From positions 1 through 64,000 of the forward strand of contig CAJQUW010001866.1 of assembly GCA_907163375.1 (NCBI GenBank): DNA of 64,000 nt. The letters run 5' to 3'. A program made the translations under genes and the position numbers. This document shows positions 1-64,000 of the stretch, piece by piece (within the stretch, counting starts at the first letter, position 1; each line of letters begins with the position of its first letter). The notes beneath the pieces were generated by a model, which saw only the letters and a program-made list of their open reading frames with translations, had not been told where the DNA came from and made no database searches. Origin of the DNA: Prostheceraeus crozeri (lineage: Eukaryota; Platyhelminthes; Polycladida; Euryleptidae).

Positions 1-2756
1 CGCTCTTAACATGGACCAAACTCGTCAATGTCACGTCACTCCTCAACCTCACCAATGAAGATAGGGCCAGACTTGGACGTTCCAATCATTTTGAATCACT
101 TAGCCTTTCAAACGAGCTATCGCACGAATCTCTATCTCTACCATTTTCCTAGAACCAAAGTTGGAAGATCGCTGCCGATAGGGGGGGGGGTCCGAAGTTC
201 TTTCGTTGGTTTGGCCTACGGACCTTTGGAAACAAGTCCTCCAGAACCAAAAATTGGCCGAAAAAAGTCCCAAATCCAACCGTCCATTTTCACGCACGAA
301 AAAGGCTTCGTTTAGCCGCTTACAGACACTTTCTCAACTCCAAAAACCCTCTGACGGCGGCCTCTAACATACCAAAAGTTCTCAATTGTCAATACTACCC
401 AAGCCTCGACCCCAAGGAAGATAGGGCCAAACTGTTGCGTTTCCAAATCAATTTGAAGCACTCTTAGCTTCAAACGTAGCTTATCGCACTGACTCCTACC
501 ATTTTTCTAGAACCAAAGTTGGTAGATCGCTGCCGAGGGGGGGGTCGAAGTCTCTTCGTTGCTTGGCCTACGACGACTTTGGAAACAAGTCCTCCAGATC
601 CCAAAAATTGGCCAAAAAGTTCCAAATCCGCCGTCCATTTTACACGCACGAGTGAGAGCTTCGTTATAGCCGCTACAGACACTTTCTCAGTCAAAAACCC
701 TCTGACGGCGCTCTAACATGACCAAAATTCTCAATGATCAAACGTCCCTAAGCCTCACCCAAGGAAGATAGGCCAAACTGTGCTTTCCAATCAATTTGAA
801 GCACTCTTGCTTTCAAACGAGCTATCGCACGACTCTCTACCATTTTCTATAAGAACCAAAGTTGGAAGATCGCTGCCGATGAGGGGCGGGGGGGTGTCGA
901 AGTTCTATCGTTGTTTGGCCTACGCACTTTGGAAACAAGTCCTCACCAGACCCAAAATTGGCCAAAAAGGCTCCAAATCCGCCGCGTCCATTTTCACGCA
1001 CGTGCGAGTGCAGAGCTGTCGTTTAGCCGCTACAGGACACTTTCTCACTCAAAAACCCTTCTCTGACGGCGCTCTAACATGACCAAAAGTCTCAATGTCA
1101 CTATTGTCCCAAGCTCACCCAAGGAAGATAGGGCCAGACTGTGCTAATCCCAATCAATTTTTGAAGCACTCTCATCCGTTTCAAACGAGCTATCGCACGA
1201 CTGCTCTAACCATTTCCTAGAACCAAAGTTGGAAGAGATCGCTGCCGATGAGGGGGGGGGGTCGAAGTTCTTCGTTGTTTGGCCTACGACTTTGGAAACA
1301 AGTCCTTTCCAAGACCCAAAATTGGCCAAAAAAAGTCACAAATCCGAGCCGTCCCATTTATTTTCACGCACGAGGCTTCGTTTAGCCGCTACAGACACTT
1401 TCTCACTCAAAAACCCTCTGACGGCGCTCTAACATGACCAAAAGTCTCAATGTCACTCCCAAGCCTCACCCAAGGAAGATAGGGCCAGACTGTGCTTTCC
1501 AATCAATTTGAAGCACTCTCAGCTTTCAAACGAGCTATCGCACGACTCTCTACCATTTCTAGAACCAAAGTTGGAAGATCGCTGCCGATGGGGGGGGGTC
1601 GAAGTTCTTCGTTGTTTGGCCTACGACTTTGGAAACAAGTCCTCCAGAACCAAAATTGGCCAAAAAAGTCCAAATCCGCCGTCCATTTTCACGCACGAGG
1701 CTTCGTTTAGCCGCTACAGACACTTTCTCACTCAAAACCCTCTGACGGCGCTCTAACATGACCAAAAGTCTCAATGTCACTCCCAAGTCTCACCCAAGGA
1801 AGATAGGGCCAGACTGTGCTTTCCAATCAATTTGAAGCACTCTTGGCTTTCAAACGAGCTATCGCACGACTCTACCATTTCTAGAACCAAAGTTGGAAGA
1901 TCGCTGCCGAGGAGGGGGGGGGGTCGAAGTTCTTCGTTGTTTGGCCTATACGCCCGGAGAACGAACCGACTTTGGATAAAAAACACGTCCTCCAGACCCA
2001 AATTGGCCAAAAAGTCCAAATCCGCCGTCCATTTTCACGAGACAAAACAGCACGACCACACCACGAGGCTTCGTTTAGAAGCCGCTACAGACACCCCCCT
2101 CTTTCTCACTCAAAAACCCTCTGACGGCGCTCTAACATGACCAAAAGTCTCAATGTCACTCCCAAGCCTCACCCAAGGAAGATAGGGCCAAACTGTGCTT
2201 TCCAATCAATTTGAAGCACTCTTGGCTTTCAAACGAGCTATCGCACGACTCTCTACCATTTCTAGAACCAAAGTTGGAAGATCGCTGCCGATGAGGGGGG
2301 GGGTCGAAGTTCTTCGTTGTTTGGCCTACGACTTTGGAAACAAGTCCTCCAGACCCAAAATTGGCCAAAAAGTCCAAATCCGCCGTCCATTTTCACGCAC
2401 GAGGCTTCGTTTAGCCGCTACAGACACTTTCTCACTCAAAAACCCTCTGACGGCGCTCTAACATGACCAAAAGTCTCAATGTCACTCCCAAGCCTCACCC
2501 AAGGAAGATAGGGCCAAACTGTGCTTTCCAATCAATTTGAAGCACTCTCAGCTTTCAAACGAGCTATCGCACGACTCTCTACCATTTCTAGAACCAAAGT
2601 TGGAAGATCGCTGCCGAGGGGGGGGTCGAAGTTCTTCGTTGTTTGGCCTACGACTTTGGAAACAAGTCCTCCAGACCCAAAATTGGCCAAAAAGTCCAAA
2701 TCCGCCGTCCACTTTCACGTACGGGGCTTCGTTTAGCCGCTACAGACACTTTCTCA
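1..2756. repeat. Tandem satellite, about 8 copies of a ~345-bp unit
   Basis: The landmark GAAGATAGGGCCA recurs near 57, 417, 763, 1124, 1468, 1799, 2177 and 2507, giving a unit of about 330-380 bp. Each unit carries a run of 8-10 G (for example 181-190), then TTCGTTGTTTGGCCTACGAC, and ends with ACCCTCTGACGGCGCTCTAAC. The rightmost copies are nearly identical to each other, while the left copies contain many scattered small insertions. Open frames here are shared by the repeat, broken by indels, and match no protein I know, so I treat it as non-coding satellite. It lies downstream of the last visible TTC27 exon, presumably within that gene's next intron. Confidence 0.93.
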
Positions 2757-3020
2757 CTCAAAAACACGCAAAAACACACCTACACCCAAAAAACACAACA
2801 TATCGACGCGGAATTTCATCAGGAAACCAAATCTAAACACAAAATAACCCTACACACCAATCCTACACACAAAAACAAAGACCGTCGCCCAAGAACAACC
2901 ACGACGCTCGACCAAGACACACCCGGCCGGTCGACCCAGAACCACATCAACCCAACTCGCGCTCCAGAGGGGCGGGGCGCTGTGCGCAGTTGGGAGGATT
3001 CCTTACTACTAATATAGACT
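2757..3020. other. A+C-rich non-coding block at the satellite edge
   Basis: The satellite unit breaks off at about 2757, after CTCACTCAAAAAC, and is replaced by roughly 250 bp that is strongly A+C-rich on the plus strand, with ACACAC and AACCAC words. It closes with a G/C-rich patch (GAGGGGCGGGGCGCTGTGCGC, 2968-2988) before normal AT-rich sequence resumes. Such strand asymmetry is unlike the rest of the window. It could be the untranslated part of a retroelement or the satellite's boundary sequence. No gene is recognised. Confidence 0.5.
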
Positions 3021-3291
3021 ATTTTTCTCTCTCGAATGATCAATATCAATAAAACGATATTCATACGTACTTAAAGAAAATCTGCATGCCTTAGATACAC
3101 ATGCGAATCGGAACAACATGCTGTAAGAATTCAAACTTCTTTATTTCAGAATACTGCTTACAACGAATTCTGGAACTGAGTGATCAAGCTATTACAATTA
3201 CAGTGAAACAGTACAAACTCCGGCTCAAGCAGTTTTCACAGATAACATAAGATAATCTAGGTCTCCCTGAATAACATCGTTTAGTACTCAC

Positions 3292-3744
3292 CTTCGACAT
3301 CTCCCATGCCTTTTCATAATGCTCTATTTCTCTAGTAACATCCCCAAGTGAACATAGAAGGAGTACAGATTCAGGATTCGTCTCTAATCTTTCTCGGATT
3401 ATTCTCTCAGCGCTCCCTGTTTTCCCGAGCATCAAGTAGCAATTGATAACTGATGACCATTCCTCCCATCGAATGAAGATCTCCAAAGCTGCTTTCACAA
3501 GGCCCTCACTCAGCAGCAGTTCTGCGTAATCAACTTCCAGCTTCCATCGCGTTGGCATTCGAGTAAATAGAAATCGCTCTCCTCGAGACTCAAACTTGGG
3601 CTCTTCACGTGAAAATTGATTCACCAACTCCTCCATCTGCTGAACTGAGCGCTGCACTAATCTTCCTCTTTGTTTCTCTAACTGACTCCGCATTATCAAA
3701 GCTTCAGTGAGAGTGCACCAGTCTTTCGGTTTGTCCAAGATCGC
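3292..3744 (-). CDS. TTC27-like exon G: start of TPR region
   Basis: Acceptor CTTATGCAG precedes GCGATC and donor AAG|GTGAGT follows; phase 0 at both ends, 151 codons. It encodes AILDKPKDWCTLTEALIMRS, a QRGRLVQRSVQQMEELVNQF helix, then TPR helices (ELLLSEGLVKAALEIF, WSSVINCYLMLGKTGSAERI, LLCSLGDV, HYEKAWEMSK). These line up with the human TTC27 segment from LLSQPKFW to YDKAWELS. The next family exon (the RSARAQRSKALLHL region) is not found between 3291 and position 1. Confidence 0.95.
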
Positions 3745-6700
3745 CTGCATAAGATGAATGGGATTGTTATTATGACTCACAGCAGCTTTGAAGGCACAAA
3801 ATGATGCAATGACATTAAAGTTTACTGTGAAATGCAGATGGATAAGCCTTGTCCCTACATAAAGCTAGACACGAGGCCATGTTAGTAAATTTAAAACAAG
3901 TAGTAAATAAATAAATCTACTTATATGATTGATATTTTGGTCATTCCTGAACTTATCATAAATAATTGAAAATTGACACTGCCGTTGCAGTAATACATTA
4001 TCTAATTAAGTATGATATTTCGGCTACTTCACATGGAAAAATATCGAATGACGGTAGATGCAATCAGATGTAGCATGCGGGACACTTTTATGAACAAATG
4101 GAATAAAAATCAGCAGAACGAGATTGATCAGTCAAATAAGGTGAGGTCAAAGTCAGCAAGTCACCGGTAGCTGGAGACTCAGTGTAACAAAAATAACGAA
4201 GAAAGTTACCTCAAGTACCTTTCAAGTGCATCCTCACTTGAAAAACAAAGAAAGTCACCCATTGAAAAAAAACAAAGTAAGGAGAATAATTATACTAAGC
4301 AGAAAAATTGGAACAGACCTGAATAGCTGCATAATCTCACCCAATATCAGGAATCATCAGCAGGTCTAGTTCACATCTTTCAATATCGACACAACTCCCT
4401 ATTTAAAGTTGCAGCCATACCCGGTCATATGTGATATTTGCAATTACCAAGTTAGTGAAATTTCGACGGGCATTGATTATATATCACCTTCAACACACTA
4501 CTGACAAATTGCCTACGTTAGTGCGCCTGCAATGATTATTGAATGCTGTTTTTAGCAAACGCAATGTAAACAGAAAAATTAAATACTGAGTTGCATCTTC
4601 ACTTGAAAAACAAAGAAAGTTACCTTTATAAAAACCAAAGCGAGGAGAGTAATTATACTAAGCAGAAAAATTGGAACAGACCTGAATAGCTGCATAATGT
4701 CACCCAATATCAGGAATCATCAGCAGGCCTAGTTCACATCTCTCAACATCGACACAAGTCCCCATTTAAAGTTGCAGCCATACCTGGGTAAATCTGAGAT
4801 ATGCAATTAGTAAACTACTGAAATTTTGACGGTTATTCATTAAATATTGCTTTCAACACACAACTGGCAAGTCGCCTAAGTTAGTGCGCTTGTAATAATA
4901 AATAAATGTTGCATTTTGTTAACACAATGTGAACAGAATAATTAAATATTGAGTTGCACCATCAGCTGAAAAATGGGAAGAGACCTGAATAGCTTTAACC
5001 TCTAAGATTTAACTTTACAACTTCTTCTTTGATTTTCGCCGCAACTTTGCTAGAGATTCCATTAAGATAATGACGATTTTAGAAACCAGTTGTTGTTTAT
5101 TCATGAGTCAGTGCTGCCTCTTTATGAAATCATTTTTATGAATATACCTAAGTATATAAATATTCAATGTTATATTTATGTATAATTATAAGGTTGTCCT
5201 GCGGTGATAATATATTTGTATTGCTCATTTGTATTGGATACCTAAATTACATGAAGTCCCTTATAAATTTCGTTTCATAGCAGGAGCAAAACATTGCTCT
5301 ACAAAGCAGTTATCCATCCTGGCTAATAAAGGACTCTCTGTTATCAGAGATCATTTTAAAAGGTATTGTAGTTCAGTTTATAACAATAGCGGCACAAACT
5401 GTTTTCGACATCAGAATTTCTTAATAAAGTCCAAAGTCTGGATGTTAAAAGCGCACAAGTGTTTGATTTCTCTACGCTTTATACTAACCTGGATCAGCGT
5501 GAAGTTAAAGAACATATTTCTAAATTACTTGACTTGATTTTTGATAATCATAACAGAAAATATTTATGCGTTGGTTATGATTAAAGTTTCATGTCACGGT
5601 CTAGATATAACGGCTATACAACCTTTACGAAAGACAAATTCAAATCAGCAATTAAGTTTATTTTAGAAATTGTTTTATAACGTCTGGTGGTCAACTTTTC
5701 CAACAGACTCGTGGCATTCCATGGGAGGGAATTGTAGTCCTCTCTTAGCTGATCTGTTTTTACTACACTGCGAATTTGTTTATATGCAAAACTTACTGAA
5801 AAATAAGATGGGACTGGCTAAACTGTTATCTAATACTTCTAGATACATCGACGACATTTGTATAATTAATTATAAACATTTCAACCAGATTATAAAGCAT
5901 ATTTACCCCGGTATCTTGGAAGCGAGCAGAAGCGGTAGTAATAACAAAGAGGTTGAATACTTAGATGTTAAATTGAGCATTACTAATGATGGTTTACGAA
6001 CTTCTGTGTATCATAAAGTAGACGATTTTAACTTTGCTGTTACACTCCTAACATTCCCAGAAAATACAATCCCGTACAAAATGGGTAGCCAAGTATTTAA
6101 CGGACAACTTATAAGATATGGTCGAATTTGTTCATCCCTTGATGATTTCGTGAAAAAGCTTCTTCGACATTCAGATTATTAGTTGCTAGAGGCCATAATC
6201 AAGATTCTTTAATCAATAATGCAGAAAGATGTTTCTACAGGCATAAAGAGCTACTTTTGAAATTTGGGCTGTATTCAGCTAGAGAATTTTCTAAGTTCAG
6301 TCTTCTGCTAACCGAATAATCAGATTTTCTTTTTTTTGCCGATTTTGACTTACACCGATTGTGACTAACCCAACTTTTGACTTTGTGGAAGCTGTACAGT
6401 TTTACTGTGCAGGGTCCCGCTCAGGTGGGTTTGAGTGTTCAGGAATTGGGGCCGAAACACGAATCCTACCTGAGTTCCTGCTGATGACTTCCTAGCTGGT
6501 ACAGGGAACGCAAAACCAGTCCTTTTGTGGACTAATTTCAATTTCATTTCATTTATTTTCAGTATGTATTACATTATTCGTTTGCACTAATTTTTTTGTT
6601 GCAGTCTACTCATTTATTTTACAATAGTTTCTTGTGACTATCAATCTTATTTATTCATTCAGATTTTGATTTTTTACCTAATAGTTTTCATTTGTGCTGC

Positions 6701-9700
6701 TTATTTCCTTCCTTTTTTTAGTTAATTAATTTATTCATTCATTCAATTTTTTTCCTTATTATTATTTCTTTTGTTACAATTTCAATATTCCATTACAGTC
6801 GTACTTCACTAATCAATTTCAGCAGTTAATCTTTCAGAATTTATTAACCATCACTTTCCCTTTTTTCTGTATTTTAATTGTTAGGACGATCTACACTTTG
6901 ATAATTTCTTGGTTAGCTTATTTTCTATATTAAGTTCGGTAACAACGTGAATAATTATCTCCTTTCCCATCTGCAGTGAAATAGGTGATTGATAGCATCT
7001 TCCGTCGTATGCAGATTACGCTTGTCATAATTGTTTGAGGATTAAGGCTAGATATGATGGGACACAGACCGGTCCTCTTGAGAGATAGATTAAATTTCAT
7101 GAATAGTTAGACACCAATTGGTCCATTTATAACAAGTCTAGTTCCTTATTTCATTTTCTTCATGGAGTAGTTCCAGGTGAGACGTTGTAGGTCGATTCTA
7201 GCAAGTTCAGTATCCATACTGTAGTTTCACATGTATTTTATTTTATTTTTTCTTTTCTTCAAAGTTCATTACAAATTTATTCATTACAGTTATATTTTGT
7301 ACAGTAGGCTTAATCTTAGTTTATTTTATGTAGTTGTAACTGAGATTCCTAGAGGATGATGATTTTCATTTAAAAATAATCAAAGTAAGACCCCATGATG
7401 CATCAATAAATACATATCTTAACAACCACTTGACTTATATCTCATTAGTTATTGAACATTTATAATTTGATACATTATTTATGAACATGTAAAATGAGAT
7501 GAATACATCGTATATTAAGCAGAGTTATTAATGATTCATCAATTTATATTTCAAATCAAGTTTGGACATTGGTGAATACACACATTATTGACAGCAATTG
7601 ATATCTCTACTCCAGACGCTCGCCACACTTCAGCAAATGACTTTCTGTCTTACCTGAAGATATGCCAATACTTCTTCCCTCGATACTTCGGTCATCGGCG
7701 TAGTTTGTCGATGATACACACTGAAAAGAAATAAAGATGTTATAAATTCCCATCATAAAGAGCTTTCAAGTACCGCTATGACAACAACGGAGATTATTCT
7801 GCAAAGAATTGATGATTTAATTGACAATCGAGATTGCCTCGACCGAGGGAGGACAATTTCTCAAAAATCGTAGCAGTAGCACGGAAGCGTGAGAATTCCG
7901 TCCAGTCACGCCGACCACTGACGTATTCTCTTCCCTTAATTCATTCCAAATTTCCCTATCTTTGATCGTTCATTTCTCTCATTCACTCAAAGACGTACAT
8001 CAACTCTCGTCTGCATTATGGTGTGAATCTATGTATGAAATTCTTAAGTGCATCGATTGTTATCGAACGTTAATCTATGCGCTTTGACAGTTATGACGTC
8101 GTCGTAAACGTCAGACGATCTATGAATATCACTGACAGCATCATGCGTGCGTATTATTAGGATTCGTTGCGTCACGTGTCTCTCTCTTCCACTGCAAGCA
8201 CTTCAATTCTATCTACCGACTGCAGTTGGCTGTTGTCCGCAATGACAATCTAACAAAACAGACAAGATTTGAGCATGACTGGTGCCGCCACTCGTAATAA
8301 GCTGCAGCATGTAGATATCCTCTTGCTTATCAGCAACTGCATAGCGGTACTGTGATTGTCGATTTATTTTTAATCACATCCAAGCATGCAGCTCATATCG
8401 CTGCAGGAGGCCTGAGGAAGCGTGTGAAACGTCATGACACCAATCACTCGGGATATATTTGACGTCACTAGTGTTTCCAACAGACTCCGACAACTTCTCG
8501 CCGACCACCTTGTTCGCAGACGCATCCTGCACTTGGGCGTTGCCCTTTTAGGCTGTTATTCAATCATCACGTTTGTCCAGAGAGCACGAGGCCGAAGGCG
8601 CCTCGCATGCATCCGCGAGCGCAAATTAATTAGTGCTGGAAGACGCAAAGCTGATCTGCAGCGCAACCTTTCCGCCGGAGGTAACCAAAGGTGAGTTTTT
8701 TTCACATGCTTTTGCCAATAATAGTCGAAGACTGCACTAACTGCCACCATTTCCGGTTAAAAACAGACTTCTGAGCGTGTTTCGATCACAGCGATCCACC
8801 CCCTAGAGTGCATGTGTATCTGCGCCGTGATCGCACAACAACAACAGCGAAAATCAGGCATTACCGTTGCTTTCGTCGCGATTTCCTTGCTACTGCAGGT
8901 GTTAGATCAGATCATCAACCATTATAGTTACCATGAAAAAAGCACACTCAATGAAGCCTTTCTGTTCATGGCCCAGCTTAATGAGAATGAAAGCAGTGTT
9001 GATTTGGTACCTGAAACGTCATGTCAAAAATTCGCCTTAAAAGAAAAGTCGAAGTGAGAAATATAGAGGGTACTTATCCCCCTCCCACGTTTTCAAATTT
9101 GTCTAGAATCTGTAGAAATGAATCAATCATCACAAAACTTCAAGTACATGTGAGGATATTTTCTACCTACATATCAAAATGTGTGCAAATCGGACAAGTA
9201 CTTTTTGAATTAGGAACGATAACTTGAAGTGCAGCGATGTCTGCAGCCTGATGACTTCTTTTGACTTCATCGTCTCAGCAGAAAGCACTTGAGGCTAACA
9301 AAGTCATGTCTCGACAACTCGTGAGGTAATGATGACCAGGCCACATCCCTTACACTGACATTTTTAACTGAAAAAGGTGTGGCAAGGTAATGGAAGATTT
9401 CAAAGAGTAGTAGGTGAGACGAAGAGCGAGGGAGAACAATGCACTAGGGTTTTCAAAATACCGGGATTGATATCCCGTGATTTTTGGGATCCCGGGATTT
9501 ATCCCTCGGGATTAGCAATATTAGTTCCCTGCATTTACTAATAGTATGCTTAGGCTAGCGAAGGCTGAGCAATATAATTCAAAGAAATTCGTTTTAAATT
9601 CAATGATGCACTGTGCAATACAGCTTATGATATCAGATACACAGCTTTCTTTTCACATGCAGATATGAAATATAACAATAAATAGATCTGGGTATTGCAC

Positions 9701-12700
9701 ACAATATAAGCCTACGGTGTCGCATTGAAACCTGGTATGTGATTTCCAAATCGAAATGCAAACACAATAATACACAAAAATGTGTATTACGATTTTTGTG
9801 ACGTCTGTTAAAAGACGCGATATTGTATAATAATCGCCTCAAAAATTCATTAAATATCAGTGCAATTGTATGCATAACGCTCTCTCTTTCTTTCTCTAAA
9901 CTGCCTGAACATAGTTTCACTTGTTGATATCAATGAAAGCAAAAACTTTTTGGCATACTGCACAATGATACGCTAAAATTAATTCTAGTATATGATAAAA
10001 ATGTATGAATAAGTAATACACACTTCCAGGTAATTATAAGACTATCGTGTCTGACGTATTCTTGATAGTTTAGGTCTAGTATTGATAATGAAAAAGGCTA
10101 AGGTTTCAAATATTGCAATTTGCAACGATGAAATATATCTATCTTCATTGTTACTTCCTTGTTGCTCCATTTTCACACAGCCTAACTGCCTAAAAACAGA
10201 TGATAGCGAATCCCGGGATTCTAAATCCCGCAAAAATACGATAATCCCGGTATTGAAAACCTTACAATGCACCCGAGTAACAAAAATGCGTCGAACAGAC
10301 GAAGTAAAATGAAGCTGTTGACATCGCTACATTTCAAATTATCGTCTCTGATGCAAAAAATAGGTGCTTGTCCGATGTGTACAAATTTTTGTATGTGGGT
10401 AGAAAATGTGCTTCAGCATGTCTACCCGAAGTTTGGTGACAAATGATTAATTTTGCAGATTTTAGAAAAATTTGAAAACCTGGTGGGGGGGATAACCCAT
10501 AAGTACCATGTAGAGATCTTAGATGGAGATCAGTTTGTTTGGTGAAGCGGTTCTTGTGATCGATATACGCCGAATTCTGTTCTTCAAGATGAGTTTCATT
10601 GTGTCGCACTTTGTTAGCAGGTGGGTGGGTAGGAGTCATCCTCCGATTCCAGCAGAGTTTTGCACTAATTTCATTTTCTCTATAGAAAATGTATGAAGTT
10701 GGTCTTGTCAACATTTGATTTAAACTTTTTCTATCAATAACGTTGATTCTTTCAACGCAATTCCCTTTGTCTATTAGTGAATGCCTTGCTAACGAGAATG
10801 GTCAATGAGTATCTACATTCCCAGCATACAATTTTCTTGAAACAGGTGGTAGAGTCCTGTGTGAGTAAATAAGTTTCCGCTCATAGCAACAGTAAATTGT
10901 TATGTAATGCGCAGATTGCACGGTGGCGTTTGTGCAACTACGTCTTTTCATCTAAACTCACGTGCAACGTAAATGATCGCGTGGAGCGCTGCCTCAACGA
11001 CTTCATAGTGACAGACAGGAAGCAGACGGAAATGCCATCAATGAGACGATTGGATCTATCATGGTACTTTAGAGACCAAAACATACGTTTCAGTAATCAC
11101 TGATCAAGAAGTGACCATCATGTTTACTTTAAATTGAGCGTCTTCGAGGTTGATGTTCATACAGTTACTCTGTATTTTTCAATGATGCTACCAAAATTTA
11201 TTAAAATGAAATATGTGTTGTCTTAATCCGCTATATATATTTCGTAATTGTAGAACTATCGCGTAATGTTGGCATGCAGTGGGGAAACATATAACGGATT
11301 AAGCTACTATTAAATTATTTTCACATAATTTCAATTGCAGGTCAAGACCTAGTCAAATAGAATCAGAAAGCAGATGTCACAGCGTCGAATCCACAAAGTC
11401 AGATAGATATCAACTCACATAAAACCGGCTACTGAGTAAATCAAAGACTTGCATTATTTACACATTGAGTTTTGCATCAATACAATTCACAATATTGTCG
11501 ATTTATTAGAGGCTGCATTAATTATTTCTCTGAAAAATTCAACATTCAAATATTACTGTGCTAGAAAAAGAATGTACAAAAAATACTTGAATTCAACTAC
11601 AGGAAATAACACCTGAATGTACTTGTATCTTGAAAAACTTCAACTAATAAAAAAGATGTTTCATCTAGTGACCAAATCATCATTATTTCATCATGACACC
11701 AAATATCAGAACATAAAGGAAGCAATTTCTCAGTTCACCGATGACTAAATCATCATTATTTCATCATGACACCAAATATCAGAACATAAAGGAAGCAATT
11801 TCTCAGTTCACCGATAATGCGACGATGCGATATTAATCTCATCATGTTATTGATAGCTTATTTTCATGGAAATACGCAATGTTATCTGAAGGCACCTCGT
11901 ACAGAATGTAAGCTATAATAATATAAGCTTGATGATATTTTCAACTTAGGAACTTAATATCACAGATGAAAAACACACTGACAGTACTCACTAACATTTA
12001 ACACAAAAGCCTCTGCAAAGCATCATTAGGAAATTGTTATGCCTACGATTCGTACCTAATATGTCAAAATTTACTTTCGGTGACCGTCTTCATACACTAA
12101 GCTACAGTTTTCCATTCACAGAAAACTGTTCAAACTCGATTTCATCATTTAAAAAATCTCAGTAGGTGTAAACCTCAGCAAATATAACATTGTCGCTATC
12201 CGGTTTAATCACTGGGTAAGACATGAAATCCAAAAATGCAGCTAGGATTTAGTTTACAGGCCTATTCCTATGCATGTGTTGAAAAATTGATATTACCAAA
12301 GCCCTCAGAGCGCATGAGCATTACTTTTCAGTCCCTGTTCAACTATTCAGTCATTGGTCCGCACTTTACAGGGCCTGGCCAACTTTGCAGAAATTGTGGT
12401 CAACACTTTGCAGTTCGTGAACTTTTATGCTGCAAAGTATATTTGCTTCATGATTTTATTTTCTCTATGTAATATTTTTTATTGCAATTACATTGAATAT
12501 CCTTGACAAGTGCCTAAATCTAGTATTTCAAACATAGGAGCATTGCAATATGGTCAATTGCATTATCGACCTAATGCAGAATCAAAAATATGAAATTGGT
12601 AAACGATGCACTATTAGCACAATTATCAACATAACCAATATTTTGGTTTTCTGTCAGATAGCTGATAATATTCGTTAAAATTGACTCCTTCGATCTGCGT

Positions 12701-15700
12701 ATATTTTACTGATAGCTTCGCATCTTTAGCTACTGTTTTTTTCTTTATTAGAATTTCTGCGGCTATTTTCATTTTTCAGTCGCTATTTGGTTAATTAATA
12801 GAATGTAGCAAATACTGGACATATATCTTGGAATACTTGGAAAGATATAATTGTTCATTGATATAGCGGGCTATGTACCAATTTATGCTGTGAATAAAAT
12901 CAAAATCTCATTATTCGCCCGGAAATTTGCATGTATTTTAATACAAAACATGGTAAACATTATTCGCCCGCAAATGCGGGCTTCTCAGATTGATAACGTC
13001 CACTTGTAAATGTTAATACGAATAGTTCTCTAAAGAAAATTCAACATCTATCTACAAATATACAAATACTTTTGCCCGTTTTTCTCTAATACCAACGTTG
13101 GCTTTTCGTCCACTTGAGCTTCGCTCCTTGCATTTGTCATCACAATTTGGTTCACTTGAACATTTTGTGTTGTTTGCACTTGACGAAGGCAGCGCCATTG
13201 CATATGAATTTGATGATCCACTTACATGTAGTTGTTGATCTTGTGTTGCTTCACTTGCACATGTACTTGACGAAGGCATCGGCATTGATGAATTCGATGA
13301 TCCGCGTAGTTGTTCAGTAATTTTCTCAGACAACTTCCTTTTCTTCGCTGATGTCATGCGCTTGTTATATCTATCAACTGAGGCGTCGCTTTTCTGATTC
13401 GTGACAGCTTTTATTTGGTCGTTTGAAATATCATTCTCCTTTAACCAAGTGACCAAAGACACTCGAATACAGTGATTCGTTTACGTGCCGTGAAGGTTAG
13501 CGTCCCTTGATATTGTTTTCATAAGGTCTTGGAGCGAATTTTTTCCAATAACTTCTTTTTTGCAGTAGAAGCTTTCTCTCGTCCACTTGGACTTGGGCTT
13601 GGGAAATAAAGCTGGATTTTTAGTCGGTGGCATGGATAAAAAAATAAATAAAAATATTTCATAAAAAATATGGCATGGATAAATATTTCTCCACCCCAGC
13701 TACCGGGCACTTTGCACTGTTGGGAATTTCGTACATTGCCACTTGACGAATATTGCGGTAATCATTGCTTCGGACGTTTTTCTCCTTTTCATCTTTCACA
13801 ACAGCAACATATTTCAACTCATCGGGTCCGGATCTAATTTGGATGTCTTCCTTTCGCAAATTTCTAATCCACTCTCTTCCTCGAAACCCGTTGTGGTAAA
13901 TGATGTTAAAGAAAAATTCTTGCTGTAGACGTTGTGGTGTTGAACGATCAAAATACTTGTCAAGGCGAGCCATGTCCTCTTTTTCAATTGGTTGGTATCC
14001 CTATATTGCATGACAGGACTTTTTGTTTGTCACTAAAGTCTTATGTCGAACAGCATTGTAAGTTTTTCAAACAGACGGAATTGATCGTTTCCGATTAAGT
14101 TGTAACCAGCGTTTTCTTGAAGATACCTGTTTATCGATACCCGTTTGCATGCAAGCGTTGAGATTGAATAACATTCACCGTCCTTCTTCTTCATAGTCGA
14201 GAACCACAAACGCAGATATTGACATAAATATTTCGATGGAATTGACTCAATTTCATTTGGCAGCTTCTTGTTTTCTAGTAGTTTTTCAGTTCTTCCACAT
14301 GCTGCTTTGTTTGCTTTGCTGTAGATTTATTTACTGCTTGATCTTCGATGTTCCTGATTTCTTGCAAATCTTCTACTGATAAGACTGGCAAATCGTCTGT
14401 TTCATCACTCATTAAATATGCAGCAAATGAAAAAGGCATACCTGTATGTTGATTGATCCGATTACCATCATTGAACTGTGGAAGAGAAAAGTTATTCAGA
14501 AAATCCACTTCAGTCGTCCCCAAACCCGATATATCGCCAATACGTTGGTGGTCAAGCATCATTGAGCAATATAATTTGAATGAACATTTTGTTTGCTAGG
14601 GAATATTGAATAAATTTTGAATTCAAACGATGTCTATTATATCATAGAAGTTGTTCTATGCTTTCAACTATGATTCAGAAACTTATTCGCCTAATGGTTA
14701 GCTATGTATTTACCCATAGCCATGCCACAATATACACTGTAGTTATCTGTGTTTCGGCCGCCTTATATATGCTGCCCTTTATATCAATAAACAATATAAT
14801 TATCTACCACATTTTGCGGGCGAATAATCCAAATCCTCGGGCGGCTAACGCCGCCCTCTGATTATGGATTTCTTCCCCTTAAAATGTGGTAGATAACTAT
14901 TAATTCTGATCAAATTTAAATTCAAAGTCTTCTTTTGCAAGATTTAGTAGCCTGTATCTGTTCCTAGCCCATGGATAGAAATATGCATTTCTAAGTATGG
15001 CCATAGACTTCTTGATGTCATGGAATAGCCGACAAATGGGACGCTGAGATATCTAGCATATTCCAAATGGATATGCAGGCATAGAAATAGAAACTCAAAA
15101 ACTTTTATTGACAGAAAAAACATGCAGACACCAATGAAATAAATTACTACATATGAGAGTAAATCCTGTTTTCTATTAAGGTAAAAAAGTTGTGACCTAG
15201 AGAAGCACCTAAATTTAAGATTTGTAAGAAATTCATGCGTATGAAACATCAAAATACTCGTATAAAAAATCTAACTAATGTGACTTTGATAAAAAAGAGG
15301 TTTCAATGAGGCCGAAGTCAATGATTTCTGGAAGACGGACATCATTGTACCTATTGCGCTGTTTCACCCTTTCCCCTCTCAAGGCTATGAGTGCTGTGCG
15401 TAGAAGGGAGAAATTAAATGCAGGCATAGAAATAAATTAACTTCACTCGATCAATAAACTATATTTCAAGATAAAGTATACCAGATTATTACATAGCTGT
15501 AGAATCGTATTTCAGAATCCCTTCTATATCTGATAAAATTTGTTCCCAGGGAAAATCTTGGTAGAGAAGGATTCTATCGCGGATATCTATGGTCCTAATA
15601 ATCTGGCATACTTCATAACGGATAGAGGATAGCTATGCGATTCTCTGACATAGCTCGTGAAATTATTTGATATATCCCTCGGGCTAAAGCCCTCGGGATT

Positions 15701-18700
15701 CATCAAATAATTTCCCTCTCTATATCCCAGAGAATAGCATAGCCATCCTCTAACCATTACAAATAAAAGGTTTTACATAAGGATGAACACTCAAGTAAAA
15801 AAAGTCCTATTTCCCTGCTCCTAGCAAACAGTCAGCATTCCCTCGCTGGATGTCGAGACTAGTTCTCTGCATCAGCCACGCAGCATCCCTCTTGTCTCCT
15901 GTTGTCATTGTGAGACGCCTCCCAACTGATTCCAAGAAGGTCTTGGTCGACTCCCCCATCGCACCACACGTCTCAACAGCCACTGGTTGGACTACAAAGC
16001 GGTCAGCGAGAGTGATGTATTTGGCTAACTTCCTCGCTTCAGCCGCATTCGCAGCAGCTCCAGTGGCAGATGCCGACAAATTCGTGCGAGAGAACGTGTC
16101 GGAACATGTGGCATCCCATACCATGCATCTACCTCTCATGAAAGGAAAGAACGTCAAGTCATCTGGACGCTTGCCATCTCCGCGGTCCAATCCTGGAGGC
16201 TCAAGAATGGGTGAAAGGCCACATTTTGATAAGGCTCGACGCACTGTCTCATTCAGAGCTGCATGGCGTGAAGTTCTACCTGTGCTGTGCCGGCAAGACA
16301 AGGTGTGAATTCCAAGCTTATCGATCATGCCTTCGCACACACAGGTAAATTCTTCGCAAACTCTACTGCCGACACGCATTAAATTCACTCGATTAAAAAG
16401 TCCTTTTCATTTTGAGTGGGAGTAAAAGGATATCTCTTCTATGTAAACAGCCGGGAGGAAAAATCAGCTTTTCAGTCCCACGGGATCACAAAGTTAACTT
16501 TTCCTTCCGCAATTAACTTTTCATGTGTAAACTCCTGTGTAAAAAAATCATAGAAGTCTATAAACAAGTCATGATTAGACCATGGACTATGATTAGACCG
16601 ATTAGACAGATACTACCAAGATATCGATGCAGTCCCTTGATTTGCTCATTCATAGATTTCGCGATGCAATTTTTTATTGTGAACAATGGACTTCTATTAA
16701 AGCACAAAATGAAAAGCTACATTCTTTCGAGAGGAAATAGACGTTTCCTACCTTAGCCATCTATCCATCCAGGTCCATCCTTCGCTACGCTCAGGCTGTA
16801 CACCATAGCTGCGGGAGGAAAAGTTGATATTTCCTCTCTCAAGAAAATCACTGTTTCAGTACTCTGAAACAGCAGCTTTCGATTGTTCCTGGTCAAAACT
16901 GTCCTGAAATTCGGTTTTGATAGAACGTTCCCAGGAAAAGCCTCAAACGTTTTAGTTGCGGAGATATGCCTAAACAAACCTACTTTCAAACTGTCAGAGG
17001 TCATTGATACTCTGACTAACATTTTAACAGAAACATAGGTTTTAGATATTGATGAGAACCATTATGTTATTTAAAGTTTATTTTGGTGCTTTTAAGGCCA
17101 GATTGATCGAAGCCGAATTGTATGACACCCTTTCATGGAGCCGGCAGCAAACATCTGTCACTAATGCCTTATGATATTTTTATGCTGTCTGGTTGTCAAT
17201 GAAGAAAAAATGATTTAGATTCCGGATACAAATCCATCCGGCGCTGTTTTACTTCATCAAGTTCTAATGAAAACCATGACGTTAAAAATGCAACACTGAC
17301 AATTTGTAATTTGAGTTGGTTTTTTGTTTATCCTACAGTTCACGAGAAGCAATCCTTCGACTTCCTTATCCTTCTCTCTGTAAGCAACTTCAGTCAGGAG
17401 ATCTATCAGCTGCTCAAGTGCTGGACGCCTATCAATGGAGGGCTCTCCGTGCAGACCGCGATTTCAACTGCATCAACGAGGTGATAATTGAGGCTTCAGA
17501 GCTTGCACTCTCATCGCCCAGAGGTCGGCTTCATGGCATTCCGATTTCCATCAAGGAAGGAATAGCCATAGAAGGCCTTGACGCAACGGCAGGGAACACC
17601 AGCAGCGCCCTGCGGCCACGAGATCGCTCAGCGGCAATCATTCGTGCATTGTTATCAGAAGGTGCGCTTCCATTCGTTCAAACCAACATGGCACAAGGTG
17701 GGCGAGGTATAGACTGCAATAACGCTCTGTTCGGTGAAACTCTCAATCCACATGATCCACGACGTTCTCCAGGCGGATCCTCAGGAGGTGAGGCAGCTTT
17801 GATAGCTGCTGGAGGTTCTATCCTTGGTTTAGGTTCCGATATTGGTGGAAGTATCCGAATTCCGGCATGCCTTTGTGGAATCTTTGGCTTCAAACCAACA
17901 GCTGACCGAGTCAGTCACCGTGACCTTGCATCAAGTGCGCTGTCAAGATTGCGTGTTGTTCAAGTTAGTTATGGGCCACTGGCTAGAGACCTTGAAGCTG
18001 TTGTAGATATAGTGAGAGTTCTTTTCAGTGATGCAGTATTCAAACTAGATCCCATGAGACCATCTCAACATTTTTCTGAACATTCTTTCGCCCCTCCGAA
18101 CTTCAAACCACTAACAATAGGATACTACACTCGTTTGGATGACCCTGATTTGTTGCCCGTGACTCCAGCCGTGGTTCGAGCTGTGGAAACAGCGGTTTCA
18201 GCTCTAACTACCCGTGGACATCGAGTGGTGCCTTGGTCCCCTCCAAGAGCTGCTGATTTGACGCTGCTGACTATTCAGGTAAAATGATCGAAATATAAGT
18301 AGCTTTTATCATTGATTACTTATTTTCTACTTTAGCTAGAGCGATTAGTTATGTATTTACTTTTAGTGATTTGATAAATAGGACATGGTATCATAATAAT
18401 GTGAGAAGCGAGGCAGTACGCGAAGCCTACTTTAACTTAAGTGGCAAGGGTGGACAACTAGCGTCCGCATCTGCAAAGTTGAGAACGTGAATCAATTTTC
18501 TCAAGTGCATCGTGTATGAATGTGAATGCGGACGCAGATTGATGTTTTCAGAGGATGTGAATGTGTATATGGATTGATGTTCTCAGAGGACGTAAATGCA
18601 GACGCGGATTGATGTTCTGAGGATGTGACTGCGGACGCGAATTGATGTTCTCAGAGGATGTGAATGCGGATATGGATTGATGTTTTCAGAGGATGTAAAT

Positions 18701-21700
18701 GCGGACGTGGATTGATATTCTCAGAGGCTGCTAATTATATTTTTCGAATTCTGCCTAAAATGTCGGATCGAAATTCAGGAAAACTTAATCAATAGTCTTG
18801 TTAAAATGTCGTTCTAACATTAATATGAAGCAAATTCTAGTATCATTTCTTCTCAAGCTCTTAATGCAACTATGGTGTGGACTGATTGTATTAGTCTGTT
18901 GTATTAACATACCCAAATTAAGTTTCTTTGAGACTTCGGGTTCTAGTTGAGTCGGCTTCATGAAAGAATGGTTTTCCTTCATTCTCCAAGGAAAAAACAT
19001 CATCCTACTATAGAAGGATGCTCCGAGAAAGAAATAAGTTGCCACCGATAAGCTTTTTTCTTGACATCATCCACTCACTCACTTCACTTTTCGCTTTGTG
19101 TCATTCTTTTATCAGCGGAGGTTTGATGATTTTATGTGTTTTCTTTTAATTCCGATCTTGGACAAGGTATTGATTGAACTTCATCACACTAAGATCTTCT
19201 TCCATGCAGCTCCACCACGTCCTCTTTGGTCTTCCGATTGGGCGTCCTTTCCAGCTTCATCGATTTAGCAACCTCGATTAGATGTTGACTTGATATTTCT
19301 AATTTAGCGAATGCGGATGCAGATAACAGAAATAGATTCGTATCCAACTTTGCATGTAAGTATGCATTGCATTATCATATAAGCAAAAGAAAATTCAACG
19401 ATTCGTCGTCACTTAGATACCGCAAAACTATTAGAGGATGGAGGGAAGGATGAGATGTTTTGTGTTAACTACTATAGGATGAAGAAATTGTCACGAATAA
19501 AGACTGCTCTTTGCATGTCTCGGTCTTCAACATTTTGATTTTCAGGCCTACGCACTAGATGGTGGCAGAGCGTTTATCCGCTCTACTCGCCGCGAGCTGC
19601 TGACTCCTGATCTACTTTCTCGAAGACGGATTCTAGGTCGAGGATATGCACTGCGAACGGTGTTTGGTCATTTAGTCAGTTGGCTACAAAGTCCTATCGC
19701 TGGAAGACAAATCTTGGCTACACGAGGAGCTCGTTCTGTCGATCACATGCTGCAATGGTGTGGTAAAGCAGACGCATACCGACAGGTAAATCTTTATAAC
19801 ACTATCTTTAACATGCTTTCATTTTACAGTCATGACAAAGATCCTAAGATTCGACCAATACGATGATTGCGTACAATGTCATCAAGAGAATCGATATCAG
19901 TGAATCAACTTCTTCAATAATCATGTGACACATTGAGTTCTCAGGTGTACGAGTGCAGTAAAACCTCGCTAATCTGGAAATATTCTCCGGAGTCTAAGAG
20001 TCCAGATTAACGAGGTGAACGAGATTAACGAGAGTCCAGATTAACTGAACTGAAATTTTCTGATTCTCCTGATCTCTATATAAAATAATTTTCATTTATC
20101 TCTTAACATTTTTCTCACTTCTCGCAGCTCACAGGTATCTTACGCACTTGCTCTCTTGCTCCTCGTTCATTGTCTCTTCTCCTCCAGGCATGAGGGTCGG
20201 GTATGAATGAAGCTTTGACGTCATTGCTCCACCTCAGAGACCTTGGACGATGCTAGCATAATCAGATTTTAGCTAAAGCGCTGTGATACTTTTAATTCGG
20301 AAGCACTTCCTACCGACTTCCACTACTACTCTCTGGGCTCGTCCTCTGGATCAAAAGAACGCTAGGTTGAGCACTAACCACTGTGCCACGGAAACCATTT
20401 AGATATTGGCATGGTAAAATTGACATAACTTCAACCAAAATCACGAATTTTTAATAATTTATTCAACGCTCTGTATTCAGACAATCAAAATTTCCGTCGA
20501 ATCGACAGCGACTGAGCAATCCAAGCTCCGCACGAGTATTTGGATTTCTGCAGGACCTGTGATTGCGGTGGCAGGATAGCTCAGTTAACGTTGTGCCAGG
20601 AGAGGCGGTTTCATTTTAAAAATTTCCCACTGTATTTCTCGACGGATTCTGGTGTATTTTTGTATGCAGATTTCGAAAATCAAAGTTTAAAAATCATACC
20701 AAAAGCCCCTTTCGAGAAAATGACGAAAATTCAAAATGGCGGAAAGAGAAACCGAAACTGCATTCTGGGGTTAGAATAGAAATGTTGCCAAGTATTTCGT
20801 CAACTGTTTCCTATCTAATCAGGTACACTTTTCAATCATCACCGTTAGAACATGATGCCGCTAGAACCCATCATATACTTAAAGCAATCATTAACGAAAA
20901 GTAACTTTTATTTGTAAAAAGCTCGAATATTCACGTGGCGACTGTTGTGAGCCCTTACCGCAGCCAACAGATGATCGGCATAATAGTCATTTTCGAAGTT
21001 TTTGATCTTATAGTTCGACCGAAATGAGTCAAAGTCTGCATGGAGTGATTCACTGGTTTGCTCGCTGAACTTCCCCATGCCTTCAGACGTCATCTTGCAA
21101 AACTCTGGCACATGATGAATAATGCAAAGAAGTTTTGGAGAAACACGAATGTTCAATGCATCAAGATCATTGCGAAAATTCACGATATGCTGAGAGAAGT
21201 CTTGGTCCAGAAAATTTCCAAAACAGCTTGTGACGATTCGCTCTAGATTTCTGAATGCAGAAACGATAGGCAATGTCTCAAGCGTTGCGATTGCTCGCAA
21301 TTTGTCGACGCTCTTTAAAAGTTGACGAGCACTATTACCGGTAAATGTACCGCCATGATATTGATCATTGTGCACTCGCGACGAAGTTAACCATTGTGTT
21401 GCAATTCTATGTGAAGTTTCCTCCAGAACATTGAACAACTTAGAGACTGATCCTATAAGGGGATGCAACTCTGGAGGCGGTATTGTTTTCAAAACAAGTT
21501 CACTACCATCTCCATGGATAATGGAGGGATGTATTGCATTACCATAGTTTTTTGCCTTTGATTTCGCCTCCGATGAATCATGGTAGCTCCAAAATAATCC
21601 TGATAGACTGTCCCATGTGCGGCTAACTCCGCTGTTTATGAGATCGGTCTTGTGCACGTCACACCATGGACATGGATGTGAGCTGCCACTACTCATCAGA

Positions 21701-24700
21701 CCAAGTGACAGGTTACAGATCTTCATATTGGCTGAAATTATGAATTTTGAAGTTAATGCGTCTAGCCGACAGCGTGCCACAGATATTTCAGGTTCGGATA
21801 ATTTTCAAGTGTGTCGGGTGCAATGGCGATGATGAAGATATGTTTGACGCCATAGCTTCTATTTGCATGTGATGTAGTTGCAAATGATGCCACTGTTTCA
21901 GCTCGAATAATTTGCAGACTTATTTTCATAAATCCTTTACCTCCGTCGATTACAATTTTGATGGTATGACCATAATCTATCTTATTCCTCAATAGCACAT
22001 CATCAACAAATTCTTGCACACTTTTACAGTGAACAACTGGTCGTTTCATCCTTTCACCCCGAGAATCAACAAAATCTATGTCGACAGCTTGGAAATATTT
22101 GTCAAAAATATGATCATTTTGCCGTAGATTTTCGCGTACGTGTGGTTCTATTGAAATCCTTTTCGTAGATTCCCGAATGGTCTTTGACAGGCTTGACGTT
22201 TGTCGACAACTGAGATTCAGGTGTCGCTGTATATCAGAAAAAGTTTCTGTGGTGAGCTGATATCTAGGCGAGTTCAGGCTGATTCAATTGAACCATGTTT
22301 CACTGTCTGAAGATCAAGACTCCCGGATTTTGAATGAAGTCTAGAACTAATTGTAGATGCGGCAAATTTTTGAGGATCATCTGGAGATTGAATTGAAATA
22401 AGATCGGCAATATTTGAAAATCTCTTGTTTTTTGAACAATTATGAGACTTTCCTCTGCCTATCTGAGACAGTCAACGTGCGCAAACTTTCATCGTAGAAG
22501 GAGATTCATCTTCATGGTCTCTACTTGGAGAAGACATCGGTCTGCCTGGTGATGACTTACGACATGGTAACTTAGACTCATATGATTTTTTCTTGCCATT
22601 TGACAAATAGTGCATTCACAAGCTGTATTTTGACGAGTGCAAGTTTGGAATGGAAAGTGATATCGCGATCATATAAAGGCAAGTTTTCAAATTCACCAAC
22701 CGAAACTTTCTTTCGACACGACAAACATATAACACACGGGAATGTTCCATCAACAGTGTTGTAATCTGGAAAAATATGCGATTTGATAAGTTCTTTCATG
22801 TTAATGGAGATGTTACGAAGGTCATTTTTACCAAAGCAGATAACACAAATGACTTTTAGCGATTCTGAATGAGTTCTTGCTGTTTTTGGCATTGTCAAAG
22901 TCAAGTCAATCCGATAAACAATCGCAGACACAAATGGACCGAGATCAGTGGCACTTGAATAAAGAAATGTTGTTTACACGATCAACAATCATGCGCGCAT
23001 GCGCATGTGATCGTCATTATGACAAGCTTTGCATGTGTGTGTGTGTGATGAAGGACAATCACCGTATTAGACATGATTGAATTGAGACAAGCTGCACATG
23101 TATGAGGATAAGTTGTTTACGATAACTATGCGCGTGTACGCGTGTGATCGTCATTGATGTGCTGTGATCGTAGTGCATGTGTGTGTGCAATGTAATCAGC
23201 TATTATTCTCTCTGCAAATCAATCTGATGCAGACCACTGATTCATGCATTTTGCTTTTCACACAAATAGGACGACTTAGAACATGACCTCTCCAATGCCT
23301 CTTATGATCCTGCCAAAATCTCCAAGACTTGTTATTAATACATTATGTACACCAACGAAGTCCCCGAATGCAGTTTCGGTTTCTCTGTCCACCATTTTGA
23401 ATTTTCGTCATTTTCTCGAAAAGGGCTAATCGTATGATTTTTTAACAATTATTTTTGAAAAGAGCGGGTCAAATTACTTAGGAAACCGTTGCCGAAATAG
23501 TTGGTAATTTTTTTAATCGACTCCCAGAATGCGGTTTCGGTTTCTCTTTCCGCCATTTTGAATTTTCGTCATTTTCTCGAAAAGGGCTAATCGTATGATT
23601 TTCTAACAATTATTTTTGAAAAGAGCGGGTCAAATTACATCGGAAACCGTTGCAGAAATATAGTGGGTAATTTTTTTAATCGACTCCCAAATGCAGTTTC
23701 GGTTTCTCTGTCCGTCATTTTCTCGAAAAGGGCTTTTGGTATGATTTTTAAACTTTGATTTTCGAAATCTACATACAAAAATACATCAGAATCCGTCGAG
23801 AAACACAGTGGGACATTTTTAAAATAAAACCGCCTCTCCTGGCACACCGTGAAAGGGCCGCACCTCGGTGCGGGAGTGAAGAGGTTTCATCGCTCGAGTC
23901 TCCGCCTCGAGAGGTACCACGGCTCTCTAACCTGGTGAGAGTTACAATCCTTCCCACCCTTGGGTTGGGCAAGGATGAGCAAAAAAGCTCCGAACCAGCA
24001 TCAAATTCTAATTATGGGTTCAGTAGAGCATATCAGTCTAAGAGAATCTAAGAGGTCCATGTACATGATAAAATGCGACGGCGAGTTGTCACACATGGTC
24101 ATCTGACATTAAGTCATAGGGAGCAAGCTATAGTCTAGAATTTTCGAATGTTTGGTAAAGGTGGTAAATTTAGCGAAATCGATGTTAGAATCACTAATCA
24201 GATAATACAAAGAACCGCCTTAAATGATCAAAATTCAGAATGCAAACGTTTGTTAGGATTAATATGAAGTGGAACTCAATGAACTTGGTGAGATTCATGT
24301 TTGCATAGATAAAGGGAAGAGCGTTTTGCCTCCAAGAAAGGTCATTAGTCACTAATTCACATTCAAATGTGTAATCATGTACATTTGAACAACAAATGTC
24401 TGGATTCTATTAAGCAGTTATGTTATGTGACCTCTTACAAAATAATGATGATGAGCTAGCGAGCTAACAAAACCAAAACTTCGTAAATTTCAATAAGTTT
24501 GTTTGGTAGAGATAAATGTCTTTAGACAGCGGACAACATTTAATAATTTTTATGGAAAGAAAACTGAAGTAAAATATTGAAGTCGGCATCTGAAGATCGC
24601 CACGCTATAAAACCTGACTTGAAACCAACTAGATGATAGGATTCAATGGCGAAGGTACATAAAAAGAACGAATACAATGAATACGTGAACTTTTCTCTTA

Positions 24701-27700
24701 TTGACTCTCAAACAGTAATCATCAGTTCAAAACGTGAGCATAGATAAACATCCTGAAGCATTAATTAACAATTATTTGAATTTACTGCTTTGATTTGTTA
24801 TCATCTTATTTCTACCAAAACATTTTGTCCGCAGTATGTTCTTTTGTGTCTACATAGAATTTAAATGTGTTAAAATCATCTCTGTTAACTGAGCTGTTAT
24901 CATCAATGTCGATGTCTCTTTTCGCTTGCCTGACGATAAACACCGTTTGTATTTGAAAGATCTCACAATAAGAATCGAAGTAAACTGTTTTGACAGATCT
25001 CCTCAATGGAAAACAAAAATTTTCAGTGACTTCGTCTTTTGTGTGTCAACCAACTGTCTGAAACTCATGAGGATTTGCTGATCCGATAGTAATGACACCT
25101 CCCATCTTACACAATTTCGTTAGCATCGGTAGAAATTAAATGTAGTAAATGTTGATGAGTTCGAAGATTGCGACCATAAACAGCCAAAACAGTGGTCTTT
25201 TTGACAGTAATAATGTAGCATCCAAGACCTATCCGCTATTTTATTTTAAATCATTGGAATATGTTTCAGTAGACTAACTATCATCATCAGTGACAACAAT
25301 CAATAGACAATGACACAATATACATAGGATTTGATGAAATGAAAACTCAATGCAGGAAAAGCGGCTGCGATTGATTATGATTATTCATGAGACAGTGCGA
25401 ACGAAGAAATGACTTCATGTAGTAAGTCAATGATATGATATACAATGATATAAAATACAATGATTATAGCAAAGTACGTCAGCGACACCTAATTCCAGTT
25501 GATGTAATTGATACAAGATTGCCAACACGAGATCAATGGTAAATAAAATGAACGAATTCGAAGCTTTTATACAAACATATAAACCAGACGTTGTGTGCTT
25601 ATCTGAAACTTGGTTGAACAACGAAATTACTGATGACGAGATCGCACTAAATGGTTATAATACATTTAGAAAAAACAGGATTATTCGAAATGGTGGTGGG
25701 ATCATTACCTACATAGTCTCAGATACACCAGCCACTCAAATTGAAAAGTTCGATGATAATGACATTGAGAGTTTGTGGACTTTATTTCGCCCGAAACGTC
25801 CGTCCCGTGTACATTCTTCTATAATAATTGTAAATGTCTGTCATCCACCTGATGGGAACGCTCGGAAGCTTATAGATCATCTGATTTTCGGTTTGGATTC
25901 CTTAAAACAAAAGCATGAGTCCATTGGCATCATCATAACTGGGGATTTTAATCATGCTAATGTCAAACTTTTGACATCCTCGTACGCATTAAAACAATTG
26001 GTTGATACTCCAACGCGCAATGATGCTATTTTGGATTTGTTTCTCACGAATATGCCAGATATGTATTCAAGAGTTGAAGTGCTACCACCCATCGCAACGT
26101 CAGATCACAATGTCATTCTTGCAATACCTATTTTCAAACAATCTTCATTGGTGCCAAAATATAGAATGAAACGATGTCAAACTCGTAGTAACAAAATCAA
26201 GTTTGTAAATGCTCGTAGTCAAATAAATTGGAATCTTGTTTACCTGGTTGATAGCTGTGAAACGAAGTATGGAATCATTTTTTTCTATTTTGTCATATTT
26301 GATGGATGATTATCTTCCATGGGTCAGTACAAAAATTCCGGCTGGATCAAAACCATGGGTTACGGAATACTTTGTACAGACAGTAGAACTACGAAATAAA
26401 CATTGGTGTGACGGCAATATGGTGCTTTACTCCCACTATAAGAAAAAGACGGAAGAAATTCGAAAAACATTGAAAGCCAACTATGTGAGACAACATTTGA
26501 ACAAGGTTGAAGCCTCAAAAGAATGGTGGACTGGATTGAAATCAATTATATGTCAGAACAGTAAATATGCTAACAACAAAGTTAATGGTTTTACTCAGAA
26601 CAATTTCGATAGTGATGTCCCAACTTTTATCAAATCCATCAACAATTTTTTTGTATCTGTTGCCAAAGACATCCAACCATTCATCGAGAATATTTTTGAC
26701 AGCAGATATGCTTATGTTCCTGATTACTTCTTACCAACTGTTTTAGATGTTGAAAACATACTAAGCAGCATCAAGGTAACGAAGTCTTTAGGTCCTGATG
26801 GGATCCCTAACTGGATATGGAAGGATTGCTGCAAGATACTGTCTGGTCCCATCGCGTCCGTTGCATGTTCATCCATAAGAGAAGGAGTATGGCCTGCGAT
26901 GTGGAAGAGCTCTGATGCTACAATCTTGAGCAAAACTGCAAGACCAAAATATTTGGAATCTGACTTCAGACCTATCAGCCCTACATGTGTTGTAAGCAAA
27001 GCTGTAGCCGAATCAATTATGATCAAATCGATTCTTTATTATGTCGGTGAGAAAATAGATCAAAATCAATATGGCGGCGTCAAAGGAGGTTCCACAACAA
27101 ATGCAATGCTCACTTTGATGGATGACCTGCTTAGAAATGCCGATGATGGTCTAATCAGCAGACTATTGTTGATAGACTTCTCAAAAGCTTTCGATAGAAT
27201 TGACCACAACATTCTGATCAGCAAACTTCTCAATTTAGAAGTCCCAGTGTGGTTATGTAAATGGATATCTGGTTTTCTTACTGCACGAACACAGGGTAAA
27301 ATACCAAGATCAATATTCTGAATGGAGGACAGTATCTGCTGGCATTCCGCAAGGTACAAAACTCGGCCCTCTGGCTTTCATTTTAATGATCAATGATCTA
27401 TCTGCAAATGTAAAATACGTTGATGACTGTACAATTTATGAATCTTTGGAAAATTCTCAATGTTCCGTTTTACAATCACGAATGGATGATATAGTGCAAT
27501 GGACGAAGAACAACAATATGAAACTAAATTCCAAGAAAACATATGAAATGAGAGTTAGCTTCAAAAAGAAACAGAGATCATGGGATTCAATTACCATCAA
27601 CGATGAAATAGTTACTCCTGTTCAGAAAGCAAAAATTCTCGGCTTCATAATCAACCAAAATTTGTCCTGGACTGATCACATTGAAAAAATGGTAAAGAAA

Positions 27701-30700
27701 GCACAAATGAGAATGCATTTTATAAGTGAAATGATGCGATGTGGACTTCAAAATGAGGATATTATACGGTATTTCTGTGCTTGTGTCCGAAGCATCCTCG
27801 AATATGGTGCTCTAGTGTGACACGTCGGAATCACCAAAGCTCAATCAATTGCTATTGAATCTGTTCAAAGACGACTGATAAGAATGATGGAACACATCCC
27901 ATATGATTATCATGATTATGACCGTCTTCTGCAAAAATATTCACTGGAAACACTTAGTTCACGACGTATGAACATCTGTCGGAATTATTTTAACAATTTG
28001 CCAAAAGCTTTGAGTGAAAGAATTTCACATCGTCCACAAAAAACAGAAATATTGAGACGTAAAACAATTATCATCTTTTGTAACACCAACAGGTATAAAA
28101 ACTCCTTCTTGCCATCTGCAGTACAGAACTTCTCGTAATTGATTTTTAATGTGTATACATGTATATCTTCTCCTTTTCACTTTTTGTAAAATGATCAGCT
28201 TCTGCTGTCTAGTAGGCTATTGAATAAACATATTATCATTATTATATATGTACAATGATTCAGCAATTTTTGTGTGTGTAGTGCGTTTCATTTCATTCAA
28301 TTCATTTAATCAAATCCTGTATCATTGTTTATTGATCTTTGTCACTGATGATGGTAGCTAGTCTACTGAAACATGTTCGCGAATAAATCTGTCAAAAGCC
28401 TACGGATTCTAACTGTCAACATTGGAATATGATAATTGTTATACTCCTATTTATACATGCCATTTTGATATCATCGCGCCTGTTTGTCAATGTTAGAAAA
28501 TAATCTGCAAAATAAATTTTTTCAGGAATTCTTGGAAGCATGGGAATCTTCAGGTTTGGATGCACTCATCTGTCCAGTCCTTCCCTTCGGTGCTGCACTC
28601 CCATGTGGAGAGACTCACGCTCTGCGAATGGCTCAGATCTACGCCCAGCTCTACAATTTCTTGGACTGCCCAGCCGGAAGCGTTCCAGTCACTCGCATCA
28701 ACGCTGTGGATTTACACAGACTCCGGTCTGATTACCCAGACCATGATCCCCTTCTTCGGCGCCTCATTCGATCTCAGGCCGGAAGTGAAGGATTACCGGT
28801 CAGTGTCCAAGTTGTGTCTGCGCCATGGCATGACGAACTATGTCTACATGCCATGAAAGAACTTCGAGACGGTTTGAGAGCCGCATAACGGAGAAGCCTC
28901 TGTCAGTCTCAAAAATTTACGACTTTTATACTTGATTTTTAAGCTCAATTAGCATTCCATACTCAATTTAACGATTGATGAGGAAGAAGGTTGATAGATT
29001 CGAAAAATCGCAATACAGAAGCAATAACTTTATATTCTGATCGGTAGCAGAAGTTCTACTTTCTTATTTTGTTTGGTTGCGATGATAATCGACATTGAAA
29101 AAAAAAATTTCAAAGATTTGAAGCTATACCAGTTTTACTGATAACCTTGTCTAACTATGACAAGCGAACCATTTTTTATGCGAAACACATTTTAAACAAT
29201 TTCTTGCGCGACTGAATATTACTCATATAAATCAAATAAACCTATCGCATGAGCGCTGAATGAGGCCTACAGTGTAAAAACTTTAATGTGGATAATACTA
29301 AATCTAACGATTTGCTAGATAAGCAGTACAATTCTGCTTTTGGCTTATAGAGAATAAAAAATCTGCTGTGAACCTGCATATGCTCAATGATAGTACTTCG
29401 TTGTAATATGAGATCAATATTTAGTGAAGAAAATCCGTAGCTTACGTCGTAAAAGTCATCTTGTAAACAAGCACCACTCCATATCCGATGCTAAGCTTAG
29501 GTTCTACTTAGGACTTATGAGTCATACCATAATTACGAAACATACAGCTTCTCAGCATGAAGTTTTGATATGCTCAAATATTATCAAAAAACAAACTTGA
29601 TTCTAAAGATTTTCGCTCTGCTTCTGAGACGCTAAAATCTGAGACATTTCGAAACCTGCAGTATCTTGCAAAACGTGAATACGATAATCCCTGCTACATA
29701 TTTACCAAGAAAGAAGATCTTTAACCACGTGTACATGTATGTGTGCGATTCTTAGGCAAAATATTAGAAATCATAATCTTATTTACGAAGTACTAGAAGT
29801 TTCATTATTGCGCGGATTTTTTTACATGATTAACGATTTACATACAAATCTAACGAGTTAAGACAAATTCGTCTATGTAGCCGAGGCTGCTTGGTTGATA
29901 ACTCGATAAGCTAATATTTTACGGATTTACATACATGCAATAAAAGCGCACTGATAGTAATCAGAGTGCTATCTAAATTCTCAGTTAAAAAGACATTTGT
30001 GGTCGGTAGAGCAATGAAAGTCGTTAATTTCTGAGACATTTTTTCTTAATCTTTACTCTAATTGCGATAGAAAACGCCAATTATTTTTGATGTCACGACA
30101 ATCATCATTTTTCTATCACTGTATCAGCAACTGGCTAGTGCTGCTACTTCATGTTTTCTTCAACTTAAACTTGCCTCTGCGATCAATAGATGTCGCTTCC
30201 ATTCCATTCTCTTTTACACCAACGGTGTCTTTTCATAGTCTGATTCTTCCTTAAATGAAATATTTGTTCAGAAAATAAAGAAATAAAGACTATTTGTTTC
30301 ATCGAAAATTCGTTTTTGGAATAATGTTTTTGAAAAATGACTAATGTAGCAAAAGCTAAAGAGAATACAAATCTGACCTATGACAATACGGGGGAGGATT
30401 GGATGCTGACTCAGTCCCATTGGAAGTGATTTTCCAGGAGGAGGTTCTCATTTGTAAAATGAAAATGAAAAAGATGAGAGCATGTAAAATAACAAGCATT
30501 TGAATATTTCAGTGTATCACACGAATTCCGAGGGTCTACTTCGTAGCATTTTGGAAGAGGAGTTCGGAACATAAATCGGCTCCAAAATGTCACTAAGTCC
30601 ATCGTATCAATTTTCCATAGAGAACCATAATTTAATTATCTCTAAAGGCAACCTTGTCATTTATCACTAAGGTTCACAGCCTCTGAGCATCTTGCTGTGA

Positions 30701-33700
30701 TCTATGATCGACGCGGTAGGAGACACGTCGTTCACATGTGACAGATGTTGCTTGACAGGATCATTATCGCAACACATCAGTTGTCATTGCAACTGTGGAT
30801 CAGTTTGCGCCATGAGCTCACCAAGTAATGGCGCTCTATAAATATACAGTTATTATTATTATTATTATCAGTGAATAAATCTTTCGCAACAACTGACTGC
30901 CGATATTAAGACCAGTAGAGGGGATTGATGTCCACCAAAGCATCAAACTGCACTCAACGGATATGCGGCTGTTAGCACTCGACTTGCGACTCCAATCTAG
31001 ACTTATTGCTCCAACAACTGAGCTAAGACAGCTATTGTCAATATCAGTGTTTCTGAGCGGATCGAAATTCCGCTTTCGCTCGCTCATTTCCAAAAAATCA
31101 TCCTTTCGCTCGCTCACCGCCCAAAATCATCAAAAAATGCCGCTCGCTCGCTCATTTCTCAATAATGCCCTCCTTAATTCTGTAAACCTTTTTATGTTCA
31201 AAGCTAATTCCATGCTTTTATTTTAATAAACACCTTTTAGGCGTTAAAGGGATATTCATCATTTCATTTTAGGTGAAATTTGAACCACAATGAAATAATG
31301 TAGACCATCATACCAATGTATTAAGAAGGTAGCTATTGCAGAAAATTAGATGAAAAAACATATTTCATGTACATAACGACAGAATTTTTTTATATGTATA
31401 GAAATGGGCAATAATCTAAACATAATCTTACATGCTGATCACATGAATCAGTATGTACAATTCTTAGCGCAAAACTTGGAGAAAATTCGCAAGGTGTGTC
31501 AAGAAACCATGTGATGCGTTGACAATTGAAAATGAACTTATATGAAATCGTGACAAATTAATAGATAATTCCTAAAGTAGGTAAAGATAAAATACATGAC
31601 TTATGAGTACTGAGTAATCAACTCAGTAGTAATCAATTACTGAGTGTTGGAAATCTGTTATAAAAAGAATCACTTGATAAACGAAATTGTTGAATTGTGT
31701 GAAGCAGAAAATGCTGCACGCAAAACGACCTGACACATTGGCGCCAGCCGTCACTGAGATTTCGGCACACTAAGTTAAGTGCCTGTCAAGATGGTCGGTC
31801 CGCAGCAGCTCGTTGCGCCCAGGTCCTGCCTTCTTCCACTTTTGCACTCAACTTCTTCATGGTGGTGTTTAGACTCAAGCACCCGCTTTAACAAGAAATT
31901 TCCTCACCGATGGAGCAATGAAATAGCGGCATTCCACTCTCAGAAGGCATATTTCCACCCTTGCTTCTGAATCCTTTTGGCCAGTTCTTTATATTTCGCA
32001 GTTTCTCTTCATGGGCATCCCTAACGCTCTCTTCCCAGGGAACAGTTATTTCGCCCATAATCATTTTCCCTATAGCGTCGATCAACACTAGATGAGGTCG
32101 TTGGTCAGATAGGGATAATTCATCTGGCAGCTGTGATCCACTCAAGTGGATCACTTCCTACTTCTGTGGTACAGATCGCACGATGAGTCTTTCGTCTCTT
32201 TGTTTGACAGATAACATTGTAGGTCCTCAACGTGTCAGATTAGCAGGGGCATGGAACACATCATATGTCCATTGATGCTTCCGCTTCACTGCCAGTAGCC
32301 CATGTTCCACCAATCGTTCCATCAGAGCTTGCAAACTTCTACTCCTCAGTCGAGCCATCTGCCAATGTCCAACATTTGGACATCTTTCCAGACTCCCACA
32401 CTCTTGCGACTACTTTCCACAAGCACTATGCTTATTTCTTACTGCATATCGTAGTAAGTTTGTTTGTAGCCTGTACAACGCATGTAAATAGTACAGTAGA
32501 CTGCATGCGAAGATAGAGCAAATTAACTGCAAATGTTGTGTAAACTTCCACGAGGCAGAAAAAATATCGCTCCTTTAAATTAAGGACGATTTTGATTTTT
32601 TTTGCGAAGTAAAATTCACTGAAAGTGAAGAGCCTTTAGACTGACCATGGAGACGAAGCGCATCGAGGAATTTTACTTCGAAAAAAAATCGTAATAAACT
32701 TGAAAGATCGATATTTTACTTACCTCCAGGAAAGTTGCATAATGAATAACCTTACGCATAAGACAACGAAAGATCTAATTGCAAGCACAATATCCTAAAT
32801 TGAACTCAATGTATTTCAACTGTTTGGTACAGTTGAAATGCATGGTTCGATTTTCAATATCTTAGTTGTAATCAACTCTCAGCACTTTATATTCTATCTA
32901 CAAAAAAAATCATCGTAGCTGTGTAATCGAGACAGTAATATTACGAAAGCTGTTTAAAATATTAGAATATATACTTTGACACCTTGATTAATGGTTTTTT
33001 GGAAAAATCAACCTTTAAATTGTCTAACTATCAATTATTGTTCTCCAACATGTTCTTCTTTGTCCAACATGTTGATCTCAAGTGAAGAAAGAAGAATTAT
33101 ATGTAAGTACAGCATATAAATCACAGTTGAAAGAGATGTCTTTGCAATGACACTCACCGTGGCAAGAAATAGAAAGAAGGGTGCAGCAGAGCGGAATCGG
33201 CATGGTCACCCAAGATTTATTACTCCAACTGATAACTACTCATTATTTTAAATGTTGGACACCATTAAATGCTGTATTCCTTTTCACTTAATAATGGTTC
33301 TGGTATATTGTCCAAATGAACTGTTAAAGATCAATAACTAACAAGAAGGCATTTCAAAGATTATTCTAACTTAAGGAGGCTATCAGAAAAAGGATGTAAG
33401 CAAAATAAACTCAACAATGTTACAATTAGAAGATTTTCAACGACTTAATAATTATCCATACCGGTGAGGGACGATTCGGTCTACCGATTTTTTGATGTGA
33501 TCCTCGTAAGACTAAGTCGCCCGATCTACAATTTTGTGACCTAAAGTTTAGCGTATTTTCAAATTTTTCACCGAAATCATTAAGTTCGGTAAAATTTCAA
33601 CTTTAAAAGAAAATCTGCCGAAATTGGTGATTTTAAATCTTGAATTGCTTTTTGCAACATGGAGATGAATCAGTTGGAGTAAATGAACATCGCGATAAGA

Positions 33701-36700
33701 AAGCTTAGACCCTATATATGTTGTACCGTGAATTTCATGTGATTTGAAACATTGGCACGGAAGTTAAGGGGAGACCGATTCAGTCCTACGCGCTTCACAG
33801 TCCAATATGGATAGGGTTAAAATGAAGGTCTTAAAATCAATGTACCGTACAGTGGATGCCATATATGCCTACATTCGGGTTGTCCATGTGTAGGCCCAAT
33901 TTGGTTGGTTTCAATTTTTCCACAATTTGTAGTTCTTTCACCTTTGACGATACTGAAATGTCTCAGGGATCTGCATGTGGATATGTTCTAGCAACGAAAT
34001 GTTTCTACCAAACTAAAGCATCTCATAATGGCTTCGTGCTATTCCGGAGACAATTAGTACATCTATGGGGCGAAGCGATGATTGGGAGACCGATTCAAAA
34101 GATATGTGAATAAGTAATGTGTCGATGTCAGATGTTCAGCACATCATCGATCACAAAGACCTTCCTCTTGCTAAGTTCACATCCACAAGTATAATCCAGA
34201 CAGGCATTCAATGCATGTTGTCAAGAGTGAGAGATCCACAGAAGAGAAAAAAAGCAAGGATGTTTTGTTCATCAATCAAGTTATATACATGCATGTACTA
34301 GGAACCATTTTTAAAAAACTTCAAATATTTCGCTTTTTTGATTACTTGATCATTTTTTAGTTTTTTCTAAAAATGGCTCGCTCAACCGCTCGCTCACGAC
34401 AAAAATCATCGCTCGCTCATCCGCTCATCAAAACCTTGAAAAAATACCGCTCGCTCGCTCAGCTCACTTGCCTCCGACGACGTGGCAAAGTTTCTTGCAT
34501 TCCTCTTGTGCTCCTTGAGACACATCTCGAGTTGGAGTTGTCAGCTGTCTCCGCATTGCTCGTCGACGGGGGATCGAAAACTCGCCTACTCTCGCTCGAC
34601 TTTAAACCATTCATGTGTAGGATGCGCTGAAAATCCGGAAGCCCTCTGTCCAGAAATTCAGGTGAGCACACTGCTCGAGCTCTGTAATAAGGCCTAATTA
34701 GTAATAGTCCTAATAAGGCCTTTGAAGACGCTTGAATGGTGACACGAGGAACGATTCAAATAGAGGTTGGTATGAGTCGGTTTCCTGCATACCTTGAATG
34801 TGACATTGTCAGCTGTTTTCTGTAAAAGGATGTCGAGGAAAGAGAGGACTGAGTCAACTTCAAGCTCCACGGTAAATTGAATCGAAGGTCTAATGGAATT
34901 CAAAAGACGATCAAAGTCCTCAAGTTCACTATGAAATTGGATCCACTGCAAAAGAGTCATCAACGTATCAATGCCACACAGATGGTAAACATAGATTAGG
35001 GGTGATTGATGCCTCCTTAGCCACGTATTCGATATGGCATGTGTAAATGTTCGCTAGGCTACAACTGATGCTACCCCCCATTGCAATGCCATCGGTCTGA
35101 AGATAAAGATCGTCTCTGAATTGAAAGTATGAATGCTTGACACATAAATTCAGCACTTTGATAAATTCGTCCTCTGTCAACGAACGACGATCAACAAATC
35201 CAGCATCATTCCTCACCAAGTTCGCGATTACAGCTAAGGATTCCTCCAATGGCACATTAGTGTACAGGGAGGTGATATCCAGACTAAGCAAAATGCTCTT
35301 ATTCAAGTCATCAATTGCTCGAAGCTTGCCAAAAAAGATCTGAAGAATTTTTGACATATGACGGCCACCACTGGAATAAGTAAATAACACTTCTGCGAGC
35401 ATCTTGGAAATGGAGTCAAAAGGTATCCCAAAGTGCTAACTATTGGTCGAAGAGGAACGTCTGCTTTGTGCACTTTCGGTAGACCATAAATATGAGGTGT
35501 TTGATAATGTGTGGGGCACCATTTTAGTATAGTCTGTCTTGTTATTCGTCCACTCTCCATTGCAGGTCTGAGTAAGTCATGAAGTCCCTTTCTCCATTTC
35601 GACGAAGGATCTGTGGTAAGTCTTTGATAGGGACCCGTGGAAATAAGCCGTTCCAATTTCTTATAGTAATCATTTATTCAACACAACCATTGCGTTACCT
35701 TTATCTGCAGGTAAAATCATTATTTGGTCATTATCTCTTAAAGTCTTGATGGCTTGACTTTCATCTGCGGAAATATTGCTCTTTCCAGGGAGTTTCGTTC
35801 GTTTGATGGCAGTCGCAATATCCGTACGAGGCCAGCACTTTAGATGAGCTGGCAAATTATAAATAGAATCTTGAGGACTTTGATCGTCTTTTGAATTCCA
35901 TTCGACCTTCGATTCAATTTACCGTGGAGCTTGAAGTTGACTCAGTCCTCTCTTTCCTCGACATCCTTTTACAGAAAACAGCTGACAATGTCACATTCAA
36001 GGTATACAGGAAACCGACTCATACCAACCTCTATTTGAATCGTTCCTCGTGTCACCATTCAAGCGTCTTCAAAGGCCTTATTAGGACTATTACTAATTAG
36101 GACTTATTACAGAGCTCGAGCAGTGTGCTCACCTGAATTTCTGGACAGAGGGCTTCCGGATTTTCAGCGCATCCTACACATGAATGGTTTTAAGTCGAGC
36201 GAGAGTAGGCGAGTTTTCGATCCCCCGTCGACGAGCAATGCGGAGACAGCTGACAACTCCGACTCGAGATGTGTCTCAAGGAGCACAAGAGGAATGCAAG
36301 AAACTTTGCCGCGTCGTCGGAGGTTGCCAACCATGTAATGAACAGCGGTCACAATATCGACTGGGCGCACTGTGAGACTCTTGATCGGGACTCAGTCTTC
36401 CGCAGACGCATCGTCAAGGAATCCTTGTGGTCGATGAAACATGGAAGTGTCAACAAGGTGGAGTGCGATACTGGATCGGTTTGGACAGAAGTTCCTTGAG
36501 ACTTGACCCCTCCTGCTTTCAACATTCGTTTTCTGCTTTCTTTTCTTTTAGACATTAACTTCATTTTACTCTTGTCTTGCATTACGTAGTATTAGTTTTA
36601 GCGTATTTTTGTGATGCGGTCTTAGTCTTAGATAACTAGGTGTATCTCTTGTGCATCTCTGACTTTTCATGAACGATTGTCATGTGTGTCAGAGAATTCA

Positions 36701-39700
36701 TAACGTGATCATGCATGCCGGTGGCATGTGAAATGCATCGGATCATATAAATTGAAATGTTTTTCACATTAAAACCGCCCATCTGGTTTACCCTGGCTCC
36801 TACAACAGATAATTCGATGATGTAGGGTTTATTCAAATGATTAATTATTTTGAAGTTTGACTTTAATTCATATCGTTTAAATTGTTGTATAGCAACAACC
36901 AATTTGAATGGAAATGAGACCAAATTCAAAGGAACATCGTACTTCATTCAGTCCAAAGAAATCCAACCGACCAAATTAAAAGGAAGTTTTGTCTCGTTGA
37001 CCAAATGAAATGGAAAACAGAAGCTATGATCTCTCATTTCAATGAAAATCTGACCAAATTAAATGGGAAAATGTTTATTTGATGGAAACCATGCGGATAA
37101 AATACATGTATTATGAGCACTGCAAACATTTTAAAGAAAATAAATTGCATAATGTTCTGCATGTTCTATGATCAATATTGAGTGGTAAAAAACAGATCCA
37201 TGGAATAGATAACTACTGAAAAATTAACATCGCTTGCTTGCCGAAAATGAATGCTTTTGGAATCCATTACCGGTGTTGCAGCTAATTCAACAGTACAGGA
37301 TTATGAAGATACCGTGCTGGTAGATGGAAGCTAACACCAGACATTCGGCCTGAACGATGACAATTGGCATAATCACAATTTGTAATTCGCTTCTTCAAAT
37401 GATAAATGACTCAGTCTTTAAGAAATCATCCACCGCTCTCTGTAGCTTCATGAGATTCTCAAAGAATAAGAGATCATGACGAACAGATGACAGACTGTGA
37501 ATTTTTGGTGTCTTTACAATATTTATATTTGAGAGACCTCAGCCAAAGCTGCAAGGTTATGAAAAACTGTTTGCTACGTCAATTACGGGACGTAATGCAA
37601 ATTGTGAGTACAATGAGAGTTTGATGTAGCTTTTGAAGATAATAGCAGAAGAGATTTCATTTTATTGTTCTCTTTATTGAGTTATCAAACATGAATAACA
37701 TAGTCCGATTAACTACAAAAATGATGCTATTCGAGACCTCTGTACACGATCTCAAAATCTAACTTCAGACACAAATTAAAAACAAAACAAGAAATGAAGA
37801 AAAGGGTGAAAACAATTTTTATGAATAACAGTTATGCTGTTCACGCAGTTGAGAAAGTTTTTGAACAAGTTGATATGAAAATGTCTAATCCACAGAACAA
37901 CTTGAGAAATGGCTCAGATAAAGAACAACAAAACGAAATACTTGTATTTTGGAAGCTACCTTACAAAGCAAACAAATTCAAGAAAGAAAACAAGAAAACT
38001 CATCAGATCAGCAATGTGCTAAAGAAGTAAAAAATAAAAGCTACATACAACACATGGAAAACGCAAACTATTTTCAGAAACAATCCTTAAGGATCCTATC
38101 AAATTCAAAGAGTCCTCCTCTCTTGAGTATTTGTATAGTTGTGAACACTGGTCTCAGTGCTACATCGGAGAATCTCGGAGACATTTGCAGAAGCGGATCA
38201 ATGAGCATATCAAAGGCAATCCTCCATCTAACATATGCATGCATGTACATCCTCCAGCACCCCGAAATATCAAAATCTTGATGAAGACAAATTATCCAAA
38301 AACAGCAGAGACAATGATAAACAAAGAATACAATGGACCATTAATGAACAATCATATGACATCAGAATTTTTACATATTTTTTTATGCTTAACAACTGCA
38401 GTCATGCTCTATTTAATTTTACTATTATTTTCTATTTAATTGTGATCTTCATGGCTGTTAGAAAACTAGGTTATTCAATATTTCTATCAAGTACTTTATA
38501 TAGCAAGAATTTGAATTTTAGATTTGACATTCATAAGTTCACTGTTGCTTTGCCACTGATGATGGTCACATCGACTGAAACATGTTTGGTAACTCAGTAA
38601 ACAATATCGTAAAATGAGAGTTTGATTGTCTCATCATTTATTTCTACTCATGTCGAAGAATATGCAGATATTATAACTTTAATTTATATTTATACGCCTA
38701 TTCAAAGCTGCCTCAAGAATAGAGCTGCGCTACATATACGAAAAACGCGGTATTCGAGCATTTTGACCACTCCAATACCTTCATGCACGCATATGAAATT
38801 AAATTCGGCTGAAATAATCGATTACTCATCTATGAAAATTCCAAAATATTGGCTGATCAATAATTCGCTTATGATCTTTCAATTTTGAGTCTACTGCGCA
38901 ATATTCACTGTTCAACAATCAGCTTTCCAAAATCCATGAAGTAGGTAAAAATTCGAATGAAGCAGGAAGTCTAAACATTTCAGTTAATTCAATGCGCCAC
39001 CCATCGCTTGACATACGTCAGTTTCAGCTACATGAGCGCCTCGAAGGCTTGCAATACCGCAATTATGCATGTTACTGAAGATGATTTACAGTAATAGGTA
39101 GCAGAATGAGAAATTAGATTTGTAAAATAATTCCTTCTCATACTTTCAGTGTGGCGCTAGTCATTCTGCACATCAAGTTTCCGCAAACTTTCTGCTGTGT
39201 AAAGGTTGTTCATAGAACTGTCGCACGTTAGTCAGCATCAACTAAATTTCTTAGTATTGCGCGCGTATTATGAGCCTTCGCATCCGCAATCCATGGAGAA
39301 AGACAGCAGGATAACAGGTTCATTTGCATCATCAAGATGTTCAATTCACTCCAAGAAGAGTAACCGAGATTTAAAAAAACGGCAAAATCCCAAATAGTAC
39401 TTTATCCAGAGCTCTACTGTGTAATTGTATATAGAATTGAAGGTCCTATGAGAATTGAAGGCATGATTTTGAACCAGACAGGTTGTAGAAGCTTGATCAG
39501 ATGAAAATAGTCGATGAAACATTATTTACAACTAATTTCATTGCTCATCCATACGTTGCACTTACTCCATTCGATCGGAGTTACATCAATCATCGATTAA
39601 TCATTCCAACAATATATCACCATTATGAAGGCCTCCCATCACTGCAGACTTTGTTTAGGAAATTAGGATGATTTTGTTTTCATTTTGAATAGAAGCGAGG

Positions 39701-42700
39701 CGATTCATGTAATAACCGTTTCTCAATTTTCTTTGAATAAGTGTGAATGGAAGTCGATCAAATCTATTGATATAACAAAAGTTCAAGGACATAAACTAAT
39801 AAATATGTACCCCTTCCTTATAACTCTGGCTCGCCAGTTAACACATCATAATTCAAAAAAAGATGACAATATTGCTTTAGATTTACATAAATTCGAACTC
39901 AGCGGTTTTGAACTTTGACTTTGACAAAACTGAAGCCTTCTTTTTAGATAAAAATGTTTCTATCATCCAGCCACACACGAAATTAAAGTTAAGCAATGTT
40001 TTCAATATCGATGCATAAAATTGTGCATTTATTGCACACTAGATAAACCATCCATAAACAACATGGAATCCTGTGAAAATACGATAAAATTAACTGATAC
40101 AACAATAATGTAGTAGTCTACGACGAATAAAGACATCGAGAGGGCAGCAGAAACATAACGTGTAAGAAAAAGTATGAGATGCAACAATACCATGATGGTT
40201 TACGAGTAAATGAACTATCTAGAGGTCACCGATTGTTGCGAAAATTAATAAATGTAACAATCATGTGGCGGCTTGAGTAAAACTATCGATAGGAATACAC
40301 AGAATATCATATGATTATGAAGAATCAGCAGTATTATGCCAAAAATGCCAAGTTACCATCATTTTGCAACTATCAAGAAATCCAACCGTCTTATGTTCTA
40401 ACAGTCTAGGGTAATATTATGGTTTTCCAGTGGCTATTTCCTTAAAATTGCTATTTCTACAGGAGAATTACATGATACCGTTAAGTGGATTATGCATGAC
40501 GATCTATATTACCGCATTAAAAGTGCTATTTCCTAAACGTGTGAGACATCAGTGTTCACATCAGTTATTCAGTTTTGGCTTATCTGACACGTCATCCATT
40601 TTTGCACAAGGCATATATTGATAGCATCATAACTGAATTATGACAAGCGAATTATCAACTAAACTCTACGATGCGGTTGTTTGTTCAACAATACTATTTC
40701 ATCAGTAGCCATTTCCGTTTCTTGAGATTCTCCATTTAATCAGCTAGCGCACATTTTCGATTAATTAATATCTTTATTTGAGCACTGGCTCCTTGAAGAA
40801 CAGCTTTATCTAGTGGTTTCTTCATTGCAAGCTCTTGAATGCTTTTGTTGCCCTCAGCAATAGTCTCTTCGACAATTTTAAAGCCCTTTCAGTGAAATTT
40901 CTGTATCAATCTGAATAGTGGATGACTCATGAGATTTTGCACTGATGTTGACTTCTTTCGGCATTTTCTCTTCATCAAAATTTTGCCTCCTCTGAATCTT
41001 CTTCGATTGTCTGACGGATGACAACAATGAGTGATAGACTGGAGCCGCCGAGACTTCAGAAAGGATTCGTTTACAGAGAACCCCGTTTCCGGACCGGCGA
41101 TTCCATGGTTGAGTATCAATGTGCATTTTATCAGTGCCTCCAGTTTGGAGAACTTCTAAATTTATTCTGGATGCGGAAAACCTTGCTTCAAAAGCTACCA
41201 ATTTTCACAAAGTGTTATTTAAGATCATTTGGTACAAATCCTCTCAACATTGGTCGACCTCCAGACAGGATGATTGTTTGGCTTCATACTTCTATCAGAG
41301 ACAGACCACTCTTCAGAAATCGATTCCATGTGATATTGACACCACAGGGTACTTACCAGATCACAAATATCTTCAGATGTGCCAGCTACATCAACATCAA
41401 GCATTTTTTTGAGATGATTATTCAAATAACGAGTTGCTGCTAAGGTAAGGCATAGCTGGTATAGACTGAACCTCAAGTTGCTTTTGGGGATGTAAAAACT
41501 TTGCATCTCTCTAAGGTTATTTATTATTCACAGGTGAATTAACTAATCATTAAATTGCCATTCAATTATTGCAATTGCATCAAAATCTTTCGCCGCAAAA
41601 GCAACAAATCAGATTTTCACTTTTGAAAGCGAGGTGACTTCAAGGTGATTGGATATCTCACATCTCAATGTCACTCGATCTCTCGTTTGAGAATATCCTG
41701 AGACGGCAAGAATTTCAAGAAATGTTCTTCCAAGTTCCACTGCTCAAGAAGTAGTAAACATGTTTTGCGCATGACAGCCGAGATGTTACATAACCAAGGC
41801 GAATCGAGCAGCCAGGTCTGCAATAACTTGAACAGCCGCATTGTCTTTTCTCCGACATGCTGACATTTTGAAAAAGTAAAGGGCCCATAAAACAAGTCCA
41901 TCAATGTCAAAATCGATTGATTGAACACTTTTCCTAAACTCACCACAAATTATTGCAGCAGTAGGGTACAATAGCGTAAAGAGAATTTAGGATTTTTAGG
42001 AATCTTAAGTAAATAGAATTCAGGGGCCTTTTTTTGGAAAATTCGCCAAAAAATCCATTACTTAGGACTTTTAGGTTTTTACAAGAAAATGGAGACCTGT
42101 ATTATGTGATAGTATTGCGCATGGAGCTTTCGGAAAAACGGATTTATTCAATAATGATGTAAACGACGAAAAGCATCTGATGGGCAACTAAAATCAATCG
42201 CTAACATAACATAACTAAAATTTCATGATATAATTTCCATAATCTACACCTTTCATGTAGAGGCAAGGTGAAAGTACCGAACCTCTGATTGCGACAATGC
42301 AATAATCAATTTGCAGATATTTTCTCTTGCACGAAATTTTTTTATTCATGCATCAATCTGAGTGAGCAAATAGCAATTTTCAGAAATCAACCATTCATGA
42401 ACCAATCTTCCGCTCACCACCTATTGAAAATAGAGTATCCTTGGCTTCTGTGGTTTGACTACAGTTACACAACAATGCATCGAGTGGTTTATAATTTCAA
42501 TTAACCATCAAAATGGGGTGACAACATCAGAAGTTTAATACATAACCTATTCTTTATCTACATTGCAATTCAGACAAGATGTGTTTAAATAATTCAAATC
42601 TTACCTGCATGCCATCAAAAATGCAGTTTCATCGCCGGACATTTCAGGAATATCGGTAGCTGATTTGTCTTGAAAAGCAATCTTCGGTAAAACTGTATCG

Positions 42701-45700
42701 TCGTCTAGTGCAACATTCTGTAGATAGATCAAAAGCAGAAATACAGTGCAGAGGATGAAATCATATGACAAATGGAACGGTAATCAAATAATAAAAATAT
42801 CCTACCGTCGGCAAATGTGATGCATTGGGACCATCAGTGCCTTCTGCAGATGGATTAACTTTCCTGTTGATAGCTAAAAATAATTGAGACTTGTTTTCTT
42901 GCTGGAAGCGGGTTCGTTTACCATGTGCTCCTAAAAAAGAGAAATTATTTTTGTCAGTCGAAGAAAAACTTAAGAACGTTTCGATTTCGCTTTAGCTTTA
43001 CGAAAACCAATCTTTCAGCATTAAATGCAGAAGAATGCGTTATAAGGTAATTAAAAATGATTCCTTTCATATATTTAGATGAGAAAATTTTGAGAAACAA
43101 GCAAGATGTGCTCTTGCCTTTTCTTCATTATAGAAATTTCATTTTCTATATTCAGAGGAACCCAAATTCCGATCATGGCTCTGCAATGCGCTTGGGGTGA
43201 AGATTATGTATAAATGGATCTTCACTCCCGACGATCTCATAAATTTTGCAATCGGTCCACTTACCGATTCGAAGTAAAATTCCGATAATTCGATACATTG
43301 ACAGCATACAATATACCGAAGCTCTTCGAGCACAAGCCGCAACTGCGAAGTAAAAATTTTGTCAAAAAAATTAGAGCGCGGCAATGCACTCAGCCTGATA
43401 CATGTAGTAAATAATACGAAATTGAGTAAAGGGACGTTTGAATAAATGGTTCTATGAAAAAACCAGCAGAATGTACGATTTCACTTTTCATGATGGTAGT
43501 ACTCCGATATCTTGGTTATCGCAGATGATGTTAGATGATGTTACAGATTGTGATCACGGTGGATTTGTGAAGGCAACTTGCAACGCTATCTAAACATATC
43601 CTTGTTTATTAACCTCCTCTCCAATCCTTAGTTACTGCAAAAATAAATAAGGAAGCAAGAAGTCCCAGTTGTAGACGATGAGTGCATTGAAGTGGTTAAA
43701 ATCTTGTTATTCTTGGTTGATCAAGTTTGTTCAAAAGCAAATGTAAGTTTCTTTACTTCGAAAGTATGGACCTGCGAAGCTGCGAGATTCGATTCCATTC
43801 GAAATTGAGATTCAAGAAAAATTCGAATCGGTCCGCGTCGGCTGGCAAAAATTATTTAAATAGTTTCATTCGATTTATAGCCTGCTCCCATTCGTTACTA
43901 CTTGAACGTGACATTGCAATAATAATTGAGATGTTGGATTATCGCTGAAAGTGGTCAAAAGCGTCGGCTGCTATATCGAATCAGTCATAGCATGCGCTAC
44001 ATGCTGCTCACATCGTTGGGTCTCTGATCGAGTCCGGGACCGATCAGGTTTAATTACTGATTTAAAGCAGAATTGAAAGTGGCACATCAGCAGGCTCGAA
44101 AGATTGCATCTTACTGAGGCTATAGAACAAACTTTTCGTCATGAATCCATAGGGCTTCAGCCACACTGAAAACAAAGCAAACACGAGCGTCCCGAGCAAA
44201 CGCGAGCAAACGTATCTCCGCAAGCTATCAATCGCTCTGGTTTGCTTTGCTTGCAGTGTGGCAGTCTACAACTGTTGCAATGATGAATTTACATTTGCTG
44301 CAAAACGCTTTGCTTGGAAACGCTTGGAAAAGCTCGCAATGTGGCTGAGGCCTAAAGCAATGAATTATGCTACATGTATATCTTACAACGGGAACTCCTG
44401 GTAAAAGTAGCCTATGACGTAAGGAAGCAAAACTCAGGTAGTCAATAAGAACATTGTTTTATGCATCAGCCTGTCATCTGATCCTTTGACATGTCCTCAG
44501 AAATCTTTTAATGAAAAGCTTCAAAAGTCACAAATTATCGGAAAAACTCGGAATTTGGCCTTTTGCACTTGACGCCTATAACTTTTTACCCACCCGATTG
44601 ACTTAATCTTTGAGGCACAGATGCCCCACAGAAAGGGGAACATTCCATCTCGAACGGCCAAATCTCAACCGGGGAGAATCTAGTCCGCGTACCAAATTAC
44701 GATCATTAAAAACAATAAAATTTGTTCATTTTTAGTGATGGACTAATTTGATGCGCTGACTAGAATGCTTTTACCTGTTGAAATTTGGTTCATGATTTTA
44801 AAAGAGGAGATATGATCCTCTTATCCTGAATCATCTATATATCAAATATGAAATTAATCGTACGTCTGGTGCGAAGGTAATGCAAGTTTGAGTACAAAAT
44901 ATTGCTTGCTGTCGATCTGTAGTCCTTAAAATTCATTTTTTCATACAGTTACTGAACTTCAGTTCTTTACTGACTTTTCATTTCCAAGGTGGGAAGTCTA
45001 AGACAACAACAAGTAGTCGTATTATAAATTGCTCTAAGTCTGTTGTAATCTTTTTTCCTGCATGAGCTTGTATGAGCTTGAGTTACGAATTTCTCATCAC
45101 TAGAAATCCTATTAACTTTTGCCTTTTTTAGGCTTCGCTACCTGCTTCATCGTGATTAATATAAAATAAACGATACCTCAAATTGCCATGCAAAATATGT
45201 GCGGCTGGTAGGACAGTTAATTTGTTTCAGACGGGAAGTTTTTCATAGCTATGTACAAGTAAAAGCATGCTCTCCCTTTAGTTTTTGAAAGAGTTAAAAC
45301 AATATCTACAGGCATTTTTGTCTCGGACGATTCGGGTTCCGACCCTTTATAAACGAGAAACCAAGAACGCCTGTAAATATTGCTTTTAGCTCTTGCAAAA
45401 ACTAAAGGGAAAACATACTTTTGCTTAATTGTGTGAAAAAAACAATCGCTCCCTTTGTTTGACGTAAATCTATTTAAAAAAATTTTTCAAAAAATCACCC
45501 GACGCGTTTCGTCAATCCGACAGTCTCAAGGGCTTAGTATGTCATACTAGTTGACATACTAAGCCCTTGAGACTGTCGGATTGACGAAACGCGTCGGGTG
45601 ATTTTTTGAAAAATTTTTTTAAAATAGATTTACGTCAAACAAAGGGAGCGATTGTTTTTTTCACACAATTATGACTAACCTCCCGTACGGACGAACTATG

Positions 45701-48700
45701 ATATTGATACTTTTGCTTGTACATGGCTGGTAGGATGTTTGAACAGACTCACGTCATGTTTTTTCAGGTGATTATGCAGTCCCTTGGTGGAGTTTACGTT
45801 CACTGCTAAGCTCTGGTTGCAGGCCTCACATCAGGCTACATTATTGCTTGACAGTTAGTAGTGCCACCAAATTGGCGTGTTGCTTCCTGCTTCTACCCAA
45901 CATTGATTGTTTCAACTGTCAACAACCTGATATTGTTTTGAGATGGCAAGATTTCACGTGTTTCACGTATAGCGACTGTGTAAAAAATACAATACTGAAT
46001 GATGGGAGACCGCCGTTAAAGCTGCTCTTAACTTTATCCGCTACTTCAGAGATTTATGCACAATGCTTTCAGAAATTTGACCACTTGTTTAACAATTCAG
46101 TTTTAGGATACATCATTTTAATGTGTACTCATTGAAACAGTAGTAAACCAGCACATGTGTCGTCTCCTGCCACCCAACGCCGTTAAATCTAACCAGGGCA
46201 ACATTTTCCTAATATGATGTCATCACTGCACATGTTTAGAGTTGTTTAGGGTATATCCATCTCATCTTGTTTTTCGCAAGAATAATTAATGCATGTACTT
46301 GTTTACATGCAGGCTTGGAAAAGGCGGAACCTATATCAATATTTGACAAACATTATTTGAAAGAATGCTCAAAGATCTGAAAAGATGTACGTCAAAATGG
46401 AACGCTGCCACAGCATCATCAAGACGCTATCCACACAGACTGCATACCAATATAGGGTGAAATACACAAATATGAATGTACTCATGAGCAGGTGATAATA
46501 TACGGAGCTTACAAAATCACAAAATTCAACTGCCCAACTCAAGTTGAGTCGCAATTCTAGACATCCAGTAAAGCGTCTCACATACTGTATTGTGCATCAC
46601 ACAAGAATGTGTGTGACTACTAGTGTCAAATTTCAGTGCATCGTAATTATGGTTTTGTTATTCCAAAATTTATTGAGGGCAGTTTATGTCAATCTTGCAT
46701 GTGAGAAACAAAAATAGTAGGAGCTAAGTCTTCACGTAATTCTAACACACAGTGTGCCATTTCGGTGACATTTCTTATTCTTTAATCGAGAAGACCTTAT
46801 TGAAACCAACAAACAAAATCGAAGTATTTCTTCCTATAAGAAACACATTTGTGACTGATAAAGCCGGTCACCAGTAAAATTGTGACAATCATGCTCTCCT
46901 ACAAATGCCCTGAGAAAGTTACATACATGTGCATTGCATAGTATAACAAAAAGCAGAATCGTTTCATAAAACGGACTGTTTAGCACATTGTGCAATAGAA
47001 ATAAACTAGTAGGAAAACAACCAGTCAGGTTATTGAATTGCAATAACAATCAATCAGTTATATCGAGCAATATATCATGATATCAAATAGATAAAATAAT
47101 GGTCACTGTCTCGTCTCAATACAAATTAGCGTGATATACGATGACTTACAGATAGACAAATGACACCATTAATGACAAAAAACCTAACAAAGACTCAAAA
47201 TGGAAAACGTTCAAGGCTCCTTGGAAATTTCAAATCGATCTTCAAGAGTAAATTTGAAATTATCAGTTACAATTTGAATTATAACTAGAGAAAAAGAACA
47301 GCATGGGCTATCATAACTTAGATATGAAAAGTAATTTAACTTTTACAGAAATCGTCCTCTACAAAAATTGACTTCTACTTTCTCAGATCGTAGCGTATAA
47401 CATGAGTTATTCAAAAATACTGATGCTTCAGGTTCAGCTCTTTGGCTTCCACAACGTAGTCTTTAGCAGGATTCCTAATCCTACCTCTTAAGCTTTTTTA
47501 CATCTTTATTCCGATTTTCAAAAATTTCAAAATTATTTTCAGCTTTATTTTCTGTTCCGTTGCTTTTTTCAAATGAACATTATATTATGTAGCTTTGGGC
47601 AATATACAGTGACCGCGGAGTGGTCTCCGTGGCACATGGCATAGAAGTTAAGTGCTTGGTCTAGCGATCTTCTGGTCCAAAGGTCAAGCCCTGAAAGTGA
47701 CATAGAAAGTCGGTAGGAAGGGCATCTGGACTAAGAGATCACAACGCTCTAGATTAACCGTCTGACTATGTCAGCACCGTCCAAGCCCCCGGTTTGTGGA
47801 AGTAGTGACTTTAAGCCATCATTTTTTCAAATTGCTCAGTAGCTTGATTATAATGCTACTCAGATTCCTATCACTCTAGGAAATTATTGTGCTGATTGCT
47901 CGTCTTAAATTATCACTGGATATGGATGTAGATTAGATAGTACGCAAAGTCGTGAGATAGTTCCTAACATTGGATGAAAGTAATATTCAGAACTGTTCTT
48001 GATTTGTGGCGGATCATATAAATCAATAACCCAGGGATACTTTTTGTCAGTCTGGAACCTATACCGTTGTGAAGGCAGATCTTTTGACAGTTGCTGAAAA
48101 TCTGGCACGTAAATAGATACCTGGGGCCATATTAATAAAGATAGCGCTAGCATAGCACTACCCTTCTGCTACCCTAGCAACGACATTAGCATTAATAGAT
48201 TACTACATCCGTTGTTTAACTATATCCATTCGAAAATTATCATTAGTTTTACATTCACCTCTCATGGACTAGTTCAGTCGACAGTGCGCATGCACAGCAC
48301 ATTCAGTACGACATCGATGTGGCCACCAAAATTGAATGTTCACTTATTTGGCCAGCACAATTGAATGCATAAGAGAAAAGCGGTTACTTTTTTGTCATAT
48401 GAAGATTTCCTAGAATTCAAGAAAAAAACTGGATGAAATTTGCTTGTTGAAAATTACGGAAACATAATGTGGCTGGCATTTAAAGTGGGATCAACTGGCT
48501 TCCATTCAAATGTTTAAAAAGTGTGAAGCGCCACAAGAAAAATAAAGCGCTCTGCAGAATTCGACGTCTTGTACATTGGAGGAAGACGCTTAAGGAACAT
48601 TGTCACAAAACCGGTTGGTGAATATACTGAAACACCAACGACTTTTACACAGAAATACAATGACTTGTGTTCGTTGTTTGGTAAAATCAGGAATACTATG

Positions 48701-51700
48701 TGAGAGAATTTTCCCCATTGAGTGACTTTTCGCAAGACTATAGTTACAGAACTGCATATTTTTACCTCATGCTCAATTTCGATTTGTTGCGCGTACCGCT
48801 ACTCAATTTTGCTATCATCATCTAGCCTAATAATCGCTATCCTACTTTTCGAATATTTTTAGCCTTCTTATAATGGATAGATTTAATCTGCTAGAATAAT
48901 TGGACATTAAGACAAACTAGTCAAGCAAATTTCAAGTAATCAAGTAAATTGAATAGGATAGTTTATCATGGCTGCTGAAAAGGACGTAACTGCAGTTTGA
49001 CAAAGTCCTTTTATGAAGTGTGAATTGTCAAAAGGGCGTAAGTGTTCAAATTTCGAATTTTGGACAGGAAGATTACTCGCGTTTACTCGCGTTTGGGAGT
49101 AGTCGCAGCAAGCAATTACTGGTGTTCATCATCAGAAAGGGAAATACAATACACTATGACCTTCAGTCGTGAGCTGCTGATTATTCATCGATGAAAATCT
49201 CATCTTCGCGCTCGTTGAAAGTGAGGAAATCGCACTTACGCCCTTTCGACTTTTCACCGTCGAATTGATCAGCTAAAAGTATTAATTGATTTCAAGATTG
49301 ATATTTTCAAATGTTGTCAATCAACATTTGAATTGAACTGCTGAATCCACGTTGAATTCCACGCTTCATTGTGCAGGACATCATCTTTTTTCATTTACTG
49401 AGAAAGATGTATTCTATGTTTCCATCCAATTAATAATAAAATGGCCCCATTTCATATGATAATACTAACACTTATTCATCATAAGTAAGGTAATTATAAG
49501 TTGAGATTCTCTGAATAGTAAGTGTCAACAGACGGGAATGAAGGAAATTGATTTGATCTCCTGCATCTACATTTGTATTTTTAAAGCTGAATGCGCGCTT
49601 GAACAAATTCTCACTCGAAATGAGCGTCAAGTTGTCAGACTTCTGTTATTCAAATGTCGGGCCTTGACTTCTTGAACCCCGATGACGTGTGGTGCACGTC
49701 ATGCGGGCACTTGCGAAATGTTCGACTAGCAGCTAACAACACTAGGCCAACTACCCATGACGTGCACCGCACGTCATCGCTGCATTATGTTCCCATTGTT
49801 CACTCAGCATCAAAGGAGTTGCAGTTATGAGCGAGTGACGTGCAGTGCACGTCATGGGTAGTTGGGACTGTGTTGCAGATTTGTCTTCGGGGCTCAAACG
49901 GTTAAGAGAAGCTGATGAATACAGCTGCCTGTGAATCAGCACGTCAATCGTCGAGCTAGCACTAACTGGCACCAAAGTTGTCGCTAGCCTTTCTCTATTA
50001 TTAAGAAGCTCAAGATATTACTGCTAATAGCAGCAACTTGCCCAGCACCACCCTTAGCAAATGCTCGCTTATTTAATGTGTCCCCTGGATTTAACAGACT
50101 ACTGGCAGTATACTTAGAATAACCACTAGACAGTAGTGACTCAGTCTAATCAGAGAATTTCACTCTAAAAATCAGAGAATTTGAAAATTAAAGTATTATA
50201 GAATACACATTCATGATTTTGGATTTCAAAGGTATTCCGCTAAAAATTTCAAATCAATATGGGTTTTTGATTTTTCTAAATTTGCTGATAGATTTCGTCA
50301 AAACCGAGCAATTGGTCATTTGGATCTAATTATAGTGAATGAAAGAGTCTTATTAAAGCAATTGTGGACTTGACGCATGTCTCACTGCTTCATGGGTCAA
50401 AATGAATTGACCTATGAATCAATAATTCTATCTATTATCAATAAGTGATCAGGTTACTCCTTGTCTCATATTACGGGTTTGCTGACTCAAGAAAGGGAAA
50501 ATGGTTTACATGGTCCTCTTTACCAAAATTTCAATATTTTTGGAGAAGCGAATAATCGACCATACGCAAGATCACTGAGACAAACAGCATGTTTCATGAA
50601 TGTAATTGAGGGAGCATTCGCCTGTACGTGCTTATAAATATTTTTATCAGATTTTAATCAAGTCCGGTAAGATGCCATTTAATGAGAAATGCAAAGAGAC
50701 GTAGCAGTGTGACAAATGTTGAGTTTATGAAGATCTAGAAAACTTAGCACCCGGTTTGGGGGAGTAGTGACGTTAAACCATTCACTTCCCACTTTGGGCG
50801 ATCCTAAGGGAGAGCTAATAAACAGATTTGTTCTGAAATAATAATTAATCAACGACATGCATGTGGGGTAAGCACAAATTGCTCTATGCATGCTTCACTA
50901 TATCTCAATACCTTCATCAATTTGTAAATGCAAATCTTTAGAATTTGCAAATGCAGACAAAAATATTTTCAATAAGAGTCTCCATCTGCGCAGATGTTGA
51001 TTAAAACTTAGTATCTGCGTGCACGCGCAGCTGTGCGGAACCGCGCAGCAGTGGCAACGCTGCACTATCCTCACCTTCCGCTATTTGCAGCAGCAGATAC
51101 TCAGTGTCGACGATTCTATTATTTTTTAAAAAAACTGTAGCATGTCACACACTCTAACTACTCGTCAATTGGTTGGAATTATCTATTAAGGGTGAGAACT
51201 CATCCAAAGAAAAGCTCAGAAACCGTGTGCTTCAATCTAGTCGTTTGATAGTGCCAAGTTCAGTATTTCGAATATGCTCCTCTAACTCCATGACCATGCG
51301 AGCACTTTGCAGATTCGCATTATCAAGACCGGTCTTATATAAGTTATTTGTGTTCTCTCTTTATTTAAGGATGATTCTTCCAAGGCGCCACTCTTCCATG
51401 CCGAGCTACATTTGTTAAACAGGATGCAATGTTAAACCGGAAAAATAAATTCTGGCGTTTGAACCCAGGTCTCCTAGCCGCAGAGAGAGCACTCTGCCAC
51501 AGGACCACAGCGCCGGTTCTTTAACGAAGCATTTGATTGTTGATTACTTTATGAAGCGAGTTTTGCGCAAACCCATGCCAGAGCGGGTATAGACACTAAT
51601 CCCATCCCAATGCGGTTCCCGTGACTGAATAGAATAGGACCGACGTTCCCCAGCGTGTCGTAGGAGGCGACTAAAAGGGGCCTCTAGCCACTGTAGCTCT

Positions 51701-54700
51701 GGTGTTGGCAGTTTGATGTCTTATTCTCATTACCTTCCCTCAGTGGCTATATGCTAAGTTGATGTTGCGGGGGTTCTGACAGCCGAATTTTAGGTGTTGG
51801 GATATGCAACAAAGCTCTTTGAGCCTCCTCCCTCTATCACATCTGCCTATGCCCTTTCCGAAGTCCCATCAGCGATGATCACCGCCCCTCTTCGGTAGCG
51901 GTGGCTGCCTCCCCTAGTCAATGCTGTTCATCCTGTGTGAGCAGCTTTGTCGTGGGTATGGTAGCACCCCAGTGGTATCGGAATGGCACATCTCCTCCCC
52001 GGGGCACACCTCGCCAGCAGTAAGCATTTATCTGCTTACTGGATATGTCGCTTCGTATTGTCTTGATACGAAGCCTCCTATCCGCTGGATGTAGGTGGGT
52101 AAAATAACAAAAACAGCAGCAACTCTATCGCAGGTTATAGTAGAAATTTCACTTTCAAAAGTAACGTACGAAAAAGAAAATTGCATAAATTCTTTACAAT
52201 AAATAGCTCCTCACCTGACAGGTTCACCTCAATCTGTGCAATGTCTCTGGCTCTGTCCATCAATCGTGCTGCTCTGGTGTGTTCAAAGTAATACTGAGTA
52301 AGGTATGTCGCCAACAAATGAAGCTGAAGGTCCACTCCGTCTCCATCAGCGCTCATCAATGAATCGGCTGTAAAGTGATAATTACCAGATAAACCTTGTA
52401 TAACGCACAATAATGTTTTGTTGAGTGTTAGGGGTGCCGATTTATTGCGAATTTTTTTAAACTAATATCGGCACTTTTCGGATAAGAGTCTAATGTCAAT
52501 AGAGTCAATAATGACTCGCTCTCAATGTTGCAATTTCTATTCACGGTGTACAGCAATTTTGACATTCGCTCAAGGAAGGTTTGATAATAGTTGGTGAAAA
52601 GCATTCCGAATTGTGTCGTAAATTGATCTGATTTTTTACGAAATTTTTCGCTAATATCTCAGATTTAAGAAATCTCACAACAAACTGTTCCTAGAAAGAA
52701 CATTCGACGCGTCCAGCAATCGCTAGTTTATTAGACGTGGTAAAAATCAGAGGTGATGGGCAAACCCCAGCCCGCGGACCCAATGTGACCTGCAAGATAA
52801 ATTCGCACGATCCCACTCAGATTTTGAGGTGATTGGCTTCATTGGTGGCATCAAAATGTAAATTGAGCACGTAGCTCAATTTGAAAAACAATTTGAAGAC
52901 TTCCATATTTACTAGATCTTAGTGGATCTGGAGTTGCGCAACTTCGCGGAGCTTTGCCGCGTCTGTCGAAACATCTGTCGCTGACACGCCATGAAAACCG
53001 CTGTAAAATCAACAGCATTCGATTCCTTTCGTGATTTTTAAAGAAATTACATTTAAACAATAGAGTTTTCGGATCTACATGTATCTATATTTGATGCAAA
53101 GATTATTCGGTTGGATTAATAACAGAGCTTGTTGTAAAACATATATTTTCGATTGAATATATGATTATGGATATTTTAATATATTTTTGATATTTTTACA
53201 GATTTTTGATAGAAAATGAGATTTATGAGCAAATCTCAAATTTTTTCGATTATTGTTACATAGTGCCCAAAAATCTGAGATTTGCTCATGAATATAAAGC
53301 AAAGATTGTAAGTTGTGCTTCCTTGTTGCTTCAATCTACCATGATTTACTCCTGCAAACTAGCGAAAATTGGCTATATTACACCAACAACAAAATTCTTC
53401 TTCATTGAGTTTTAGATGAATTCAGGAGTCACTAGCTGCACATAACAAAATAAGAAAAATAAAAAGAATAAATATATAAAACAATAAGCAAAAGAATAGC
53501 CGAGCTACTGAAACTGATTGATGTCGATCGCAAGAAGGCGCTTGACGCCGAAGGCCTGTCAAGAGTTAGATTTATTTTTTATAACAATTTTTAACCAAAA
53601 CTTAGAGGAGTTCGTTTGGATTTTGCATCAACTAACACGGTCTCCTGAAGACTGGTCAATTATGTAGCGTTCTGACAATTATTTTCAGTTTTTCAACGAT
53701 TTATCGTTATAATTAATACTCACTCACTGTTCTAGTGTTGACACATCTATTCTATCAACATCGTAAACGGTATTGATCAGACTTCATACTTCGCATTGGC
53801 AGTGAAATTATTTGTCGAGCACTAGCATGAGCTGCTTTGTCTTTTTCCCTAAGTGTCGCATTTCCTGTCTGCACGTGTTAGTTCTCTTCTTGCAGTTAGA
53901 CATTCGAACACTTTATTTGATAATGAGTGTGACGCAAATTTGAGTATATGCCATATGCAACAGGTGGTTATAGATATTTGACTAAATCACATCCACAGTC
54001 CACCAAGGTTCCATGACTTACAACTTTGGCTTTCAACATCCTCTTAAATTGCGACCTGACTTAATGGAATGGAAGCCTTTTCGATCATGCTAACGATGAA
54101 ATTTCTGACTATCTCGACAGGATTCTATGCCAGTACTCGATGTCTGACATTGGATAAAATAGTTATCACGACTTTCCCAATTGGCAAGAATGCCTCTCAT
54201 TATCTAATACCTAATGCTGGTTTTGATTTGTTTGTTATCTTTCAGATTAGTAAATATAAGCTATAGGCCATGACAATGAACTATTCAGCTACATAGTACA
54301 TTCTTCATACATTGACTATTATTTACAAATACAAAATTAACTCACCCTCATCCAGTAGATGTAGAACTTCATTGCGCAAAGTTGGTGATTTCTCAGGTAG
54401 AAGTTGTTGGTGAACGTGAATTGCCTTCAGGAGATGCAAGAGACTTCTTTTGGAGGCCTAAAAATAATGGAAGAAATAAGATATCAATAGACTTTTGATC
54501 AATTACAACTGAGTTGTGTAACAGTGTTTGTATTGAATTTAGAGACGGTCAGTCTCAGGTGGAGCGAAAGACTTTTATCCGCTCGTTCGACCGCTCTTAA
54601 ATGAGCGGCAAAAGTGACGCTCATTCGCTCGAATGCTCTGATTGCGCTCCTTAGTGTCCTGCAGAAACAGCAGCTCACTTTATACAGCATTTCAGATTTC

Positions 54701-57700
54701 AAAGCAAAGTATTTTCCAGAAATTTAAATTATTTTTCATCATGATTGAATTATGTTTACATCTGAGTTTTTACGGGTGTTTTATGACATTATATATGATT
54801 TACCTTGCTAACTAACAAAATCTGGTCGTAATAAGATACTCCCGGCTTCATGAAGTGTTAGATGAATTTGATAAATGTGCATTTATGCAATAATGGTCAA
54901 TACCATTGAGTAAGTATATTAGGTACAGCAACAACTCAGTATTAATTAAATTCCCAATGGGTAGCCAGTTTCGATTTTATTGAAATGGACTCGAGTTGAG
55001 AACCAGTACCAAATGTGAGACATGCAAATTTTGACAGTTTTGGAGAAACTAACACGGAATTGACTGATGATAGCTCATATTAATAAGAGTATGTTCTTAA
55101 GCGTGATCATATCACATTCTATCTGCCACTGAAAGATCAAAATATTATAATCAATGACAATTATCAGAATTAACTTTAAAATATGCACAAGGGTCCGCAT
55201 TACTATTCAGAATTAAGAAATAAAGCATAAATTTAGTGAATCATATGAAATCATGCCGATGAAAAATCTGCTTCACTTGAAGGCCTAGAAGCACAAAAAG
55301 ATCTCAACTTTTCCATGAGGACTTGCACTAAAATGCGGCTCATGAAATTTCCATGATAGTCAACTTAATTTCCGCTTAATTAAGACATCTATTAGCAAAT
55401 TTTCATTCATTTGATATCCAAAAAGTTTCATACTACATGTACTTATAGAGAGGCACCGAATCTCTAGTATATAAACAGAGGAATCATTCGCAAAAATTTA
55501 GCTTTTGAAAAATTGATCAAATATTTTTTGGAACGCAGGAACGTAGTCTGCAAAAACTGAGTCTGCTGATACAAAAAATTTAATGTATGCTGGCATTTTC
55601 TTGAGTCGATGCTCTACCTTTTTATATACTTACTCGATGGCCAATACTGAATGTGCACTTTATCGCATGGCCCGATTTGAGTGCTCGTAAATTGCATTTT
55701 GCTAATATGATGCAGTTTGAATATCAATTGAATAATTACATTGTCAGCGGGACAGAAAAGCAGTTTTATAATATGCTCATTGACAAAATAATTGAAACGC
55801 TTTTTTTCATGACCACAGGCCTAATACATGTCACAAAATGAATTTTCTAGAGATAAGTTGTCATTCAGTCGCTAAGTTGCCATATTATACAATGCGTTTT
55901 TTGTATAAAAACAAAAAATAGCCGAGTCAAATTTAATGTGTGTACCCTGCTCTGTAGCAATCATCTCCCAGTGTTTCAGATTTGTCTTAATTCATGCTCA
56001 TTTCTTCATTCTTGACTCTTCCATGTACATGCAAAATTTCATGCCGATTGAATTAGAGAAATACTCCAATAATTAGCGAGTTTAAACGTGTAAGTTATCT
56101 ATCAGGTTTTGAGCAAATACACTTGCACTTGTATTTGAAATGTGCTGAAATACTTTTCAAGGATATATTTTGCATTTTTATTTTTAACTCTCTGAAGAAA
56201 GTATTTATGTCTGTATTTTGTCATTCTAATCTATTTCTATTTGACGTTGAGAAACTAGGTAATTGTACCCAAACCCGATATCTGCTGGTCACAACCTAGC
56301 TGAGATGGGTTATTCTCTTCAGGTTACAAAATGATATCTAAAATGACAATGAATCGCATGATGACAAACAGGACAAATATGCACACAGGCTTAAGACTTT
56401 AGATAGATACATGTACAATGCACATACGTGCGTATAATCATACTTATAATAGGCATGGCTGTGATAGGTATGGATATTTTACAAAGCACTCAACTCACAC
56501 TTCATGAAATCTTGTATCCAGAAAAAATTTATCTCAACTACGAGAATCTGAAGCTTTTTGATAATTGGAATGACAAAACGTTGCAGACAAATCTGAATCA
56601 AAAACATCTCATAACTCGTTAGTTGACACTTGCAAATTCACTACGATACGTGCAGCTAAAGTTGCCCCTAGATATTGCGATGTCGAAATCCAGTGTTACG
56701 CACTATTTTACAAAAGCAGGAGAAAACAAGAACAAACGCAAATATTGCAGAAAATAATGCATTCTATAAAGGGATTTTCTACATGTGGTCAAACAGCAAT
56801 TTCATAAGAACATGAAATTAAGTGTGATTTCGTCATTGACAGGGAGGTCACGACCCAGTTTATCTCTTTCGACGTTCACATTGATATATCAAGCATTTTC
56901 TATGTTGTCGTAGAAAAATGTTTTACAACTTTTAGTTTGTGATCTTAAACTCAAAATCAAGCCGAAAAATCCCGAGAAAATGACGGTAAAATGTGGATGC
57001 CTGATTTCTGAGATTTTCCAAAATCATTTCTCCCACTAAACCGGAGCGAAGACTTAAATATATAAAACATAGATGTCTTTTATGTTTATTGATATCATTT
57101 ATTGATAAATAATTAGTGACAAACAAGCATCATAGAAGGCACATTCATGAGAAAAAGGTGTATGAAAAGCATCAATAATTTCCACTTGAACAAAATCACT
57201 TCACCAAAAATTTCCACTACCGAAATAAAGTTGATCTACTCAAAGTCACAGACATTGCAGTAGTCCTTGGCTACACACACCAATAGTCGTCCGCTGATTC
57301 GTCATCTAACTATGTCGATGGTGATGTTGGTATGTTCTACTTGACAATTACGAATGTGCTTAAAAACAGATGACGTTGGAGTTGAAAGGTGTTCTTTAAA
57401 GCGGATATGAAGTGGTAATCGAAAAAATGTTGCTTATAAAATAAGCTGCAGCAAATGCAATCAATTTTATATAGGCAGCACTATTAGATCACTTCATATA
57501 CGCTTTAAAGAACACCTTTCAACTCCAACGTCATCTGTTTTTAAGCACATTCGTAATTGTCAAGTAGAACATACCAACATCACCATCGACATTCTGGCCT
57601 ACGACAACGATGCCACTAATTTGCGATTGCGTGAGGCATTCCTCATACATAAATTCAATCCATCGATCAATAATAAAGCTGAACTTGACAGTCATCGTGA

Positions 57701-59829: not shown

Positions 59830-60447
59830 CTGAAAATTGTAGCGATTGCACAAGCATTATGTTGATCTTTCAGTTAAAAGGATAAAGGATATTTGCATGC
59901 AATACTTTTTATAAAAATTGGTTGAATTTTTCTTGTTTCGGCGCTTCGAATTTTTGCCTTACCAGTAGTACCTATGCTACTGCCAGGGAGCAAAAACAAC
60001 GACCAAGTCATAATGATGATAAAAGAATAATGATTTTCAAAGATAAACTAACAATTAAAAAAGAATTCACTAAGATAAAATATAACTTATCCATGACAAC
60101 CACTTCCAAGAAATGCGATTAGATAAACGTACTTGAAACTTTTGAAAATGCAAATTTTCTTTTTTTATACGGTGGTACCGGAGTTATGTACATGCATAGA
60201 TTCACAGATATCATGTAGTCCTAGTCTAAGTTTGATAACTATGAAAACTTCCTTGACTTGAACATCCTTGTATCTTTCATTATGAGAGCAAGTTAATTTC
60301 ATGAATATGCCAATAATGCATGATTTTGTAAGAGTTTCTATGTCCACAGGTTAATAAGTTCCACGAAGCAGGTGATTATTTTCCTGATTGGAAATTATTA
60401 ACCTGGTGCAGACTTCTATGGAAAAAGTCATGCATTTTAACAGATAT
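59830..60447. other. TTC27 intron, nothing recognised
   Basis: AT-rich. No upstream TTC27 exon found here. Confidence 0.4.
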
Positions 60448-60596
60448 TGCATAGATTTCTTCAGTAATTATCTGTCATAATAACCTCAAGCCTTCGGCTC
60501 TCGGTAATTATAGCAAATAATGACCTCAAATCTATGCACAATCTATTGCATAATATATAGCAATTGAGGGCTGAAATTCAGCCCTGCAATTGCTAT
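60448..60596. repeat. Foldback elements 5a and 5b
   Basis: TGCATAGATTT (60448-60458) pairs with AAATCTATGCA (60528-60538). Next to it, 60557-60596 is a near-perfect 40-bp hairpin: ATAGCAATTGAGGGCTGAAA with TTCAGCCCTGCAATTGCTAT. They resemble the cluster at 14.8-15.75 kb in having G/C-rich centres and AT-rich arms. Confidence 0.75.
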
Positions 60597-60716
60597 GTAT
60601 TATTGGTATTGTATGTTATCAATCATGGATTTTTTCTCTATGCAAATGTATTTGGAACAACAAGAAAAAAACGAAGGTACAAAAAAGGAAAAAAGCGTCT
60701 TACAAAATAAGTAAAA

Positions 60717-63700
60717 TCAGACCCTTTGCTCAGCCCCAAGAACACAGGCCGCATTGCCTCTCTGAATATCAAGGCTCACACGCTGCATTAGCCATACAGA
60801 TTCTCTCGCATCGTGGGTTACATCTGTAAGGAGACTCCCAGGGACATCTATGATTAATATAAGATATCTAAGGGACGTTCAACTCCCATTCCATGTACTG
60901 GACTGGAGGCCAGTGATTTTGGTAATGACGGTAATGTGTATTTGGATAAAACCATGGAAAAAGGTTGCAAGCAATTCATTTCATTATTGTAAAATACATC
61001 AGAATTCAGCTGAATGCATTGGTGTACATACTAATTAATGCGCTCGGCCCAGCCTTGAAGAGAAATTGTCGAAAGAATCTGTGCAGTGTACATGTACATT
61101 CTACATATACACGCATCGATGGTCGATTTTGGAGATATTGTGACTTTCTATATTCATTGATTTTCCTATTGCCTTATCTAAAACGTCTTCCTGTATATAC
61201 TGGTGGACTTTATTAGAGAATTCAAGAGCAATGAGGCGATGTAACATGTGTGATTTATTTCGGCCTTGAATTGCTCAACTTTCATTAAACGAAAATTGAT
61301 GGCTATTTTTATCACAGTGATGCGCGAATGATTTCATCTTCACCGACGAAATTTTTACGGATTTCGTTATCAACTTAAATTCAGGATCAATGCTGTTCCT
61401 GAATTGCACAATAGCCTATGGTAGGACCTTAAAATCGTGGAAAGTCATCGATCACCACAGCTTGGTTTGCTTTTTATTCAATATGATCTTCGCAATGAAC
61501 CATCACAATTGTGATGCAAGGATTGACATTACAATCACATCCTATTTGTTCGTCGGAGTTTGAATATAATTTGAAGGCGTCACAGGTGATGCTCTATAAT
61601 CACGAGATGTCTAATAAGGGATAAAAATATATTGACATCGGCAACCACTCATCATGAGGAAGCACACTTGGAAAGACAGCACTTTTCCACCAAAATCTTG
61701 ATAAAGGATCTTCCGAAGGAATGGATATTCAAACGATTCTTGCTTAACTTTTAGCATTTTCATTAGTTATAACAATCAAATTATCACTTTTTGACGTTTC
61801 AATGTGTTTTGTGATAGTTTCTGATTACATGATCGGTAGATTTTCTTAAGGTTTTAATCATATCTTTTACTTGTATAACAATGAATCAGGCATGGAAATA
61901 TTGCTGCAATGATTGTAGTAGCAAGTAAAATCATCACTGATCAGTCATCATTTAGTCAATGACTCCTTAGAGTAAAGAAAATAGATAATTAAAAATATTC
62001 CAGAAAGATGTCACAATTCTCCAAAAAAACACACTGGTGAATCGATTTTCGCAAGCAAATCTTTTTGCAATAAGCCTGCTAATTGCACAAAAAAGAAACA
62101 TGTATAAAATGTTCAGAATCCACACCAAAAGCCATTGATGCTACGTACCGCAGGTGAACAATTTTAATCACTGACAGTTGCCGTTGCAGCTGTTATTGAC
62201 AGTTGCTTATTCTTGTGGGAGTTTTATAATTCTTTAGTCTCTCCTTGACTGGGTCCAGAATCTTCTTTCAACAGATTCCCTATATGAATGCGCGTATTAG
62301 AGTATTGGATAATTGTTTACAACTTGTTTCACGGTTTTATCCAGATGTGCAAAAACTACCGTCATTAATCAAATCTACCAAAGTCACTGGCCTCCAGTCC
62401 AGCACATGCTTTGGGAGTTGAACGTCCCTTAGATATCTTATATTAATCATAGATGTCCCTGGGAGACTCCCGATCTTCTGGAGAAAATGCAGCGTCAATG
62501 AACCCATCGAGCCTGAGGTTTCCACCGCGAAAATGAACCGATCAGCTAGAAAGTAATACTTATGTGTCTTACGTCTCTCTGCTGATGAGGCTACGGAACC
62601 GGCTTGGGTGGCCGATGCATTCAGTGCTGTTGAGAAGGTATCTCTGCATATTGCGTCCCACACTAAACACTTGCCTCTAGCGAATGGAAAAGTGACACCA
62701 TCTGGCCGCTTCCCATCGCCACGGTCCAGACCAGCTGGTTCCATTACTGGCGATAATCCGCACTTTGCCAGTGCTCGTCGAACAGTTTCATTCAGTGCCG
62801 AGTGTCTGGCAAAGTGTCCTACACTATATCGACAAGATAAGGTGTGCAGTCCATATTTGTCGACTACTTCTCCACATCTGCACGGAAATTCTCGGCAAAC
62901 TGCAGCACCTACATGAAGTGAAACTGCGGTTCGAAGAGTGTCGTTGTCTAACATTGTACCAATGCTTGACACTGGAATCACGTGTAGCCAAGACCCACTA
63001 TACGTAGATTGTGCACCTATGAGCCTGGCTCGTTCAAGAGTATTTGCATTTGAAAGCCATTCTTGCTGTTGAAGGCAACACAGAAGTTCATCCCAGTCAC
63101 GTTAACAGCCATTCATGTCATCATGTGGATTGCTATCATCTCCATGAAGTTCTGTCCATCGTGAAGCTGCCACTTCAAACTCATTGACACAAAGGGATCC
63201 AGAAAGATTCACAAGGATTTTTGTGGCCAATGTTTTCGACGAAGTAATTGACGACAGATAAGCAGTGAGAGCAACGTCGGATGGTTGTCGGATGCCAATA
63301 CCACCAAAACGAATTGGCTGCTTTGCTTGTGCCCATGGTCGATCATTAAAGTTGACATTGATGATCTCTTCCAGACCGGATTTTATGGTTGAGTCCAGAC
63401 GATTAAGGGCTTCTTCACGTTCAAAGCAAGGTGCTGAACAAAGGAGATAACTTAATCTGGGAATGAGTGAGATCCGACTAAGTAGGTAAAATGCAGCATG
63501 AGAATTGACAGACTCAAGTCTTTCGCAGGCTAAAGTGATCGAGGCTTCCTTTTCCTGGAGTGCATCATTAATTGCAAGATTTGACAGTGGAGAGCCTAGT
63601 AATGTCAGTTCACCCTCTGATGGGCTCTTCAGAGTTGGAAGTAAATCTTGAAAACGTACTATCACTTGCTGAAAGTCATTATCATCAAGACCAACATTTA

Positions 63701-64000
63701 TCAGTTCGCATTTTGATGCATTGATAGCCAGACCAAGGGATCGCAAACCATCAGCAGCTCTCTGAACGTCCTAGAAAACTTTTTCTGATGGGCTTGCAAT
63801 AGTCGCGTCGTCGAGATACCACAGATTGAATGGGCACTGCAATGAACGGGCTACAGAATCAATATTAAGAGAAAAGAAAAGAGGACCGGCTACGTCTCCT
63901 TGATAAACATCCCTTTCTGAAAGTATAATCTTTTCACCGAAGCACAATACCGATGGTGACTTGTAGGCCTGGTAGGCCATAGGTAATAATTCTGGAGTTC
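60717..64000 (-). pseudogene. REL-endonuclease LINE, young copy, split by a TIR insertion
   Basis: One reading frame runs from the window edge to 62462 and resumes at 60839-60717. RT part: SERDVYQGDVAGPLFFSLNI and WYLDDATIASP (catalytic Asp pair). Next is a thumb region with SRISLIPRLSYLLC and RFGGIGIRQPSDVALTAYLS. The C-terminus has a CRCGEVVDKYGLHTLSC knuckle, ARHSALNETVRRALAKCGLS, and the restriction-like-nuclease signature GKRPDGVTF...VWDAICRDTF; the last residues SLDIQRGNAACVLGA lie beyond the insertion. Only two nonsense codons (TAG 63771-63773, TAA 63102-63104) break the frame. The 5' part is outside the window. The same family left a fragment at 15807-16388. Confidence 0.88.
60840..62461. 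mobile_element. 1.6-kb nonautonomous DNA transposon with ~150-bp inverted repeats
   Basis: Left AGGGACATCTATGATTAATA then AGATATCTAAGGGACGTTCA is inverted at the right end (to 62460), and homology extends about 150 bp inward (GGACTGGAGGCCAGTGA, TAATGACGGTA, GGATAAAACC). It interrupts the REL-LINE frame, with GGAGACTCCC on both sides (60830-60839 and 62462-62471). The duplication length cannot be fixed exactly because its end matches the repeat tip (up to 10 bp). Long repeats with a 9-10-bp duplication suggest a Mutator-like mobiliser; hAT (8 bp) is an alternative. No coding content inside. Confidence 0.85.

Follow-up and report, generated by a model that had tools for sequence, protein, structure and literature searches.

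A decayed DNA transposon with long terminal inverted repeats whose gene probably encoded a RAG1-like DDE transposase

The element occupies positions 20592–23846 of the window (the whole 64-kb stretch of DNA analysed), with the outer letters TGTGCCAGG...CCTGGCACA. An earlier note had placed a transposon at 20596–23856; the element is there, and its ends are corrected here. Between its inverted repeats runs a gene on the minus strand, now in five pieces (A to E from the N terminus) and three frames, with four frame changes and one in-frame TGA (22474–22472). The only ORFs of at least 80 aa that lie wholly between the repeats belong to the pieces of this gene. The features are as follows.

20592–20819, plus strand: left terminal inverted repeat, beginning TGTGCCAGGAGAGGCGG; paired over 141 nt at 94%, then at 80% (shuffle test, 16-mer)
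20911–21765, minus strand: piece E, putative RAG1-like core (RAG1 alignments), with Asn at the D708 position (21729–21727), CPWC (21672–21661), LH (21468–21463), HH (21117–21112) and the E of SES (21051–21049)
21768–22283, minus strand: piece D, with IDGGKGF, whose D (21947–21945) is the candidate first catalytic Asp (motif only; RAG1 alignment not significant)
22277–22582, minus strand: piece C, with a GRP segment (22546–22538), a broken zinc knuckle and the TGA at 22474–22472
22582–22644, minus strand: piece B, with the third pair, CTIC (22614–22603), in another frame (ORF translation)
22644–22892, minus strand: piece A, the N terminus, with CVIC (22847–22836) and CLSC (22727–22716); Pfam zf-AD at E 0.075, below the cut-off
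23361–23660, no strand assigned: two more tandem subterminal units (23361–23499 and 23522–23660), about 161 bp apart
23683–23846, minus strand: right terminal inverted repeat, including the third subterminal unit and finishing CCTGGCACA (repeat pairing, end alignment)

The inverted repeats are real and well beyond chance, as the earlier note had claimed. Their outer arms (20585–20725 and 23713–23853) are 94% complementary over 141 nt, and an overlapping second pairing (20642–20819 with 23473–23650) covers 178 nt at 80%; aligned locally with gaps, the two 300-bp ends scored 162.5, compared with a mean of 17.0 and a maximum of 31 in 200 shuffles. The 16-mer GTGCCAGGAGAGGCGG, offered in that note as a probe for the termini, has just two occurrences in the 64 kb, one in each end of the element, whereas 0.07 matches with up to three mismatches would be expected and none of 100 shuffles contained two. 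The symmetric part runs from TGTGCC at 20592 to GGCACA at 23846. A 16-bp stretch of the left repeat is missing from the right one, and the right end is the longer, with the subterminal unit present three times in tandem (spacing of approximately 161 bp) and a single time at the left end. At the element ends no target duplication stands out clearly: the best 4-bp option, ACGT/CCGT, agrees at three of four bases, and other offsets are no better. A search for an empty site with the joined flanks returned nothing but a repeat that partly matches the left flank, and the 64-kb window holds no second copy.

Adjoining pieces of the gene share no more than 7 bases or sit 2 bases apart, so the frame changes are frameshifts, and introns are ruled out as their source. 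With four frame changes and one stop the copy cannot produce the protein, and the outer repeat arms, which differ at approximately 6% of positions, make it look old and dead. The element looks like an old cut-and-paste DNA transposon that is now inactive, and its gene is a pseudogene; the description ‘complete’, given to it earlier, holds for the ends alone. All three peptides that had been singled out (IDGGKGF, CPWCD and SESLHADF) are encoded on the minus strand, as are the N-terminal zinc-type CxxC pairs. What survives of the C..C-H..C knuckle reported in the middle of the protein is a remnant in piece C, broken by the TGA, which sits at the would-be second Cys.

The protein has no match above cut-off in Pfam or NCBIfam. 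At E values up to 10, Pfam returned only zf-AD for the N terminus (E 0.075, below the cut-off) and, for piece D, a viral family that looks spurious (E 0.09); its library, which includes RAG1 (PF12940), did not recognise the protein, and DUF1280 did not appear at E up to 10 in a search whose HMMER filters drop weak matches. NCBIfam gave one sub-threshold match (E 0.022; cut-off 161 bits). Against the PDB sequences, the 290-aa ORF had one match at E 1.6 and the joined protein none, and Rfam and ARAGORN returned nothing on the window. Protein scans of the viral contigs, phages and plasmids yielded no relative. One match in the genome contigs is a chance similarity, 31 residues long and outside the coding frame of a bacterial contig, and three loci from a degenerate motif scan of the viral contigs were rejected, with tblastn matches of only 14 and 10 residues (E 1.1 and 2.2). 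A RAG1 scan and an inverted-repeat scan of the viral contigs were likewise empty. The protein had been called recurrent; this was not confirmed in the viral contigs, genome contigs, phages or plasmids, collections with no invertebrate genomes among them, or elsewhere in the window. A survey of prokaryote genomes for the RAG1 family, sought to enrich the RAG1 profile, found it in 0 of 340 and is uninformative, because the controls also gave 0 of 14.

RAG1 was picked for comparison because the order of the motifs pointed to it. It is the only known transposase compared, and all scores below set one decayed, divergent sequence against one RAG1, that of mouse, the sequence and residue numbering of which were read off the PDB search output. 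Piece E aligns unconstrained to RAG1 from residue 697 to residues 972–1008 in five of six scoring schemes. In five of the six, Gumbel-fit P values range from 1.5e-5 to 1.7e-3 against composition shuffles and from 1.4e-5 to 1.9e-3 against 20-residue window shuffles; with PAM250 the similarity was not found (P 0.24 and 0.25, respectively; three of seven residues). Identity to RAG1 is low, and only BLOSUM-type matrices detect the similarity. For piece E, RAG1 scores 110 and the best of 14 decoy ORFs 60. Joined pieces D and E score 243 with lenient gaps, against a maximum of 191 in 500 shuffles, and 76 with strict gaps, a score equalled or exceeded by 1 of 500. With single-sequence hhalign the match comes down to 36 columns around the zinc pair and D708, at P 0.038 and a probability of 1.3%, and a structure predicted for piece E by itself was not usable, its mean pLDDT being 34.5.

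In RAG1, functional roles belong to D600, D708, E962, C727, C730, H937 and H942. Six of seven functional residues (C727, C730, H795, H937, H942 and E962 being identical in piece E) are matched in four of four schemes, the seventh, D708, being aligned with Asn, whereas 4 × 1,000 shuffles reach at most four of seven; H795 was added to the list post hoc, after the alignment had been seen, and the count is five of six without it. The register is the same in every tied optimal alignment of those four schemes, and a fifth scheme gives five or six of seven. The dependence on BLOSUM-family matrices, and the pairing of a single decayed sequence with a single RAG1, would suit a zinc-insert DDE transposase from some other superfamily, its likeness to RAG1 reflecting remote RNase-H kinship or chance, but catalytic and zinc residues that fall into register unimposed, beyond anything in 4,000 shuffles, make this unlikely. 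We consider it very unlikely that the gene was no transposase at all but a captured or accessory zinc-finger gene in an element moved by another enzyme: a single copy is visible and the N terminus is weakly zf-AD-like, yet the core is of RAG1 type and in register, and no other ORF of at least 80 aa lies wholly between the repeats. Our reading from these comparisons, to which we give a probability of roughly 0.75, is that the gene encoded a RAG1-like DDE transposase of the Chapaev–Transib–RAG1 (CMCT) kind and that the element is an inactivated cut-and-paste copy. The register of the core and the inverted repeats together support the earlier suggestion of a DNA transposon with a DDE transposase.

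The catalytic triad proposed for the three peptides needs revision. Its third position stands if the E of SES in SESLHADF is meant, which is aligned with RAG1 E962. The second does not: on the alignment, the CPWC of CPWCD is the C(2)C zinc pair (C727/C730 in RAG1) and not a catalytic site, and its D is not the second acidic residue, because it directly follows that pair, which in RAG1 comes after D708. In this copy an Asn occupies the D708 position itself, 19 residues upstream of the first CPWC cysteine. A match of RAG1 D708 to ELHPLIG was dropped, as PDB numbering puts D708 in GTGYDEK. For the first position, the D of IDGGKGF is plausible as the natural first catalytic Asp by motif, although the alignment of piece D to RAG1 does not stand out from shuffles (six of six schemes, P 0.06–0.22; with RAG1 552–700 alone as the target, 222 of 500 shuffles equal or exceed its score). 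By eye, IDGGKGF resembles the D600 context CDGMGDV. The HH at 21117–21112 pairs with H937 and H942 solely across a four-residue gap, the spacing not being kept in the decayed copy.

The N-terminal part contains three CxxC pairs (CVIC, CLSC and CTIC), the GRP segment and the broken zinc knuckle, which, as a lead, recall the N-terminal zinc region of RAG1. Its alignment with the RAG1 N terminus is not significant: with two gap costs, 413 and 90 of 1,000 shuffles score as high, and 698 and 314 of 1,000 when Cys positions are kept. In excerpts of PMC4411706, that RAG1 region is the ‘Chapa’ zinc domain of Chapaev.

The CMCT clade is taken here as EnSpm–Mirage–Chapaev–Transib, with RAG1; part of PMC12730594 ascribes to CMCT and RAG1 the motifs C(2)C and H(3-4)H. 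In the element, the C(2)C between the second D and the last E is present as CPWC, aligned with C727/C730, and in the place of H(3-4)H stands HH, which aligns with H937/H942 only across the four-residue gap. Among the three acidic residues the E is present, the D708 position is Asn and the first D is assigned by motif only. Most members have 5′-CA..TG-3′ ends and 2–5-bp duplications; here the ends are TGT..ACA and the duplication is not clean. The same termini, with C(2)C, are described for PlavakaA, a fungal CMCT element that differs in its 2-bp duplication (PMC12730594, in part); the likeness is by description only.

Chapaev elements (DUF1280, PF06918), as characterized in a portion of PMC4079192, have 3–4-bp duplications, ‘invariable’ CAC..GTG ends and C(2)C, LH and H(4)H motifs. 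The element shares C(2)C and LH (CPWC and ELH) with Chapaev and Chapaev3, and its three CxxC pairs may be those expected of a Chapa domain, which RAG1 and the Chapaevs have in common in the excerpts of PMC4411706; a 4-bp duplication, ACGT/CCGT, would be possible at three of four bases. It differs in that H(4)H is reduced to HH in the single copy, the symmetric part ends in TGTGCC..GGCACA, the best 4-bp duplication is imperfect, no DUF1280 match appears in Pfam (whose filters drop weak ones) and the N-terminal similarity to RAG1 is not significant. RAG1 and DUF1280, the Chapaev transposases, form one clade in the relevant part of PMC3985635. That the element is a true Chapaev member, or an N-RAG-TP, with the same mode of working and with termini that differ through erosion or through ends set a few bases off, has in our estimate a little under an even chance. 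As cut, the ends are not CAC..GTG, and it is therefore not filed as Chapaev; it is called RAG1-like, most likely of the CMCT clade on its motifs, because it has C(2)C and LH but, in this one copy, lacks H(4)H and the Chapaev ends, and RAG1 clades with DUF1280.

With RAG1 (PF12940, for example PDB 9jpu), Transib and the RAG-like transposons, the element shares C(2)C, His and Glu in the same order and register across RAG1 697–1008 and, by eye, the GRP segment upstream. It is unlike this group in its low identity, in having no Pfam-recognised RING, in its long inverted repeats with tandem subterminal units and in the Asn at the second Asp; the 5-bp duplication given for Transib in partial accounts is not seen. 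The RAG1 domains and the history of Transib are treated in sections of PMC7204232 and PMC9435367. The element looks like one more, as yet unplaced, representative of a known kind, and not a new kind. The earlier term ‘unclassified’ does not hold in a strong sense, as the core belongs with RAG1 and, judged by motifs in the literature, with Chapaev and Transib.

N-RAG-TP of Aplysia was reportedly described by Panchin and Moroz in 2008. It is presented in parts of PMC8355894 and PMC2996935 as a mobile element with a protein like the RAG1 N terminus only, and so resembles this element, by description, in its N terminus and differs in that restriction; the two may be the same thing. We regard as improbable a separate CMCT lineage with TGT..ACA ends, tandem subterminal units and a RAG1-type N-terminal zinc region joined to a RAG1-type core with no RING. 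If it existed and N-RAG-TP belonged to it, N-RAG-TP would not be a bare N-terminal fragment, and RAG1 would not have had to acquire its N terminus from a different transposon.

Under the preferred RAG1-like reading, the N-terminal zinc modules and GRP segment of the intact protein would bind to the long inverted repeats and also to the tandem subterminal units, those at the right end offering several recognition sites. The RNase-H core, in which the C(2)C pair and downstream His would hold together a zinc-binding insert, would cut the element ends through a D-D-E triad (the D of IDGGKGF, the residue that is now Asn and the E of SES) and insert the element with a short target duplication. The cut-and-paste mode is suggested by homology to RAG1, Transib and Chapaev. 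A zinc-rich protein with no curated Pfam or NCBIfam match would thereby be tied to the RAG1/Chapaev kind of enzyme, which also gave rise to the antibody-gene recombinase, and the assignment of catalytic and zinc residues corrected. The N-terminal link, if true, would bear on whether the N-terminal zinc region and core of RAG1 travelled together from the start, as in excerpts of PMC4411706, or were joined from two transposons, as in excerpts of PMC8355894.

On either side of the element lie plus-strand amidase ORFs, at 17316–18287 (profile positions 2–281, E 3e-70) and 28484–28885 (profile positions 357–445, E 1.4e-10), so the element is probably within an intron of an amidase gene.

The RAG1-like element, most likely a decayed cut-and-paste DNA transposon, lies together with a LINE-like retroelement in the gap of approximately 10 kb that separates the two parts of an amidase gene in the window, and both elements probably sit in an intron of that gene. 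In the retroelement, the endonuclease ORF matches Exo_endo_phos (E 1.8e-12) and the reverse transcriptase ORF, which is in a different frame, matches RVT_1 (E 1.6e-9).

Amidase gene and retroelement
17316-18287, + strand, amidase gene, part 1 (Pfam Amidase, E 3e-70)
25536-27820, + strand, non-LTR retroelement, endonuclease and reverse transcriptase ORFs
28484-28885, + strand, amidase gene, part 2 (Pfam Amidase, E 1.4e-10)

One copy of a dispersed repeat sits in the element's left flank; an inverted copy elsewhere in the window matches it at 72% across 101 bases. Adjoining the insertion, GGATAGCTCAGTT appears tRNA/SINE-like by eye; ARAGORN found no tRNA in the window.

Other features
20285-20388, dispersed repeat, left-flank copy
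47637-47737, dispersed repeat, inverted copy
15807-16388 and 62337-62981, both − strand, ORFs resembling each other by eye
58093-59139, − strand, Tc1/mariner-like transposase
35-2765, tandem array of 7.9 copies with a period of 322 (78% matches)
4227-4973, 11669-11815 and 18520-18727, small tandem arrays

The two similar ORFs, which share LHTLSCR, ALNETVRRAL and GLDRGDGKRPD and had no match in the Pfam search, probably represent a single retroelement family. The Tc1/mariner-like coding sequence, divided between two ORFs, matches HTH_Tnp_Tc3_2 (E 1.2e-11) and, below the cut-off, DDE_3 (E 0.00018).
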